The translations under genes and the position numbers were made by a program. Positions 1 through 64,000 of a DNA stretch of 64,000 nt are shown here, one piece after another. Under the pieces are notes generated by a model, which made no database searches, was not told the DNA's origin, and worked only from the letters and a program-made list of their open reading frames with translations. The stretch lies in contig CANJMF010000002.1 in the NCBI GenBank assembly GCA_947475895.1, positions 310,001-374,000 of the forward strand. Reading direction: 5' to 3'. This stretch comes from Fidelibacterota bacterium. Lineage in GTDB: Bacteria > Pseudomonadota > Alphaproteobacteria > Rhodospirillales > Rhodospirillaceae. Positions within the stretch are counted from its first letter, which is position 1. The number at the start of each line of letters is the position of its first letter.

Positions 1-801
1 GCCCACCATGTGCATGGCATTGGGCCAGAACTTTGCGAAGTCAGGTGTTTGCTCTGGATAACCGAGCGCGGTGATGTAGTTCGTCAGCGCATCGATCCAA
101 ACGTACATAATGTGCTTGTCGTTGCCCGGCACCGGCACGCCCCACGAAAAAGTGGTCCGCGAAACCGAGATGTCGCGCAGCGGCTGCGCGTCGCCTTCTC
201 GTCCTTTGACGAAGCTGTACACTTCGTTGAAGCGGCTCTTGGGTCCAATGAAACCGGGCGTGCTGTCGTAAAGCGCCAGCAGCTTTTCGCGCCACTTCGA
301 CAGATTGAAGAAATAGCTTTCTTCCTCGACCCACTCCACCGGCGCGCCGCTCGGCGCCAAACGCTCGCCGTTCGGTCCCTTGGTCAATTCGCCTTCGTCG
401 TAAAACGCCTCATCGCGCACCGCGTACCAGCCCGCGTACTTGTCGAGATAGATCGCGCCGTTGGCTTCCAGCGTTTTCCACAAGGCTTGGCACGCCTTCT
501 TGTGGCGTTCTTCCGTCGTGCGGATAAAGTCGTCGTTGCTGATGCCCAGCGTCGCGGCCAGGTCGCGAAAATTCTGCGAGTTCTGATCGCATAACTGCAG
601 CGGCGTGATGCCTTTGTCCGCCGCCGCCTTCGCCACCTTCTGCCCGTGCTCGTCGGTGCCGGTCAGGAATTTGACGTCGTAACCATCAAGGCGCTTAAAG
701 CGCGCCAGCACATCGCACGCAATCGTCGTGTACGCGTGGCCGATGTGCGGCTTGTCGTTGACGTAGTAAATCGGCGTCGTGATGTAGAACGCCTTGTTCA
801 C
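1..801 (-). CDS. metG: Methionyl-tRNA synthetase, N-terminal part (cut by window start)
   Basis: This enzyme charges tRNA-Met with methionine in the cytoplasm. The 267 visible residues are the N-terminal half of the class I catalytic core. The ATP-binding HIGH signature is at residues 19-22 and is followed by a GTDEHG motif. The KMSKS loop, anticodon-binding domain and stop codon lie beyond base 1. The stretch WYAVRDEAFYDE, where the E. coli enzyme carries zinc cysteines, has none, as in the alphaproteobacterial MetRS type. The start is GTG with GGAG about ten bases upstream; no ATG fits the conserved N-terminus. In many alphaproteobacteria metG follows holB directly; here an FKBP gene sits between them, leaving 66 bp before metG. 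Identity is secure; the C-terminal half is unseen. Confidence 0.96.
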   Translation of the reverse strand, partial: MNKAFYITTPIYYVNDKPHIGHAYTTIACDVLARFKRLDGYDVKFLTGTDEHGQKVAKAAADKGITPLQLCDQNSQNFRDLAATLGISNDDFIRTTEERHKKACQALWKTLEANGAIYLDKYAGWYAVRDEAFYDEGELTKGPNGERLAPSGAPVEWVEEESYFFNLSKWREKLLALYDSTPGFIGPKSRFNEVYSFVKGREGDAQPLRDISVSRTTFSWGVPVPGNDKHIMYVWIDALTNYITALGYPEQTPDFAKFWPNAMHMVG

Positions 802-867
802 AGGCAATACTCCAGGGGGACGGTTTTGACCGCCCTGATATAATCGCTAATCACGACGCCGGAAAGC

Positions 868-1332
868 TTAGGGTTTAACGTCCAAAAGCTCGATACGGAA
901 CAGCAGCACCGCGCCGCCGGGGATATCCGGCGGTGCGCCGCGCGGGCCGTAACCAATTTCCGAGGGAATGGCGAATTCCCACATCTCGCCGACTTTCATC
1001 ATCGGCACGCCTTCCTGCCATCCTTGAATGACGGCCCCCAGCGGGAACGAGATCGGTTCCTTGCGCTCGAACGAGCTATCGAAAATCTTGCCGTTGGTCA
1101 GCTTGCCTTCATAGTTCACCGTCACGGTGGACTCGGGCATCGCTTGCTTGGCGGTTGCCGCGGCTTTCTTGATGGCATGAAACTGAAGACCGCTCGAGGT
1201 CGAACCCCAACCGGCTTTCTTTGCGTTCGCCGCCAGAAATGCCGCTTGAGTCGCCGCGTAATCCTCGCCGGCACCTGCGGCCGTCGTCGCGCCAAAAAGT
1301 AATCCCAAAGCACCAGCCACGATCTTTTTCAT
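868..1332 (-). CDS. Exported FKBP-type peptidyl-prolyl cis-trans isomerase
   Basis: The protein has 154 residues. A Sec signal peptide covers about residues 1-20 (Lys-Lys, hydrophobic core, small residues before Gly-Glu-Asp). A single FKBP domain fills about residues 60-153. FKBP active-site positions are visible: Tyr74, Phe84-Asp85, the VIQGW segment at 101-105 and Tyr128 in a GYG context. The protein should therefore catalyse prolyl isomerisation of periplasmic proteins. The short N-terminal helix may be a dimerisation arm as in Mip/FkpA, but it is much shorter. The gene starts only 10 bp after the holB stop on the same strand, so it is probably cotranscribed with the dac-tmk-holB block. 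It is an unusual passenger in that order. Substrates cannot be told. Confidence 0.9.
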   Translation of the reverse strand: MKKIVAGALGLLFGATTAAGAGEDYAATQAAFLAANAKKAGWGSTSSGLQFHAIKKAAATAKQAMPESTVTVNYEGKLTNGKIFDSSFERKEPISFPLGAVIQGWQEGVPMMKVGEMWEFAIPSEIGYGPRGAPPDIPGGAVLLFRIELLDVKP

Positions 1333-1342
1333 TCGACTCTCC

Positions 1343-2455
1343 TTATGCGGCGGACGGCATCGCGCCCGCAGTCTGCTCTATCGCCAACAGCATTAGCATG
1401 AGCGTTCGCTTGCGGTCGAGGTTCACCGCATCCGCCCGGCGCGCAAGCGTATTGATGCGATCCCACACCTCGGCCCACACGGCCGGATTGGCCGCCGCCA
1501 ACAGCCGCCGCGCGAGTTCGTGTTCGCCCGGCACAATCTCATGCAAACCTTCTAAATCCCCCGCAGCACCTGCGCGAATAACGCGCGCCAACCACCACGA
1601 TAATAGCCCCGACAAGGTGCGAAACGCGTCGCCCTTCAGAACCTGATCGCTCAGTTTATGCAGCCGCGTGATATTGAGGCGCGGCAAGTCGACCAGCAGC
1701 GTCATCAGCGCGCGGAACAGATCCACACCGCCCTCTTCATCTAATTCCAGCGCGCGGCCGATGGAGCCGTCCGCCAAAACCGCCAGCGCCTGGGTATCGG
1801 CCGATTTCATATCCGGCTGATACCGGTTCATGAGCGCCTTCACCTGTTGCTCGGTCAATGGCCGGAGATCGAGGCGACGGCAACGGGACCTAATCGTCGG
1901 CAACAGCCGATCCGCGTTGTGCGCCACCAAAAACAACAGCGCGCGTTTCGGCGGCTCTTCGAGCACTTTCAAAACAGCATTGGCGGCATTGGTGTTCATT
2001 TCGTCGGCGGCATCGATCACCACCGCGCGCCAGCCGCCTTCCGATGGCGTCATGGACAAGAACGTGCCGATCTCGCGCACGTCATCGACACCGATAACGG
2101 TTTTGCGTTTGAGTTGTTTGCCGTCCGCCCACGGCCGCTCGATGCTACGAAAATCCGCATGACCTTGCGACACCATGCGCCGGAACAACGGCTCTTCCGC
2201 CGACATGGCCAGCGACTTCGGCGCGGGCGCGCCGCCGAACATATCGGATTCCTCGGCCTGGTTTTTTTGCGCGAGCGCGTAACGCGCCATGCGATACGCA
2301 AGCGTCGCTTTGCCGATGCCGCGCGGGCCGGCAATCAACCATGCGTGCGCTAGCCGCCCACTCTCCCATGCCTGCAAATAGTCTTTCTCGGCGCTTTCGT
2401 GCCCGATCAAATACGGGTTCGTGCGCGCCTCGGGAACAACGATGTCATCGACCAT
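1343..2455 (-). CDS. holB: DNA polymerase III subunit delta'
   Basis: This is the clamp-loader subunit delta', 370 residues, an AAA+ protein. A Walker A-like GPRGIGKAT lies at residues 43-51. A segment with LEEPP and a later SRCRRL match the delta-prime/gamma sensor and SRC motif. The zinc-finger cysteines of the E. coli protein are absent, with a Pro/Ala-rich stretch in their place, which is common in alphaproteobacterial delta'. Its ATG overlaps the tmk stop by one base (TGATG), so translation is coupled to tmk. The window order is tmk, holB, FKBP, metG. Function is inferred from family and position; both agree. Confidence 0.95.
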   Translation of the reverse strand: MVDDIVVPEARTNPYLIGHESAEKDYLQAWESGRLAHAWLIAGPRGIGKATLAYRMARYALAQKNQAEESDMFGGAPAPKSLAMSAEEPLFRRMVSQGHADFRSIERPWADGKQLKRKTVIGVDDVREIGTFLSMTPSEGGWRAVVIDAADEMNTNAANAVLKVLEEPPKRALLFLVAHNADRLLPTIRSRCRRLDLRPLTEQQVKALMNRYQPDMKSADTQALAVLADGSIGRALELDEEGGVDLFRALMTLLVDLPRLNITRLHKLSDQVLKGDAFRTLSGLLSWWLARVIRAGAAGDLEGLHEIVPGEHELARRLLAAANPAVWAEVWDRINTLARRADAVNLDRKRTLMLMLLAIEQTAGAMPSAA

Positions 2456-3090
2456 CAGGCGTCGCTTTTCAGCAGCGGCATGACAGCCGCGACGATATCG
2501 CGGTGAATGGCGTCAATGCCGCGCGTCGCGTCGATGACCTTGCAGCGCACGGGCTCTTCTGTGGCAATGGTCAGAAACCCTTCACGCAGCCGTTCATGGA
2601 AATCGACGCGCATGCGTTCATAACGATTTTCCTGGCCGGGCCGCCCCAGCGCACGCTTCAATCCGACGTCGACCGGAATATCCAGAATCAGCGTGAGGTC
2701 GGGCTTCAGATCGCATTCCGCCGCTTTATGAATCGCCGCGATCGCAGCGCGATCCACGCCATAGCCGAATCCCTGATAAGCCACGGTCGAATCCGAATAG
2801 CGATCCGAGATGACAACTTGCCCCTCGCGCAGCGCGGGTTCGATTGTGCGCCGCAGATGCTCGCGCCGCGCGGCCACATGCAGCAGCACTTCGGTGAGAT
2901 GATCCCACTGCCCGGTATCCCCCTTCACCAAGATGTCGCGGATCATTTCCGCGCTCGGCGCACCGCCCGGCTCGCGTGTCGGACAAACCTTGCACCCATG
3001 CTGTTGAAGGACATTGGCCAGCAACTGGCGCTGGGTCGATTTCCCAGCTCCTTCGCCGCCTTCTAGCGTGATGAAAATTCCGTGTACCAC
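2455..3090 (-). CDS. tmk: Thymidylate kinase
   Basis: This enzyme phosphorylates dTMP to dTDP with ATP in the cytoplasm, an essential step in dTTP supply. It has 211 residues, normal for the family. The P-loop GGEGAGKST is near residues 11-19, and the DR(Y/H) motif is visible as SDRYSDST with the YQG segment that contacts the base. The lid region shows a GRPGQE stretch. The stop overlaps the holB ATG by one base, and 45 bp separate it from the upstream carboxypeptidase stop, so one operon is likely. Confidence 0.96.
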   Translation of the reverse strand: MVHGIFITLEGGEGAGKSTQRQLLANVLQQHGCKVCPTREPGGAPSAEMIRDILVKGDTGQWDHLTEVLLHVAARREHLRRTIEPALREGQVVISDRYSDSTVAYQGFGYGVDRAAIAAIHKAAECDLKPDLTLILDIPVDVGLKRALGRPGQENRYERMRVDFHERLREGFLTIATEEPVRCKVIDATRGIDAIHRDIVAAVMPLLKSDA

Positions 3091-3135
3091 GCTTTTGATT
3101 TTAGCTGCGTCGCACCCGCGTGGAAACCCGCGCTT

Positions 3136-4344
3136 TTAGTTGGCTGGCGCGGTGGCGGGGCGCTTCACGGTGCCGGCGCCGCCATCGGTGCCCGTCGCCG
3201 GAGGACCGAGGAATATATAGCTGGCCGCCGCTTTCAAACGCCCAATAAAGCCCAATCGCCCGACGGCGACCGCCGCCTGCAGCGGCACTTCGACGGGCGG
3301 CAAGTCCTTGGCCGTAACAATCACGCGGCCCAAGATCGCGCCTTTGGCGATGGGCGCCGGGATCGGGCCGTCATAAACGGCTTTCACTTCTAACGATTGC
3401 AGCGCCGTACGCGGCAGAGCGATCGCGAGTTCCTTGGGAATTTCCAGCGGCACGCTCGGCGCGTCACCCAACCAAACCTCAGCCGTCGTCACTGTTTCAC
3501 CTGCAGTGAACAAGGAGCGGTTCACGAATTCGCGGAAACCCCAATCGACCAATTTGCCCGACTCTTCGTCCCGGTCCTTGATGCTGTCCATGCCGTTCGC
3601 GACCATGATCAGGCGGCGGCCGTTGCGGATCGCCGTTCCCGTCAAGCCATAACCGCCGGTAGACGTGTGGCCGGTCTTCATGCCGTCGGCCCCGCTCCCC
3701 GCGCGATACAGCAGCGGATTGCGGTTACCTTGCGTGATGTTGTTGTAGGTGAACGACGTTTCGCTATAGATCGAGAAATATTCTGGATGATCGATGATGA
3801 TCCGCTTGGCCAAGGTCGCCAGATCATGCGCTGACATATAGTGCTGATCGTCCGGCAATCCCGTCGCATTCACAAAATGACTGTTCGTCAAGCCCAGCTC
3901 TTTGGCCTTCGCGTTTGCGAGGTCGGCGAACGCTTGTTCACTGCCCGCCAGCGCTTCCGCCAGAACGATACAAGCGTCGTTGCCTGATTGAATGATCATG
4001 CCGCGGATCAGGTCTTCAACGCGCACCTGGCTGTTGGGCGCTAGAAACATCGTCGACCCGCCGCTGGCCGCGCCGCCCAGTTGCCAGGCATTGCGGCTGA
4101 CGGTCAGTTGTTCGTCCAGCGACAGCTTTCCCCACTTCAAGGCTTCAAACACCAGATACGCCGTCATGAGCTTGCTCATGGACGACGGCGGCATGCGGGC
4201 TTCCGCATTCTTGGCTTCCAGAACCGTACCGGTTTGGAAATCCATCAGGATGTATTGGCGGGCTTTGATATCAATCACCGCATGCGCGGGCTGCGAGACT
4301 GCAGCAAACAAAATGATCAACAGCGTACAGAAAAAACGGGTCAT
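3136..4344 (-). CDS. dacC: D-alanyl-D-alanine carboxypeptidase (penicillin-binding protein 5/6 family)
   Basis: This is a low-molecular-mass PBP of 402 residues that trims the terminal D-Ala from peptidoglycan pentapeptides in the periplasm. A signal peptide covers about residues 1-22. The three active-site motifs are intact: SxxK with Ser55 and Lys58, SGN at 120-122 and KTG at 223-225. A PBP5 C-terminal beta domain follows to about residue 355. The last stretch, with a GFIGRLKAAASYIFLG segment and Pro/Ala-rich end, could be the amphipathic membrane anchor. Its neighbour rlpA is also an envelope protein, and the pair lead into tmk-holB. The symbol is by family; dacA or dacF would be equally defensible. 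Confidence 0.93.
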   Translation of the reverse strand: MTRFFCTLLIILFAAVSQPAHAVIDIKARQYILMDFQTGTVLEAKNAEARMPPSSMSKLMTAYLVFEALKWGKLSLDEQLTVSRNAWQLGGAASGGSTMFLAPNSQVRVEDLIRGMIIQSGNDACIVLAEALAGSEQAFADLANAKAKELGLTNSHFVNATGLPDDQHYMSAHDLATLAKRIIIDHPEYFSIYSETSFTYNNITQGNRNPLLYRAGSGADGMKTGHTSTGGYGLTGTAIRNGRRLIMVANGMDSIKDRDEESGKLVDWGFREFVNRSLFTAGETVTTAEVWLGDAPSVPLEIPKELAIALPRTALQSLEVKAVYDGPIPAPIAKGAILGRVIVTAKDLPPVEVPLQAAVAVGRLGFIGRLKAAASYIFLGPPATGTDGGAGTVKRPATAPAN

Positions 4345-4422
4345 CGCACTCTCATCATTCGCACCGCGTGGGGTCGGCGGGCGCTCGTGCCAATAAATAT
4401 GGCGGTATGGGCTTCGCGATCG

Positions 4423-5418
4423 TTAGTAGCGCACGATCTGGGCATCGTCATAGCCCAATGATTTTACGCGGCTCACGAGTGACTCAGCCGTCGCGTCATC
4501 GTCCAACGGACCAAGGCGCACGCGATACAAAGCCGTGTTGTTGATCACCACAGGCAACAGTAAAACTTGGCCGAATGTCTTCAACTGCGCTTCAAGGCGT
4601 TTGGCGTTCGCGATATCGGAAAACGCACCGGCCTGAACGAAAATGCCGCTATTGGCTCCGGCCGACGGAACAGCGCGCGCAGGCGTCTTGGGCGGCGGCG
4701 GCAGTGCGGCGGTTTTCTTCGGCGGCACGACGACGGGCACGGGAATCGGTGCGGGAACCGTCAGCGGCGTCAACGGCTGCGACGACTGCTTAATTTCAGA
4801 TCCCGTCGCCACCACCGGCGCGAGCGCCGCTTCAGCAACAATCGCGCGCGGAGCGGCGGCAATCTTCGGCATTTCCGGCGGATGGGCCTTCAACGCCAAG
4901 CTTTTCAATTCCATGCTCGCCGCCGCTTCGATTTCGACGCGCACGCGCGCGGTGCCCACCTCGTAGAAGCCGAGGAGTTGGGCGGCACGGCGGGAAACAT
5001 CGATGATGCGGCTGCTATGATAAGGCCCGCGATCGTTAATGCGCACATCCAGCACGCGGCCATTATCGAGGTTGGTGACCTTAACCACACTCGGCAGCGG
5101 CAATGTAGGATGCGCCGCCGTGATGTCGTTCATGTCGTATTTTTCGCCGTTGGCGGTACGCTTGCCATGAAAATCCTGGCCGTACCACGACGCCACGCCT
5201 TCTTGCTTATAACCGTAGTCTTCCGCCGGGTAATACCAGTTCCCCTCGATTTGATAGGGGTTGCCGACCTTATAAATGCCGTCGGGTGTCGGGGCGGCAT
5301 CGGCGGTTTTTGAGGCGACTGGAGGCGCCACCACGGCAGGCGGCGACGCTGCGCACCCCGCAAGACCGAGCCCCCCCAGCAGCGCAGATGCGCGTAGCAT
5401 CCGTTCAAGCAACATCAT
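4423..5418 (-). CDS. rlpA: RlpA family septal lipoprotein with SPOR domain
   Basis: The protein has 331 residues. A lipoprotein signal ends in a lipobox with Cys22. A double-psi beta-barrel (RlpA domain) spans about residues 75-160, including ASWYG and the conserved VRINDRGPY. A long Ala/Pro linker leads to a C-terminal SPOR domain at about residues 258-331, which binds glycan strands lacking stem peptides at division sites. In Pseudomonas RlpA is a lytic transglycosylase acting on such strands; this is expected but not proven here. It lies upstream of the D,D-carboxypeptidase on the same strand with 78 bp between. Confidence 0.94.
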   Translation of the reverse strand: MMLLERMLRASALLGGLGLAGCAASPPAVVAPPVASKTADAAPTPDGIYKVGNPYQIEGNWYYPAEDYGYKQEGVASWYGQDFHGKRTANGEKYDMNDITAAHPTLPLPSVVKVTNLDNGRVLDVRINDRGPYHSSRIIDVSRRAAQLLGFYEVGTARVRVEIEAAASMELKSLALKAHPPEMPKIAAAPRAIVAEAALAPVVATGSEIKQSSQPLTPLTVPAPIPVPVVVPPKKTAALPPPPKTPARAVPSAGANSGIFVQAGAFSDIANAKRLEAQLKTFGQVLLLPVVINNTALYRVRLGPLDDDATAESLVSRVKSLGYDDAQIVRY

Positions 5419-5506
5419 TATCTAGCATCAACCGGAATGAGCCCCACTAGGGTTTGTATTTTAAAGCAGTAGCAAGGGTGTGGCAAGCCAAGCGCCGCGA
5501 AATCGC

Positions 5507-6835
5507 TTATGCGCCCGGACGCGCGAGCACGGCGCTAATAAGCTTGGCGTCAACGTAACCGTCCGGCGGCAGACCCGTGGTTTTTTGAAAGAGACGAACC
5601 GCTTGGCGTGTCGCCGGTCCCAGCACGCCATCGGGCGTGCCCTTAAAAAAGCCGAGCGCGGCGAGTTTCATTTGCAGGGTTGCAATGTCGTCGCGGCGCA
5701 AGGGATCGAAGATCACGCGCGGCGCGGCCAACGTACCGGCCCCCGCAAGGCGATCGGCGAGATGGCCGATGGTAACGGCGTAAAAGACCGACCGGTTGAA
5801 CTTCAAAATGACCCGATAGTTATCATATACGAGGAACGCGGGGCCCTTGATGCCGTCAGGCAAGATGAGCGACGCAGTGATCTCGGCTGCCGGAAGCGCG
5901 CCGCCGTCCGCACGCTTGATGCCGAGCTTGGACCACTCCGACAGCGGCTTCACGGTTTCCTTCGCATCAACATCCAAGCTGACAAGCGCCGCGTCAAAAT
6001 TGTGTGGCAGCAGGACTTCCCGCCCCCACGTACGTTCGGCATCCCAGCCAATGTTTTTCAGGTAATTGGCCGCCGAGCCCAACGTGTCGGGCACGCTGCC
6101 CCAAATGTCGACATGTCCGTCGCGATCCTCGTCCACGCCATAACGCAAGAAGGTGGAAGGCATGAACTGAGTCTGGCCCATGGCGCCCGCCCAGGACCCC
6201 TTCATTTTCGCAAAAGAGATGTGCCCGCGATCCAGGATGGTCAGAGCTTTGAACAACTCATCGCGAAAGAACGCCTCACGCCGGCCATCGTAAGCAAGCG
6301 TGGCAAGCGCGTTGACCACAGGGTAGCTGCCGATGTCGCGCCCGAAATCGGACTCCAGTCCCCAAAAGGCCACGAGAAAGCGCCCCGGAACGCCGTATTC
6401 TTTTTCTAACGCCTCCAGCAGAGCTGCGTGACGCTGCATCATCGCTTTGCCGTTGGCGATGCGGGCATCGCTCGTAACGCCGTCGAGATAACGCCGAAAG
6501 GTCTGCGTGTATTCCGGCTGACGTTGATCAAGCTCGATCACGCGCGGAATGGGCGCGACCTCGGCCAACGCTAAGGACACGGTGCCATCGCTAACGCCTT
6601 TGCGGCGTGCTTCCGCGCGCAGCGCCTCGAGCCAAACCGGAAAAGGCGTCGTGGCCGAGGCCGGCTGAGTTACAGGCGGCGCTGTCGACACGGCGGCCGT
6701 CCGCGACATGGCGGGCTGCTGCGGCTTAGCGGTTGCGATGGGCGACGCGGCTTCTTGCGCCTGGCAGGCGGACAACGATCCCAGCAGGACCACGGACGCG
6801 CCGGCCCTACGCCAAAACCGATGTATCCGCTGCAT
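5507..6835 (-). CDS. Lytic murein transglycosylase, MltB type, with peptidoglycan-binding domain
   Basis: The protein has 442 residues. The N-terminus is a lipoprotein-like signal ending at Cys24. A low-complexity Ala/Pro/Thr linker precedes the SLT_2/MltB catalytic domain (about residues 65-350). The catalytic glutamate sits in WGLESDFG, and the family AMGQTQFMPST segment is present. The last 60 residues form a PG_binding_1 domain (DGVLGPATRQAVRLFQ). It should cleave the MurNAc-GlcNAc bond with 1,6-anhydro product formation at the outer membrane or in the periplasm. It ends 88 bp before rlpA on the same strand, so the two may be cotranscribed. It begins a block of minus-strand envelope genes; upstream is a divergent promoter region. 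Confidence 0.93.
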   Translation of the reverse strand: MQRIHRFWRRAGASVVLLGSLSACQAQEAASPIATAKPQQPAMSRTAAVSTAPPVTQPASATTPFPVWLEALRAEARRKGVSDGTVSLALAEVAPIPRVIELDQRQPEYTQTFRRYLDGVTSDARIANGKAMMQRHAALLEALEKEYGVPGRFLVAFWGLESDFGRDIGSYPVVNALATLAYDGRREAFFRDELFKALTILDRGHISFAKMKGSWAGAMGQTQFMPSTFLRYGVDEDRDGHVDIWGSVPDTLGSAANYLKNIGWDAERTWGREVLLPHNFDAALVSLDVDAKETVKPLSEWSKLGIKRADGGALPAAEITASLILPDGIKGPAFLVYDNYRVILKFNRSVFYAVTIGHLADRLAGAGTLAAPRVIFDPLRRDDIATLQMKLAALGFFKGTPDGVLGPATRQAVRLFQKTTGLPPDGYVDAKLISAVLARPGA

Positions 6836-7078
6836 GTTCGCCTTGCTCCGTCACAAAAATGTCCCCCGTGATACGGATATCCGTCGCTGGGGGCAAGGCA
6901 AGCGCAATAGTAGAAAAGCGTAAGCGCTTCCGATACACTCGAGTCTCGCCGTAAAGGGGGCTCTTGTCGCGGTTAATCGCGAATTTATTCAGGGGCTTGT
7001 CGGCGATTTTTAGACGGCGTGATGGGAACGCCGCGCCATATCACTCTTGGGTGGTCGGCGCATTCAGGGGCGAGAGCA
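6836..7078. promoter_or_regulatory. Divergent intergenic region between transglycosylase and adenylate cyclase
   Basis: This 243-bp gap separates two divergently transcribed genes and must hold both promoters. I see no convincing sigma-70 pair, riboswitch or long inverted repeat. An ATG at 7022 in frame with the cyclase gives a 19-residue extension that is not conserved-looking, so it is treated as leader. Confidence 0.35.
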
Positions 7079-8302
7079 ATGGCAGACGACGTTTTTGGTT
7101 ATTCCGAGAAAGCGGCCACGGCAGCAAATGCGCCTGTCGCAGCCGATGCGGTCGCCGCGGCACCTGGTGCAGTCGCCGCCGCCGTATCCACCGCGCCCGT
7201 GCCGGAGGCCAGTTTTTTTACCGGCTGGATCTTCAACATGTTTGCGGCGGCGATTGATCTGCAACTGCATTCACCGGCCCTCACCCTCGTTTACGTGGGC
7301 GTGTTGATCGGACTGTTGGTGCTGCGCCTTTTCCTCGACAATCCCATCAAGATTCTCGGCTGCACGCTGCTCTACATCTACACGACCGTACAGGCATTCA
7401 CCTTCTTCAAGACATCCGTTTTCATTACCGACTTCACGCCCGCTGGCTGGCAGGTCACCGCCAAGGCGGCTTGGTTCGCCGTGTTTTTCACCGGCGTCTG
7501 GGTTTGGGGTATTTCGCGCGTGCTGCAGTCGCTGGTCGTGGCCCTGATGACTCTTGGCCTTGGGCAACTGCTTGCGCCGATCAATCCGCTGCGTTTTCTC
7601 AGGAAATTCCAGAGGAGCGATGCTGAGTTGGACGCCATGGACGAAGGCTCGTCTAAAAATCCCAAGCGCCAGAACACCGCGATCATGTTCACGGACATTG
7701 TCGGCTATTCGGCACAGATGGGTAAGAACGAAGCCGCCATGGTCAAGAAGCTCGAAATTCACAACGAGATCATGCGCAATCAAATCGTGCGCAATCGCGG
7801 CACGGTCATCAAGACCATTGGTGACGCGGTCATGGTGCGGTTCCGGTCGGCGGAAAACGCCGTACAGTGCGCGATGGATTGTCAGAAAGGGATCGGCGAT
7901 TACAACAAAGGAAAGAACGCCGATGACCAGTTCCATATCCGTATCGGCGTGCACATGGGCGAAGTCATTCACACCGGCACGGACGTGTTCGGTGAAGGCG
8001 TGAACATTGCCGCGCGCATCGAGCCGAAGGCTGATCCCGACGGCATCTGCGTGTCCGACGTGATCGTCAATGCCGTGCGCAATAAAGTGCCGGCGCACTT
8101 CTCGAGCCTCGGTCGCTTGCCGATGAAAAACATCGCGAACCCGCCCGAGCTCTTCAAGGTCTTCGCCATCGAAGAATCCGCCTCGCAAAAAGTGGCGAAG
8201 GCGGCTCCAGCCGCGCCCGTCAAAGGCGGCAAAGCGGCTCCGGCGCCCGCTGCAGCCGGTGGCGGCGGCGGTGCAGCGCCGGGCAACGTCTTCAAGATTT
8301 GA
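7079..8302 (+). CDS. Membrane-bound class III adenylate/guanylate cyclase
   Basis: Starting at the ATG behind AGGGGCGAGAG, the product has 407 residues. An Ala-rich cytoplasmic N-terminus of about 40 residues is followed by four predicted membrane helices (about residues 65-180) and a class III cyclase domain (about 200-365). Both metal-binding aspartates are present, in FTDIVGYS and GDAVM. The lysine expected to select adenine is in GTVIKTIGD, and the catalytic Asn and Arg lie in VNIAAR. The enzyme should therefore make cAMP at the inner membrane. The C-terminus is a low-complexity Ala/Gly/Pro/Lys tail. The gene ends 14 bp before an ABC importer gene on the same strand, suggesting joint expression. 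Substrate choice rests on residues only. Confidence 0.88.
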   Translation: MADDVFGYSEKAATAANAPVAADAVAAAPGAVAAAVSTAPVPEASFFTGWIFNMFAAAIDLQLHSPALTLVYVGVLIGLLVLRLFLDNPIKILGCTLLYIYTTVQAFTFFKTSVFITDFTPAGWQVTAKAAWFAVFFTGVWVWGISRVLQSLVVALMTLGLGQLLAPINPLRFLRKFQRSDAELDAMDEGSSKNPKRQNTAIMFTDIVGYSAQMGKNEAAMVKKLEIHNEIMRNQIVRNRGTVIKTIGDAVMVRFRSAENAVQCAMDCQKGIGDYNKGKNADDQFHIRIGVHMGEVIHTGTDVFGEGVNIAARIEPKADPDGICVSDVIVNAVRNKVPAHFSSLGRLPMKNIANPPELFKVFAIEESASQKVAKAAPAAPVKGGKAAPAPAAAGGGGGAAPGNVFKI

Positions 8303-8316
8303 CGTCGCACCCCAAT

Positions 8317-9300
8317 ATGAAACGCGCCCTATCGCTTCTCGGGCTCGTCTTACTTGCCGCGTGGGTTCCGGGCGCGGTAATCGCTGCCGATAAAATCGTG
8401 CTGGGAACCGACTGGCGCGCGGAAGCCGAGCATGGCGGCTATTACCAAGCCCTCGCCACCGGTCTTTACGCGAAAGCCGGGCTTGATGTGACGATCCGCC
8501 AAGGCGGTCCACAGGTTAATCACTCGCAATTGTTGGCCGCTGGAAAACTCGATTTCGCGGTCGCGCCCAATTCGTTCATTCCGCTGAACTTCGTCGCCGA
8601 AAATGTACCGGTTGTCGCCGTCGCGGCGATCTTTCAAAAAGATCCCGCAGTTCTGATCGCGCATCCCGCACAGGGAAACGACTCCCTCGCCGCGCTCAAG
8701 GGCAAAAAGATTATGATCTCGCCCGATACACGCATCGGGTTCTGGCGATTTCTGAAATCGAAGTACGCCTATACCGATGACCAGATTGCGCCTTACACAT
8801 TCAACCTTGCGCCGTTCCTGGCGAACACAAAATCCATTCAGCAAGGCTACATAACCAGCGAGCCGTTTCAGATCGAGCGCACGGGCATCAAGCCGGTGGT
8901 GATGTTGTTGGCTGATTCGGGATACGCGAGCTACGCGTCGCTCATTATGGCGCCGCGCGCGCGATTGGAAAAGCAACCCGAACTGGTTCGGCGCTTTGTC
9001 GACGCTAGCGTTCAAGGCTGGCTGGATTATTTGACGGCCGATCCGGCCGCAGCCAACGCGCTTATCAAGCGCGACAATCCTGATATGACGGACGAGCTGT
9101 TGGCCTACGGTCGCGCACAACTTAAAGCGCACGGCATTATCCAATCGGGTGACGCCGATGGCAGCGGCGTTGGCGTGATGACAGCAGAGCGTTGGAAGGC
9201 CTTCTTTGATGTCATGGCCGCAGACGGCCTTTATCCCAAAGACCTGATGTATCAACGCGCATACGTGACCGACTTCGTCGCCAAAGGTGCGTCACGGTGA
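8317..9300 (+). CDS. NMT1/THI5-type ABC transporter substrate-binding protein
   Basis: The product has 327 residues from the ATG at 8317; a TTG at 8299 would add six residues and overlap the cyclase stop, and is less likely. A Sec signal peptide ends near residue 23 (VIA-AD). The body starts KIVLGTDWRAEAEHGGYY and has the GLYAKAGLDV segment shared by NMT1/THI5-like proteins such as ThiY, which bind pyrimidine or sulfonate-type ligands. It should deliver a small ligand to the membrane complex encoded next. The ATPase GTG start overlaps its stop by four bases. The ligand is not decidable from sequence; thiamine-pyrimidine is one option, and the neighbouring mtnA hints at purine or methylthio compounds. 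Confidence 0.85.
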   Translation: MKRALSLLGLVLLAAWVPGAVIAADKIVLGTDWRAEAEHGGYYQALATGLYAKAGLDVTIRQGGPQVNHSQLLAAGKLDFAVAPNSFIPLNFVAENVPVVAVAAIFQKDPAVLIAHPAQGNDSLAALKGKKIMISPDTRIGFWRFLKSKYAYTDDQIAPYTFNLAPFLANTKSIQQGYITSEPFQIERTGIKPVVMLLADSGYASYASLIMAPRARLEKQPELVRRFVDASVQGWLDYLTADPAAANALIKRDNPDMTDELLAYGRAQLKAHGIIQSGDADGSGVGVMTAERWKAFFDVMAADGLYPKDLMYQRAYVTDFVAKGASR

Positions 9301-10043
9301 GCGAAACCGCAGTCGCGCTGCGGAGCGTCGCAAAGAATTTTCCCAACGGCATAGAGGCGCTGCGCGCGACCGATCTATCGATCGCTGAGGGCAGCTTCGT
9401 GAGTCTCGTCGGTCCGTCCGGGTGTGGAAAATCTACGCTTTTGCGCCTCATCGCAGGGTTACTCGCCCCCACGACAGGGACCATCGAACGCCATGACGAT
9501 CGCATGGGATTTGTGTTTCAAGACCCGACGCTGATGCCATGGGCCACGGCCCTTGAAAACGTCGCCTTACCTTTACGCTTGAATGGCGGCACCGACGACT
9601 CAAGCGCACGCCATGCGCTTCAGCGCCTCGGCCTTGATGGCTTTGCCGGCGCTTATCCCCATCAGCTGTCGGGCGGGATGCAGATGCGCGTATCCATCGC
9701 ACGCGCAACCGTCACGTCTCCGCGCCTTTTGCTCATGGATGAACCGTTCGCGGCCTTGGATGAATTCACCCGCTTTCGTCTCAACGACGATTTACGCGCT
9801 CTTTGGCAAAAACACGGTTGGACGGTCGTATTTGTAACCCACTCCGTTCAAGAAGCGGTTTTCTTGTCTCAACGTGTGATCGTCATGTCGCCGCGCCCGG
9901 GCGGTATTGTCGCGGATATGAGGATCGATCTCCCGCAGGAACGCAGAAACGATTTTCGCCTCAGCCATACATTCATCGACCAGTGCGCGTGCGTGAGCAC
10001 GTCACTCCATGCCGCCACGGCAGCGCAGGATTCTGCCGCATGA
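9297..10043 (+). CDS. ABC transporter ATP-binding protein (NitT/TauT/ThiZ type)
   Basis: This is a nucleotide-binding subunit of 248 residues. All elements are intact: Walker A GPSGCGKST at 39-47, Q-loop Gln75 in FQDP, signature LSGGM at 124-128, Walker B LLLMDEP ending at 150, and the switch histidine in VTHS. It powers the importer formed with the flanking binding protein and permease. The GTG start overlaps the upstream stop (GTGA) and its own TGA overlaps the permease ATG, so the three cistrons are translationally coupled. The C-terminal 40 residues are family-variable. Confidence 0.95.
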   Translation: MSETAVALRSVAKNFPNGIEALRATDLSIAEGSFVSLVGPSGCGKSTLLRLIAGLLAPTTGTIERHDDRMGFVFQDPTLMPWATALENVALPLRLNGGTDDSSARHALQRLGLDGFAGAYPHQLSGGMQMRVSIARATVTSPRLLLMDEPFAALDEFTRFRLNDDLRALWQKHGWTVVFVTHSVQEAVFLSQRVIVMSPRPGGIVADMRIDLPQERRNDFRLSHTFIDQCACVSTSLHAATAAQDSAA

Positions 10044-10822
10044 GAGCCGCTGGAAAGGTGATCCTGCCCTTTTTATTTGGCGCTCTGCTCCTCATCATTT
10101 GGGAAGTCGCTATTCGCCTGAATCACATCCCGCAATTCATACTGCCGGCACCCAGCGCCATTGCGATCTCGCTGTGGAAAGACGGTCCCGACTTGTTGCG
10201 TAACCTCTCGGTAACCGTGGAGGTGACGCTCGTTGCTTTGCTGCTCGCGACCATAACAGGGGTGGCCATCGCCGTGGCACTGGCTCAATGGCCCCTCGCG
10301 GAACGCACGTTCTTTCCGTACGCCGTGTTCATTCAAGTCACGCCCATCGTTACGATCGCACCCTTCATTATTATTTGGGTCGAGAACATTTTTGTGGTGC
10401 TGCTGATCCTCGCCTGGATGGCCGCCGTGTTTCCGATCATCTCCAACACGCTCCTCGGCCTCAAAAGCGCCAGCGCAAATTTACGCGAGTTGTTCCGGCT
10501 TTATCGGGCATCGCGTTGGCAGACGCTCCGCCGGCTCCTGATTCCGACGGCCCTACCCTATTTCCTCGGTGGCTTGCGGATCAGCGGCGGATTGGCGCTG
10601 ATTGGAACGGTCGTCGCGGAAATGGTTGCGGGCACGTCCGGTGCACAATCTGGATTGGCGTCCCGGTTATTGGAGGCGAGCTACCGCCTTGAGCTGCCGC
10701 GTGCCATGGCCTGCTTCGTGTTGCTGAGCGCAACCGGTCTTATTCTGTATTGGGCTCTGAAAGTTCTTTCCCATCGTCTACTGCGCCACTGGCACGAAAG
10801 CGCCCGCGGCATCGAAAACTAA
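10040..10822 (+). CDS. ABC transporter permease (NitT/TauT/ThiX type)
   Basis: This is a membrane subunit of 260 residues starting at the ATG that overlaps the ATPase stop; a longer in-frame opening back to 9803 lies inside the ATPase gene and is ignored. About six membrane helices can be seen. The cytoplasmic EAA loop that docks on the ATPase is recognisable around the segment ELFRLYRASRWQTLRRLLIP followed by LGGLRISGG. It completes a three-gene importer preceded by a cyclase. It ends two bases before the convergent mtnA stop. Confidence 0.93.
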   Translation: MRAAGKVILPFLFGALLLIIWEVAIRLNHIPQFILPAPSAIAISLWKDGPDLLRNLSVTVEVTLVALLLATITGVAIAVALAQWPLAERTFFPYAVFIQVTPIVTIAPFIIIWVENIFVVLLILAWMAAVFPIISNTLLGLKSASANLRELFRLYRASRWQTLRRLLIPTALPYFLGGLRISGGLALIGTVVAEMVAGTSGAQSGLASRLLEASYRLELPRAMACFVLLSATGLILYWALKVLSHRLLRHWHESARGIEN

Positions 10823-10824
10823 TG

Positions 10825-11925
10825 CTACTCAGCGGCCTCCTGACGGCGCTCAGGGAAAAGTTCTAGCAATCCCTCACGGCTGGCCTCGCAAATTCCCCGC
10901 TCCATAATCAACCCCGTTACAAATCGCGCTGGGGTCACATCGAAACCGAGATTCAGTGCTGGGCTTGTCTCCGGCACAACACGAACCGTTTCCAGCTTTC
11001 CATCGGCCGTGAGACCGGAGATATGAGTCAACTCGCGCGCATCGCGCTCTTCAATGGGAATGTCGTTTCCGCTCTTCATGCGCCAGTCGATAGTCGTCGA
11101 TGGAAGGGCCACATAAAACGGTACGCCGTTATCATGCGCCGCGAGCGCTTTCAGGTAAGTGCCCACTTTGTTACAGACGTCGCCGTTAATACAGGTGCGG
11201 TCACTTCCGACGATGGCCATGTCGACACGCCCTTCGCGCATTAAATGCCCGCCAAGGTTGTCCGCAATGACCGTGTGCGGCACGCCATGGGAACCAAGCT
11301 CATAAGCTGTGAGAAATGCGCCTTGGTTGCGAGGCCGCGTCTCATCGACCCATACATGAACCGGGATGCCTTCGTTATGAGCTTTATAAATCGGCGCCAG
11401 AGCCGTTCCCCAGTCGACGCACGCCAGCCACCCAGCATTGCAATGAGTGAGAATGTTCACGGTGCGCTTCTTTTCATCGGCAATGCGGCGAATGACATTG
11501 GCTCCGAATCCTCCGATTGCCTCGCATTGCGCCACGTCTGCGTCGCAAATCGAAGCCGCGCGGGCGAATGCCGCCTGCGTGCGACCTTGTGGGGATAATG
11601 GCTGCAGGTGCGCGACCATGTCCTCGATGGCCCACGCCAGGTTAATGGCCGTAGGACGTGCCGCGCGCAGAAATTTCGCGCTCGAGGCCAAATGATTGTC
11701 AGATGAGTCGGCTTTCATCGCCAACGCCATGCCGTAAGCCGCCGTGGCTCCGATCAAGGGCGCCCCACGAACGATCATCGTTTTGATGGCGCGTTCGGCA
11801 TCGGCCACCGTATGAAGCTCAACGACCGAGAGTTCAAACGGCAAACGTGTTTGATCAATGACGCACACGCGGGCGTTGTCGGCTTCGCGCCAAATCGTCC
11901 GATAATTTCTGCCGTCGATCTTCAT
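10825..11925 (-). CDS. mtnA: S-methyl-5-thioribose-1-phosphate isomerase
   Basis: This enzyme converts 5-methylthioribose-1-phosphate to 5-methylthioribulose-1-phosphate in methylthioadenosine recycling. It has 366 residues, typical of MtnA, an eIF2B-like fold. Family signatures are visible: RGAPLIGATAAYG, the catalytic cysteine in LTHCNAG, and the catalytic Asp in VGSDRTCINGDVCNKVGT. The product of MtnP, encoded 2.7 kb away, is its substrate. None of the later salvage enzymes (MtnB, MtnC, MtnD) is in the window. A ribosome site AAGGA lies upstream of the ATG. It is divergent from the IclR-type gene and convergent with the ABC permease, with only 2 bp between stops. Confidence 0.95.
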   Translation of the reverse strand: MKIDGRNYRTIWREADNARVCVIDQTRLPFELSVVELHTVADAERAIKTMIVRGAPLIGATAAYGMALAMKADSSDNHLASSAKFLRAARPTAINLAWAIEDMVAHLQPLSPQGRTQAAFARAASICDADVAQCEAIGGFGANVIRRIADEKKRTVNILTHCNAGWLACVDWGTALAPIYKAHNEGIPVHVWVDETRPRNQGAFLTAYELGSHGVPHTVIADNLGGHLMREGRVDMAIVGSDRTCINGDVCNKVGTYLKALAAHDNGVPFYVALPSTTIDWRMKSGNDIPIEERDARELTHISGLTADGKLETVRVVPETSPALNLGFDVTPARFVTGLIMERGICEASREGLLELFPERRQEAAE

Positions 11926-12244
11926 CTACAACTATTCCTTGATTGGTGTGCTATTCGACGCAACTTAGAGCCCCACGTCATCGCTATTCCAACAGGTTTG
12001 ACACACACACACGACGCCAACGTTACCTATGTTGCCGTCATTGCTCCATCCAACCGGCTCATCAATTCGTTCATAGGCTTTCGGCCTCTGCATGGAGCGC
12101 GCCCATCATAGTGCATGTACGTGAAATGTTTTCGAGTTTGGTTGACTTTGATAACTGGGAATTGAAAGTGGCGCGTGGCTGCAGTCTATCGGCAGCTATT
12201 CCTCTGCTGCCCTTAAAACCATCATTATGCGGTGAAAGAAGACG
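11926..12244. promoter_or_regulatory. Divergent promoter region, mtnA / IclR-type regulator
   Basis: This 319-bp region lies between divergent genes and should contain both promoters. A TTGACT at about 12139 resembles a -35 element for the rightward gene, but no clear -10 at good spacing is seen. A short (AC)n run of about 13 bases lies near 12001. I found no riboswitch-like fold. Confidence 0.35.
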
Positions 12245-12278
12245 ATGAAAGACTCCGTCGGCTGGACGCGTTTTTGAA

Positions 12279-12977
12279 GTGCTTGAGCTGTTCCATGTTG
12301 AACGCAAAGCGCTCACCGCCACCGGCATCGCCCGCAGCCTGAAGTATCCGGCGTCGAGCGCGGTAGCTTTGCTCAAAAGTCTGATTAATCGGGGCTATCT
12401 TTCTTACGACCCGGCCGAACGCACATACTTCCCGACCGTTCAGCTGTCGCTGATGACCCACTGGCTCGAAGACTCGTTCTATTCCGAAGGGCATCTGCTC
12501 GACCTTATGGACGAGATCGCCAAAGCCACCGGTGAAAATGTCTATCTGAGCTGGCAGAACGATCTTGAGATGCAAATCGCACTCGCCAAGAGCGGGACGC
12601 GCGAAGCGGGCCCAGTCGCCATAGAACCGCGACTTCCGTTATTTGACTCCGTTTCCGGATTGACGGCCTTGACGTTGAAACGCGATGTCGAGATCGCGCA
12701 GCTGGCCGAGCGCGCAAGCGCGTTGGGAAAAGCTTCCGGGACGAAGATAGATCTTCCCACCGCCATGGAACGCATTCGTTCGTTTCGCGCTCAGGGTTAT
12801 GGCCTCGGCTATGACTACCCCCAAGTCGGTGTCGGACTGTTAGCTTGGGCGTTGCGCCCGAAGACCGTTAATCGCCCCCTTGTGCTGCTCATCGCCGGCC
12901 CAACGGAACGCGTCCGCGCCGATGCAAAGTCCATATCTGTGGCTGTTCAGGCCGCTCTTCGCCGGCAAACGCCCTAA
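12279..12977 (+). CDS. IclR-type transcriptional regulator (5' end apparently disrupted)
   Basis: The product is 232 residues from GTG 12279. An N-terminal winged helix-turn-helix (about residues 1-55, with LTATGIARSLKYPASSAVALLKSL and RGYLSYD) is followed by an IclR effector-binding-like domain (about 70-230). Upstream in the same frame the codons read AGRVFEVLEL, the normal first helix of IclR HTH domains, but a TGA at 12246 blocks the frame. An ATG at 12245 is one base out of phase; removing one A from the AAA at 12248-12250 would give MKTPSAGRVFEVLEL joined perfectly. Either a one-base insertion, a sequencing error, or a truncated GTG-initiated protein is present. It is divergent from mtnA and may regulate it; that is inference. 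Confidence 0.7.
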   Translation: MLELFHVERKALTATGIARSLKYPASSAVALLKSLINRGYLSYDPAERTYFPTVQLSLMTHWLEDSFYSEGHLLDLMDEIAKATGENVYLSWQNDLEMQIALAKSGTREAGPVAIEPRLPLFDSVSGLTALTLKRDVEIAQLAERASALGKASGTKIDLPTAMERIRSFRAQGYGLGYDYPQVGVGLLAWALRPKTVNRPLVLLIAGPTERVRADAKSISVAVQAALRRQTP

Positions 12978-13105
12978 TATATTGAAAAATATAGGAATTT
13001 AAGAATCCGGCCGCAGTAGGGAACGTGAATTTTCCCCCTATACGTTTCGACTCACTCTTATATTTTACTTTTTATCTATATTAGTTCTTACTAGAAACTA
13101 TGAGA

Positions 13106-13217
13106 ATGCCCGTATGTCCCGCTTGGGACGGCATATCGGCAGATTTATGAGGGTGCTGCTCGCAATGAGGGATGGCGTTTCGAGCAAACGGTTGTCGCCC
13201 GCGACAGCCGTTTTTTT
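13106..13217 (+). ncRNA. Candidate structured RNA ending in an intrinsic terminator (sRNA or leader attenuator)
   Basis: Three adjacent hairpins are visible. H1 pairs 106-110 plus 116-120 with 125-134 (offsets from 13000), giving ten pairs, a GCTT loop and a five-base CGTAT bulge. H2 pairs TGCTCG at 13157-13162 with CGAGCA at 13181-13186 around an 18-nt loop. H3 is an 11-pair stem, 13187-13197 with 13202-13212, one G-U, CCCG loop, running into T211-217. H3 begins directly after H2. An AT-rich stretch, promoter-like in composition, lies just upstream. The gene for a REC-EAL protein starts 153 bases after the T-tract. No known RNA family was recognised. It could be a free small RNA or a conditional terminator in the EAL leader. 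Confidence 0.6.
13187..13217 (+). terminator. Intrinsic terminator upstream of the REC-EAL gene
   Basis: The 11-bp stem has one G-U pair and a CCCG tetraloop, and is followed by an uninterrupted run of seven T. This is the strongest rho-independent terminator seen in the window. It lies before, not after, a protein gene on the same strand. Confidence 0.8.
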
Positions 13218-13239
13218 GGGGGGTGCGAGTACCTCGCGC

Positions 13240-13374
13240 GTGGCCTGGCAACAGGAACGCATCGCCAAGCGTAATCAAACTGTAGGTCTCCCCGCCCTGC
13301 TGACCGCGATCCCGGCGGAATTGGCGCGCGTCGAGCCTTTGGTTAGGGACTTGGTTTCGGAGCACGCTCAATGA
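13240..13374 (+). CDS. Possible 44-aa protein coupled to the REC-EAL gene
   Basis: An open frame runs through this stretch and its TGA overlaps the EAL-gene ATG as ATGA, an arrangement typical of translational coupling. The frame is open back to 13114, but the upstream part contains the intrinsic terminator, so a start after it (GTG 13240) is the more sensible reading. The product would be a charged helical peptide (WQQERIAKRNQ then Leu/Ala/Glu/Arg-rich) with no recognised family. No good ribosome site is seen before 13240. It may be only leader sequence. Confidence 0.25.
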   Translation: MAWQQERIAKRNQTVGLPALLTAIPAELARVEPLVRDLVSEHAQ

Positions 13375-14608
13375 TCATCAGCAACGACTCTGGTTTTAAT
13401 GCCGCGCACAACGAGGCGACAAAGCACTTACGCGTCCTCGTCGTGGACGACAAGGCATTCGTCCGAACCATGACCGGACGCGTATTGCAAAGCGCCGGGA
13501 TCGAACATATCGCCTACGCGAGCGACGGGAAGGAAGCCATTGCGCACATTCGACACGCCGAACCGCGCGTCGATCTCGTCCTGTGCGATTTGATGATGCC
13601 GGACATGGACGGCGTTGAAGTCGTGCGTCACGTCGCCGAGCTCGAGCACAAACCGGTTTTCGTCTTTATTAGCGGCGCTAACGTTTCGTTGTTGGGAACC
13701 GCGGTCGATATGGCGCGCGCACGCGGCCTTCATGTGCTGGGAGCTATTGAAAAGCCCATCAGCGTCGATGCCATTCGCGGCGTTCTCGTAAAGTTAAACG
13801 ATGTCGCTTCTTCCACCAAGATTGCCGCACCACAATTTGCCTTTACGACGCAAGACTTAGCCGAAGCGCTCGAGAAGGAGCAGTTTATCCTCCATTATCA
13901 GCCGAAGATTCGTTTGCGAACGCGCGCGATCGAAGGCTTCGAATCCTTGATCCGCTGGATTCATCCGCAGCACGGACTGATCCCCCCTGGGCAATTCATT
14001 TCGCTCGCCGAGGAAAGCGACATCATCAAGCCCCTCACCGACCGCGTCTTGCTGCTCGCCTTAAAACAATGCGCCGACTGGAAGCGCGCGGGCTTCTTCA
14101 CAAAAATCAGCGTCAACGTTTCAGCGCACCTACTCGTCGACTTAAGTATGCCGGATCGCGTTTTGCGCGAAGCAATCGCGCACGGCGTCGACCCAAAGCA
14201 AATCGTGCTTGAGATCACCGAGACCGGCGTCTTCCGGGATGCGGCCGATACGCTCGATATTCTCGCGCGTCTGCACATGAAGGGCTTTTCGCTATCCATC
14301 GACGATTTCGGCACCGGATACTCGTCCATGGAACAACTGCGCCGCGTGCCCTTCGCCGAGCTTAAAATCGACCGCGCCTTCGTCAACGGCGCTTCGCAAA
14401 ACATGAAGTCACGCGCCATTCTTCAATCCAGTGCGGCGCTTGGAAAAAGCCTTGGCATTTCAGTTGTCGCGGAAGGCGCCGAAACCGTCGAGGATTGGGA
14501 TTTATTGACCGAGCTGGGCGTGGATGTCGGGCAAGGCTTTTACGCCGCGCGTCCTATGCCGGGCGAAGACGTGCTGACTTGGTCGCGCAAATGGCAGCAG
14601 CAGGTTTC

Positions 14609-14612
<4 letters not shown>
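13371..14612 (+). CDS. Response regulator with EAL c-di-GMP phosphodiesterase domain
   Basis: The protein has 413 residues. The N-terminal receiver (about 20-140) has acidic Asp26-Asp27, phosphoacceptor Asp73, Ser101 and the conserved Lys128 of KP, so it looks phosphorylatable. The EAL domain (about 160-405) has the signature as ESL with Glu191. It keeps the other metal and catalytic residues: Asn249, Glu281, Asp311-Asp312 in DDFGTGYSS, Lys332, Glu368 and Gln388. It should hydrolyse c-di-GMP to pGpG under control of an unseen kinase. GGAG lies eight bases before the ATG. Its TAA shares four bases with the convergent mtnP stop. The structured RNA just upstream may control it. Confidence 0.93.
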
Positions 14613-15502
<890 letters not shown>

Positions 15503-15581
15503 GTGCGCTATAAATAAAAGGGGAACGGATTAGCGTTTTTGCATGTCCGGGAATGCAGTTCCAGAACTTTCATGGCCGGCG

Positions 15582-17222
15582 TTAGTGAGGTTCAAGCCAC
15601 ATGAAGCGCGTGCGGTGAAAATCTTCGGCGTTCGGGACAAAGCCTTTGACGTAAGACGCAACCAGCTCGCGTGATGTCGTGAAAGCCAATGGAATTGCGG
15701 CGCTTTCATCCAAGGCGATCTGTTCGGCACGCGCTAAGACCTGCGCGCGTTTCTCCAAATCCAAGATGCTCTTTGATTCATCAATCAGGCGATCGAACTC
15801 AAGGTTTGCATACCCCGCATAATTGAAGCCGCCGGACCGCGAATCCAAAAGAAAGAGAAACGCCTGCGGATCATTGTAATCGGCGACCCAAGCGACCGCA
15901 CCCATGTCAAAATCATGTTCGCGTAAGCCGGCATAGTGAATACGCAATTCATTGCCCACGAGGCGGCCGACGATTCCGCATTCCTTCCACAAAGCCGAGA
16001 GGCCTATAGCCATGCGTCGCGGTTCCTTCGCGAGCGCAAACTTATATTCAAAGACAAGCGGATGATCTGGCCCGTAACCGGCTTCCGCCAACAGCCGTTT
16101 GGCTTCTGCGCGTCTGCGCTCAACCGGCCAATCCGCAAAGTCCACCTTTGCCTGGGGCAAATAGTTATCCGTACCCGGCGGCACGAAGGAATAAGCCGGT
16201 ACGCGTCCATCGCGCATTACTTTAGTGGCCAGCAGTTCGCGGTCCGTACAAAGCGAAACCGCGCGGCGTACGCGCTGGTCATTGAAAGGCGGCCGACGCA
16301 TGTTAGGAGCCAGATAGCCATTGGAAAGTGAGGGCGTGGTAATCGCCTGCCCCGGCATGTTCTCAGCCAACCAATCGGCTTGCGCTGCTGGAAATCCGTA
16401 ATTCCCAATGTTGGCATCAAGTCCGCCGGCACGGAAGCGCGATAAAGCTACGCTCTCGTCGTTGATGGGATAAAAGTAGACCTCATCGATCTTCACATTC
16501 GCCGCATCGAAGAAGAGAGGATTTTTCACGAGCTTTACATATTCGTTGGGCTTCCACTCGGCGACTCTGTAAGGGCCGTTGCTCACAATGTGCTCGGGCT
16601 TCACCCATGCATCGCCAAACTTCTTGATTGTATGCTCGGGCGCGGGGTAGGCCGTATGGTGTTTCATCAGCCCCGGAAGAAATGGCGCCTGTTGCGACAA
16701 CGTGATCTCAAACGTGCGATCATCGATTGCGCGCACGCCCAAATCTTCCAGCGGCAACTTTCCGGAATTCACTTCTTCGGCATTTTTGATTACGTACTCC
16801 AGCGACGCATACTTCGCTGCCGTTTTCGGGTCCATTAATCGGCGAAAGCCAAAAACAAAATCGGCGGCCGTTACAGGCACTCCATCGGACCATTTAATCC
16901 CTGCCCGCAACTTGAAGGTCCAGACCAAGCCATCGTCGCTCGTTGTCCAACTCTCAGCCATACCGGGAATGGGCCGTGAAGCCGGATCCTCAGTCGTTAG
17001 TCCCATAAAGATGTCGCCCGTGACGCTACTTTCGGGGTGAGTCTCGACAATGACGGGATCGAGAGAAACCGGCTCAGCCAAATTGCCGCGACGGAACACC
17101 ATCGGCTCGGCGGCCTGAACAGGCCCCACGAGAGAATGGGCGACGACAAGCGCGAGGAGCGCCCGGGTGACAGCTAAGGGACAAAACACAAATGTCTTAT
17201 GCACGGCGTCACCGTATCGCAT
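15582..17222 (-). CDS. oppA: Oligopeptide ABC transporter substrate-binding protein (OppA/DppA family)
   Basis: The product has 546 residues from ATG 17222 (a GTG two codons earlier is also possible). A signal peptide of about 35 residues ends near VQA-AEP. The body is SBP_bac_5: it has the RGNLAEPVSLDPVIVETHPES opening, a GLVWTFKLRAGIKWSDG segment and conserved PNMRRPPFNDQRVRRAVSL. It binds peptides in the periplasm, as in E. coli OppA/MppA. No permease or ATPase gene for it is nearby, so it is an orphan that must use a complex encoded elsewhere, or act in murein peptide recycling like MppA. Confidence 0.9.
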   Translation of the reverse strand: MRYGDAVHKTFVFCPLAVTRALLALVVAHSLVGPVQAAEPMVFRRGNLAEPVSLDPVIVETHPESSVTGDIFMGLTTEDPASRPIPGMAESWTTSDDGLVWTFKLRAGIKWSDGVPVTAADFVFGFRRLMDPKTAAKYASLEYVIKNAEEVNSGKLPLEDLGVRAIDDRTFEITLSQQAPFLPGLMKHHTAYPAPEHTIKKFGDAWVKPEHIVSNGPYRVAEWKPNEYVKLVKNPLFFDAANVKIDEVYFYPINDESVALSRFRAGGLDANIGNYGFPAAQADWLAENMPGQAITTPSLSNGYLAPNMRRPPFNDQRVRRAVSLCTDRELLATKVMRDGRVPAYSFVPPGTDNYLPQAKVDFADWPVERRRAEAKRLLAEAGYGPDHPLVFEYKFALAKEPRRMAIGLSALWKECGIVGRLVGNELRIHYAGLREHDFDMGAVAWVADYNDPQAFLFLLDSRSGGFNYAGYANLEFDRLIDESKSILDLEKRAQVLARAEQIALDESAAIPLAFTTSRELVASYVKGFVPNAEDFHRTRFMWLEPH

Positions 17223-17252
17223 CCCCACTCATAAATCATCCGCGCAACGGTG

Positions 17253-18128
17253 TTACTGAGAGGCCTGGAAAGCCTGCGTTTCCTGAATAAACTTCACGAC
17301 GTCGTTCAAGACCGGCGCGCGTTTACGAAACGGCCGTGCAAAAGCAGCCATGATTCCGATGTGCCCAATGTCATCATAGAAGACAGCCCGCGCGGAACCG
17401 CCATAGGCGTTGATCTGGGATGTGAGCTGCTCGGTGTTGGCGGGCAAAACGGTTGTGTCGGCGCGGCCATGCGCAAGGAACACGGCGAGATCCTTGCCGC
17501 CGCGCGCATAATTGATGGGGCGCGCCCGCTCCAGGTCGCCGGTGCCGAGAAATACATCGCGAACGTTTTCCGTCTGCTCGGGATGAAACGCGTATGGCCC
17601 CGCAAGTCCGATGAACCCATGCACCGCGTTTTCAGCGCCCGCTGCCGCGGCATAGCTGGGATCGAGCGCCACCAGCGCCGCAATGTGCGCGCCCGCCGAG
17701 TGACCCATCAGATAAATTCCGCGCCCATTGCCGCCGTAGGCTTCGATATGAGTCCGCACCCACTGAAGCGCGTGTGCGCCATCGTTCACAAACGCGGGGA
17801 ATTTCACGGCAGGATAGACACGATAATCCGCGATCACCGTCACGATGCCGTGCGACGCGAACGCTTCGCCCAGAAATTTATACTGCGTGCGGGAGCCGAA
17901 CTTCCAACTACCGCCGTAGAAAAACAAAACAACGGGCCTTACGCCCTGCCCGTCAGCCTTCGGTCGGTACACATCGAGAATTTGCCGTGGATCGGACCCA
18001 TACGGCAGCCCCGCATCGAGACGGTAGCTGCCCGATGGCACCAGCGCGTTGACGGCGTCCATGGCCGCATTGGTGCAGCCACTGAGAAATGCAGTGAAAG
18101 CGACAGTGATCCAGCGCAGCATGGGCAA
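17253..18128 (-). CDS. Lipoprotein alpha/beta hydrolase (carboxylesterase)
   Basis: The protein has 291 residues. A short signal ends in a good lipobox LSGC with Cys18, so it is probably a membrane-anchored lipoprotein. The fold is the esterase/lipase type related to BD-FAE. The oxyanion segment is FYGGSW (Tyr in place of the usual His), and the nucleophile serine is in GHSAGAH. The acid and base are likely Asp in AHGRADTTV and His in DDIGHIGIM. The substrate is unknown; short acyl esters are expected. It lies 30 bp upstream of the OppA-like gene and 14 bp downstream of the small gene at 18143, so it sits in a probable operon. Confidence 0.87.
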   Translation of the reverse strand: MPMLRWITVAFTAFLSGCTNAAMDAVNALVPSGSYRLDAGLPYGSDPRQILDVYRPKADGQGVRPVVLFFYGGSWKFGSRTQYKFLGEAFASHGIVTVIADYRVYPAVKFPAFVNDGAHALQWVRTHIEAYGGNGRGIYLMGHSAGAHIAALVALDPSYAAAAGAENAVHGFIGLAGPYAFHPEQTENVRDVFLGTGDLERARPINYARGGKDLAVFLAHGRADTTVLPANTEQLTSQINAYGGSARAVFYDDIGHIGIMAAFARPFRKRAPVLNDVVKFIQETQAFQASQ

Positions 18129-18142
18129 CGTCGCAAGCCGTC

Positions 18143-18343
18143 CTAGTTCGGGCGGCCGTCCGCCGGCTCTTCGTCCGTCATTTTGGCGATGGTTTCAGCA
18201 ATGCGCGCCCAAAGCTGGCTGCCGGCTTTGTCGCCGCCGTCCTTCAGGTCCGTGGACTTCGAAATGGCTTCGAGCCACGCGTCTTCACCATGCTCCTTAA
18301 TCAGAAGGGCCGCGGCGCGTGTGATGTCGGCTTGATTGGTCAT
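18143..18343 (-). CDS. Small conserved-looking helical protein of unknown function
   Basis: The product has 66 residues, MTNQADITRAAALLIKEHGE and onward. AGAAGGA sits nine bases before the ATG, which decides this start over an upstream extension to 18412. The protein is amphipathic and helical with an HGEDAW segment, no cysteines and no signal. It resembles short alphaproteobacterial proteins of the type 'AxxLIxxHGxdA', but I cannot name a family with certainty. It is followed on the same strand by the lipoprotein esterase after 14 bp. Confidence 0.7.
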   Translation of the reverse strand: MTNQADITRAAALLIKEHGEDAWLEAISKSTDLKDGGDKAGSQLWARIAETIAKMTDEEPADGRPN

Positions 18344-18438
18344 AAAGCGGTTCCTTCTCTCGGCGCGATGATCGCAGCGCATTGTACATGGCGGAAGAGT
18401 GTCCGCAAACACCGGCCTTTGTCACATACCGGGCACGC

Positions 18439-19530
18439 CTACGTTTCAGAATCAGCGCCCCGCGCAAGTACGCGGATCGGCTTACCGTTCAGGTAAGCAA
18501 CGATGTCTTCAACGGCATCGCGGTATTCAGCCGTGATCAGTTCCACCGTCGGATAACCGATGTGCGGCGTCAGGATCACGTTATCCATGCGGCAAAGCGG
18601 ATTATTCGGATCGACGGGCTCGCGCTCGAACACATCCAGCGCAGCACCCGCAATGCGCTTTTGCTGCAGCGCCTCGATCAAATCTTTTTCCCGCACGATC
18701 GGCCCGCGCGAGGTGTTGAGGAAATAGGCCGAAGGTTTCATTTGCGCGAAGTGCTCGGCGCCGATAAGTCCGCGTGAGCGATCACTGAGCACATAATGAA
18801 TCGAAACAAAGTCGCTTTGCGTAAGCAGGTCTTTCAGTTCCACGCGCGTGGTGCCCGCGGCTTTAGCTTGTTCGTCTTTAAGGTTCGTGCTCCACGCGAC
18901 CGTCTTCAAATTGAAGGGCTTCGCGAACTGAACCATTTGCGAACCGACGCGCCCCAAGCCGATAAGACCCAGCGTTTTACCCCAAAGGGTGCTCGTCGGT
19001 CTGATCTGCCATTTCCCGGCATGCATGTCGGCGTTGTGCCACGGCGTGCGGCGCGCAAGATCGATGAGCAACCCGAATGTCAGCTCGCCCACGTTGCCCA
19101 AATTGGTGCCCGTGCCGGTCGTGCAAATTGTGATGCTTTGCTTTTTAGCCTGAGCCAGATCGATGTGATCCGATCCGCCCGTCGTGCTGACGAGCAATTT
19201 CAATTTTGGCAATTTCAATAACAAGCTCGCTGGAAACGGCGTGCGATAGCGCTCGATGACAATGATGTCGTAAGGCGCAAGTCGGCGGACCAGCGCCGGT
19301 TCATGGAAAATGTGATCGTGGTAAAAATCTACACTGGCGCGGCCGTTCAGAACCGACCAGTCGGCAACACTCGCCGCCACGCGTGTGTAGTCGTCCAGAA
19401 CCGCCACCCGCAGCGGGGTCGCACCATTCGCGCTCACTTTCGTCGTCGGCAGCGACGTGCACGCGGATTCAAGAAGCGGAAGGCCGCCGGCAATCGCCGC
19501 AGCCTGAAGAACCTGACGCCTGTTTTTCAC
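18439..19530 (-). CDS. NAD-dependent D-2-hydroxyacid dehydrogenase with export-like leader
   Basis: The product has 363 residues from GTG 19530, which overlaps the DoxX stop as GTGA. The catalytic machinery of the D-isomer 2-hydroxyacid dehydrogenases is complete: the Rossmann GLGRVGS, the substrate/catalytic Arg in NTSRGPIV, Glu in VFEREP and His in TPHIGYP. The oddity is the first 30 residues: Arg-Arg with a hydrophobic stretch and Cys in LLESAC, which look like a twin-arginine or lipoprotein leader. A periplasmic NADH enzyme would be unusual. A longer frame back to 20094 runs through DoxX and tRNA-Ser and is rejected. Confidence 0.85.
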   Translation of the reverse strand: MKNRRQVLQAAAIAGGLPLLESACTSLPTTKVSANGATPLRVAVLDDYTRVAASVADWSVLNGRASVDFYHDHIFHEPALVRRLAPYDIIVIERYRTPFPASLLLKLPKLKLLVSTTGGSDHIDLAQAKKQSITICTTGTGTNLGNVGELTFGLLIDLARRTPWHNADMHAGKWQIRPTSTLWGKTLGLIGLGRVGSQMVQFAKPFNLKTVAWSTNLKDEQAKAAGTTRVELKDLLTQSDFVSIHYVLSDRSRGLIGAEHFAQMKPSAYFLNTSRGPIVREKDLIEALQQKRIAGAALDVFEREPVDPNNPLCRMDNVILTPHIGYPTVELITAEYRDAVEDIVAYLNGKPIRVLARGADSET

Positions 19531-19985
19531 GGGTGTATCTCGTCCGCGCGGGCCGTTGCACGCAGTCTGCTTGCCAGTGCTCGCCAATCGGGAGAGCGCG
19601 CTAACGCATATGCGCCGTCCCCCACGATGGCCTGAAGGACGAGAAGTGCGAGCCAGACCAGCGGAAGTTCGGCGCCCGCTCCCACGAAAAAAAAGCCTTT
19701 GCGACTGAGCCAAAACTCCGATGCTCCGATCATCATCGGAACCGTGTAAAGCGCCACGTAGCGAGACCACACACCAGGGATAATAAGCAGGGCGCCCGCG
19801 AACTCTGCCGTAAGGACATAGACTGGTACGAACGTCGGATAGTTTTTCTGCAGCCCATCGAACCACTGATGAACGCCACCCGGAAGCACGAAGAATTTCC
19901 AATAAAGATGGGCGATGAAAAGCGAACCGATGAGCAATCTGAGAAACAGTGCTCCGACGTTCAATTCCGTCGATGTTGGTTTCAT
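19527..19985 (-). CDS. DoxX family membrane protein
   Basis: The protein has 152 residues with four predicted membrane helices and the DoxX pattern of an N-terminal LFLRLLIGSLFIAHLYWKF helix with conserved polar positions. DoxX proteins are inner-membrane proteins, some tied to thiosulfate:quinone reduction or redox partners. Its stop overlaps the start of the dehydrogenase gene by four bases, so the two are made together. That suggests a membrane-linked redox pair, but the electron path is not visible. Confidence 0.85.
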   Translation of the reverse strand: MKPTSTELNVGALFLRLLIGSLFIAHLYWKFFVLPGGVHQWFDGLQKNYPTFVPVYVLTAEFAGALLIIPGVWSRYVALYTVPMMIGASEFWLSRKGFFFVGAGAELPLVWLALLVLQAIVGDGAYALARSPDWRALASRLRATARADEIHP

Positions 19986-20066
19986 GGTCTTTGGCCCCCC
20001 TCAGAATCGTCGGCAAGAGTGCCGCAATCTGTTCGCGTTTGAAATAGGACCGTGACGAAGACCATA

Positions 20067-20156
20067 TGGCGGAAGAGGTGGGATTCGAACCCACGGAGAG
20101 CTTTCACCCTCGCCGGTTTTCAAGACCGGTGCCTTAAACCACTCGGCCACCCTTCC
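20067..20156 (-). tRNA. tRNA-Ser (anticodon TGA)
   Basis: The minus strand folds as a 90-base class II tRNA. The acceptor begins GGAAGGG and ends with encoded CCA at 20069-20067. The anticodon arm CCGGT-cttgaaa-ACCGG carries TGA. There is a long variable arm (GCGAGGGTGAAAGCTC region) as in serine tRNAs, and the T-loop reads TTCGAAT. A TATAAG element lies about 15 bases before its 5' end and may be the -10. Confidence 0.95.
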
Positions 20157-20384
20157 GTCGGGCTGGCTTATAGCAAAAGGTTTTTACATTCGCGAGGGAT
20201 TGCGCAAATTTCGTCAAAATATCAATCGTTTCCGGCCTAAATCGCGGCCCGCCGGGCCTCCAAGAGCGATTGTGAAAGGCCGTTACACGCAACTATTCGC
20301 CGTGCCGAGAATTATAGGGGGCGTTCGGCGCTCCGAAGGTCCGCCGGCGGGCGCCAAGGGTGCGCCGGATTTTCGGTGGATTGA
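20157..20384. other. Intergenic region, tRNA-Ser / flippase
   Basis: This 228-bp gap lies between divergent units. It contains the likely tRNA promoter on the minus strand. No strong structure is seen. An open frame at 20200-20388 has no coding character. Confidence 0.4.
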
Positions 20385-21908
20385 ATGACACAAGATCAGG
20401 GGCTCGCTCATCGTATTGCGACAGGCGCCACATGGATGGTGCTGCAGCGTATGGCCGTGCGCGGAATTGGCCTCCTCAGCACAATCATTCTGGCCCGCCT
20501 TCTCGTTCCCGAAGACTTTGGCATCGTGGCACTGGCGGCGAGCTTGATCGCCGTTTTAGATCTGTTGTTAGAGCTGGGATTCGACATTGCGCTGATTCAA
20601 AAGCAAACCGACGACAAATCCCAATACGATACGGCCTGGACACTCTCCGTCATTCGCGGCGTTTTCACGGGAGCGGCTTTGCTCCTCGCCGCCAGACCAT
20701 TGGCCGAACTCTACGACGATCCCAGATTGATCCAGGTGGTCGCCTGGCTCGCGGTCGCATCGATCCTGAGCGGATTCCAAAATATCGGCTGTATCGAGTT
20801 TCGCCGCGACCTGCAGTTCGATCGCGAATTCCGCCTATTGGTTTGGAGCAAGGTGATCTCCTTCATCGTCACCATGGTCATGGCGCTGACGTGGGGCGAT
20901 TACCGCGCACTGGTGGCGGGGATCGTCGCCGGAAAAGCGGTGACTGTGAATCTCAGCTACATCATGCATCCCTATCGCCCCTCGCTGAGTCTGAAAGGCT
21001 CCGCCGGTTTCTTGCACTTCTCCAAATGGCTGGCCGTGAACAACATCGCCACCATCGTCCGTACGCGGATGGATACCTTTGTGGTCGGTAAAATTGCGGG
21101 CGCGGGTGCACTCGGTTTTTATACGATCGCCTTCGAGATTTCGAATTTGGCCACTAGCGAACTAATTTGGCCCATCACGCGCGTTTTATTTCCCGGCTTC
21201 GCGAAGATCAAAGGTGATAAACCGCGACTAGCCCGTGGGTTTCTCGACTCCCTCGGCGTGATCGCATTCTTAGCGGTTCCTATGGGCGTCGGCATTGCCC
21301 TCACCGCCCACCACATCGTCGGCATTTTCCTCGGCGAAAAATGGATGGTTGTCGTACCGCTGATTCAAATCCTTTCGCTCTATGGGCTCTTGAGCTTGCC
21401 CTCGGCCAATAGCGGATCGTTGTACTTAGCGTTGGGGCGTCCGGACGTCATGGTGCTGCGTTCGATTCCGTCCGTCGCCGTTCTCATTCCTGCACTGATT
21501 TTCGGCACCCTGAAATTCGGCGTCACCGGTGCGGCATGGGCATTGGTTGCAAGTGCTGCCGTCAATTTCTTCGTGAATTTCTACTTCCTGCGCCGCGAGC
21601 TTGAGGTGAGTATTCTTGCGACGCTCGGCGTCCTGGCGCGGCCGGTCTACGCCGCGGCTGCCATGGCCATCGTTATCGTCATCATCGAACATGTCTGGCC
21701 GGCGGAAGCCAATATGATTCCGCTTATTCTGCAAGCCGGTGTGCTCGCCGTAACCGGCGCAACGGTCTATTTCGGTGCGTCCTTCGCGCTCTGGATCATG
21801 GCCGGAAGACCCGCCAGTGCTGAACAAAAGGCCCTAACACTTCTGCGCGAGCGGCTCGACGCCCGCGCCGCGCGCCGCGGGACTTTACCATCGTCGCTCC
21901 GCGCATAA
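20385..21908 (+). CDS. Polysaccharide flippase (Wzx/MOP family)
   Basis: This integral membrane protein of 507 residues has about 12-14 hydrophobic helices, starting with ATWMVLQRMAVRGIGLLSTIILARLLVPEDFGI, the standard opening of the lipopolysaccharide/exopolysaccharide translocases (WzxC-like). It should move undecaprenyl-linked sugar units across the inner membrane. No sugar-polymer cluster surrounds it, although a family 2 glycosyltransferase lies 5 kb downstream. The export substrate is unknown. Confidence 0.9.
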   Translation: MTQDQGLAHRIATGATWMVLQRMAVRGIGLLSTIILARLLVPEDFGIVALAASLIAVLDLLLELGFDIALIQKQTDDKSQYDTAWTLSVIRGVFTGAALLLAARPLAELYDDPRLIQVVAWLAVASILSGFQNIGCIEFRRDLQFDREFRLLVWSKVISFIVTMVMALTWGDYRALVAGIVAGKAVTVNLSYIMHPYRPSLSLKGSAGFLHFSKWLAVNNIATIVRTRMDTFVVGKIAGAGALGFYTIAFEISNLATSELIWPITRVLFPGFAKIKGDKPRLARGFLDSLGVIAFLAVPMGVGIALTAHHIVGIFLGEKWMVVVPLIQILSLYGLLSLPSANSGSLYLALGRPDVMVLRSIPSVAVLIPALIFGTLKFGVTGAAWALVASAAVNFFVNFYFLRRELEVSILATLGVLARPVYAAAAMAIVIVIIEHVWPAEANMIPLILQAGVLAVTGATVYFGASFALWIMAGRPASAEQKALTLLRERLDARAARRGTLPSSLRA

Positions 21909-21977
21909 CTGCGCTGACCGTTGCCGCGCGTGACGAGAGCGCCCTTTCGCTGACCCAACGCATAAATTGCGTAAGGC

Positions 21978-21997
21978 CGGAACCAAGTTTCCGTTTT
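21978..21997 (+). terminator. Possible intrinsic terminator after the flippase gene
   Basis: A five-pair stem CGGAA/TTCCG with a six-base loop is followed directly by TTTT. It sits 70 bases after the flippase stop. The stem is short, so confidence is limited. Confidence 0.4.
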
Positions 21998-22070
21998 GTC
22001 GTTATTTTCGCGGTGGGCGAATGCGGATGTCAGCGCTCTTTCCAAAGTGTGACTTTAAAGCGAGTTTAAA

Positions 22071-22829
22071 ATGAGCTCCTCTTCGCAACCATCAAGCGAA
22101 ACGACTTTCCGCGATACGACATTTCTCATCGTGGACGATAAGCCGCATTTTCGAAACATGGTGCACTCCACCCTCGCGGGGCGCACAGGCGGGATCGCGG
22201 ATGCATCGAGCGTCGATCGCGCAATCACGCTTTTAAATCAGTCCGTCCATGCGATCTCATGCGTCATCTGCGATTGGGAAATGGCGCCCGTGGGCGGCCT
22301 TGAGTTGTTGCGCATGATCCGCTGCGGCGCCATCGCCAATGCCTCGCCCCTGACCTGCGTCATTATTCTCACCAGCCGCGCGGATGCCGCCGCCGTAAAG
22401 GCCGCAATGGAATTGGACGTGAATGGTTTCATTGTCGCTCCCCTCTCGGTCGAGAAGCTTCTGAAAACGACATCTCAGGCGCTGAGCCGGCGTTGGCTCC
22501 TCCAACGTCCAGCGCACTACGCGTCGGTGCCGGCGGTTCTTGCGCCTCAAACGGGCGCGGCGGTCCCTACACCGGAAGCAAGTCCTGCCTTTGGCTACGG
22601 CAAACCCTTCGCGCGGCGCGGCAGCCTCATGAACGTGCGCGTATGCGCCCTCGAAGACATCCAGCCCGGGGCCGTTCTGGCCCGCGACTTGCGCGATAAC
22701 CATGGGCACTTGCTTTTGGGCACCGGCACGGAGCTAAAGCCCGCCATCATTTCACGCCTCAAGCATGCAGCCCGCTGGCGCGCCGAGCACTACGAAGTCT
22801 GGGTTGGCGACCGCGACGCTCACGCTTAG
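22071..22829 (+). CDS. Atypical receiver-domain protein A (tandem paralogue)
   Basis: The protein has 252 residues. The N-terminal receiver has the acidic pair Asp22-Asp23, phosphoacceptor Asp68 in CDWEMAP and Thr101. The near-invariant lysine is replaced: VAPLS puts Ala123 where K-P is normal. A Pro/Ala linker of about 50 residues leads to a C-terminal module (about 190-240, PGAVLARDLRDNHGHLLLGTG) like the short element that precedes HD-GYP domains in other proteins, but no HD-GYP follows. The role is unknown. It is followed by a paralogue at 22990 of the same architecture. Confidence 0.8.
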   Translation: MSSSSQPSSETTFRDTTFLIVDDKPHFRNMVHSTLAGRTGGIADASSVDRAITLLNQSVHAISCVICDWEMAPVGGLELLRMIRCGAIANASPLTCVIILTSRADAAAVKAAMELDVNGFIVAPLSVEKLLKTTSQALSRRWLLQRPAHYASVPAVLAPQTGAAVPTPEASPAFGYGKPFARRGSLMNVRVCALEDIQPGAVLARDLRDNHGHLLLGTGTELKPAIISRLKHAARWRAEHYEVWVGDRDAHA

Positions 22830-22856
22830 ATGCGCTTTCAGCTTTGAAAAAAGGGT

Positions 22857-22885
22857 GCGCGGCGTGCAACCGTTCCGCGCTTCTT
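22857..22885 (+). terminator. Terminator-like hairpin between the two receiver paralogues
   Basis: GCGCGG (22857-22862) pairs perfectly with CCGCGC (22875-22880) around a 12-base loop and is followed by TTCTT. It lies 28 bases after the first paralogue's stop, so the second gene may have its own promoter. Confidence 0.5.
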
Positions 22886-22925
22886 ACGTTATTGACTCGA
22901 CGATTATTCAACTTTTCGATGTACT

Positions 22926-22965
22926 ACCCAGGGTTAATATTGTAATATAATTACTTACCTTGGGT
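22926..22965 (+). repeat. Imperfect inverted repeat in AT-rich leader of second receiver paralogue
   Basis: ACCCAGGG at 22926-22933 faces CCTTGGGT at 22958-22965 with one G-U pair. The 24 bases between are almost all A/T, in sharp contrast to the surroundings. It ends 24 bases before the ATG at 22990. It may be a promoter, an operator or an mRNA leader hairpin. Confidence 0.45.
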
Positions 22966-22989
22966 TGAAAGAAAAGGCTGTCGGAGTTA

Positions 22990-23796
22990 ATGACACTCAC
23001 TGCGCCCCTTCCTCAGGACGTGGATTTCTCAAAAATCACTTTCCTGATTGTCGACGATAAACCGTTTTATCGCGACATGGTGAACACGGCGCTCATGCGT
23101 GCCGGCGCCAAAGACGTCAAGCACGCCACCAGTATCGAACCTGCAGTCGAATTGCTGAATCGCCATGGCGCCTATATCGGCTGCGTCGTGTGCGATTGGG
23201 ATATGGCGCCCATCGGCGGCCTGGAACTCCTGCGGATGATCCGCTGCAAGACTTTGCCCAAAACGCCGCCCCGCACGCCGGTCATCATTCTGACTGCCAA
23301 GGCTGACTCCAACGCCGTGCAAGCCGCCAAGGCAATGGACGTGAATGGCTTCGCGGTGGCACCGCTGTCCTTCGAGAAGCTGGTGAAGACGGTCACCAAC
23401 GGTTTGAACCGGCAATGGACGCTTCAGGCTGCCAGCATTTACGCCGGCGTGGCACCTGTCGATCCATCGGGCCTCGCCCCGCCGCAACGCTCCGCGGAAT
23501 CCAAACGCGGCATACTTCTCAAAGACGAAAAGTCAGAACACGCGGGTTCGCGCACTATGGCGGCCAAAGCTTTCCCGCGGCGCGCGGCGCAGCTCAAAAA
23601 TGTACATATGTGCGCGATCACCGACGTACGCCCCGGCGCGATCCTCGCTCGCGATATTCTCGACAATCGCGGCCACTTGCTGTTGAAGACCGGTACGGAA
23701 CTTAAGCCCAGCTTGATCGAGCGCCTCAGCGCTGTCGCCAGCACGCAAGATGACGGCCGTGTGTGGATTGGCGAATGGGACGAACCGTCGACCTAA
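22990..23796 (+). CDS. Atypical receiver-domain protein B (tandem paralogue)
   Basis: The protein has 268 residues and matches the gene before it over its whole length: receiver with Asp22-Asp23, Asp69 in CDWDMAP, Thr102, and Ala124 in VAPLS where other receivers have Lys. The C-terminal PGAILARDILDNRGHLLLKTGTELKP module matches paralogue A and the segment found ahead of HD-GYP domains. CGGAG precedes the ATG. Its stop shares four bases with the convergent chromate-transporter stop. An output through protein-protein contact is likely; no enzyme or DNA-binding domain is present. Confidence 0.8.
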   Translation: MTLTAPLPQDVDFSKITFLIVDDKPFYRDMVNTALMRAGAKDVKHATSIEPAVELLNRHGAYIGCVVCDWDMAPIGGLELLRMIRCKTLPKTPPRTPVIILTAKADSNAVQAAKAMDVNGFAVAPLSFEKLVKTVTNGLNRQWTLQAASIYAGVAPVDPSGLAPPQRSAESKRGILLKDEKSEHAGSRTMAAKAFPRRAAQLKNVHMCAITDVRPGAILARDILDNRGHLLLKTGTELKPSLIERLSAVASTQDDGRVWIGEWDEPST

Positions 23797-25073
23797 GCTA
23801 AGGCCGCGCGCACGAGCCCAAAGATAGCGCCGCCCGCGACAAGCCAATGCAGACGCGGACTGAATCTCAGCAAAAGACCCATCGTCACGAGAATCGCCGC
23901 AATTGCGATCCAGTCGAGTTTACCGTCAACAACGGTAACGTTTTTAGCGAGAAAGACGGTGAGCGACAGGATCACGCCGACAACAGCTGTCGTGATCGCG
24001 CCGAGCGCGCTCGCGGCACCTGGAAACCGCGTGATGCGCTCGATGTACGGCGCCCCTATCAGAATCAAAAAAATTGATGGAAGAAATGTCGCATATGTCG
24101 AGATAAGCGCGCCAAGGGTCGCAGCACAGAGCGGCGTCAACACACCCGAATTCCAGCCCGCAAAGAACCCCACGTATTCAAGAACGAGGATCAGCGGCCC
24201 GGGCGTGGTTTCCGCGAGCGCAAGTCCATTGATCATTTCGTCGGCGCTGATCCAGTGGAAATGATTCACGGCAGCGTCAGCCACATAGGGAAGCACCGCG
24301 TATGCGCCGCCGAACGTGACAAATGCCGCCTGCGTAAAAAAGCGGGCAATTGTCAAAAAGGGTTCTGGCCCAGCAATACCAATGATAATTGCGATTGGGA
24401 CGACGAGCAGCACCACGTAAAGCGCCGCCATGCGCATGAGACGCGACCATGAGGGCTTCGGGCCACTGAGTTCCGACGATGCCGTTTCCGGCGCATGCCC
24501 CGACGAAAAAGCCGTTGGATATTTTCGGCCCACACAAAATCCAAGCAAGCCTGCGGCGACGATGATGGCCGGGAACGGAATGTGAAATACGTAGATCGCC
24601 AGAAATGACACGGCTGCGACCGCGAGCCCAATCCATCCGTGAAGCGTGCGTTTCCCAATGCGCCACACAGCGTGGGCAACGATTGCAACGACCACGGGTT
24701 TCAAGCCGCTGAAAACGGCAGCCACTTGAAGAACGTTGCCATACGCCGCCGCCGTAAATGCCAGCGCATACAAGATCAGCGCGCCGGGCAAGACAAACAA
24801 AATTCCGGCGGTCAGTGCGCCTTTAATTCCGTGCAGCCGCCACCCGATGTAGGTCGCCAGCTGCTGCGCTTCCGGTCCCGGCAGCAGCATGCAGAAATTG
24901 AGCGCGCGCAAGAACGCGCCCTGCCCGATCCAACGGCGTTCATCGACCAATTCGTGCTGCATGACCGCAATCTGGCCGGCCGGCCCGCCAAAGCTGATAA
25001 AACCCAGCTTCAGCCAAAATCTGAAAGCCTCGCGAAATGACGGTAATGCAACCGGGGCGGTGTTCTCGCTCAT
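23793..25073 (-). CDS. chrA: Chromate transporter, two-domain type
   Basis: This membrane protein of 426 residues has two homologous halves. The first half has FISFGGPAGQIAVMQHELVDERRW and the second FVTFGGAYAVLPYVAD, the paired CHR signatures. It would export chromate, possibly by proton exchange. The start is taken at ATG 25073, which has AAGGGA five bases upstream, rather than at 25199, which would overlap the divergent oxidoreductase gene. A chromate phenotype is not certain; many ChrA homologues have no tested substrate. Confidence 0.92.
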   Translation of the reverse strand: MSENTAPVALPSFREAFRFWLKLGFISFGGPAGQIAVMQHELVDERRWIGQGAFLRALNFCMLLPGPEAQQLATYIGWRLHGIKGALTAGILFVLPGALILYALAFTAAAYGNVLQVAAVFSGLKPVVVAIVAHAVWRIGKRTLHGWIGLAVAAVSFLAIYVFHIPFPAIIVAAGLLGFCVGRKYPTAFSSGHAPETASSELSGPKPSWSRLMRMAALYVVLLVVPIAIIIGIAGPEPFLTIARFFTQAAFVTFGGAYAVLPYVADAAVNHFHWISADEMINGLALAETTPGPLILVLEYVGFFAGWNSGVLTPLCAATLGALISTYATFLPSIFLILIGAPYIERITRFPGAASALGAITTAVVGVILSLTVFLAKNVTVVDGKLDWIAIAAILVTMGLLLRFSPRLHWLVAGGAIFGLVRAALA

Positions 25074-25109
25074 GTTCCCTTCAATACGGTATTTGGGTAC
25101 ACTAGCGCC

Positions 25110-25769
25110 ATGCGCATCGACATTGTCTTCGATACCGTCTGCCCTTGGTGCTTCGTCGGAAAGCGGCGTTTCGATCGAGCCCTTAAGCAACGGCCTCATT
25201 TGAAACCTGAGGTTCGCTATCGGTCATTTTTGTTAAATCCCGATCTGCCGCCCCAAGGCGTCGATCGCCGCGAGTATTTGGAACGCAAATTCGGCGGTAG
25301 TCATCAATATGATCGCATCGCCGAAGCCTTGGTTTACACCGGCAAAGGCGAGGGCATTACTTTCGCGCTCGACAAAATTAAGCGCACGCCCAATTCCGCC
25401 AACTCCCACCGCCTCGTGCGCCTCGCCCATACGCTCGGGCGGCAACACGAAGCTGTTGAATTATTGTTCACCGCCTTCTTCGAACGCGGGCTCGACACCG
25501 GCAATGTCGAAGTCTTGATTCGGCTGGCGGAGGAACTAGGGATCGAGCGGCCTATGGCGCATGCCCATCTCGCCAGCGAAAACGATCTCAATGCCGTTTA
25601 TACGGAAAATGCACGCATGCACCGTCTCGGCATCACGGGCGTGCCATGCTTCATCTTCAACGACAGCCGCGCCATTGCGGGAGCCCAGGAGCCCGAGATT
25701 CTCCTGCGCATGCTGGATATGGGCTCTATTCAAGAGTCCGAGCGCCCCGTCATGCAGAGCTCGGGCTAA
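25110..25769 (+). CDS. DsbA-family oxidoreductase (FrnE/2-hydroxychromene-2-carboxylate isomerase type)
   Basis: The protein has 219 residues with no signal peptide, so it acts in the cytoplasm. The thioredoxin-fold active site is Cys11-Pro-Trp-Cys14 near the N-terminus, followed by a helical insertion and a cis-proline in GITGVPCFIFN. FrnE-type proteins are disulfide oxidoreductases, in Deinococcus linked to oxidative stress. It is divergent from chrA with only 36 bp between, so the two may share a control region; both could serve metal or redox stress. Confidence 0.9.
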   Translation: MRIDIVFDTVCPWCFVGKRRFDRALKQRPHLKPEVRYRSFLLNPDLPPQGVDRREYLERKFGGSHQYDRIAEALVYTGKGEGITFALDKIKRTPNSANSHRLVRLAHTLGRQHEAVELLFTAFFERGLDTGNVEVLIRLAEELGIERPMAHAHLASENDLNAVYTENARMHRLGITGVPCFIFNDSRAIAGAQEPEILLRMLDMGSIQESERPVMQSSG

Positions 25770-25895
25770 GACTCCTCCCGATTTCACCACCTGCAAAGCC
25801 CACTTAACACTTCGTGCGCTTATTTCGCATTTGCGGAAACATCCCCCCTTACGCGTCGTTGGCCCTTCGAGCAAACACGCTCTGCGGAGATTTTC

Positions 25896-26777
25896 GTGCA
25901 TTACGGGCAATTCAAGACGGGCTTGCGAGACGCTTACGAGCATCGCGGCGGCATCAAGTCGCTACGCCTTGGATCGCTCGCGCTCGACTGGTTCACCGAG
26001 ATTCAGCGCGAAGCCGCATTCATCATCAACAGCGGCAGTTCATCGGACGTAACCGCGTCGGGACACGTCACGAACTGGACGCGGCCCACGGGCCAGGTCA
26101 GACAGTTCAGCCTTTTCAACAGCTCTGGTCGCAGCGACGACACCACGGGCGACTACGGCTATCGCGGCGACGTGAAGAAAAAGAAGCTGGTCTTCCCACA
26201 ACTCAAGTCCATGGCGCGCTTCGCTGCTCTGTTCGGCTCCAGCCTTAGAAACCTACGGCTGAATGGAATGGGCACGCAGTCGGCACTTTCCGCCCACGAA
26301 GAAAATTCCATGAGCGTGCGGGCACTTGGAACCGATCACATCGTGCGCTTCCATTTGCCCGTATTCAGCAACCCCAAGGCGCATGTTCATCTGGACGACG
26401 AGCGCTTTCACTATCGGGAAGGCGAGCTGTATTTCTTCCATCATGGCTGCGTTCATGCCGCTGCAAATCACGGCACCACCGCCCGATATCATCTGGTCTT
26501 CGATTGCTTCTTGGATGAAACACTGTTCGAAAATGTCTTTCCGGGATCGCCCAGCCCGGATTCCGGCTTCGATAAAGCTTTGATCGACGACGCCTCCATG
26601 CAAGGCGAGCCCTTCGTTTTTCCTGAGTTCGTATGCGAAGACGGCCGGGTCATCAAAACCGGAATCCGCTATGGCCGGAAGGCGCCGACGCCAATCGACT
26701 TTTACCGAAACAACTATCCGTCACTTTTCAAATGGCTGCCGCAAACGCGGCTCGCGCAAACGACCCCAGGAGCCTGA
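25896..26777 (+). CDS. Aspartyl/asparaginyl beta-hydroxylase-like Fe(II)/2-oxoglutarate oxygenase
   Basis: The protein has 293 residues from GTG 25896, with GGAG seven bases before it. The second half has the double-stranded beta-helix signature of the Asp/Asn hydroxylase family: His134-Glu-Glu as the first iron-binding pair, REGELYFFHHGCVHAAAN with His187 as the distal iron ligand, and Arg197 for 2-oxoglutarate. The first 120 residues are not recognised. It would hydroxylate a protein side chain or small molecule. A glycosyltransferase gene starts one base after its stop, a strong sign of joint function. A catalytic role is inferred, as the first motif is HEE rather than HxD. Confidence 0.75.
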   Translation: MHYGQFKTGLRDAYEHRGGIKSLRLGSLALDWFTEIQREAAFIINSGSSSDVTASGHVTNWTRPTGQVRQFSLFNSSGRSDDTTGDYGYRGDVKKKKLVFPQLKSMARFAALFGSSLRNLRLNGMGTQSALSAHEENSMSVRALGTDHIVRFHLPVFSNPKAHVHLDDERFHYREGELYFFHHGCVHAAANHGTTARYHLVFDCFLDETLFENVFPGSPSPDSGFDKALIDDASMQGEPFVFPEFVCEDGRVIKTGIRYGRKAPTPIDFYRNNYPSLFKWLPQTRLAQTTPGA

Positions 26778-26778
26778 C

Positions 26779-27735
26779 GTGGTGCCGACGATCTCCGTTA
26801 TTTTGCCAACCTTCCGTCGGCCCCAGCTTTTAAAAGTAGCGCTGGCGAGCCTTGCGCGCTCTGAAGGCTGCGCACCCACAGAGGTCGAAGTGATCGTCGT
26901 CGACAACAATAGTGGTGACGTCACGCCCACAGTGGTCAGCGATATCGCCCGCGATTTTCCTTTTCCCCTGCGCTACGTGCTTGAAAAAGTGCAAGGCGTG
27001 TCGGTCGCGCGCAATCGCGGTGCCGCCGAAGCGCGCGGCGCACTTTTCGTCTACATGGACGAAGATCAGCAAATCCACCCCGGCTACCTCGCCCGCGTTC
27101 CACAAACGTATGTGGAAACCAAAGCCGACTGTTTTGGCGGTTGGCTCGGGTACGTCGGCGCGGAAAAATTTCCGTCCTGGCTGTGGACCGTCATCGGCCG
27201 CGTCGGTCAGCGGGATTTCGGTCCACAGGTGCGCTCGCTCGGCATCCGTGACGGCCGCCTCGCGGGCGGCAACATGATTTTGCCGCGCGAAGTCTTCGCC
27301 CGCTTCGGCGGGTTTCGCACCGACGTGGGCCCCAACGGCAAAAACACCACCTACGGCGAGGACCTTGATCTTCAGGACCGCATTCTTGCCGCCGGCGGCA
27401 CGGTCTTCTACGACCCAGCCCTGCGCCAAAATCATTACCTCGACCCCGAGCGCATGAAGCGCTCCTATTACTTGAGCCGTGCTTTCCAGGCGGGGCGCGG
27501 CGAGTATCGCCTTCACCGCAATGAATGGGCCGCCGCCGCACGGCTTTTCGGAATCCCACTCTTTTTGTGGCGGCGCACGGTGAGCGCCGGCCTCCAGGCC
27601 ATCGCGCGTGGGCTTTCGAAACCGGAGCAGAGCTTCAACTTCTTGTGCCGCTTTTTATCGGATGTGGGGCAATGCCGCGAAGCCTTCGCCCTGCGCGGGA
27701 ATCCTAAATTAATATCGATCAACCCGGCGTCGTAA
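26779..27735 (+). CDS. Family 2 glycosyltransferase
   Basis: The product has 318 residues, GT-A fold. It starts TISVILPTFRRPQLL, has VDNNSG and a metal-binding Asp-Glu-Asp in YMDEDQQIH, and a second-half GGNMILPREVF and YGEDLDL that resemble rhamnosyl/galactosyl transferases. The C-terminal end lacks clear membrane helices. The start is GTG 26779, preceded by AGGAG; a longer frame to 26671 lies inside the hydroxylase gene. It is coupled to the hydroxylase-like gene and could modify a hydroxylated product, which is inference. Confidence 0.9.
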   Translation: MVPTISVILPTFRRPQLLKVALASLARSEGCAPTEVEVIVVDNNSGDVTPTVVSDIARDFPFPLRYVLEKVQGVSVARNRGAAEARGALFVYMDEDQQIHPGYLARVPQTYVETKADCFGGWLGYVGAEKFPSWLWTVIGRVGQRDFGPQVRSLGIRDGRLAGGNMILPREVFARFGGFRTDVGPNGKNTTYGEDLDLQDRILAAGGTVFYDPALRQNHYLDPERMKRSYYLSRAFQAGRGEYRLHRNEWAAAARLFGIPLFLWRRTVSAGLQAIARGLSKPEQSFNFLCRFLSDVGQCREAFALRGNPKLISINPAS

Positions 27736-27737
27736 GT

Positions 27738-27777
27738 GCCTGTAAAAAAACTCTCTTTTGCTTCAAAGGTTACAGGC
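27738..27777. repeat. Long inverted repeat after the glycosyltransferase gene
   Basis: GCCTGTAA (27738-27745) pairs perfectly with TTACAGGC (27770-27777). Inside, CTTTTG and CAAAGG form a second stem around CTT. The fold starts within three bases of the stop, as a terminator would, but lacks a following T run. Confidence 0.55.
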
Positions 27778-27858
27778 GTGTCGGCCCAAAATTAACCTTT
27801 TGGTCACACCCTTCACGCATCCTTCCCCGAACCAGTAAGCCGATTCCGGGAGCTACCG

Positions 27859-28158
27859 ATGTCCGATCGTGATCCTGCCTGTGACCATCTCTTCAAGACC
27901 ACCATCAGCCGCGAGAAGTTCGATGCAGTCTTGGCGCGTTCGTGTAAAGGCCCGTACACGGTTGAGCTCGAAGGCGCTGACCCCACCGTCATTCCGCAAG
28001 AACGCGTCTACAGCGTCGCCTTCACGACACTGGACGACCGCGACCGTGTCCGTATCGCCATGCGCTTCGTGGAAAAAGAAATCGCCGACATGGGCGATGT
28101 CCCCACACCGCGCCCGACAGCCGCCGCGCCCCGGCGCACCGCGTCCGCTGGCGCATAA
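27859..28158 (+). CDS. Small orphan protein, unknown
   Basis: The product has 99 residues with a good GGGAG ribosome site ten bases before the ATG. The body (about 1-75) alternates short strands and helices, with VELEGADPTVIPQERVYSVAF; the tail is Pro/Ala/Thr-rich. No signal, membrane helix or known motif. Its stop lies one base from the convergent mfd stop. I do not recognise a family. Confidence 0.6.
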   Translation: MSDRDPACDHLFKTTISREKFDAVLARSCKGPYTVELEGADPTVIPQERVYSVAFTTLDDRDRVRIAMRFVEKEIADMGDVPTPRPTAAAPRRTASAGA

Positions 28159-28159
28159 T

Positions 28160-31100
28160 CTACGCAGCCATTGCCGCCAGCTGCCCTAAGACTGCCTGCA
28201 AGCCTTTGATGCGCGCGCTTGGCGTATCCCATGGGCGGATGAACACCAGCTTCTGATCCGGCCGCAGCTTCACCGTTCCCGCCGACTTCGCAATGAAGTC
28301 CACCAGCTTGCCCGGATTGGGGAACGTACTGTTGCGCAAAGAAACGACAGCGCCTTTCGGGCCCGCATCCACCTTCTCGACATTCGCTGTCCGGCACAAA
28401 ACTTTGATGCCGACGATATCGAGCAAGTTTTCCACTTCCGGCGGTAATGCTCCAAAGCGATCGATGAGTTCCGCCGCAAAGCCGTCGATCTCGCCACGGT
28501 CACCCAGATCGCCGATCCGGCGATACAGCGACAACCGAATGCCGAGATCCGCCACATAACTTTCCGGAATAAGAACCGGCGCGCTGGTATTGATCTGCGG
28601 CGACCAGTCCTCGGTATCCTGAGAGTCATCGGCAACCGTGCCGGCGCGCGCCGCAGCCACAGCCTCTTCAAGAAGCTGTTGGTACAACTCTACGCCCACT
28701 TCCTTGATGTGCCCCGATTGCTCATCGCCCAAAAGATTGCCGGCACCGCGAATATCCAGGTCATGGCTGGCAAGCGTGAATCCGGCGCCGAGGGTGTCCA
28801 ACGTTTGCATCACATCGAGGCGCTTCTCGGCGGTGGCGGTCGGCTTACGGTCGGCCGGGATTGTCAGATAGGCATAGCCGCGCTGCTTGCCGCGCCCCAC
28901 GCGGCCACGCAGCTGATAAAGCTGCGAGAGGCCGAACATGTCCGCGCGGTGAATAATAATGGTGTTCACCTGCGGCATATCGAGACCGGACTCGATGATG
29001 TTGGTGGACAACAGCACGTCAAACTTGCCGTCCGCGAAGCTGTTCATCACGTCTTCCAGCGAAGTGGGGCTGAGGCGTCCATGAGCCACAGCATATTTCA
29101 CCTCCGGCACCAACTTCTGCAGCCGCGCCGCCACGTCGTCGATGTCCGCAACACGCGGGCAAACATAGAACGTCTGACCGCCCCGGAAGCGTTCGCGCAA
29201 AATAGCTTCACGGACAACCACGGGATCAAACGGAAGCACGAACGTGCGCACGGCAAGGCGGTCCACAGGCGGCGTTGCAATCAAGCTCATCTCGCGAACA
29301 CCGGTCAGCGCCATTTGCAGCGTACGCGGGATCGGCGTCGCCGTAAGCGTCAGCACGTGCACCTCGGCGCGGAGCTGCTTGAGCTGCTCTTTGTGCGCGA
29401 CACCAAAATGCTGCTCTTCGTCGACGATCAAAAGCCCAAGGTCCCGGAACTTGATGCCTTTGGCCAACAGCGCATGGGTACCAACCACGAGGTCAACGGT
29501 TCCATCGGCCAGGCCCTCTTTGACCTTCTCGGAATCCTTCGGCGTCACCAACCGCGACAATTGACCGAGCCGTAAGGGAAAGCCGCGGAACCGTTCGGTA
29601 AAGTTTTTGAAGTGTTGACGCGCCAACAGCGTCGTCGGCACAACGACAGCCACTTGCATGCCGCTCATGGCTGCGGCAAAGGCCGTGCGCATGGCAACTT
29701 CGGTTTTCCCAAATCCCACGTCGCCGCAGATGAGGCGGTCCATGGGCCGGCCTTTGGTAAGATCATCGAGCGTATCGGTGATCGCCTTCAATTGATCGTC
29801 GGTTTCGGCGTAAGGGAAGCGCGCGCAGAATTCGTCGAATACGCCTTCGGGCGGCGTGATCAGGGCGGCATCTTTGATTTGGCGGGCGGCAGCGATCTTG
29901 ATCAACTGCTCGGCCATTTCGCGAATGCGCTGCTTCAGCTTGGCTTTGCGCGCCTGCCAACCCACACCGCCCAATTTATCCAGTTGAACGCCCGCTTGCT
30001 CCGAACCGAAGCGCGACAGCACTTCGATATTTTCTACCGGCAAATAAAGGCGATCGTTCCCCGCGTAACTCAGCCGCAAACAATCGTGCGGTGCGCCGCC
30101 AACCGTCAGTGTTTCCAATCCCTCGTATCGTCCGATCCCGTGCTCCGTGTGAACAACCAGGTCACCCGTCGCAATTTGCGTCGCATCGGCAATGAATTTA
30201 TCCGCGCGGCGTTTTCGTTTGGCCGAACGCACCAACCGGTCGCCGAGCAAATCCTGCTCCGTAACGATGGCAAGATCCGCCGTCACGAAACCGCGCTCGA
30301 GCGCCAAGGGCACGACGACAAGGTGAGTCTTCTCGGCTGCCAGCGCCTCGGCCCACTGCTCCGCGTTCACAATGCGCGTGAGGCCGTGATCTTTGAGCAC
30401 CGACGCGAGACGTGATTTCGAGCCTGTCGTCGCGCCGGCAAGCACCACGCGTCGCCCCTGCCCTTGCTCGGCGGTGACGTGTTCGATGAAGGCTTCATAG
30501 ACATTCTCGTTGGGCCGCGTGCGCACGTCGGCGAAATCACGCCCCGGGCGACCACCGGCATCTTCCGTGCCGCCCACATCCGCCGCGCCGTAAGCCCGGA
30601 ACGCGGTGACAATGCGCGTGTTCAAAAGCGCCGTCCATTCGTCGGCTTCCACAAACATCAGCGCCGGCGGCACGGGATGATAGACAATCCCCGTGTCTTC
30701 AATCGTGAGCTTGGTTTTGCCGCCGCTGGCCGCATCGACCATGCGCCGCGCTTCGTAATAATCGCGGATCGTCTCAAAGCGAACGTTCACCGCCTCTTCA
30801 ATATCGTAATCGAGACTGACGCTGGCCGTTGGCAAGTAATCGAAAATCGTCCCAAGCGCGTCGTGAAACAGCGGCAGCCAATGTTCCTGGCCCAGGAACT
30901 TGCGTCCCTGCGAAACCGACTCATACAAAATGTCGCCGCTGCTCACGGTGCCGAACATCTCGCGATACTTGGTGCGAAAGCGCGCGATGGACTCCGGTGT
31001 CAGCACCGTCTCGCTCATGGGCTTCAAGGCCACGGCATCGCGGGTGCCGGTCGTGCGCTGGCTGACCGGATCGAAACTGCGGATCGTTTCAACGTCGTCG

Positions 31101-31657
31101 CCGAACAGATCGATGCGCACGGGCTCTTCGCTGCCAGGCGGGAAAAGATCGATCAATCCACCGCGTACGGCATATTCACCCGGCTCCATGACCTGATCGG
31201 CGCGGTTATAACCGTTGGCGACCAAAAACGCGTCAAACTTCGCGCGATCCAGGCGCGTTTTGACACGCACTTCCAACGCCGCGTTCCGCAACGTTTCGAC
31301 CTTCGGCACACGTTGGAGGATCGCGCTGACGGTGGTGATCACAAGGCGGCATTTGCCGCTGGCCGGCGGATCGCCAAGCCTCGTCAAAGCATCGATGCGC
31401 CGCGCGATAACATCGGGGTGCGGCGAAACGCGGTCATAGGGCAAACAATCCCACGCCGGCAACGTGATGATTTCCACATCCGGCGCGAAAAACGCCACGG
31501 CTTCCGCCAAGGTATTCAGGCGCAATTCATCACGCGCCACATGCAACGTGGAATCGCGCCCGGCGCTCCGGGCGCGCTCAGTCAACACAAGCGCGTCGTA
31601 GCCTTCAGGCACACCGGCCAGAACGCGGGCTTTGGTTTTGGTGAGGAAGGAGTCCAT
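28160..31657 (-). CDS. mfd: Transcription-repair coupling factor
   Basis: This 1165-residue SF2 translocase removes RNA polymerase stalled at lesions and recruits UvrA. The N-terminal third is the UvrB-like region (for example PPGSEEPVRIDLFGDDVE), then the RNA polymerase-interaction domain (about 490-560, GDLVVHTEHGIGRYEGL). The helicase motor has Walker A GDVGFGKTEVA, DEEQ box, TATPIPRTL and QLRGRVGR. The C-terminus holds the TRCF domain. It overlaps sdhE by one base (TAATG). The arrangement mfd-sdhE divergent from recG is common in alphaproteobacteria. Confidence 0.97.
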   Translation of the reverse strand: MDSFLTKTKARVLAGVPEGYDALVLTERARSAGRDSTLHVARDELRLNTLAEAVAFFAPDVEIITLPAWDCLPYDRVSPHPDVIARRIDALTRLGDPPASGKCRLVITTVSAILQRVPKVETLRNAALEVRVKTRLDRAKFDAFLVANGYNRADQVMEPGEYAVRGGLIDLFPPGSEEPVRIDLFGDDVETIRSFDPVSQRTTGTRDAVALKPMSETVLTPESIARFRTKYREMFGTVSSGDILYESVSQGRKFLGQEHWLPLFHDALGTIFDYLPTASVSLDYDIEEAVNVRFETIRDYYEARRMVDAASGGKTKLTIEDTGIVYHPVPPALMFVEADEWTALLNTRIVTAFRAYGAADVGGTEDAGGRPGRDFADVRTRPNENVYEAFIEHVTAEQGQGRRVVLAGATTGSKSRLASVLKDHGLTRIVNAEQWAEALAAEKTHLVVVPLALERGFVTADLAIVTEQDLLGDRLVRSAKRKRRADKFIADATQIATGDLVVHTEHGIGRYEGLETLTVGGAPHDCLRLSYAGNDRLYLPVENIEVLSRFGSEQAGVQLDKLGGVGWQARKAKLKQRIREMAEQLIKIAAARQIKDAALITPPEGVFDEFCARFPYAETDDQLKAITDTLDDLTKGRPMDRLICGDVGFGKTEVAMRTAFAAAMSGMQVAVVVPTTLLARQHFKNFTERFRGFPLRLGQLSRLVTPKDSEKVKEGLADGTVDLVVGTHALLAKGIKFRDLGLLIVDEEQHFGVAHKEQLKQLRAEVHVLTLTATPIPRTLQMALTGVREMSLIATPPVDRLAVRTFVLPFDPVVVREAILRERFRGGQTFYVCPRVADIDDVAARLQKLVPEVKYAVAHGRLSPTSLEDVMNSFADGKFDVLLSTNIIESGLDMPQVNTIIIHRADMFGLSQLYQLRGRVGRGKQRGYAYLTIPADRKPTATAEKRLDVMQTLDTLGAGFTLASHDLDIRGAGNLLGDEQSGHIKEVGVELYQQLLEEAVAAARAGTVADDSQDTEDWSPQINTSAPVLIPESYVADLGIRLSLYRRIGDLGDRGEIDGFAAELIDRFGALPPEVENLLDIVGIKVLCRTANVEKVDAGPKGAVVSLRNSTFPNPGKLVDFIAKSAGTVKLRPDQKLVFIRPWDTPSARIKGLQAVLGQLAAMAA

Positions 31658-31944
31658 TACGTCGTCCCCATCGCCCGGTAGAACGCGAGAACGTCATCAA
31701 AGACAGTTCCCTGCCACCGCGCCGGAACAGGCACCCGTCCCATGACCCAGTCGAGAATGTCCAAATCGGGCACCTCAAGGAAGTCCTCGGCTTCGGCCAG
31801 CTTTGCCTCGGGAATGGTCGCGGCGGCAACCGTGAAGTACCCCCCCACAATAGCGTCCGCCTCCTTCGTGCCCCGGTGGGTGGCCCGGAAAAGGATTCGC
31901 TTACGCCGCAGATCGGTGGGGTAGTCGCTAACGTTGTCGCTCAT
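31657..31944 (-). CDS. sdhE: Succinate dehydrogenase assembly factor 2 (FAD assembly)
   Basis: The 95-residue cytoplasmic protein promotes covalent flavin attachment to SdhA. It has the family core RRKRILFRATHRGTKEAD with the conserved Arg-Gly region, then an acidic EAEDFLEVPDLDILDW helix. The start ATG 31944 gives the normal length; a frame open to 32655 runs antisense through recG and is rejected. The stop overlaps the mfd start. Confidence 0.94.
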   Translation of the reverse strand: MSDNVSDYPTDLRRKRILFRATHRGTKEADAIVGGYFTVAAATIPEAKLAEAEDFLEVPDLDILDWVMGRVPVPARWQGTVFDDVLAFYRAMGTT

Positions 31945-32070
31945 GGGGCCCGTAAACAGCCGTCCAAACAAAAGGATTCCAGCGGGCCAGCCGAAAATGG
32001 CTGCCCGCCGATGGCCTTCTGTATAAGTTGAACCTTGCCTGCTGTCAGCTTGTCTCGCACAAAATATTCC

Positions 32071-34167
32071 ATGGCCTCGACACGCCCACCTGTCCTTTTT
32101 CCGCTGTTCGCGCCCACAACCTCCATCTCGGGGATTGGCCCGCGTTTGGGGCAGCTCATTCAGAAAGTGGCCGGCGAGAAGATCGTGCGGTTGCTGTGGC
32201 ACCTGCCCGCCGGGCTGGTGGACCGGCGTTTCGCGCCTAAGGTCGGCGATGCGCCCGCCGGTAAAGTGGCGACGCTGACGGTCGAGGTGCTCGCGCACGC
32301 CCCGCCGCCGCCACGTAACAAGCGCGTGCCTTACCGAATCACCTGCGGCGACGACACGGGCAAAATTACACTCGTGTTTTTTCATGCGAAGGACGAGTAC
32401 CTGGAACGCCTGCTGCCTGTGGGCGAGACCCGCGTCATCAGCGGCAAAGTCGAACTCTTCGACGGCAAGCGCCAGATGACTCACCCGGATCACGTCGTGC
32501 AATTGCGTGAGATCGACGATGTGAAACGGGTGGAGGCTGTGTATCCGCTCACCGAGGGCCTTTCGCCGAAAGTATTGGACAAAGCAGTACGCACCGCCGT
32601 GAACATGGCGCCCGAAATGCCTGAATGGCTCGACGGCCCCTATCAAGCACGCCAAAAATGGAGCAGTTGGCGCGAGGCTTTACGCGCCGCCCACAACCCA
32701 ACGTCCGAAGCTGACTTCGCACCAACTGCGTTGGCCCGTTCACGCCTGGCCTTCGACGAGCTTCTGTCCAATCAATTAGCCCTCGCTCTGATGCGTTTGA
32801 AAGCCCGCGTGCGCCGTGGTCGCAGCCTAGGCGGAGACGGCACCCTGCGGCAGAAAATCGAGGCCGCCGTTCCCTACGCGCTCACAGGCGCACAACACCG
32901 CGCGCTTGAAGAAATTTTCGCGGACCTCATCAGCGAGAACCGCATGCTGCGTTTGCTGCAAGGCGATGTCGGCAGCGGCAAAACGATTGTCGCATTGCTG
33001 GCCATGGCGGCAGCGGTGGAAGCCGGCACGCAAGCAGCGCTCATGGCGCCCACGGAAATTCTCGCACAGCAGCACTTTGAGACAATCAAACCCTTGGCCG
33101 AAGCGGCGGGTATACGCATTGAGGCGCTCTCGGGGCGCGTAAAAGGTGCGGCACGCGCCGCCATTTTGCAGGACGTTGCCGAAGGCCGTGTCCAGATCTT
33201 GGTCGGCACGCACGCTTTGATTCAGAAGGATGTGGAATTTAACGACCTCGGCCTCGCTGTTATCGACGAGCAACACCGCTTCGGCGTGCATCAACGCCTC
33301 GAGCTTTCGAGTAAAGGCAGCGGCACGGACGTGCTGGTCATGACCGCAACGCCGATCCCCCGCACGCTCACTTTGACCGCCTACGGCGACATGGATGTGT
33401 CGCGCCTTGATGAGAAACCGCCCGGTCGCGCTCCGGTCGATACACGGCTCGTCAATCAGGAGCGTCTTGAAGAGATCGTCGATGCTGTGGGGCGGGCGAT
33501 AGCCACGGATGCCAAGGTTTATTGGGTTTGTCCGTTGGTGGAAGAGTCCGAGCTGTCAGACTTGGCCGCCGCCGAAGCGCGTTTTGCGCACCTGAAGGAG
33601 CGCTTTGGCGCGAATGTGGCGCTACTCCATGGGCAAATGAAAGCCGCCGACAAAGACGCGGCCATGGAGCGTTTCGCCCATGGCGATGCGCGCATACTGG
33701 TCGCCACAACCGTGATCGAAGTGGGCGTCGACGTGCCCGATGCCACAATCATTGTCATTGAGCATGCCGAGCGCTTCGGCCTCGCTCAATTGCATCAACT
33801 GCGCGGCCGCATCGGTCGTGGCGGCAAGCCGGGCACCTGCCTTCTGCTTTATGCGGGACCGCTCACACAAACCGCCAAAAGCCGCCTCACGATTCTGCGC
33901 GACACCGACGACGGTTTCCTTATCGCTGAAGAAGACCTGCGGCTGCGGGGCGGCGGCGAGGTTCTCGGCACACGGCAAAGCGGGTTGCCCATGTTCAAGC
34001 TGGCCGACATCATGATTCACGGCGAACTTCTCGCCGCCGCACGCGACGACGTGCGTCTTATCCTCGCGCGCGACCCGAATTTGGAATCGGAACGTGGCCA
34101 AGCCTTACGTACGTTGCTCTATTTATTCGAGCAGGACGATGCCGTTAGGACTTTACGCTCGGGATAA
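32071..34167 (+). CDS. recG: ATP-dependent DNA helicase RecG
   Basis: This branch-migration helicase remodels replication forks and Holliday junctions. It has 698 residues from ATG 32071. The N-terminal wedge domain has an OB fold at about residues 60-150. Helicase domains follow with Walker A GDVGSGKT, DEQH box, TATPIPRTLTLTAYGDMD and QLRGRIGRG. The TRG hook region near the C-terminus is in frame (RGGGEVLGTRQSG). No strong ribosome site is seen; a start 12 codons earlier is possible but less likely. It is divergent from sdhE-mfd, and its last 23 bases overlap the DUF502 gene. Confidence 0.96.
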   Translation: MASTRPPVLFPLFAPTTSISGIGPRLGQLIQKVAGEKIVRLLWHLPAGLVDRRFAPKVGDAPAGKVATLTVEVLAHAPPPPRNKRVPYRITCGDDTGKITLVFFHAKDEYLERLLPVGETRVISGKVELFDGKRQMTHPDHVVQLREIDDVKRVEAVYPLTEGLSPKVLDKAVRTAVNMAPEMPEWLDGPYQARQKWSSWREALRAAHNPTSEADFAPTALARSRLAFDELLSNQLALALMRLKARVRRGRSLGGDGTLRQKIEAAVPYALTGAQHRALEEIFADLISENRMLRLLQGDVGSGKTIVALLAMAAAVEAGTQAALMAPTEILAQQHFETIKPLAEAAGIRIEALSGRVKGAARAAILQDVAEGRVQILVGTHALIQKDVEFNDLGLAVIDEQHRFGVHQRLELSSKGSGTDVLVMTATPIPRTLTLTAYGDMDVSRLDEKPPGRAPVDTRLVNQERLEEIVDAVGRAIATDAKVYWVCPLVEESELSDLAAAEARFAHLKERFGANVALLHGQMKAADKDAAMERFAHGDARILVATTVIEVGVDVPDATIIVIEHAERFGLAQLHQLRGRIGRGGKPGTCLLLYAGPLTQTAKSRLTILRDTDDGFLIAEEDLRLRGGGEVLGTRQSGLPMFKLADIMIHGELLAAARDDVRLILARDPNLESERGQALRTLLYLFEQDDAVRTLRSG

Positions 34168-34834
34168 GTTTGGGCTGCGGCATAACGATTCCGCCTGAGA
34201 TAATCATCTTCAGGCAATCTTCCACCGACATATCGAGGCGCTTCATCTCGCTGCGCGGCAGAAACACCAAATAGCCCGAGGTGGGATTGGGTGTCGTGGG
34301 AACGTAAATGTTATAAAGCTCGGCGCCGGTCTTTTCGCTGATTTCAGCCGGCGCTCTCCCGACCACCAGGCCCAGCGTCCACATTCCCGCGCGCGGAAAC
34401 TCTACCAGACACACCTCGCTGAACGACTGAGCGCGGTTCGATAGAACCGTTTCGAAAATCTGTTTCACCGCACTATAGAAACTGCGGATCACAGGCATGC
34501 GGGTAAGCAAGCCCTCGCCTGCGCGCACAAACATGCGCCCCAGGAAGTTCGCCGTTAAAAAGCCCACGAGCGTCAGTGCGATGACAAGCATCACCAGGCC
34601 AAGGCCCGGCACAGCGAATGGTAAAAGCGTATTCGGGGTATAGCCGTTGGGCAGCACCATCGCGACTTTTTCGTCGACGTAATCGATGATCGACCACGCG
34701 ACATACAGCGTGATGGCGATCGGCGCCGTGACAAGAAGTCCCGCAAAAAGGTAATTCCGCAGGCGCGCGGCCACGGATAGGCGTGGCGGCAGGATAATCG
34801 GCTTCGGAGGCAGTGGAGGTGTGAACTCGCTCAT
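34145..34834 (-). CDS. DUF502 membrane protein
   Basis: The protein has 229 residues. Two strong hydrophobic helices lie near residues 28-50 and 75-95, with a GLLVTAPIAITLYVAWSIIDYVD segment and a later PTTPNPTSGY that mark the DUF502 family. The function is unknown across bacteria. It often sits next to recG in alphaproteobacteria. Here its C-terminal codons overlap the end of recG on the other strand by 23 bases. Confidence 0.9.
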   Translation of the reverse strand: MSEFTPPLPPKPIILPPRLSVAARLRNYLFAGLLVTAPIAITLYVAWSIIDYVDEKVAMVLPNGYTPNTLLPFAVPGLGLVMLVIALTLVGFLTANFLGRMFVRAGEGLLTRMPVIRSFYSAVKQIFETVLSNRAQSFSEVCLVEFPRAGMWTLGLVVGRAPAEISEKTGAELYNIYVPTTPNPTSGYLVFLPRSEMKRLDMSVEDCLKMIISGGIVMPQPKLIPSVKS

Positions 34835-34873
34835 GGCATCATCATCGCAAAATTAGGGGCGCGTGCGCTAGCC

Positions 34874-35320
34874 ATGAATGAAACAACTCCACAAAAGCGG
34901 CCATCCGTCGGTGTCGGCGTCGTCGTGCTCCGCACGTTTCAAGGTCAACAAGAGGTTTTGCTCATTCGCCGAGGTCGCGCGCCATGGCTTGGTCACTGGA
35001 GCATTCCTGGTGGCCACCAGGAGTTGCTTGAGACGGTGCGCGAGACTGCGGCCCGCGAAGTCCTGGAAGAAACCGGTGTGACCATTGCCAACCTTCGTTT
35101 GATCGACGTCGTCGACAGCATCTCCCATCACCCTGACGGCGCGTTACAACGCCACATCACCCTGATCGACTTTCGCGCGGACTGGACCGGCGGCGACCCC
35201 AAAGCCGGCGACGACGCGGCGGAAGCCATCTGGGTGCCCCTCACGGACTTGGGCCAATATCAGCTTTGGTCTGAAACGATCCGCATCATCACCACCGGCG
35301 CGGCTATGTCGGGCGCATAA
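34874..35320 (+). CDS. NUDIX hydrolase
   Basis: The protein has 148 residues. The Nudix box is complete and canonical: GGHQELLETVRETAAREVLE then ETGV, fitting Gx5Ex7REUxEExGU. It hydrolyses a nucleoside diphosphate linked to another group, with Mg ions. The substrate is not fixed; the opening SVGVGVVVLR and position resemble small ADP-ribose or nucleotide-sanitising enzymes. It is divergent from DUF502 with 39 bp between. Its stop codon lies in the first copy of a short repeat that recurs before the ferredoxin gene. Confidence 0.92.
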   Translation: MNETTPQKRPSVGVGVVVLRTFQGQQEVLLIRRGRAPWLGHWSIPGGHQELLETVRETAAREVLEETGVTIANLRLIDVVDSISHHPDGALQRHITLIDFRADWTGGDPKAGDDAAEAIWVPLTDLGQYQLWSETIRIITTGAAMSGA

Positions 35321-35405
35321 GTTCATGGGGTCGTTTGCCAGAGCGAAAAACGCAGTCCAATCATGAAGATAAGCTGATGCGATTCATAAGTTCATGGGCT
35401 TGTTT
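35318..35405 (+). repeat. Duplicated leader of the ferredoxin gene
   Basis: The 14 bases CATAAGTTCATGGG occur at about 35318 and again at about 35383, each followed by a similar GTTTGC. Both copies open with ATG GG. The first copy reads MGSFARAKNAVQS then a stop; the second is the real gene start MGLFARARRALRP. The first is a decayed extra copy of the gene start. Confidence 0.6.
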
Positions 35406-35819
35406 GCGCGTGCGCGTAGGGCATTGCGCCCGGAAGCCGCGCTCCTTAAGAGTCACGGCATGATCGAAGGCGAATGGATTCCCACCGAAAAGCCCCTGTT
35501 CACGGTGCGCATCTGCATCAATAAACGCCTGAACACCGACCGCCTGCCCTCCTGCGCCGGGCGCGGCAGCCGGGGCCTCGCCGATCTTCTGGAACAGCGC
35601 ATCTTGGCCGAACGCATCCCCGCCTCGATCACCCGTGGCCCGTGCATGAACAATTGTGCGATTGGGCCTAACCTTAAAATCCAGGCCGCCGAATTCATCT
35701 CGCTCAAAGACGATCTGTCCCAAGCCAATATCGAAATGATTGTGGAGGCCATCCGGCGTGAAGCGGAGCGGCGCAAAGCCGGCCAAGTCGCCGATACGCC
35801 GGAGCCGCTTCTGCCGTGA
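35394..35819 (+). CDS. Thioredoxin-like [2Fe-2S] ferredoxin-type protein
   Basis: The protein has 141 residues. Cys41, Cys54, Cys84 and Cys88 are spaced C-x12-C-x29-C-x3-C, close to the thioredoxin-like [2Fe-2S] ferredoxins of the Aquifex type. GPCMNNCAIGPN carries the last two. It should be a soluble electron carrier; no redox partner gene is next to it. Its TGA overlaps the ATG of a 44-aa membrane protein (TGATG). Confidence 0.8.
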   Translation: MGLFARARRALRPEAALLKSHGMIEGEWIPTEKPLFTVRICINKRLNTDRLPSCAGRGSRGLADLLEQRILAERIPASITRGPCMNNCAIGPNLKIQAAEFISLKDDLSQANIEMIVEAIRREAERRKAGQVADTPEPLLP

Positions 35820-35953
35820 TGGTGCTCTTGATCGCATCAGGCATCGTCGTCTTTGTGATCGTCGCGCTTGCGCTCGCCATGCCATGCGAAGGCTGCCGCC
35901 TCCGGCGCGAACGCATGCGCCAAGCTTACGAACGCTGGCGTTCGTCGCGCTGA
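35819..35953 (+). CDS. 44-aa single-pass membrane protein
   Basis: The small frame starts at the ATG overlapping the ferredoxin stop (TGATG), implying coupled translation. The product begins MVLLIASGIVVFVIVALALA, one strong membrane helix, then a basic tail with two cysteines in PCEGCRLRRERMRQ. It may anchor or partner the ferredoxin. No family is recognised. Its stop is one base from a convergent small gene. Confidence 0.6.
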   Translation: MVLLIASGIVVFVIVALALAMPCEGCRLRRERMRQAYERWRSSR

Positions 35954-35954
35954 T

Positions 35955-36146
35955 TTACTGGATCATTTGCAAAAGAGGTGCGGCCATATGCAGCGCCTGC
36001 AGTTTGATGTACGGCCACTGCGCGTAGGGCCAGATAAAGGCATTGAGCATCCCCTCACCCATCGGCACATTCGCGAATAAATCTTTTACAAAGAACCCAA
36101 TTCCGCAGATGCAATAAAATGCCTGCAGTAACGCGAATTTTCCCAT
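35955..36146 (-). CDS. 63-aa hydrophobic protein, unknown
   Basis: The product MGKFALLQAFYCICGIGFFV and onward is hydrophobic and aromatic-rich, with one clear membrane helix near residues 3-25 and a second weak one near the end. A GGGGATGG stretch precedes the ATG. It follows the DUF4340 gene by 65 bp on the same strand and so may be the last gene of that ABC operon. Composition supports coding; no family is recognised. Confidence 0.5.
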   Translation of the reverse strand: MGKFALLQAFYCICGIGFFVKDLFANVPMGEGMLNAFIWPYAQWPYIKLQALHMAAPLLQMIQ

Positions 36147-36211
36147 GGCCCATCCCCAATCCCAATCAGTCCGGGAATTCTGGCAAAAGCCTTAGGGAAA
36201 AACCAGCCGGA

Positions 36212-37345
36212 TCAGCCGCCGGGTGGGCGGCCTTGCGAAAATCCTTGCGGCACGCCCGACGGCGCCGCTTCGGGTTTCTTCAACAAATCCGACATACGGC
36301 GGGTTAACGCTTCCACCTGAAACGCGGGTACACGGAAGACCCAGCCGTCGGCCTTGGCGTTGAGATCGGCAATGGTCTTATCCCAATCATTACGCAAGTC
36401 CGTCACATGCACACCTTCCGGCGCCGCTGGCGTGGCGCGCTGCGGCGGCGCTTGGCCCTGCAGCTTCACCCAGGCTTCATCACCCTCGGTCATGAAATCG
36501 AGATTTACTTTGAAGCCTGTGAACCCTTCAAAAACGGCCGTCGTGGTTTTCTCTTTTGGAAACGTTTTCGAAGCTGCAGGAACTACGTCATCAAAGGTGA
36601 AATTGGCGAGCACCCGCGCATAGGCGTCGGCAGCGAGCGGGTTTGGAGGTGTTGCCATGCCTTTCGGCAAATTCTCGACACTGTAAATGCGATCCGTGGG
36701 ATCGGCCTTAAAGACGACGATCTTTTCGCCGTTCGGCGGCGTCACCCGCACGGTCTTGATCGCCACGTCCTTGATATCGACGATCTCACGTTGAAGCCAA
36801 TCGGCTGCGGACTTTCCGGGGCTCAACTCACCACGCGCCAGCCAGGTTTGCGGATCCGCAGGGAACCGGATGTATGTCCCGCCGTCCTGATTACCAAGCA
36901 TCGCGCGCGTTTTGCCGATGATCACATTCGCAAGCTCTTTGCCATTGCGATCAATCAACATCACTTGCTGCGATTTGGCCTCCTTGCCATTGGGATCTTC
37001 CAGTTCGAGGCGATCATAACGATCCGACTGTTTCGTCTTTGGTTCAAGCTTAGTCATACGCGCGAGCGTTACGACCAAATTAGTGATCTTGGCTCCATCG
37101 GCGGGGTAGTTGGCGCGCTCACGGTAGCGCCACATCTTCCCGTCCCAATCGAGCGACGTTGTTTCGCCGCCGTGATGAATAACCACAGATTTGAGCTCAT
37201 CGACGTTCTTGATGAGATTGGGAAACAGCGGCTGATTATCTTGCACGCTCGTGCGCACACGCGGCCCGCTCAGCACCGCAACGACAGCCAGGACGACCGC
37301 GATAGCGGTAACCGCGCACAGGGTCAGGAACGACTTCTTCGACAT
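36212..37345 (-). CDS. DUF4340 domain protein of the GldAFG-type ABC system
   Basis: The protein has 377 residues. An N-terminal membrane helix (about residues 5-25) is followed by a periplasmic region. Two repeats of the DUF4340 pattern are seen, for example VVIHHGGETTSLDWDGKMWRY and a later RVTPPNGEKIVVFKADPTDRIY. DUF4340 proteins travel with GldG-like subunits but have no assigned role. The gene follows gldG by 17 bp; GGGGAGG precedes its ATG. The last 20 residues are Pro/Gly/Arg-rich. Confidence 0.85.
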   Translation of the reverse strand: MSKKSFLTLCAVTAIAVVLAVVAVLSGPRVRTSVQDNQPLFPNLIKNVDELKSVVIHHGGETTSLDWDGKMWRYRERANYPADGAKITNLVVTLARMTKLEPKTKQSDRYDRLELEDPNGKEAKSQQVMLIDRNGKELANVIIGKTRAMLGNQDGGTYIRFPADPQTWLARGELSPGKSAADWLQREIVDIKDVAIKTVRVTPPNGEKIVVFKADPTDRIYSVENLPKGMATPPNPLAADAYARVLANFTFDDVVPAASKTFPKEKTTTAVFEGFTGFKVNLDFMTEGDEAWVKLQGQAPPQRATPAAPEGVHVTDLRNDWDKTIADLNAKADGWVFRVPAFQVEALTRRMSDLLKKPEAAPSGVPQGFSQGRPPGG

Positions 37346-37362
37346 GATCTCTTCCCTCCCCG

Positions 37363-39219
37363 TTATGCTTGCGCCGCGCGGCGTTTGCGACGCCGTTGGC
37401 GCGCCGCCGCCATTGCCACAAGAATGATGCCAAAAACAATCGGCACCGCGCCGATATTCAAAAATTTAACAACACCCTCAAGTCGGTCGATGTTTTCACG
37501 CAACGCCCGCTGCACGTTGCGCAGCTCTTTCCGAGTGGTCAGAATATCGCCGCGATAGCTTTCAATCGTGCTCTTATCTTGATCGCTCAGAATCGCCGCG
37601 CCGGTTTCGTCGGTGCGCGGCTTCATGGTCTGAACTTTTTTCTGCAAGTCCGCCAAGCGTGCGCTGAGGGACTGCTCGGATTCGCGATATTGAGTCTCCG
37701 CATCGCGCCGGATGGTATCAACCAAAACGAACGGGCGATTTTGCGCTCCACGCCCGCGCAGCGACGACAATGCCGGCGACCCGGTTAGATTTTCCAGCGC
37801 ATTGACCGCGAAGTTCGCGTTGTCCGCCGACGGCACAAGAACTTGCTGTCCCATGAAGTCCTGAGACTCTGTCCAAAACCGGTCCGTCAGAAAATCCGTA
37901 TCGGAGACAACAATGACTTGGATCGGCTGCTTCGACGTAGCCGTGTAATCTTTGCCGCCGATCGCGCCGGGAAACGCGCTCTTGGCCGTGCCAGTAATGC
38001 GAACAGCCAACAGCTCTTTCTTATTTTGTGGTTTGAAATCACGGAACAGCGCGACGACGTCCGGCAAGCCAACAAATTTATCGGAGTCCATCCGCATCGA
38101 CTGAAGGCCGGTGGTCACCAGTGGTGTAATTGTTGTTCCTGCGCCGTCGCTTTTTTCGAGCGCGCCGGGCGTTCCGAAATTAAGCTGCTTGACGGTGCCC
38201 GTTACTGCGTCCGCGGCGTCGACATTGGTGCCACGTATTTGCATCCACGCCACATAATCGGCAACGAGCGGACGCTCGGCACTTCCCCCATTCACACGGA
38301 TCGCGGCCTCACGGTCGCCGACAACCATACCGTTGACCACCTTCACACCCCAGGCCGTAAGCAGCTTATTGATGCTTCCAAGCTCCGGCGGCTGGGGCAT
38401 TTGCTCCATGCCGGCAGCAGCGGAACTCTCAGGATTGGGATCCGCGAATACCAGCGCGCGACCGCCATTCAGGACAAACTGGTCGATGGCATATTGCGTT
38501 GCCTCACTCAGATGCTCGGGCTGAATCATCAGCAGGATTCCGACGTCTTTCGGGATTTCGGCGATCTCAGCCGGCAACGGCACGATAGTGAAAAAATCTT
38601 TGATCTGCTGCATCACCGCCCAAGGCTGCTGGCGCCGCTGAGGGAAGCCTTCAACCGGCATGGACGAGATCAAGCCGACCTTGGGACGGTTTGGTTCAGA
38701 CAAATTGTAGATCAACTTTGTGAGGTCGTATTCGAGGAACTGCTCGCGCTCCAAATTGAAGAACGGGATCACTTGCTCATCGTCCGTCGAGTTCGTGGCC
38801 GCTAAACCGAAATATCCGCTTTCATTCGCCTGCCCCAACGGAACCGCTTGCAAGCCGAAACCCATCGCGCGGTCTTCCACATCCGAGAACGGCTCGGGGT
38901 TATAGAATTCCAGTTGGATCTTTCCATTGGCGAGCTTTGCGTATTGCTGCAGGAGATCGCGAACACGCTGATAGTAAACAGCGTGCCTCGGGCTCAAATC
39001 CGCGACGCCGCGTGAGAAATAAAGGCGAACGGTGATTGGCTCCGCGATCTTCGCGAACAGCGGCTTAACCTGCGCCGAAGTGGAATACGCGCGCCCTTGC
39101 GTCACATCGAGGCGCTTACCGCTAAGCCAGAGATTGGCAATCATATTGACCGCGACCAGAAGGACGGCGGCGACAGCAATCGCGATGACAGCGAACGATT
39201 TGGAATCGACACGTTTCAT
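37363..39219 (-). CDS. gldG: GldG-like ABC transporter auxiliary protein
   Basis: The protein has 618 residues. There is one N-terminal membrane helix, a large extracytoplasmic domain of the ABC_transp_aux family (with the IVLGDREAAIRV-type and PFFNLEREQFLEYDLTKLIYNLS segments), a predicted coiled coil at about residues 510-580, then a second helix and a basic Arg-rich C-terminus. GAGGAG precedes the ATG. It forms an operon with gldA, gldF and the DUF4340 gene. In Bacteroidota GldA/F/G serve gliding; here no gliding genes are seen and export of an envelope component is the general expectation. Confidence 0.87.
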   Translation of the reverse strand: MKRVDSKSFAVIAIAVAAVLLVAVNMIANLWLSGKRLDVTQGRAYSTSAQVKPLFAKIAEPITVRLYFSRGVADLSPRHAVYYQRVRDLLQQYAKLANGKIQLEFYNPEPFSDVEDRAMGFGLQAVPLGQANESGYFGLAATNSTDDEQVIPFFNLEREQFLEYDLTKLIYNLSEPNRPKVGLISSMPVEGFPQRRQQPWAVMQQIKDFFTIVPLPAEIAEIPKDVGILLMIQPEHLSEATQYAIDQFVLNGGRALVFADPNPESSAAAGMEQMPQPPELGSINKLLTAWGVKVVNGMVVGDREAAIRVNGGSAERPLVADYVAWMQIRGTNVDAADAVTGTVKQLNFGTPGALEKSDGAGTTITPLVTTGLQSMRMDSDKFVGLPDVVALFRDFKPQNKKELLAVRITGTAKSAFPGAIGGKDYTATSKQPIQVIVVSDTDFLTDRFWTESQDFMGQQVLVPSADNANFAVNALENLTGSPALSSLRGRGAQNRPFVLVDTIRRDAETQYRESEQSLSARLADLQKKVQTMKPRTDETGAAILSDQDKSTIESYRGDILTTRKELRNVQRALRENIDRLEGVVKFLNIGAVPIVFGIILVAMAAARQRRRKRRAAQA

Positions 39220-39229
39220 GATTTGCTCC

Positions 39230-39964
39230 TCACGCCGCCTTTTTCACGTCGACCACCACAACGGCGGTAAACAGCCAAAAAGCCATCATGGAGGCAAAGA
39301 AGATGATGTCGCGAAGGTCGACGACGCCCCGCGTCAGCGAAGAGAATCGCGACAAAAAGCTGAACGACGCGAGCGTGTCGACCAATGCGGGCGTTACCCA
39401 ACCGCGGAAGGCGCCGAGAACGATATCGAGCCCGCTCATAATGAAAACAAAACATGTCACCGCGGCGGCAATGAACGCGACGATCTGGTTACGCGTCAGC
39501 GCCGACATGCAAATGCCGATCGCAAGGAACGCTCCGGACATCAGAAAACTGCCGATATAGCTGACCGCAATCGCGGCGTTATCGGGCTCGCCGAGGACGT
39601 TTACGGTAATCCACATGGGAAACGTGAGCGCCAGTGCAATTCCGCAGAACAGCCACGCCGCCAGGAATTTCCCGAGCACGGCCTCGGCCGTTGTAATCGG
39701 CAAAGTCAGCAACTGCTCGATCGTTCCTGATTTGCGTTCTTCCGCCCAAAGCCGCATGGCGACGGCAGGCACCAGCAATAAATAGAGCCACGGGTGGTAA
39801 CTGAAGAAGCCTTCCAGGCTCGCCTGATTGCGATCAAAGAAGTGGCCGAGGTAAAAATTGAAGGCACCGCTCAAGGCGACGAAAATGGCGATGAAGATGA
39901 ACGCGACTGGCGTCGCGAAATATGCCGACAGCTCACGTTTGGCAATGGTGCGAATGTGATTCAT
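39230..39964 (-). CDS. gldF: ABC-2 type permease (GldF-like)
   Basis: This inner-membrane permease of 244 residues has six helices, opening MNHIRTIAKRELSAYFATPVA as in the ABC-2 family. The start ATG 39964 (AAGG eight bases upstream) is preferred to 40102, which would lie inside the ATPase gene. The gene starts ten bases after gldA and ends ten bases before gldG. It contains the AEERKSGTIEQLLTLPIT segment shared by GldF/NosY permeases. Confidence 0.92.
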   Translation of the reverse strand: MNHIRTIAKRELSAYFATPVAFIFIAIFVALSGAFNFYLGHFFDRNQASLEGFFSYHPWLYLLLVPAVAMRLWAEERKSGTIEQLLTLPITTAEAVLGKFLAAWLFCGIALALTFPMWITVNVLGEPDNAAIAVSYIGSFLMSGAFLAIGICMSALTRNQIVAFIAAAVTCFVFIMSGLDIVLGAFRGWVTPALVDTLASFSFLSRFSSLTRGVVDLRDIIFFASMMAFWLFTAVVVVDVKKAA

Positions 39965-39974
39965 GACAAGCCTT

Positions 39975-40721
39975 CTAAGCAGCCGCTTGCGGTGCGTTAC
40001 CGGTCGTGATGAAGCGGAAGACGTCGTCCAACGAGCCGCCACCGGGTAGATTGGCGCGCAGTTGCTCGGCTGTTCCATCCGCCAGCAGTTTGCCGTGACC
40101 AATGATCACCGCGCGGGTGCAAACCGCTTCGACCTCTTCGAGAATATGCGTCGAAATAATGATCGCCTTTTCCGGGGCCATTGCGGCGATCAGCGTGCGG
40201 ACTTCGTGCTTCTGATTAGGATCCAAACCATCGGTGGGTTCATCCAACAACAACACCGGCGGATCGTGCAGAATGCTTTGCGCAAGTCCAACGCGACGGC
40301 GATAACCCTTCGACAGCAGTTCGATCGGTCGATCGAGCACATCGGTCAATGCGAGCCGCTGAGCCACCAGGTCCACTCGTGACTGCCGCTCGGACCCCGT
40401 ATAACCGCGGATCTCAGCGATGAACCTCAAGAACGCGCCGACGGTCATATCGTCATAAGTCGGCGACCCTTCGGGCAGGTATCCCAACATCTGTTTAGCT
40501 CGCATGCCGTCGGTCAAAATATCGTGGCCGCACACGCGCGCGGTGCCCGACGTCGGTTTCAAAAAACCCGCGAGCATGCGCATCGTCGTTGTCTTTCCGG
40601 CCCCGTTGGGCCCAAGAAAGCCAAGTACCTCGCCTTTGTTGACTGTGAGGTTGATACCGTCGACGGCACGTAACTCGCCGAAGGATCGAGAGAGGTGGTC
40701 GAGTTCCACCATGACCGTCAT
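39975..40721 (-). CDS. gldA: ABC transporter ATP-binding protein (GldA-like)
   Basis: The ATPase has 248 residues and drives the ABC-2 exporter. Walker A GPNGAGKTT, a Q-loop near YLPEGSPTYDDMTV, the signature LSKGYRRRVGLAQ, Walker B VLLLDEPTDGLDP and the switch His in STHILEE are intact. GGAG lies upstream of the ATG. It begins the four-gene operon gldA-gldF-gldG-DUF4340; a hairpin at 40767 separates it from the cNMP-binding gene upstream. Confidence 0.93.
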   Translation of the reverse strand: MTVMVELDHLSRSFGELRAVDGINLTVNKGEVLGFLGPNGAGKTTTMRMLAGFLKPTSGTARVCGHDILTDGMRAKQMLGYLPEGSPTYDDMTVGAFLRFIAEIRGYTGSERQSRVDLVAQRLALTDVLDRPIELLSKGYRRRVGLAQSILHDPPVLLLDEPTDGLDPNQKHEVRTLIAAMAPEKAIIISTHILEEVEAVCTRAVIIGHGKLLADGTAEQLRANLPGGGSLDDVFRFITTGNAPQAAA

Positions 40722-40766
40722 GCCTTGCTCCTGCCCTGCGTTGGATGACTGCGTTAAATGGCTGAA

Positions 40767-40788
40767 CCGGGCAAAGACCTTTGCCCGG
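40767..40788 (-). terminator. Strong hairpin between the REC-cNMP gene and gldA
   Basis: CCGGGCAAAG is followed after two bases by its perfect complement CTTTGCCCGG, giving a nine-pair stem with a four-base loop. It sits about 105 bases after the minus-strand REC-cNMP stop, so it likely ends that transcript. No long T run follows. Confidence 0.6.
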
Positions 40789-40892
40789 CGGGCGAGAAAT
40801 TAGGCCCCTCCTTGCAGCCATGCAAGTGTGCCGCGTGTGACAGCGTGATCAAATGCGCGCGCAATGACAGAATTGTAAGTCGCCGCCAGGGT

Positions 40893-42476
40893 TCAGGTCG
40901 GCAGGTCTTTTTCCGAAGGTATCGCAGGCGTTCGGCGATCAACATCTGCGACGCTCTCAATCACCTTTACGAGGGCGTCGGTGATTTCGGTCATTTTCTT
41001 TGCCGCTGCGGCGCCTTCGGTTTTCACAGGCGCGCCGGCGTGAGTCTCGATGTAGCTGCGAATATGGCGCGCCTGCTCTTTAATTTCGCGCACGGAGTCC
41101 ACAATATTGCGGCCCTTAGGCGCATACGCTTCGTGCACCATACGCAAGCTATTGCTGAGCATATGTACAACGGTGCGGATGATGGGATCGGATGCCGCGA
41201 GCTTTTCTTCGATCATGTCTTTGGAGACCAGCGAGAGCGTACAGTCCTCAAGCGCCATGGCCGAGTTCCGGCGCGGACGGCCGTCGATGATCGCCATCTC
41301 GCCGAAGAACTCGCCCTTCTTCACGCGCGCGACCGGCACGCGCTTTCCGTCTACATCCTTAAAGATCGCAATCACGCCGCTGTTCAGAATGTAAGCCGAC
41401 GTCGCGGGATCGCCTTGCTTGAAGAGATACTTTCCCTTCGGAAGCGGCAAAATCTCGATAATGGGTTCGTCGACCGAAATCACCGGTGGCTCTCCAGGTG
41501 CGCGTTGAATTTCCTTCACCGCTTCGAAATTCCCGCGCTCACGTTGCTGATAGTTCTCGGTCGCTTGTAGCGTTTCTTGCTCTAGTTTCTCGGGGGTTGC
41601 CTTAGGTTTCACCGCAGCGACCACCGCCCGGGACAATTTTTGAATGAGATCGATGTCTTTGTCAGTAGGGTTCGTATAGCGGCCGGCGATTGCTTCCACA
41701 TCCTTGGTCAGAGACCCGCACAAAATGGCGACCTCCCGCTCCTCAACCCGTTCGGCGGTTTTGGCGGCATCCCTCAGGATATCGACCACGTCTATCAACT
41801 TCTGGTGTAGGTCTTCGGTGACCTGCTTGGTTTTGTAGGCCTCTAAAATGAGATTGGTGACGAAGCCTAGCCGATAGCCATGGCTGTCCAGCCGCGCCTG
41901 AAGGACGTCGGTCATGGAGCCGTCCACGGCGTCCTGGATATTGTTCAGATCGACGTCTTTGCCGTTGGCCTTTTCCAGCATGGTATTGAGCACATTGATG
42001 CGCCGTATCGCCGAAGGGCGATTTTTGGCGCGCCGGTCGGGACCCAGATAATCGCTCGTCACCACAAAGGCCGAGCGATTCATGGTCACCCGCTTCAAGC
42101 GCTGTAAAAGCTGTTCTTCCTTCACGGGCTTAATGATGATGTCGTCGGTGCCCGCCTGCATGGCCAGTTTGACCGCATCCACGTGGCTGGGCGCGACAAG
42201 CGTCGTGATCAAGACGAAGGGGTTCTTACCCAGCCGGTTATGACGGATATCGCGGATAAAATCGAAAACACCGGGGTCCAAATCGTCGGAGATCAGGATG
42301 ATGTCCGGGGCCATTTTATCGACCAGCATTCTCAGATTATTGAGGGTACCGTGCGCACTGATTTGCTTGAGGCCGGCGTGACTGAGGATCTGGCGTAATT
42401 CCTTGCGGATGGCCTCGTCCGGCTCACCAATAAACGCCACCACACGATCGAGGGACTGGAGGTCGAGGTCGCTCAC
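40893..42476 (-). CDS. Receiver-domain protein with C-terminal cyclic nucleotide-binding domain
   Basis: The protein has 527 residues. A receiver-like domain (about 10-130) has Asp64-Asp65 as phosphoacceptor candidates and the KP lysine in IIIKPVKEEQ, but the first acidic pair is Glu18/Asp20, so it may be degenerate. A helical middle (about 150-330) follows. The C-terminal cNMP-binding domain (about 345-465) has KGKYLFKQGDPATSAYIL, GEFFGEMAIIDGRPRRNSA with the phosphate-binding Glu and Arg. It should sense cAMP or a relative. Domains after this are helical. It lies upstream of the GldA-type operon; an adenylate cyclase lies 34 kb away in the window. Confidence 0.85.
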   Translation of the reverse strand: MSDLDLQSLDRVVAFIGEPDEAIRKELRQILSHAGLKQISAHGTLNNLRMLVDKMAPDIILISDDLDPGVFDFIRDIRHNRLGKNPFVLITTLVAPSHVDAVKLAMQAGTDDIIIKPVKEEQLLQRLKRVTMNRSAFVVTSDYLGPDRRAKNRPSAIRRINVLNTMLEKANGKDVDLNNIQDAVDGSMTDVLQARLDSHGYRLGFVTNLILEAYKTKQVTEDLHQKLIDVVDILRDAAKTAERVEEREVAILCGSLTKDVEAIAGRYTNPTDKDIDLIQKLSRAVVAAVKPKATPEKLEQETLQATENYQQRERGNFEAVKEIQRAPGEPPVISVDEPIIEILPLPKGKYLFKQGDPATSAYILNSGVIAIFKDVDGKRVPVARVKKGEFFGEMAIIDGRPRRNSAMALEDCTLSLVSKDMIEEKLAASDPIIRTVVHMLSNSLRMVHEAYAPKGRNIVDSVREIKEQARHIRSYIETHAGAPVKTEGAAAAKKMTEITDALVKVIESVADVDRRTPAIPSEKDLPT

Positions 42477-42905
42477 GACCGCGCCCGCGAGGCCAAAGGT
42501 CCACCATGATCTTGGCAGCCGACAGCGTGCCTATTTCGCGGCGCGCGTCCCCAGACGATCAGCAGGCGCGTTTGCAACATTTCCCCAATCTCCACGCGCG
42601 TAACGATGAGCCGCGTGGCCAGCCAGTTCGTTACTCAAGCCGATTTAGCGGATAAATCAAACTCTTATTTGATTTTCACCTCAGGGTTTCACAAGACCTG
42701 CATCTAAATGTACTTCACGGCTGAGCGGAAACGTGAGATTCTCGTTTCGCGGAATAGTTGTCCTGAATCTGATTTATTCAAGATAGCCGTACTCGCAGCA
42801 TGGGTATAGACGGCCAGAAAGGAGCGTCCCCGGCTTATCGAGGCACCGCCGAAGGACTTGGGGGTCCGAAGTTTGAGTACTGCTGCCAACGACGATAAGA
42901 CGCCT
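42477..42905. other. Intergenic region with a short inverted repeat
   Basis: About 430 bp lie between divergent genes. GAAACG and CGTTTC form a six-pair stem around nine bases near 42728-42748. There are AT-rich patches at 42655-42690 that could hold promoters. A TTG at 42858 could start the rightward gene 16 codons earlier. No other feature was found. Confidence 0.35.
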
Positions 42906-43655
42906 ATGCGCGCCGTAGCACCGCGCGATGATCGCAAAGGGCTGCGCGCTGTTACGCGCCGTGCGCTCGTCAAACTTCGCAGTCTCTTCGGCAACGACAC
43001 GCCGGAAAATGCGGCCGAGGCCCGAGCGGCCGTCGGCTACTTCCTGAAGGAAATGGAATCTGTTGCCGCGCGAACATATCCCGCGTGGAGCCGAACTCTG
43101 CACGACGCGCTCGCAGAGTGCTCCCTTGGCTATGACGAACGCCGCAGCCTTCTCGAAGCGCATCCCATCGACGACTATTATTTTGCTGCCGTAGTCGCGC
43201 TGGAAGCAGCGAAGTTACGCACGCTTTACCCACCCGCTGATGCCGCGGAGCTTCTCAGCGAGATTGGCGAACAAGTCGACGCAGCCGTCGGACGTCAGGA
43301 CCGCGTCGTATCAGATCTCGTGTTTACACTCGTGAGCCGAATCAGCCTGGGCGCCGGCGTCGACAAAATGAAGGCGCCCTATGACCTCGTCGTGAAAAAT
43401 CTTCTTCAGCACTTGGGATTCAATAAAATCGAATCCACCAAAAGCTTAATGCGCGACGTGGGCTTACGTCACATGCTGGGAGAGCCCATCGCCCTCGGTG
43501 TGCCCCAATGGTGGAGAGCCTTTCACGCCAAGTTCGCGATTTACTGGCAGGAACCGGAGGAAGTTTACTTGGGCGATGTCGACCTTGCCCCGGCGGTCGT
43601 CGAAGCACCCGCCGTACCCCGTCGCCGCCAACCCCGACGCGCTGTCGCCTTTTAG
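42906..43655 (+). CDS. Hypothetical helical protein
   Basis: The product has 249 residues from ATG 42906; TTG codons at 42858 and 42873 are possible starts. It is predicted mostly helical, rich in Ala, Arg and Leu, with segments such as RALVKLRSLFGNDTPENAAE and a central EVGEQVDAAVGRQDRVVSDLV-like helix. The last 25 residues are Pro/Ala/Arg. No signal peptide, no membrane helix, no motif that I recognise. It precedes an alpha/beta hydrolase gene by 73 bp on the same strand. Confidence 0.65.
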   Translation: MRAVAPRDDRKGLRAVTRRALVKLRSLFGNDTPENAAEARAAVGYFLKEMESVAARTYPAWSRTLHDALAECSLGYDERRSLLEAHPIDDYYFAAVVALEAAKLRTLYPPADAAELLSEIGEQVDAAVGRQDRVVSDLVFTLVSRISLGAGVDKMKAPYDLVVKNLLQHLGFNKIESTKSLMRDVGLRHMLGEPIALGVPQWWRAFHAKFAIYWQEPEEVYLGDVDLAPAVVEAPAVPRRRQPRRAVAF

Positions 43656-43728
43656 CGGTTTCAGCGCGGGTTGACGCCCCGCCCCTCACAGCGCACGTTG
43701 TGCCGCGTTTTAAAGCAGCCGCGTAAGC

Positions 43729-44532
43729 ATGTGGAATTTTGATTACCTCGATACGCTTGTTCAGACGCCCCTGAGACGCGCGCGCGTATTCACAACACCG
43801 CACCGCGCAGGCCCCACCATGCTTTTCGTCCATGGTGGATTTCACGGCGCATGGTGTTGGGCGCCCTTCTTGCAGTTCTTTAGTGAGCAAGGCATTTCCA
43901 GCGCTGCTGTCGATTTGCGAGGTCACGGCGGTCAGGAACAACCCGATGACTTTCCGCGTCAGGGCGTCAACGATATGGCGAGGGACGTGATCGACGCAGC
44001 GCAGGCCGTCGGCGATGAAATCATTCTCGTCGGCCACAGCACGGGCGCGCTTGCAGCATTGTCCTCCGCATCGCGGATCAAACCGCGTGGTCTAATTTTA
44101 ATTGCACCCGCCGCTCCGGCGGGCATAGGTCAAAAGCTGTCGTTGCCGAATTTCGCGGCGGAACATGAAATTGCCGTTCCAAATGAAGCGCGTGTCCGCA
44201 ATTGGTTTTTGCAGGGCGCTGGCGACGTGGATGTCGCACCGATCTTGCAGCGCCTTTGCCCGGAAAGTCCGGCCTTCATGAACGACTGTTTTCAAAGCGG
44301 CGTCGCAGTTGATCCTGCGCTGATTGGCAGCCCCACACTTTGCATTTCAGGCGCGCTGGACCGCAGCCCACTTCACGGCCCGGAACAAGATCAAGCTGTG
44401 GCAACGTTCCTCAAAGCCGAGATTCAAATGCTTCCCGACGCAGGTCACAGCCTAATGCTCGAACCCCTATGGCGTACGGGCGCGGTCGCGATTCTTGACT
44501 GGCTGCGGCGCGACGGCGGGATTGCGATCTAA
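43729..44532 (+). CDS. Alpha/beta hydrolase
   Basis: The protein has 267 residues with no signal. The oxyanion segment is [11 protein letters not shown], the nucleophile serine lies in GHSTG, an acid in [11 protein letters not shown] and the catalytic histidine in [10 protein letters not shown]. The family covers esterases, lactonases and haloperoxidases; this one matches small esterase/lysophospholipase types. Its last 66 bases overlap ilvD on the other strand. The substrate is unknown. Confidence 0.88.
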
Positions 44533-46371
44533 CTGGCTAAGATCACGGATCGCACCGCGTGAAGCACTGGTGGTCAACGCAGCATAGGCTTTCAGCGCCG
44601 TGGTGACTTGGCGCTGCCGCTTTTCCGGTTGCCATGCCTTAGCCCCTTTGGCGTTCATGGCCTCACGGCGCTTGGCCCATTCAGCGTCGCTGATTTTTGC
44701 TTCGATGAGGCGCGTCGGGATATCGATTTCAATCGGATCGCCTTCCTGCAGCAACCCGATGTTGCCCCCTTCCGCCGCTTCCGGCGAAACGTGGCCAATC
44801 GAGAGACCCGATGTCGCCCCTGAGAAGCGGCCATCCGTCAGCAAGGCACAGACTTTGCCCAGTCCCAGCGATTTGAGGTAGCTGGTCGGGTAAAGCATCT
44901 CCTGCATGCCAGGCCCGCCTTTTGGACCTTCGTAGCGGATGATCACCACGTCGCCCGCGTTGATCTTTTTGCCGAGAATCGCCATCGAGGCGCTTTCCTG
45001 GCTTTCGAAGATGCGCGCGGGGCCTTTGAAGTTGAGCATGGCCTTATCGACGCCGGCGGTCTTCACAACGCAACCATCCTCGGCAATATTTCCATAAAGA
45101 ACGCACAAGCCGCCGTCCTGGCTAAAGGCATTCGCGCGGTCGCGGATCACACCTTTGGTGCGATCCGTGTCGAGTGCTTGGTATTTTACGTTCTGACTGA
45201 ACGCTTGCGTCGTCCGCACGCCGCCGGGGGCCGCCTTGAAGAACTCATTGACCTCACCGTCGTTGCTGCGGCGAACGTCCCACTTGTCGATTGCGTCGCC
45301 CATGGTCGCCGCATGAATCGTGCGGACGCCACGGTGAAGCAGCCCGGCGCGATCGAGTTCGCCCAAGATGCCCATGATACCGCCGGCACGATGGACGTCC
45401 TCGATGTGCACATCAGCCAATGACGGCGCGACTTTGCACAAATGCGGTACAAGGCGGGACATGCGATCGATGTCGTCCATCGTAAACGGAATTTCGCCTT
45501 CAGCGGCCGCCGCAAGTAAATGCAACACGGTATTGGTCGATCCGCCCATCGCGATATCGAGGGAGATCGCATTTTCGAAGGCCTGGAACGTCGCCACATT
45601 GCGCGGCAAGACCGAGCTATCGTTCTTCTCGTAATAACGTTTCGCGATGGCGACTGCCGTGCGGCCCGCTTCTAGGAACAGTTCCTTACGGGTCGCGTGC
45701 GTCGCGACCAATGTTCCGTTGCCCGGCAGCGCCAGCCCCAGGGCTTCAGTGAGGCAGTTCATAGAATTAGCGGTGAACATGCCTGAGCACGAACCGCACG
45801 TGGGGCATGCCTGCTTTTCATATTCCGCAACATCAGCGTCGCTGACACTGGGATCTGCGGCGACGATCATTGCGTCCACGAGATCGACCGCCTTCTCCCC
45901 TGTCGACAGATTGACTTTGCCCGCTTCCATAGGGCCGCCGGAGACAAACACTGCGGGGATGTTCAAGCGCATGGCCGCCATCAACATGCCTGGCGTGATC
46001 TTGTCGCAGTTTGAAATACACACGAGGGCGTCGGCGCAGTGCGCGTTCACCATGTACTCGACCGCATCGGCGATGAGTTCACGTGACGGTAGGCTGTAAA
46101 GCATACCGCCGTGACCCATGGCGATACCGTCATCGACCGCGATGGTATTAAACTCGCGGCCGACACCACCCGCCTTATAAATCTCGTCACACACGAGCTG
46201 GCCCATGTCCTTGAGATGGACGTGACCGGGCACAAATTGGGTAAAGGAGTTCGCGACCGCGATGATCGGTTTCGTGAAATCTTCGTCGCGCATCCCTGTG
46301 GCGCGCCACAAGCTGCGCGCGCCGGCCATGTTGCGGCCGGCAGTGGCGGTGCGGGAACGATAAACGGGCAT
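44467..46371 (-). CDS. ilvD: Dihydroxy-acid dehydratase
   Basis: This enzyme dehydrates 2,3-dihydroxy-3-methylvalerate and isovalerate in isoleucine and valine synthesis. It has 634 residues, about 20 longer than typical IlvD because of a C-terminal tail after [13 protein letters not shown]. Iron-sulfur ligands appear: Cys122 in [11 protein letters not shown] and Cys195 in [10 protein letters not shown]. The tail end overlaps the convergent hydrolase. The ATG is preceded by GGAG. No other ilv gene is in the window. Confidence 0.96.
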
Positions 46372-46525
46372 CGTCTTTCTCCATCTCTAAAACATGGCGC
46401 GGAGCATAGTCGCTTTACCGCCGGCTGCAAGGTTTGCGCGCCACAACCTAACGCCCTGACTTGTAACGATAATCCTGAGGCAAAATTCACCTCTAGGCTG
46501 CCGACAAAAGCCGTTTGGTGTTGAT

Positions 46526-46544
46526 TGGATCATGCCATGATCCA
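46526..46544. promoter_or_regulatory. Perfect 19-bp palindrome upstream of the autotransporter
   Basis: TGGATCAT and ATGATCCA are exact inverted repeats around GCC. It lies 29 bases before the autotransporter ATG and about 155 bases before the divergent ilvD start. Its size and symmetry suit a dimeric repressor site. Confidence 0.55.
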
Positions 46545-46573
46545 GCGTTACTGGTCGGGGGATTTCGGCGTCA

Positions 46574-49345
46574 ATGTTTTGCGGTTACCTACGCGCGGCC
46601 ATATTGGCCATCGCGGTTCTTGTCCTGAGTGCATTTTTTGGAAGTCCGGCCCGGGCCGACTGCGTGCAATCGGGCAACACCGTCACCTGTACCGCCACCG
46701 ACACCAATGGCTTTATACGGCGGTTGCCGAATATCGCGCTGAATGTTCTCGCCGATTCAAGCGTGTTTAATGTCGACACCGGTCTGCGCAACGGGGAGTG
46801 CCCTCTTTCCTTTCCCGGCATTGCGCTTGGAGCTGACGCCAACGTTCTCAATCAAGGCACCATTCTCACGTCCGGCATCTGCGGCTGGGCCATCGAGGTT
46901 GGCGACCGCAGCACGGTGACAAGTAGTGGGGTGATTGGGACGCGCGGCGATCTTGGTTTTGGTTTTTTCGGCGACAACAAAGTCACAGCCACGAATACCC
47001 AACAGATCGTCACGACCGGCACGCTCGCAATCGGGATTTATCTCGGAAGCGAAGCAACCGTATTTAACCGTGGCGGTCTCATTTCGACGACCGGGACGAA
47101 TGCCGCCGGTATCGATGTCCTAAACATTGCATCCGTCACCAATACCGGAACCATTTCGGCGACGGGCGCGCTTTCGAGCGGCATTTCTACGGCAGCCGAT
47201 AGCGCGGTCACCAATAAAAATACTGTGTTTGTGACCGGTCAGCACGCGGTTGGCGTTCGCATGTCGGGGGGCGCCGTCACCCTTAACAATAGTGGAACGA
47301 TCAGCGCGATTGCGGACACGCTGTCATTGGCTCCTGACGCCGGGGTCTTGATGCGGGGTGAAACGGTGAACCTCAGCAATAGCGGTAATATCGTTGCGTC
47401 GGGTAACGCCGCGAATGTCGGCGCGACAACATCCGTGACGCTCACAAATTCAGGCGAAATTTCCTCGCGCGGTGAAGTGGCAGGAAGCGCTGCAATCCTC
47501 ATTGACGCGCGCGCCGGCACGAACGTCTCGATCTCGAACACCTTCACGATCAACGGTTTCAATGGCAGCGCTGCCGTTCGCGCGCTCGGCGGTAACGTGT
47601 CGCTTTCTAACGCCGGTTACATCGCCGGCGATATTCTCATGGGCCCGGGAGACGACTCTGTCTTCATGGAATTTGGAACAATCGAGGCGTTCGACGGCGG
47701 GGCTGGCAACGATACCCTCGTTCTTGGCAATGTCGGTACGCTGCGCGCCTCCATACGCAACGTGGAAACATTGCGCGTATTCACGCCCGGGATCTGGCGC
47801 ATCCAAGACACGGCGGCATTCACCGTAGTCGCGGGCCTCGCGTTTGGTACCTTGCAACTTGATCCCGGCTCGACGCTTGTCGCGCCGCTCGTCGATTTGG
47901 GGCAAGGATCGTTCTTGCGCGGATTTGGCACATTGAACGGCGCAGTGATCAGTCGCGGCACGCTCGCACCCGGTAGCGCTACAGCGCCCGGCACGATCAC
48001 AACCGTCGGAAGCTATTCTCAAACTCCGACCGGCACATTGGCCTTAAGACTGAGATATTCTAGCCAAAGCGATCGATTGGTGGTTTTGGGCCCGGCCGCG
48101 TTAAACGGAACGCTTTCCCTCAACGTTACCGATGATGCAACATCGGGAACGCCGAAAAGCTTTGATCTCATTACCGCCAGCAATGGAATTTCCGGCGCAT
48201 TCTCGACGGTCCGCACCAATTCGATGTTCCTGCGCGCCCGGATTTTTATAAATACGCCGAACGTCCTGTCTGCCGAAATTACGCGCGTTCCCTACGCCAG
48301 CGTTGCGTACTCCCGTGCACAACGCCAAGCGGGCGAGTTTTTAGACACCGTACGAATCAACCAGCCGGCGGCGCTTGCACCCATATTCGCAGCCATTGAC
48401 GCTTCCAGTTCAGACGCAAGTGCGCGCGGCATCTTGACTCAGCTCGCGCCTGAAACATTTCCTGCTCTCCAGAATACAGCGCTATTTACCTTAGCGGCGT
48501 TCCGCGAAGCGGGGCTTGGTAAAGCCACCACAATGACAGGCGAACCCTGGCACGCTTGGGGAACTTACTTTCTGCGCGGTGGTTACCAAACAACGTCGAC
48601 GCAGAATTACACCATCAACGGCGGCGTTGCGGGTATCGCCAAAACACTGGCCAATGAAACATCGGTGGGCTTCGAAATCGGGCACGGCAGCGGTGTTAAT
48701 AAAATTGGGAGCGCCTCGGACGAAGCAACACTGGACGCCACCTTCGTCGGCGTGACGGCCATCCACACGTGGTCGAAAATTCGCTTTGAGACGGGGCTGA
48801 TTTACGGTGGCGGAACTGCGCAAACGCAACGCCTCAGCACTTTAAGCGGCGCCACTCAAGTTGTGTCCGCAAGCCCATCGACAAATCTGCTGTCATTTTA
48901 CTCGGCGGCAACAATCGAACGGGCCATAGGACCGCTGATCGTTACGCCGCGCATGGGCCTTGCTTATGACCGCGTGATGATCGGCGCCGCCAATGAAAAT
49001 GTGGCGCTTTCTTACAAAACCGACTCAACCGTGACGCAAACGTTGCGCGGCGAGATCGGGCTCAACGCCGTCGCGGCAGTCGGAAATATCCGGCCCTATG
49101 GCGGCGTCAGCGCTTCTCTGGATGTCCTCAACGAAGATCGCGCGACGCCGGTCACGCTGAATGGCGCATCGAGTCTGGGATTTACGCTGATTGGGGAGAA
49201 ACCTCAGAGCTTCAGCCTCGGGATCGAAGGCGGAATTCGCTTTGTACTCGCAAAGAATCTGACGGGCAGCGTCGGAGGGCGCGTTACGGCGAATGACGTA
49301 TTCGCCGGTCACAGTGTGAACGCGCGCTTATTGTGGCTCTGGTGA
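46574..49345 (+). CDS. Autotransporter with repetitive passenger and C-terminal beta-barrel
   Basis: The protein has 923 residues. A signal peptide of about 28 residues ends ARA-DC. The passenger (about 30-560) is a right-handed beta-helix type made of degenerate Asn/Thr/Gly/Ser repeats (NTGTISATG, NNSGTISAI, NSGNIVASG, NSGEISSRG). A GGAGNDTLVLG stretch near residue 375 resembles RTX nonapeptide. The last about 260 residues form an autotransporter beta-barrel ending with the aromatic tail LLWLW. It should be exposed on the outer surface as an adhesin-like protein; no function is proven. The palindrome upstream suggests regulation. Confidence 0.92.
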   Translation: MFCGYLRAAILAIAVLVLSAFFGSPARADCVQSGNTVTCTATDTNGFIRRLPNIALNVLADSSVFNVDTGLRNGECPLSFPGIALGADANVLNQGTILTSGICGWAIEVGDRSTVTSSGVIGTRGDLGFGFFGDNKVTATNTQQIVTTGTLAIGIYLGSEATVFNRGGLISTTGTNAAGIDVLNIASVTNTGTISATGALSSGISTAADSAVTNKNTVFVTGQHAVGVRMSGGAVTLNNSGTISAIADTLSLAPDAGVLMRGETVNLSNSGNIVASGNAANVGATTSVTLTNSGEISSRGEVAGSAAILIDARAGTNVSISNTFTINGFNGSAAVRALGGNVSLSNAGYIAGDILMGPGDDSVFMEFGTIEAFDGGAGNDTLVLGNVGTLRASIRNVETLRVFTPGIWRIQDTAAFTVVAGLAFGTLQLDPGSTLVAPLVDLGQGSFLRGFGTLNGAVISRGTLAPGSATAPGTITTVGSYSQTPTGTLALRLRYSSQSDRLVVLGPAALNGTLSLNVTDDATSGTPKSFDLITASNGISGAFSTVRTNSMFLRARIFINTPNVLSAEITRVPYASVAYSRAQRQAGEFLDTVRINQPAALAPIFAAIDASSSDASARGILTQLAPETFPALQNTALFTLAAFREAGLGKATTMTGEPWHAWGTYFLRGGYQTTSTQNYTINGGVAGIAKTLANETSVGFEIGHGSGVNKIGSASDEATLDATFVGVTAIHTWSKIRFETGLIYGGGTAQTQRLSTLSGATQVVSASPSTNLLSFYSAATIERAIGPLIVTPRMGLAYDRVMIGAANENVALSYKTDSTVTQTLRGEIGLNAVAAVGNIRPYGGVSASLDVLNEDRATPVTLNGASSLGFTLIGEKPQSFSLGIEGGIRFVLAKNLTGSVGGRVTANDVFAGHSVNARLLWLW

Positions 49346-49876
49346 CGCATGCTCATGATCATGGTCATCGCCATGCTCGTGTTCATGCTGACGTGCGAGA
49401 TCGTGCGCCATCGCGGGTGTTACGCCCTGGACGTTGACGCCCATTTCATAAACCAGGTGCCCGCCATGGTAAGCCGTTAGCCCCACATAGATCACACCGA
49501 CCAGGACGACCAACGTAACCAGTCCCGCGCGAATGCCCGTCGTGGCAATCTTTCTCCAACGCAAAAGGCTCAAGGCGATCGCCAGAGCGATAAAGATGAT
49601 CTGCGTGATGCGGGCATATCCCGCATGCTCATAGATATGATCGGTCGGGAACCCCGCCGTAGCAGCGTGATTCATCGCTATGACGCCAAAACCCGCTGCG
49701 GCCGTGGCGGCCACGACGCCGGCCCACGTCAGCCAAAAGGCCGTGGTCGCCAAGGTTGTGCGCGCAGCCAGGTCGCCCCCACGCACAAGGATGATCGCGT
49801 CGAAGACCAAAACTAGAATGAAAAGAACGATCGGAAAATGAACCACGATCGGATGGATGAGATAGATCGGAACCAT
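49328..49876 (-). CDS. DUF2231 membrane protein with histidine-rich tail
   Basis: The protein has 182 residues with four predicted helices, opening with the DUF2231 pattern IHPIVVHFPIVLFILVLVFD (His-Pro and His-Phe-Pro). The last 20 residues are His/Glu/Asp-rich (HEHEHGDDHDHEH), likely a metal-binding tail. DUF2231 is found in many bacteria; its function is not known, and some members occur near heavy-metal or copper genes. Its last codons overlap the autotransporter end by 18 bases. Confidence 0.83.
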   Translation of the reverse strand: MVPIYLIHPIVVHFPIVLFILVLVFDAIILVRGGDLAARTTLATTAFWLTWAGVVAATAAAGFGVIAMNHAATAGFPTDHIYEHAGYARITQIIFIALAIALSLLRWRKIATTGIRAGLVTLVVLVGVIYVGLTAYHGGHLVYEMGVNVQGVTPAMAHDLARQHEHEHGDDHDHEHASPEPQ

Positions 49877-49922
49877 GGAATCCCTCGTTCTGCGATCTAT
49901 AGTTTCTCACACCACTGAGAAG

Positions 49923-49997
49923 TGGTGAGCCCGGATGGATTCGAACCATCGGCCACCGCATTAAAAGTGCGATGCTCTACCACTGAGCTACGGGCCC
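49923..49997 (-). tRNA. tRNA-Lys (anticodon TTT)
   Basis: The minus strand folds as a 75-base tRNA. The acceptor GGGCCCG pairs with CGGGCTC, and CCA is encoded at 49925-49923. The anticodon arm TCGCA-CTTTTAA-TGCGG carries TTT at 34-36, and the T arm is GATGG TTCGAAT CCATC. Confidence 0.95.
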
Positions 49998-50122
49998 ACG
50001 TCAGATTGCCGCTCTCCGGGAGACGACGGCGGTCCAAACGCGGCGCCAACATATGCGGCAGCCTTTGGCGGGTCAAGAAAACCTGCGGGCATATTTATCC
50101 CCAGGCATGTTATGCACAGGCT

Positions 50123-51898
50123 ATGACCGAATCCCGTGAAATTGCAGCGGAATGTGCCGACCGCGCCGGGTCTTTATTCGAGCTGGGTAAGCTCGCCGAG
50201 GCCCATGCTGAGGTGTGCCGGGGCTTATTGGTGTCACCGGACGACATTCCCCTGCTCCAGCTCCTAGTGGATATCGACGATATCCTGAATCTTACTGCCG
50301 AGGCCGTTGAGGCCTGCAGCCGGCTGGCGGTGCTCCTGCCCGGCAATGCCCTTCTCCAGGTCAAGATCGGTCAACTCTGGATGAAGGCGTTCGACCACGC
50401 CCGCGCTGAGGCAGCCTTCCATGAGGCTCTCGCCATCGATCCCCGCAACCCGATTGCCATGGATTGCCTGGCGGATCTCTGGCGCGGCGGCGGAAAAACC
50501 GGCGAAGCCAAAAGCATGCTCTTGCGGCGGGCGTCTGTCAGCCCCGACCTTGAGAGCCAGGCGGCGTACCGGTTCAAAACGCACTTGGTTCAGCCGGTCG
50601 TGGCGCGAGACAACGCGGAAATCGATGCCGCCCGCGCGGAATTTGCGGCAGCCCTCGTCAGTGGGCCTGAAACGCAATTTCTCGACCCGTATAAACTGGG
50701 TTTGGGGCCGAATTTCTACATGGGTTACCAAGGTCGTGACGACAGGCCACTGCAGGAAGCGTTGGCACGCTATTACCTCGCGGCCACGCCTTCGCTTGGA
50801 GCAACAGCACCGCACATCGGCCAAAGCTCCGCGGAGCGGCGGATACGTGTGGGAATTGTGTGCCACTATTTCTCGAAGCACACGGTCGGATATCTCACTT
50901 ACGGCCTTGCGGCGCTCTTAAATCGTAAGCGATTTGAACTGGTCTTGTTTCGCACGCCTAACTCAAATCGCGACGGCGATACGCAGCGCTTCGCCGCCAC
51001 GGCAACGCTCATCGATCTACCGCCCGATTTGGCCGGGGCGCGCCAGGTTATCGCGCAAGCACGCCTCGACGTGCTGCACTTCCCTGAAATCGGCATGGAG
51101 CCGTTGGTTTATTTTTTGGCGTTTGCGCGCCTTGCAACGGTTCAAACCGTGGCTTGGGGGCACCCGATAACGACAGGAATTCCCAACGTGGATCTCTTCC
51201 TCTCGCCCGACGCCATGGAGCCGGAGGGAGCCGAAGCGCATTACAGCGAGCGCTTGGTGCGCATGAGAAATTTGACGTTCGCCGGCGAACGGCCGGACGC
51301 GCCGCAGCCCTTTGATCTTCAGCTCGACACCACACGCCCGTCATACGTATGCGTGCAAAGCCTGTTTAAAGTTCATCCGGACTTCGACGCTGTCTTGGCC
51401 CCGATTCTGCGGCGCGATCCGCGCGGAATCATTTACTTCGTGACGTTCCTGCCCCATCCGGATTCGATATTGAAAGCGCGTTTCGCGCGAAGCCTAGGCG
51501 CCGACGCTGCACGTGTTCGCTTTTTGCCGCGCATGACCACCGGCCAGTTCCGCCACCTCGCCCGCAGCGCCGACGTCATCCTCGACGTCCCGCAATGGTC
51601 CGGCGGCAAAACCTCGCTCGACGCGTTCGCCATGGGCACACCGGTTGTGCATCAACCAGGCGCTTTCATGCGCGGACGCCATACATTGGCGTTTTATCGG
51701 CGCATGGGACTCACGGCGCCGATCGCCGATACGACGGAAAACTATGCCGAGCTCGCCGTCCGCGTGGCGAATGAGCGTGCGTTTCGCGATGACGTGCGCG
51801 CGCAAATCGCGGCGAACAGCAACAAGCTGTTCAACGAGGCTGAATCGATCCGCGAAATTGAGGAAGTCTGGGCGGCCGCTTTACGCGACCGCCGCTGA
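50123..51898 (+). CDS. TPR/O-GlcNAc transferase-like glycosyltransferase (GT41)
   Basis: The product has 591 residues from ATG 50123; a frame open to 49922 runs over tRNA-Lys and is rejected. The N-terminal about 160 residues form TPR-like helix pairs (for example EAHAEVCRGLLVSPDDIPLL). The C-terminal half is the SPINDLY/OGT catalytic region: VGIVCHYFSKHTVGYLTYGL, a TVAWGHPITTGI loop and the nucleotide-sugar site DVPQWSGGKTSLDAFAMGTPVV. GT41 enzymes glycosylate proteins on Ser/Thr or, in HMW1C relatives, Asn of adhesins. The autotransporter gene is 0.8 kb upstream on the same strand. A protein target is inferred. Confidence 0.87.
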   Translation: MTESREIAAECADRAGSLFELGKLAEAHAEVCRGLLVSPDDIPLLQLLVDIDDILNLTAEAVEACSRLAVLLPGNALLQVKIGQLWMKAFDHARAEAAFHEALAIDPRNPIAMDCLADLWRGGGKTGEAKSMLLRRASVSPDLESQAAYRFKTHLVQPVVARDNAEIDAARAEFAAALVSGPETQFLDPYKLGLGPNFYMGYQGRDDRPLQEALARYYLAATPSLGATAPHIGQSSAERRIRVGIVCHYFSKHTVGYLTYGLAALLNRKRFELVLFRTPNSNRDGDTQRFAATATLIDLPPDLAGARQVIAQARLDVLHFPEIGMEPLVYFLAFARLATVQTVAWGHPITTGIPNVDLFLSPDAMEPEGAEAHYSERLVRMRNLTFAGERPDAPQPFDLQLDTTRPSYVCVQSLFKVHPDFDAVLAPILRRDPRGIIYFVTFLPHPDSILKARFARSLGADAARVRFLPRMTTGQFRHLARSADVILDVPQWSGGKTSLDAFAMGTPVVHQPGAFMRGRHTLAFYRRMGLTAPIADTTENYAELAVRVANERAFRDDVRAQIAANSNKLFNEAESIREIEEVWAAALRDRR

Positions 51899-51905
51899 AG
51901 GACTT

Positions 51906-52553
51906 CTATTGCTTTTTCGGCGCGTCGGCTTTGGGCTTCGGCTTAGGTGCCGGGCCTTTTGCTTCTGACGCGATCTGCATGCGGACGATGCGATCCGGAT
52001 ACGGTACCGAACCATTGTTATCGGCATCGCCCTTGCGAATCATGTCCACGAATTCCATGCCCGACACCACTTCGCCCCAGTAGGTGTACTGGTGATCGAG
52101 GAAGGAAGCGTCGCCGAGGCAGATGAAAAACTGACTGTCTGCGCTGTTGATGTTGCTTGAGCGCGCCATGGACGCGGCGCCGCGTACATGCTTACCGTCG
52201 TTGAATTCGGCCGGGATGTTCTGGCCCGAACCACCGGTGCCATTCCCTTGCGGATCGCCCGTTTGGGCCATGAAGCCGTCGATCACACGGTGCCACACGA
52301 GGCCATCATAGAAGCCTTTGTGAGCCAGTTCCTTGATACGCGCGACATGTTTCGGCGCGAGTTCGGGATGCAGTGCGATGACAACGCGTCCGTACTCGAG
52401 ATCGAGATAGAGTGTGTTTTCCAAGTCCAATTTTTTCTTCTCCTGAGGTGGTGCGGCGGGAGCCTGCTGTGCGAAACTTGCGGCAGGTACAAGCGCCGTC
52501 GCGACCAACATGGTAGCGGCAAGGCGGCGAGTTAGGGCGACGGGTTGCGTCAT
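51906..52553 (-). CDS. ppiA: Exported cyclophilin-type peptidyl-prolyl isomerase
   Basis: The protein has 215 residues. A signal peptide covers about residues 1-28 (ASFA-QQ). The cyclophilin domain has FYDGLVWHRVIDGFMAQTGDPQGNGTGGSG, the standard active-site stretch with Arg and Phe. A Pro/Lys-rich tail ends the protein. It aids folding in the periplasm, parallel to the FKBP at the window start. Next on the strand come coaD and gyrA. Confidence 0.92.
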   Translation of the reverse strand: MTQPVALTRRLAATMLVATALVPAASFAQQAPAAPPQEKKKLDLENTLYLDLEYGRVVIALHPELAPKHVARIKELAHKGFYDGLVWHRVIDGFMAQTGDPQGNGTGGSGQNIPAEFNDGKHVRGAASMARSSNINSADSQFFICLGDASFLDHQYTYWGEVVSGMEFVDMIRKGDADNNGSVPYPDRIVRMQIASEAKGPAPKPKPKADAPKKQ

Positions 52554-52629
52554 ATATTCATTCCAAAAAGAGCGGAAAACGGAGGAAAGTCATAGCGCCG
52601 TGGCAGCGCCAAAACAAGCCACACCCGGA

Positions 52630-53208
52630 TTACTTCGTTTTATAGCGCGCCAGCACCTGGCGGTTGACGGAGGCCGGCACAAACGAAGAGATGTCGCCGT
52701 GGAGGCTGGCGATTTCTTTGACAAAACGCGATGCGATGAACTGGTTTCGCTCCGAGGCCATCAAGAACATGGTTTCGACCTTGGAATTAAGGCGTGTGTT
52801 CATGCCCGCCATTTGGAATTCATATTCGAAATCGGATACGGCGCGCAGCCCGCGGATGATGAGATCGGCGCCCTGCCCCGTAACAAAATCCATCAGCAGG
52901 TTGTTGAACGGCACCACATCGACAATCGTGCCGTTCAAATTCAAGGCGCCCACTTCCTTGGCGCACATGGCCACGCGTTCTTTGAGCGAGAACAGCGGCC
53001 CCTTGCCGGCATTTACAGCAACCCCAACGATCAGCTTATCGACGACCTTCACGGCCCGGCTGATAATATCGAGATGCCCATTCGTGACCGGATCGAACGT
53101 GCCGGGATAAACGCCGACGCAATAGCGCCCCTTCGCAGCCGGCGGAAGGTCGCCATTTTTTGAAGCGCGCGCGCTAACCGCGCGCGGAGCTTGCGGTTTT
53201 TTAGCCAT
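52630..53208 (-). CDS. coaD: Phosphopantetheine adenylyltransferase
   Basis: This enzyme joins ATP and 4'-phosphopantetheine to give dephospho-CoA. The nucleotidyltransferase motif TNGHL is in GTFDPVTNGHLDII. It has 192 residues, longer than the usual about 160 because of an N-terminal basic extension (MAKKPQAPRAVSARASKNGD) ahead of the core GVYPGTFDP. No internal Met gives a shorter start, and GGGG precedes the ATG. A conserved SSFVPASVN stretch is near the end. It lies 27 bp after gyrA. Confidence 0.95.
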   Translation of the reverse strand: MAKKPQAPRAVSARASKNGDLPPAAKGRYCVGVYPGTFDPVTNGHLDIISRAVKVVDKLIVGVAVNAGKGPLFSLKERVAMCAKEVGALNLNGTIVDVVPFNNLLMDFVTGQGADLIIRGLRAVSDFEYEFQMAGMNTRLNSKVETMFLMASERNQFIASRFVKEIASLHGDISSFVPASVNRQVLARYKTK

Positions 53209-53235
53209 CCCCTAACCCCCAATATCCCAGCGGCG

Positions 53236-55977
53236 TTATTCGCCTGTCTGGGCTTCCTCAGCCGGCTCTTGTTCAATCGCGCCGGCTTCGTCTTCATCTA
53301 GCGGTAAGTGCGCCACCGACGTGACACGCTCCTCCTCGCCCGTGGAGAACAGCGTGACGCCTTGCGTGGATCGTCCCGCGATGCGCACGTCGCCGACCGG
53401 AATTCGGATCAGGCGGCCCGCATCGGTGATCATCATGACTTGGTCTTTATCGCCCACGGGGAATGACGCAGCCACCTCGCCGTTGCGCTTCGAGGTCGCA
53501 ATGGAAACGATGCCCGAACCGCCGCGGTTCGTGATGCGGTATTCGTAGGCCGACGTGCGCTTACCAAAGCCGTTGCGTGTCGCCGTGAGAACAAATTCCT
53601 CGGCGCTCGCGAAACGTTTGAACTCTTCTTCCGATAGAACTTTGGTCGTGGTCGCCGCTTCCTCGCCGTCGGCGGGCGCCTCTTCGGCTTCGTCGCCACC
53701 GCGCAGTTTCTTCGATGCCTTCAGATAAGCATCGCGACTTTCGGTATCGAAATCCACATGCCTGAGGACCGACATTGAAATCACCTCGTCGCCTTCGGCC
53801 AACTTGATTCCGCGCACGCCCATGGACGAGCGACCCGCGAATACCCGGACGTCGCTGACTTCAAAGCGGATACACTTGCCATGGCGCGTCGACAAAAGAA
53901 CGTCGTTCTTATCGTCGCACGTCGCGACACCGATAAGACGATCGCCGCCTGTCTCAAGCTTCATGGCGATTTTTCCGGTGCGATGGATGTTCACGAAATC
54001 CGACAGATCGTTGCGGCGCACGTCGCCGCCCGAGGTGGCGAACATCACATTGAGCTGAGCCCATGTGGTTTCGTCTTCCGGCATCGGCATGACGGTAGAA
54101 ATTGTCTCGCCCTCTTTCAAAGGCAGCAGGTTCACCATGGCCTTGCCGCGGCTCTGCGGATTGCCGACCGGCAGCCGGTAGACCTTCAGTTTGTAAACCA
54201 TGCCTGTGGTGGAGAAGAACAGCACGGGCGTGTGGGTGTTCACTACATACAGGGCCTGAACGAAATCTTCTTCCTTGGTCGCCATGCCGGCGCGGCCTTT
54301 GCCGCCACGGCGCTGGGCGCGATAGGTCGACAGTGGAACACGCTTGATCCAGCCGGTATTGGTGACGGTCACCACCATGTCTTCACGTTGGATCAGGTCT
54401 TCGATATCGGTTTCGAACTCAAGTTCTTCGATGGTCGTACGGCGCGGCGTGCCGTATTCGGTTTTCATCTCGACCAGTTCTTCGCGCATGATCTGGTACA
54501 GGCGCTCGCGCGAACGTAGGATTTCGAGATACCCGACGATGTCCGTGCCGATCTCCGTCAACTCGGAGTGAAGCTTATCGCGTTCGAGGCCGGTCAGGCG
54601 ATGCAGGCGCAGATCGAGGATCGCTTTGGCCTGTTCTTCAGAGAGACGATAGTTGCCGTTGACGACCTTACGATCCGGCTCGTCGATCAGTTGCACCAGC
54701 GGTTCCACATCGGCTGCGGGCCAGTCACGGGCCATCAATTGCTCTTTGGCGACTGCCGGGTCTTTCGCAGCGCGGATCAACTTGATCACTTCGTCCAAGT
54801 TCGCAACAGCGATGGCAAGGCCCACTAGGACGTGGGCGCGATTGCGGGCTTGGCCCAGCAGATACACCGTGCGGCGGCGGATGACTTCTTCGCGGAAGGT
54901 GATGAAGGCCTGCAGCACTTGGCGCAGGTTCATCAATTCCGGGCGGCCATTGCGGATGGCCAGCATGTTGACACCAAAGCTCGACTGCAGCGGCGTGAAT
55001 TTGTAGAGCTGGTTAAGCACGACTTCGGCGACCACGTCGCGCTTGATTTCCACGACCACGCGCACACCGCGACGGTCGGATTCATCACGCAAATCGCTGA
55101 TGCCCTCGACGCGCTTGTCGCGCACCAATTCGGCCATCTTCTCGATCATCGAGGATTTATTCACCTGATAGGGAATCTCGGTGATGATGATGGCCTGGCG
55201 ATCCTTGCCCGTGTCTTCGATTTCGCAGCGACCGCGCATCACGACCGAACCACGGCCGGTCATCATGGCCGCGCGGCAACCGGATTGCCCCAGAATAATG
55301 CCGCCCGTCGGGAAGTCAGGGCCCGGTACCAGTTCCATCAGGCGTTCGTCGGTGGTCGCCGGGTCGTCGATCAGCGCGCAGGTCGCATCGATCACTTCGC
55401 CCAGATTATGGGGCGGAATATTGGTAGCCATGCCGACGGCAATGCCGCCCGCGCCGTTTACCAACAGATTGGGGAAACGTGCCGGCAGCACGACCGGCTC
55501 GTGCTCGCTTTCGTCGTAGTTGGGTTGGAAGTCGACGGTGTCTTTGTCGATGTCGTCGAGCAGCGAGTGCGCAGGCTTGGCGAGGCGCGATTCCGTATAG
55601 CGCATGGCTGCCGGTGCATCGCCGTCCATGGAACCGAAGTTACCTTGGCCGTCGATCAGCGGTACGCGCATGGAGAAGCTTTGCGCCATGCGCACCATGG
55701 CATCGTAAATCGATTGGTCGCCGTGCGGATGGTATTTACCCATCACGTCACCGACAATGCGCGCCGATTTACGGAAGGGCTTGTTGTACTCGTACCCCGC
55801 CTCTTTCATCCCGTAGAGGATGCGCCGGTGAACCGGTTTCAGGCCGTCGCGCACGTCGGGGAGCGCGCGGCTGACGATCACGCTCATGGCGTAATCGAGG
55901 TAGCTGCGGCGCATCTCGTCTTCGATGGTAATGGGCGCGATGTCGAACGGCTGTTTAGGAGGGGCGGCTTCGTTCAC
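53236..55977 (-). CDS. gyrA: DNA gyrase subunit A
   Basis: This is the breakage-rejoining subunit of 913 residues. The catalytic tyrosine is Tyr127 in MRYTESR. The quinolone-resistance region reads [15 protein letters not shown], with Gln88 at the place of E. coli Ser83 and Asp92 at Asp87. The C-terminal pinwheel has the GyrA box QRRGGKG. The start is GTG 55977. Upstream 252 bp separate it from the divergent nitronate monooxygenase; gyrB is not in the window. Confidence 0.97.
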
Positions 55978-56229
55978 CAGATCACTCGCAAAAAGTCAGC
56001 AAAATAGGGGTTTATAAAGACTTTTTCCCCTGCCTTGCCGAACGGTCAAAATGACGCCCCGGAACCGGTTCGCCGAGCCCGCGAAATCTAGCAGATTGGC
56101 GCTGAGAATCCCAACGCAACATGTGCTCAAACGCAGTTGAAATCTGTGGATAAGTCGACGCTCAATTTGCGCTTTTCCCAGGGACGTTCAGCTCGGCTAT
56201 AAGCGAGTGGAACAACGGGGTGAAAACGC

Positions 56230-57168
56230 ATGGCCTTGCCTGAGATGTTTCGCGGACGATTGAAGCTACCGGTTGCCGGTGCGCCGATGTTCATCGTCTC
56301 GCAGCCCGAGCTGGTGATGGCGCAATGCCGCGCTGGGATCGTGGGTTCATTCCCCACGCTGAATGCGCGCAAGCTGGAAGATTTGGAAAGCTGGATCGTC
56401 CAATGCACAACTGCTTCCGCTGAACCGGGCGCGGCACCATTCGGTGCGAACCTGATTGTCCACAAGAGCAACCCGCGTCTGGCCGAAGACACGGAGATGG
56501 TAATCAAACACCGTGTGCCGTTCGTTATTACATCCGTGGGCGATCCGACCGAAGTCGCAAAGCGCGTGCATGCTTACGGCGGTATCGTGTTTCACGATGT
56601 CATCAGCCTGCGCCATGCCCGCAAGGCGATCTCGTGCGGTGTGGACGGCTTGATCCTGGTTTGCGCGGGCGCTGGCGGCCATGCGGGTACGCTGTCGCCG
56701 TTTGCTTTCGTTTCGGAAGTGCGAAGCATTTACGATGGCGCGATCTCGCTGGCAGGTGCGATTTCCACCGGCGCGCATGTCCGAGCGGCCGTCGCTATGG
56801 GAGCCGACATGGCATCTATGGGAACGCGATTCATAGCCACCAAAGAAGCCCATGCGGCCGAAGGCTACAAACAGATGATCGTCGAGAGTTCGGCGGCTGA
56901 CATCATCTACACGCCCTATTTCAGCGGCGTGAACGGCAGCTTCCTGAAGGGCTCCGTTGAAGCCGCCGGCCTCGATCCAGCGCAGGTATTGGGAAAGCGC
57001 GAGGGCGCCTCCCTTGCCCTTGGTCCTGAGGAATCCCATGGACCTAAAGCCTGGAAGGATATTTGGTCTGCTGGGCAAGGGTCGGGTGCGATCCATGACG
57101 TTCCGCCAGTCGCGGAATTGGTGACACGCTTGAGGGCCGAATACGACGCCGCCGGCAAGATTGGGTAA
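56230..57168 (+). CDS. Nitronate monooxygenase (2-nitropropane dioxygenase family)
   Basis: The protein has 312 residues and a TIM-barrel with FMN. Family segments are APMFIVSQPELVMAQCRAGIVGSFPTLN, PFGANLIVHKSNPRL, CAGAGGHAG and GADMASMGTRFIATKEA. It oxidises nitronates or similar electrophiles such as propionate 3-nitronate. It is divergent from gyrA and precedes a repeat-protein gene by 5 bp, suggesting cotranscription. The physiological substrate is not known. Confidence 0.92.
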   Translation: MALPEMFRGRLKLPVAGAPMFIVSQPELVMAQCRAGIVGSFPTLNARKLEDLESWIVQCTTASAEPGAAPFGANLIVHKSNPRLAEDTEMVIKHRVPFVITSVGDPTEVAKRVHAYGGIVFHDVISLRHARKAISCGVDGLILVCAGAGGHAGTLSPFAFVSEVRSIYDGAISLAGAISTGAHVRAAVAMGADMASMGTRFIATKEAHAAEGYKQMIVESSAADIIYTPYFSGVNGSFLKGSVEAAGLDPAQVLGKREGASLALGPEESHGPKAWKDIWSAGQGSGAIHDVPPVAELVTRLRAEYDAAGKIG

Positions 57169-57173
57169 GCGCC

Positions 57174-58061
57174 GTGGCGGCAATCCTTACAGGATGGATT
57201 GTCTTTGTGGCCGCCGCCAATGTGCTCGCCGCTCGTCCTTGGAAAACGTCCGCTGCCCGCGCACCGCTTCCGTGGATAATCGCCATGGCGGCTGCGACGT
57301 GGGTGTTGGCGTGGGGCGCCAGCGCTTATTCCGACTCAATGGCGTCAGGATCATGGACGGCGGCATCGGTGACGATCGGCTTTGTACCGCTTAAGGCCGT
57401 TGTTTATTCGCTGCTGGGATATTTCGCCACGCGGACCTTTTTGGCGGCGCTGTCGTCGACCGCCACGAAGCGTTGGGTTTTACCGGGCGCTTTGGGACTT
57501 GGGTTTTTCGCACTGATCGTATCGGACGTGAGCACACAGATCGATATTCGTTGGACGCGTCATGCTCGCAGCGAAACGCTTTCGGCCGACGATGTGGGTG
57601 CGCTGGTTCAGCGGGTAAAATCGGGCACGGCTCACCAGGACGAACGCCGTGCGTTCTTACGCAATCCGCTGTGCCCGCCCGAAATGCTTGCCATTCACGC
57701 TGCGTCGGCAGACGTCTATGACCGCGCGGCGGTTGCGGCCAATCCGAAACTCGACGTCGCCCTGGCCGAGCAGTTGGCCGGCGATGCGGATGAGCAGGTC
57801 CGGTATATGCTGGCCTTCAACCGCGATATGCCGCCCGCCCTCCTGTCGCGCCTGGCGGCCGACCCGAGCGAATACGTGCGCGATACGGTGGCCTGGACGA
57901 AGACCCTGCCCGAGGCGGACTTCAACCGGCTGGTGGCGGACCCCAGCCCCAAGGTGCGGGCGACCGCTGCCCTCCAGGAGCGCATATCCTCCGAGGCCCT
58001 GGACAGGCTGAGGGCCGATCCTGAGGAACGGGTCCGTAATGCCGCGAATCGTTGGCAGTAA
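57174..58061 (+). CDS. Membrane-anchored protein with LRV/HEAT-like repeats
   Basis: The product has 295 residues from GTG 57174. Three hydrophobic helices occupy about residues 1-20, 40-60 and 70-115. The C-terminal 150 residues hold about six short repeats of the pattern LLSRLAADPSEYVRDTVA, DFNRLVADPSPKVRATAA, LDRLRADPEERVRNAA, close to leucine-rich-variant repeats. These usually form a protein-binding solenoid. It follows the nitronate monooxygenase gene by 5 bp. No known partner. Confidence 0.75.
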   Translation: MAAILTGWIVFVAAANVLAARPWKTSAARAPLPWIIAMAAATWVLAWGASAYSDSMASGSWTAASVTIGFVPLKAVVYSLLGYFATRTFLAALSSTATKRWVLPGALGLGFFALIVSDVSTQIDIRWTRHARSETLSADDVGALVQRVKSGTAHQDERRAFLRNPLCPPEMLAIHAASADVYDRAAVAANPKLDVALAEQLAGDADEQVRYMLAFNRDMPPALLSRLAADPSEYVRDTVAWTKTLPEADFNRLVADPSPKVRATAALQERISSEALDRLRADPEERVRNAANRWQ

Positions 58062-58118
58062 CGTTGGCAGTGGCAAAGGCGTGTGCTAGGAAGCGCCCAC
58101 AAACCTAAGGAGCCTGCC

Positions 58119-58226
58119 ATGCCAGCCAAGACCACCAAGAGCCAACGTAGCCGCGCCAACAAGCGCAAGGGCAAAGCCAAAGCCAAATATAAGCGCCGTC
58201 GCGCCCGTTCGGATAAGAAGGCCTAA
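58119..58226 (+). CDS. 35-aa highly basic small protein
   Basis: The product MPAKTTKSQRSRANKRKGKA continues with a KAKYKRRRARSDKK end; about half of its residues are Lys or Arg. It has the best ribosome site in this part of the window, AAGGAG seven bases from the ATG. It resembles a nucleic-acid-binding or ribosome-linked peptide in composition only; it is not a match to bTHX or bL34. A large hairpin lies 40 bases after its stop. It is too short for ordinary ORF filters. Confidence 0.65.
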   Translation: MPAKTTKSQRSRANKRKGKAKAKYKRRRARSDKKA

Positions 58227-58265
58227 GCCTAGGTCTCATGACCGGCCGCCTCGCGGGACGATGTC

Positions 58266-58300
58266 TCTGACTGAAGCGCCAAAAGGCGCTCAGTTACAGA
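58266..58300 (+). terminator. Long imperfect hairpin after the 35-aa gene
   Basis: AGCGCC and GGCGCT pair around AAAA, and outer ACTG/CAGT and TCTG/CAGA pairs extend it to about 14 pairs with two small bulges. No T run follows, so it may be a terminator, an RNA stabiliser or part of a leader for the next gene. Confidence 0.5.
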
Positions 58301-58381
58301 AACAACCCCATGGAGCGGCCTTTCCTTCCGTGTTTTATCTAAGTACGGCAAGGACATAGAAAAAAGTAAAACAACCCCATG
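58300..58381 (+). repeat. Two copies of a 13-bp direct repeat
   Basis: AAACAACCCCATG occurs at 58300-58312 and 58369-58381, 69 bases apart, in otherwise gene-free sequence between the 35-aa gene and the small membrane-protein gene. Confidence 0.55.
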
Positions 58382-58463
58382 CACGCGCGAAAGCAGCGTT
58401 CTAAGCATGGTTTGTTGTTGACGGCGGATTTTTTATCGCCTCCCGGCGAGGACTTCGGACCTA

Positions 58464-58736
58464 GTGACCTACGTCGTTTTTTCCATTGTCGGCGCTTATC
58501 TCGTCCTCGGACTCTGCCTCACGCGCTACGCGACCGCCCCAAACATGCGCATGAAGTTCCGCGACGTGATTTTGGGCGCGGCGTTCATGCCCGTGCTTCT
58601 GGCATTCATGCTGCTGTGCATTTTTTTCGAGAAAGCCTGGAAACGGCTTTTGGTCGCCCTCGCCTTCGATCCGCCGGAGGAAATGCGGGCTGGTCCGGAT
58701 GACGAAGCCAAAAAAGATACCAACGGACAACCTTAA
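58464..58736 (+). CDS. Small membrane protein, unknown
   Basis: The product has 90 residues from GTG 58464. Two membrane helices lie near residues 3-22 and 35-62, with a charged tail rich in Asp/Glu/Lys. The start lacks a near ribosome site, and an antisense frame of similar length exists, so coding is not certain. The hydrophobic pattern favours the plus strand. Confidence 0.5.
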   Translation: MTYVVFSIVGAYLVLGLCLTRYATAPNMRMKFRDVILGAAFMPVLLAFMLLCIFFEKAWKRLLVALAFDPPEEMRAGPDDEAKKDTNGQP

Positions 58737-58744
58737 GGCGCTTC

Positions 58745-59218
58745 TCACTCTTGCTGCGTGATTTCCCGCTTCGGGCCGTCATAGGCGATGAAAAGCTCGC
58801 GGTGCCGGGCGAACGACATTTCACCGTCGCGCGTGTAGTACTCCGACACCCACGATAGCAGAGCTTCCGCTCTGGAATCCTGCTCGCCTTGCGACGCGTA
58901 CTTGTGGGGCTCCCACGGACGGTTGCTGCAGTTCGCTAAGCAGACGGATTTCCCGGGATTTAGAAAGATGAGTTCCGGCCGCCAGTGAAACGCACGTTCG
59001 ATCAGATCGCCGTAACAGCCTTCCACAATCCAGCCATCGCGGGAACAAAAGCGATCCAGATCGTCGCGGGCGGCCGCCACGCTGCGCTTCACGGCGATGA
59101 CGTTTTGTTGCCAATAAATAGTGTCGAGATCAAGAACGGCCGCGCCCTTCTCTAACGACAGCTTGTGCGCCAGGGTCGATTTACCCGAACCGGAATTTCC
59201 AAGAATGGCGATACGCAT
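58745..59218 (-). CDS. P-loop nucleotide kinase-like protein (topology modulation/FlaR type)
   Basis: The protein has 157 residues. Walker A GNSGSGKST is at residues 7-15; LDLDTIYWQ and a DGWIVEGCYGDLIERAF segment match the adenylate-kinase-like DNA topology modulation family, whose biochemical role is vague. The middle has several Cys. The neighbouring HhH gene ends one base before its ATG on the same strand, so the two are cotranscribed. Confidence 0.8.
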   Translation of the reverse strand: MRIAILGNSGSGKSTLAHKLSLEKGAAVLDLDTIYWQQNVIAVKRSVAAARDDLDRFCSRDGWIVEGCYGDLIERAFHWRPELIFLNPGKSVCLANCSNRPWEPHKYASQGEQDSRAEALLSWVSEYYTRDGEMSFARHRELFIAYDGPKREITQQE

Positions 59219-59470
59219 CTAGGTGACCTTCCGAAGGGCCTTTTTCAAAACCGCAATACTGGATGGCCCGATGCCGTGAAGCCTGGAGACTTCGGTCATG
59301 CTCCATTTCGCGAGCGCCGCAGGCGTGTAGATTTTCGCGTTGATGAGTGCCCGTTGCGTGGGCTTCGACAGCGCCGCGAACGCGGGGCTCAAACGCGAAT
59401 AGTCGAACGCCATCGCGGCCACTTTATCGCAGTTAGGCGCGGATTTCTTTGGAGCGGTTTTACGCTTCAC
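59219..59470 (-). CDS. Helix-hairpin-helix protein like the RNA polymerase alpha C-terminal domain
   Basis: The product has 83 residues from GTG 59470, with GAGG upstream. After a basic N-terminus (MKRKTAPKKS) comes an HhH fold: LSKPTQRALINAKIYTPAALAKWSMTEVSRLHGIGPSSIAVLKKAL, matching small alpha-CTD-like DNA-binding proteins. It may bind DNA non-specifically. It ends exactly where the P-loop protein gene begins. Confidence 0.75.
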   Translation of the reverse strand: MKRKTAPKKSAPNCDKVAAMAFDYSRLSPAFAALSKPTQRALINAKIYTPAALAKWSMTEVSRLHGIGPSSIAVLKKALRKVT

Positions 59471-59483
59471 GCTTTCCTCATAT

Positions 59484-59515
59484 CGTCGTCCTCGAGGTTA
59501 TACCCGAGGACGACG
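59484..59515. terminator. Strong inverted repeat between the tannase and HhH genes
   Basis: CGTCGTCCTCG (59484-59494) pairs perfectly with CGAGGACGACG (59505-59515), extended by GGT/ACC inside. It lies eight bases after the tannase stop on the minus strand, so it probably ends that transcript. No T run follows. Confidence 0.6.
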
Positions 59516-59522
59516 GGAGAAA

Positions 59523-61364
59523 TCACGGTGCTTTGCAGGTGAAGTTGGCAGCTTCGTCGATGGAGCCCGAGCCTTTGTAGGTCGGTACCGTTGGATAGGC
59601 GCAAATCGGGCGGGTGCGGTCGACCTGGCCCTCGATCGGTAGGCCCGACGGACCCAACCGGGAGCCCACTTCGGCCACGACATGCGACGAGATGATGCTT
59701 TCAGGTTTCTTGCCGTGTTCGACCCAGCCTTCCAACTCGGTCAGGAAGTCGACGACGTTGGGGACCTTCTTTGAGCTATCGACAACGTTGCAGTGCCCGT
59801 TTCCCGGAATGAGGAACAAACGCGCGAAATCGGCAACCTTGTCACGCCCGCCCATCTTGGCCGAGACGCGCTCGTAGTAATCGATCTGCGACAGGGGATT
59901 GATCGACCAATCGGACCAACCTGCATAAACGAGTAGCTTCCCATTTCGTTTTTGAAATCCGGAAAGATCGGGATCGACCGCGTCGAGCTGTGCCGCAGAT
60001 ACAGCCAAAGCTGGGATGTCGGTTTCGAAATTGAAGCTGTGCAAATCGTAATTCGGATCGCCGAAGATGAAATATTTGAGGCTTTCATTTGCCATGAAGT
60101 AGTTGCGCGTAAAGTAGGGCTTGATGCTAGGGTTTTTGTTTGCCTCGGGCGATCCGACCACGGCGCCGCCGCTTTTCCCGGTCCACTGACCATCAATATT
60201 TTCGCCGCCGTAAGGCATGCCCACCCAAACTTGCCCTTCCGCGTTCGAAGGACCTTTATGAATGTGGTCGATCACTTCGACCTGACGTGGCGTAAAGCAG
60301 TCCGGCCCGTCTTTCCCCGCCGAACATTTCGGCAGGTCCTTATACGGATCGAACTTGCACGCGAGCGGATTGTTGATGATGCCGTCGACAAGGCCGTCCA
60401 AACCGTCGCACTTCTTGTGAACCGCGTCGTCGAGCACCTTCACTTTCTCCGGCGGCACCACAGGCCGGTAATTCGTCTGATCCTCAAGCGTCGGAAACAT
60501 CTGTTGCTGCGTCCACGCCTTTGCCAAGCCGGACCCTCGGGTGGAGCTGGACGTCGGACACGCGGCGATGATGCCGTCGAAATCGTCCGGATAGCGTTGC
60601 GCTTCCATCATCGCCTGACGGCCGCTGCCGGATGTGCCGTAGAAATACGCGTGCCGGATCGGGCGTTTGTAATAGGCATGGATGATTTGCTTGGCGGTCG
60701 CTTGCGCCAAATGGGTGCCGCGATGGCCGAAGTTCAGCAGTCGCTCGGGATTTTGATAAGCCCACGAGTTGCCGGGAATATCTTTCGGAATGAGGTGACC
60801 TGTGTCGGTCACCGCCGTCGCATATCCGCGCACCAACGCAACCGGTTTGGAGCCGTTATTCAGGTCGCCCAAAAATGCGCCGCTGCCGCCCATGAGGAAC
60901 TTGCCGTTCCAACCGGACGGCAGATCGACCTCGACCGTGATCTCCTTGTCGACGGTCGCGAGCACCTTGCAGTACGCCATCGCGCTCTTCTGCGCGGCGA
61001 CCTCTTCTGCCGAGGTAATGCGCACCCATGGCAGTTTCAAAGATGTGAGGCCCGCGCATGTTACTGGGCCTGGCGCAACGGAGGCCATAACCGCGCGCAC
61101 CGCATCACGCGCTGTCACGTTGGAGCGCACATCCGCGCTCGCCTTTTCAGCGTCGGCAAGCGTGGGATCGGGGATCAGCGCATTGGTGCCTGAACGGCGC
61201 ACTTCGACAGCGCGCCCAAAGACGTCGGCAAATTTCATGTTGGGAGGATAGATTTGCGATGGCGCAGTATCGGCCGCAAAGATCGGCAATGGCGCCAACA
61301 GCGACGCGCAGACCGCAGCGATTGCCGAAGAATTTTTGCGCGCGCGACTCTTATGCTTTGTCAT
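59523..61364 (-). CDS. Tannase/feruloyl esterase family protein (copy 1)
   Basis: The product has 613 residues from ATG 61364, with GGGGGAGG seven bases upstream. A signal peptide ends near residue 30 (FA-AD). The family esterase core is visible: FLMGGSGAFLGD, the Ser motif GTSGSGRQ at 243-250, an Asp in YAGWSDWSINP and His in GNGHCNVV. In tannases and feruloyl esterases the nucleophile serine is preceded by Cys, bonded to the Cys after the catalytic His; here it is Thr244 while HC is kept. It should cleave an aromatic or other ester in the periplasm or outside. It is a tandem paralogue of the next gene. Confidence 0.87.
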   Translation of the reverse strand: MTKHKSRARKNSSAIAAVCASLLAPLPIFAADTAPSQIYPPNMKFADVFGRAVEVRRSGTNALIPDPTLADAEKASADVRSNVTARDAVRAVMASVAPGPVTCAGLTSLKLPWVRITSAEEVAAQKSAMAYCKVLATVDKEITVEVDLPSGWNGKFLMGGSGAFLGDLNNGSKPVALVRGYATAVTDTGHLIPKDIPGNSWAYQNPERLLNFGHRGTHLAQATAKQIIHAYYKRPIRHAYFYGTSGSGRQAMMEAQRYPDDFDGIIAACPTSSSTRGSGLAKAWTQQQMFPTLEDQTNYRPVVPPEKVKVLDDAVHKKCDGLDGLVDGIINNPLACKFDPYKDLPKCSAGKDGPDCFTPRQVEVIDHIHKGPSNAEGQVWVGMPYGGENIDGQWTGKSGGAVVGSPEANKNPSIKPYFTRNYFMANESLKYFIFGDPNYDLHSFNFETDIPALAVSAAQLDAVDPDLSGFQKRNGKLLVYAGWSDWSINPLSQIDYYERVSAKMGGRDKVADFARLFLIPGNGHCNVVDSSKKVPNVVDFLTELEGWVEHGKKPESIISSHVVAEVGSRLGPSGLPIEGQVDRTRPICAYPTVPTYKGSGSIDEAANFTCKAP

Positions 61365-61379
61365 CAAAGCCTCCCCCAA

Positions 61380-61519
61380 CTTTGCCGAACAGGGTCACAA
61401 CCCGGTTGCGGCCCTAACGGCTTAGTCTTGCACCCCGGACCCGGGGGTCAAGCCGTGGGGGTCACGAAAAAAACTCAGGACCCCATGACTATTGAGTCGC
61501 AGGGTTATGGTTACATTCA
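61380..61519. other. Intergenic region between the tannase copies
   Basis: This gap holds an ACCCC/GGGGT stem near 61431-61447, the repeated GGGGGTCA twice, and GGGGTC/GGACCCC flanking an A-run near 61455-61484. Together these resemble a terminator for copy 2 plus a promoter for copy 1, but no single clear element stands out. Confidence 0.35.
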
Positions 61520-63361
61520 TCACGGCGCTTTGCAGGTGAAGTTGGCAGCGTCATCGATGGAGCCCGAACCCTTATAGGTCGCGGCCGTCGGATAGGCACA
61601 GATCGGCCGGGTGCGGTCGACTGGACCTTCGATCGGCATTCCCGAGGGAATGAGTTTCGTATTCGGATCGGCGACGTGGGATGCGAGGACGCTGTCCGGT
61701 TTTTTACCCTGCTCGACCCAACCTTCCAGGGCGCTCAGGAAGTCGACGACGTTCGGAACCTTCTTCGTTTTATCGACCACGTTGCAGTGGCCGTTGCCAG
61801 GAATAAGGAACAGACGCGCGAAATCGGCGACCTTGTCGCGCCCGCCCATTTTGGCCAGCACGCGCTCGTAATAATCCACCTGGCTTACAGGATTAATGGA
61901 CCAGTCAGCCCAGCCGGCATAAATGAGCAGCTTGCCGTTGCGCTGCTGAAAGGCACTCAGGTCGGGGTTATTGGCATCGATCTGCGCCGAAGCTGGAACG
62001 ACCGCTGGTAAATCCGTTTCGAAGTTGAAGCTATGGAGGTCGTAGTTCGGATCACCGAAAATGAGATACTTGAAACTCTCGTTGCTCAGAAAGTAATGCC
62101 GCGTGAAGTATGGCCCGAGAGTCGGGTTCTTCTTCGGGCCGTCGGGGGAACCGATGACGTATCCGCCGTCCGGCGCGGTCCATTGGCCCGAAATATTCTC
62201 GCCGCCATAGGGCCAGCCCGCCCAGATTTTTCCGTTGGCGTTCGACGGACCTTTATGAATTTTATCGATCACGTCGATTTGGCGCGTCGTGAAGCATTCT
62301 GGGCCATCTTTGCCCGCTGCGCATTTCGGCAAATCTTTCTGCGGGTCGAATTTGCACGCGAGCGGGTTGGTGAGGACACCATCAACAAGGCCATCCGCGC
62401 CGTCGCACTTCTTGTGAACCGTGTCGTCGAGCAGCTTTACCTTTTCGGCCGGCATCACGGGATTGTATTTGACGGAATCCTCAGGCGCCGGAAACATCAG
62501 CTGCTGCGTCCAAGCCCATCCCACGGCCACTCCCGTGATAAAATTGTAGGCGGGACACGCAGCGACGATACCGTCGAAGTCGTTGGGATAGCGTTGCGCT
62601 TCCATCATGGCCTGCCGGCCGCTGCCGGACGTGCCGTAGAAATATGAGAGCTGGATCGGGCGCTTATAAAACGCGCGGATGATTTGCTTGGCGGTGGCTT
62701 GGGCAACGTGTGTGCCGCGATGGCCGAAGTTCACAATCCGCTCGGGATTTTGATAAGCCCACGACGCACCGGGAATATCTTTCGGAATCACATGGCCCGT
62801 GTCGGTAACCGCAGTAGCGTATCCACGCATGAGCGCCGCCGGTTTGGAGCCGTTATTGAGATCACCTAAGAAGCCGCCGCTGCCGCCCATGAGGAACTTA
62901 CCGTTCCAGCCCGTCGGCAAATCGACTTCGATGTTGATTTCCTTGTCGATGGTCGCCAGCACTTTGCAATGCGCCATGGCGTTCTTTTGCGCGGGCACTT
63001 CGTCCGCAGCGGTGATGCGCACCCATGGCAACTGCAGAGATTTCAGATCCGCGCACTTTGTTGTGCCGGGACGAACGGAGGCTTGAACGGCCCGTACCGC
63101 ATCGCGCGCCGTAACGTTGGAGCGCACATCGGGGCTCGCTTTTTCCGCATCCGCGATGGTGGGATCGGCGATGAGCGCGTTGGTGCCGGGACGGCGCACT
63201 TCCACAGCGCGCCCGAACACGTCGGCGAATTTCATGTCGGGAGGATAGACTTGCGACGGCGCGGTGTCGGCGGCCAAGGCCGGCACGGGCGCCAGCAGCG
63301 CTGCGCAAAGTGCGGCGATAGCGGAAGAATTCTTGCGCGAATGATTTTTAGGTTTTGTCAT
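61520..63361 (-). CDS. Tannase/feruloyl esterase family protein (copy 2)
   Basis: The product has 613 residues, the same as copy 1, and the two align over their whole length with few gaps. Signal peptide (LALA-AD), FLMGGSGGFLGD, GTSGSGRQ, GWADWSINP and GHCNVVDK are all kept; the nucleophile serine is again preceded by Thr, not Cys. Differences cluster in the middle, near the lid-like region YNFITGVAVGWAWTQQ versus STRGSGLAKAWTQQ, so substrate preference may differ. The start is ATG 63361, after GGAGG. It is upstream of copy 1 on the same strand. Confidence 0.87.
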   Translation of the reverse strand: MTKPKNHSRKNSSAIAALCAALLAPVPALAADTAPSQVYPPDMKFADVFGRAVEVRRPGTNALIADPTIADAEKASPDVRSNVTARDAVRAVQASVRPGTTKCADLKSLQLPWVRITAADEVPAQKNAMAHCKVLATIDKEINIEVDLPTGWNGKFLMGGSGGFLGDLNNGSKPAALMRGYATAVTDTGHVIPKDIPGASWAYQNPERIVNFGHRGTHVAQATAKQIIRAFYKRPIQLSYFYGTSGSGRQAMMEAQRYPNDFDGIVAACPAYNFITGVAVGWAWTQQLMFPAPEDSVKYNPVMPAEKVKLLDDTVHKKCDGADGLVDGVLTNPLACKFDPQKDLPKCAAGKDGPECFTTRQIDVIDKIHKGPSNANGKIWAGWPYGGENISGQWTAPDGGYVIGSPDGPKKNPTLGPYFTRHYFLSNESFKYLIFGDPNYDLHSFNFETDLPAVVPASAQIDANNPDLSAFQQRNGKLLIYAGWADWSINPVSQVDYYERVLAKMGGRDKVADFARLFLIPGNGHCNVVDKTKKVPNVVDFLSALEGWVEQGKKPDSVLASHVADPNTKLIPSGMPIEGPVDRTRPICAYPTAATYKGSGSIDDAANFTCKAP

Positions 63362-63448
63362 CAAAGCCTCCGAACTTTGGTGCGCCGATAACAGCGCGGG
63401 GCGAGCATACCGCCTTTTCGCCGGCTTGGGAGTCTCGTAAAGGCCCGA

Positions 63449-64000
63449 TTAGTGCCTGTTTCGGAAGAACACCAGAGCCGCCACGGGAATGGGAAGCGCG
63501 CAGATCACAACCGGGATCAACGTCGACAGCGAAAACACCAGCAGCGCTTGGACCTGAACCGTGTGCAAAAACAGCACCCAACCGATCACGCATAGCGCCA
63601 ACCAGCCGATCAGCGCCCTAAGGCCGATGGTGCGCAGCGTCAGGCGCTGAGCCTTGAGGAGTTTAACCGTCATGGGAACGATGGCGAACGACATGGCCGG
63701 AAGCACAAACACGAGATTGAGGACCGCCTGGGTGGCGACCCTTCCCGGCATGTACTCCGCCCACTGCGAATCCGTGTAGCTGCCGCGCGCAACGAGCGAC
63801 GAAAAATTGGCAGCACTTTCGAAGTAAGTGAGGAGTGCTATGCACACCATTGAGATAAAAAACCCAATGGCGAGCGGCGCATAAACGCGGAGGTGATTTT
63901 TAAACGGTGCTTGCTGTGTTTGCGTCAGCGGATACCAAAACCAAATCGCGGCGAGCACGCTCACGAGCGCAATGGGGAAAACGAGAACAAAAAAAAGATC
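63449..64000 (-). CDS. Membrane protein, N-terminus beyond window end
   Basis: At least 184 residues, five or more hydrophobic helices. The frame stays open to base 64000, with FFVLVFPIALVSVL ahead of the first possible start at 63964, so the gene is cut. No family recognised; the pattern fits an uncharacterised integral membrane protein. It is upstream of the tannase pair on the same strand. Confidence 0.65.
   Translation of the reverse strand, partial: DLFFVLVFPIALVSVLAAIWFWYPLTQTQQAPFKNHLRVYAPLAIGFFISMVCIALLTYFESAANFSSLVARGSYTDSQWAEYMPGRVATQAVLNLVFVLPAMSFAIVPMTVKLLKAQRLTLRTIGLRALIGWLALCVIGWVLFLHTVQVQALLVFSLSTLIPVVICALPIPVAALVFFRNRH

Follow-up and report, generated by a model that had tools for sequence, protein, structure and literature searches.

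An intrinsic terminator ahead of a REC-EAL phosphodiesterase gene, within the probable remains of a lost sensor-kinase gene

Introduction

Why would a strong intrinsic terminator stand just ahead of, and on the same strand as, an apparently intact signalling gene? The arrangement occurs in a stretch of 64,000 nucleotides of bacterial DNA (the window), where a terminator-like hairpin precedes a gene for a REC-EAL c-di-GMP phosphodiesterase. An earlier note, made from the letters alone, had described three successive hairpins here as a structured RNA, to be read as a free small RNA or as a conditional terminator within the phosphodiesterase gene's leader. Our analysis confirms that observation in part and gives partial support to its interpretation: judged from sequence comparison, the locus appears to hold what is left of a lost sensor-kinase gene, and not a regulatory RNA of a new, three-part kind. 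The features concerned, with the evidence for each, are as follows (G006 and G014 are related genomes of the genus).

12279-12977, + strand: IclR-type regulator gene, the upstream neighbour (Pfam IclR_C, 2.6e-7; HTH_IclR, 3.2e-7)
12978-13113, + strand: AT-rich gap (31.7% G+C over 12978-13100), in the same place as the gap from IclR stop to kinase start in G006 and G014
13114-13164, + strand: first in-frame ATG codons and leader, with hairpins 1 and 2 of the earlier note here and just after (folding at chance level)
13165-13254, + strand: possible beginning of the lost kinase's coding sequence (opens with ATGAGGGAT, like the G014 kinase; spacing and a weak protein match)
13186-13217, + strand: intrinsic terminator, made up of an A tract, a stem, a CCCG loop and seven T (pattern scan and folding)
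13255-13374, + strand: Hpt-tail remnant of the lost hybrid histidine kinase, matched over 13255-13365 (profile E 4.5e-5)
13371-14612, + strand: REC-EAL c-di-GMP phosphodiesterase gene, intact, with no kinase beside it (Response_reg 2.6e-18; EAL 6.5e-69)

Results

The hairpin at 13186-13217 has the make-up of an intrinsic terminator: a stable G+C-rich stem, a short loop and a U tract immediately after. Its arms occupy 13186-13197 and 13202-13213 around the CCCG loop (13198-13201), and seven T fill 13211-13217. The loop and T run are as originally described; the stem, given then as 11 pairs, has 12 including one G-U, or a 9-pair core if the three basal A-T pairs are assigned to the U tract. Its folding energy is -17.5 kcal/mol (z -4.87, with 0 of 200 shuffles as good, for a segment chosen after the fact). 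Under a looser pattern rule, both strands of the window together hold three terminator-like matches, with stems of 12, 8 and 8 pairs, the longest being this one; the looser rule is satisfied by chance fairly often, stems of at least 11 pairs numbering 12 in 400 kb of contig C1 of the same genome vs. 4 in one 400-kb Markov sequence. A strict rule, set after the hairpin had been seen, asked for a core of at least 8 pairs with at most one G-U and at least five G-C, followed immediately by at least six T; it gave one match in the window, one in the 400 kb of C1 and one in 8 Mb of Markov sequence. The chance expectation is then 0.008 per 64 kb, and by this post hoc rule the hairpin is rarer than chance. 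As the longest looser-rule match and the only strict-rule match, it is the strongest terminator in the window, which agrees with the earlier note. When the symmetric stem pattern was searched for throughout the genome, 13186-13217 was its sole site; the exact sequence had no match in viral contigs, and the list of a stock terminator scanner lacked the hairpin. The hairpin probably ends transcription in the cell.

Its position, rather than its structure, is what sets it apart, as it stands 208 nt past the stop of the IclR-type gene and 153 nt ahead of the start of the REC-EAL gene, upstream of that gene and on its strand as first reported. In the 400 kb of C1, 10 of the 12 matches with stems of at least 11 pairs sit between predicted ORFs (by simple ORF calling), with 8 of the 10 following a same-strand stop at a distance of 6-72 nt; this genome thus employs intrinsic terminators. 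Given its distances from both neighbours, the hairpin in the window is therefore unlikely to be merely the end of the IclR-type gene. It resembles Rho-independent terminators, others in its own genome among them, in A tract, G+C-rich stem, tetraloop and U run, but it differs from them in lying inside an open frame, close before a same-strand gene and far past the last intact one. Two other strong terminator-like hairpins on C1 were noted: one at 46475-46503 (+ strand, L089) precedes a same-strand ORF by 36 nt and follows the last same-strand stop by 2417 nt, as a candidate leader or small RNA, and one at 322029-322060 (- strand, L103), with the closest same-strand stop 884 nt upstream, is a candidate for the end of a small RNA.

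The remainder of the proposed three-hairpin RNA did not hold up. Once the terminator is excluded, folding is at the level of chance: z is -0.43 for 13085-13186, -0.75 for 13101-13162 and -0.45 for 13150-13186, and 63, 50 and 60 of 200 shuffles, respectively, fold as well; the entire 13080-13240 reaches z -2.07 (8 of 200), mostly due to the terminator. One predicted hairpin, 13157-13186, carries the ATG at 13165 within its stem. Upstream partners for either terminator arm, which could form an antiterminator, were no better than in shuffles (17% and 16% as good). Searches of Rfam and of the DNA of relatives yielded no support: Rfam had nothing at the locus when the whole window was scanned at the gathering threshold (two tRNAs lie elsewhere) and nothing at E 5 over 12960-13400. 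A DNA search with 13085-13222 at E up to 1 against the 18 other genus genomes, not all of them complete, gave short, weak matches in 17, the best at E 0.14 over 27 bases. The best non-self match to this query lay on contig C25 of the same genome (23 bases, E 0.0014) and, judged from its text, was taken for chance. With 12980-13371 as query against 60 relatives and the own genome, one short match besides self appeared, in G008 (37 bases, E 4.8e-4); we rejected it as a related locus because it sits in a different long open frame and the locus is not comparable.

The note had also called the flanks AT-rich and of promoter type. The first description fits upstream, where 12978-13100 has 31.7% G+C, a value equally low in only 0.00009 of 123-bp windows, but fails downstream, where 13218-13371 has 63.6%. 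A scan covering sigma-70-type promoters found none in 10000-18000, against 3.9 expected in shuffles. The AT-rich gap at 12978-13113 probably corresponds to the promoter region of the former kinase.

To place the locus, we compared gene order across the genus. A close orthologue of the REC-EAL gene (E 1e-100 or better) is present in 5 of 19 genus genomes (the present one, G000, and G002, G005, G006 and G014), the four others at 66-73% identity. In all four relatives REC-EAL is followed by MTAP, and mtnA flanks the locus on the opposite side, the mtnA of G014 being cut by a contig end. The full order in G006 and G014 is mtnA, an IclR-type gene, a hybrid histidine kinase ending in Hpt, REC-EAL and MTAP, with the IclR homologue directly before the kinase. 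The window's IclR-type gene matches these homologues (tblastn, 52% identity, E 4.5e-75, to L108 and 51%, E 2.3e-72, to L037); the compared stretches of G005 and G002 hold no match to it. A kinase precedes REC-EAL in three of the five orthologue-holding genomes, directly in G005 and G006 and with one frame between, reading like a receiver protein, in G014. Domain scans of the G014 and G005 kinases give PAS-HisKA-HATPase_c-Response_reg-Hpt, and the G006 kinase spans two contig ends, its parts matching query residues 3-909 and 909-1227.

Beside REC-EAL, the kinase is missing in the other two, G000 and G002; the best kinase match in G000 is on a different contig, at 32% identity. The genes around the window's gap match those that surround the intact kinase in relatives, and the window therefore has the order of G006 and G014 minus the kinase, which shows a kinase loss at this locus. 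In G002, the gap from mtnA to REC-EAL holds no kinase, no kinase-tail remnant and no terminator-like hairpin, apparently the result of a separate loss. A palindrome-like stretch, TTAATAATTGCGA(C/G)TATTAACCAT, is shared by G005 (L035:7064-7087, before the kinase) and G002 (L036:7251-7274, before REC-EAL), on the minus strand in each; it is a possible operator, and the window has no copy with up to 3 mismatches.

The end of the missing kinase can be recognized in the frame that crosses the hairpin. This frame, counted from 13114 or 13165 to 13374, is open through the hairpin, and its stop overlaps the REC-EAL start as ATGA, the same overlap as in G006. A profile of seven kinase tails, built with the window excluded, was run against 1465 six-frame segments of the window, and its only match below the inclusion threshold was this tail (E 4.5e-5 over 37 positions). 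Pairwise, none of 5000 shuffles reached the score of the tail with G014, G005 or G006, and a fraction of 0.0002 did so with G010. By tblastn the tail matched L035 (E 1.3e-5, 44% identity), L038 (E 1.7e-4, 36% identity) and two more distant kinases (E 0.038 and 0.14), with no match to L037, the G014 kinase. Pfam assigned no domain, Hpt included, to the short frame, and a protein search with its 86 residues in 61 genomes at E 0.001 returned only itself. The profile and shuffle comparisons identify a kinase Hpt tail in the remnant frame. The locus thus shares with the pairs of hybrid kinase (PAS-HisKA-HATPase-REC-Hpt) and REC-EAL in relatives the Hpt tail, the gene order and the start-stop overlap of G006, and differs in that the kinase domains are gone, with the tail and perhaps the first codons left.

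That the front of the frame goes back to the original kinase start is suggested by spacing. The ATG at 13165 stands 187 nt past the IclR stop, vs. 191 nt in G014 and 220 nt in G006 for kinase starts that we chose ourselves, and the frame from there begins ATGAGGGAT, as does the G014 kinase. Shuffle tests of the front part gave p values of 0.0075 (G014), 0.16 (G005) and 0.60 (G006) for protein alignments and 0.22 (G014), 0.33 (G006) and 0.96 (G005) for DNA alignments, and a profile of three kinase N-termini does not single out the stretch at 13165; together these offer weak support for a retained start. If 13165 is the old start, the stem would cover what were kinase codons 8-17. In G014 a weak hairpin rich in G-U pairs stands almost as far from the IclR stop codon (205-207 vs. 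211 nt), and the loose rule finds no terminator-like hairpin in the compared stretches of G006, G005 and G002. Codon scores are -2.5 bits over 17 codons for 13114-13164 and 1.8 bits over 30 codons for 13165-13254, the latter reached by 31% of non-coding open stretches, with 8% of coding stretches as low; the score of the tail is reached by 18% of non-coding stretches, with 20% of coding ones as low. Because the two classes overlap for front and tail alike, codon use does not decide coding status. Conserved codons through the terminator had been named as the finding that would speak for a protein gene and against an RNA; a kinase tail does lie in frame 3' of the terminator, but the codons through the hairpin itself are weakly matched. 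The open frame across 13211-13223 rests on a T7G6 run, a place for indels, slippage or assembly error; read as codons, the run forms two heptamers of the slippery type.

The phosphodiesterase gene behind the hairpin gives no sign of decay in its sequence. It has no internal stop, and its branch length is 0.24, compared with 0.06, 0.12, 0.14 and 0.33 for the genus orthologues, in a tree whose G014 row carried about a dozen upstream residues including one stop and whose G073 row carried a few, with a small expected effect. By eye, its catalytic residues are present: the E of the EAL-type motif (which reads ESL), DDFGTG, the K of LKID and the E of AEGAE. A scan of wider genome contigs with the REC-EAL protein, whose best 80 listed loci had 27-47% identity and included no close orthologue, was left out of the analysis. 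Because it appears undecayed, the gene is probably still expressed; and since a fully efficient terminator would silence this apparently conserved gene, leakiness with read-through, or another promoter, must be assumed.

Discussion

We think it reasonably probable that 13186-13217 is a lineage-specific intrinsic terminator inside a kinase-gene remnant, where it damps an orphaned phosphodiesterase. A deletion would have removed the hybrid histidine kinase gene that formerly stood ahead of REC-EAL. What stayed behind would be the pre-kinase gap, perhaps the gene's opening codons, and about 37 codons from the Hpt tail, now fused into a single open frame that retains the overlap with the REC-EAL start. 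The terminator, without counterpart in the relatives examined, lies in the front part of this frame and most likely stops most transcripts arriving from the AT-rich gap or the IclR-type gene. Read-through would feed the REC-EAL gene, the orphaned phosphodiesterase being made at a low level, and its translation may be coupled to that of the remnant frame.

Among the alternatives, the most interesting is control of expression through translation of the remnant. Ribosomes on 13165-13374 would cross the hairpin and let polymerase pass into REC-EAL, so that expression would depend on initiation at the remnant. In its favour, no stop interrupts the frame at the hairpin, the frame closes in the ATGA overlap, a start codon is held in the predicted stem 13157-13186, and the gene behind the terminator is intact; against it stand a front part whose codon score is indistinguishable from non-coding sequence, a start-codon hairpin for which 60 of 200 shuffles fold as well, and an arrangement that no relative shares. 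Leader-peptide attenuators of the trp type likewise combine an open frame with a terminator in a gene leader, but here no antiterminator pairing is seen and the frame ends in the remnant of a gene. We regard such an attenuator as unlikely. Still more speculative, and to our minds improbable, is the further idea that the remnant ends have become a new control element, translated, with the terminator in its first codons and start-stop coupled, an attenuator that replaces the phosphorelay input.

A free small RNA of about 100-130 nt, running from the AT-rich gap to 13217, would account for the AT-rich DNA upstream and for a terminator farther past the IclR stop than 8 of the 12 strong C1 matches (6-72 nt). 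The body of such an RNA folds at chance, however, with no Rfam match, no credible match in the 18 other genus genomes and no promoter match, which makes this reading of the earlier note quite doubtful. The same distance, 208 nt vs. 6-72 nt for most of the strong terminators examined, weighs against reading the hairpin simply as where the IclR-type gene's transcript stops, after a long 3' untranslated region, with REC-EAL served by a promoter of its own after the hairpin. The hairpin is indeed on the same strand and the first terminator-like match past that gene, but an AT-rich gap precedes it and no promoter match falls within 13217-13371, and we consider this explanation very improbable. Least credible of all is a ligand-binding riboswitch, for c-di-GMP or another ligand, controlling REC-EAL: its attraction is that the leader of a c-di-GMP gene contains a terminator, and that much of the conditional-terminator proposal stands by sequence, but ligand control finds no backing in Rfam, in a competing pairing better than shuffles or in conservation.

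Under the preferred explanation, a lineage-specific terminator within a kinase-gene remnant, the hairpin itself is of an ordinary kind, and gene loss accounts for its unusual position. Ahead of a signalling gene, a convincing terminator with an odd open frame can thus be the scar of a lost gene and not a new RNA class, and synteny is the check that tells the two apart. The locus is, in addition, a small natural example of a REC-EAL phosphodiesterase left without its kinase whose own sequence has been retained since that loss.
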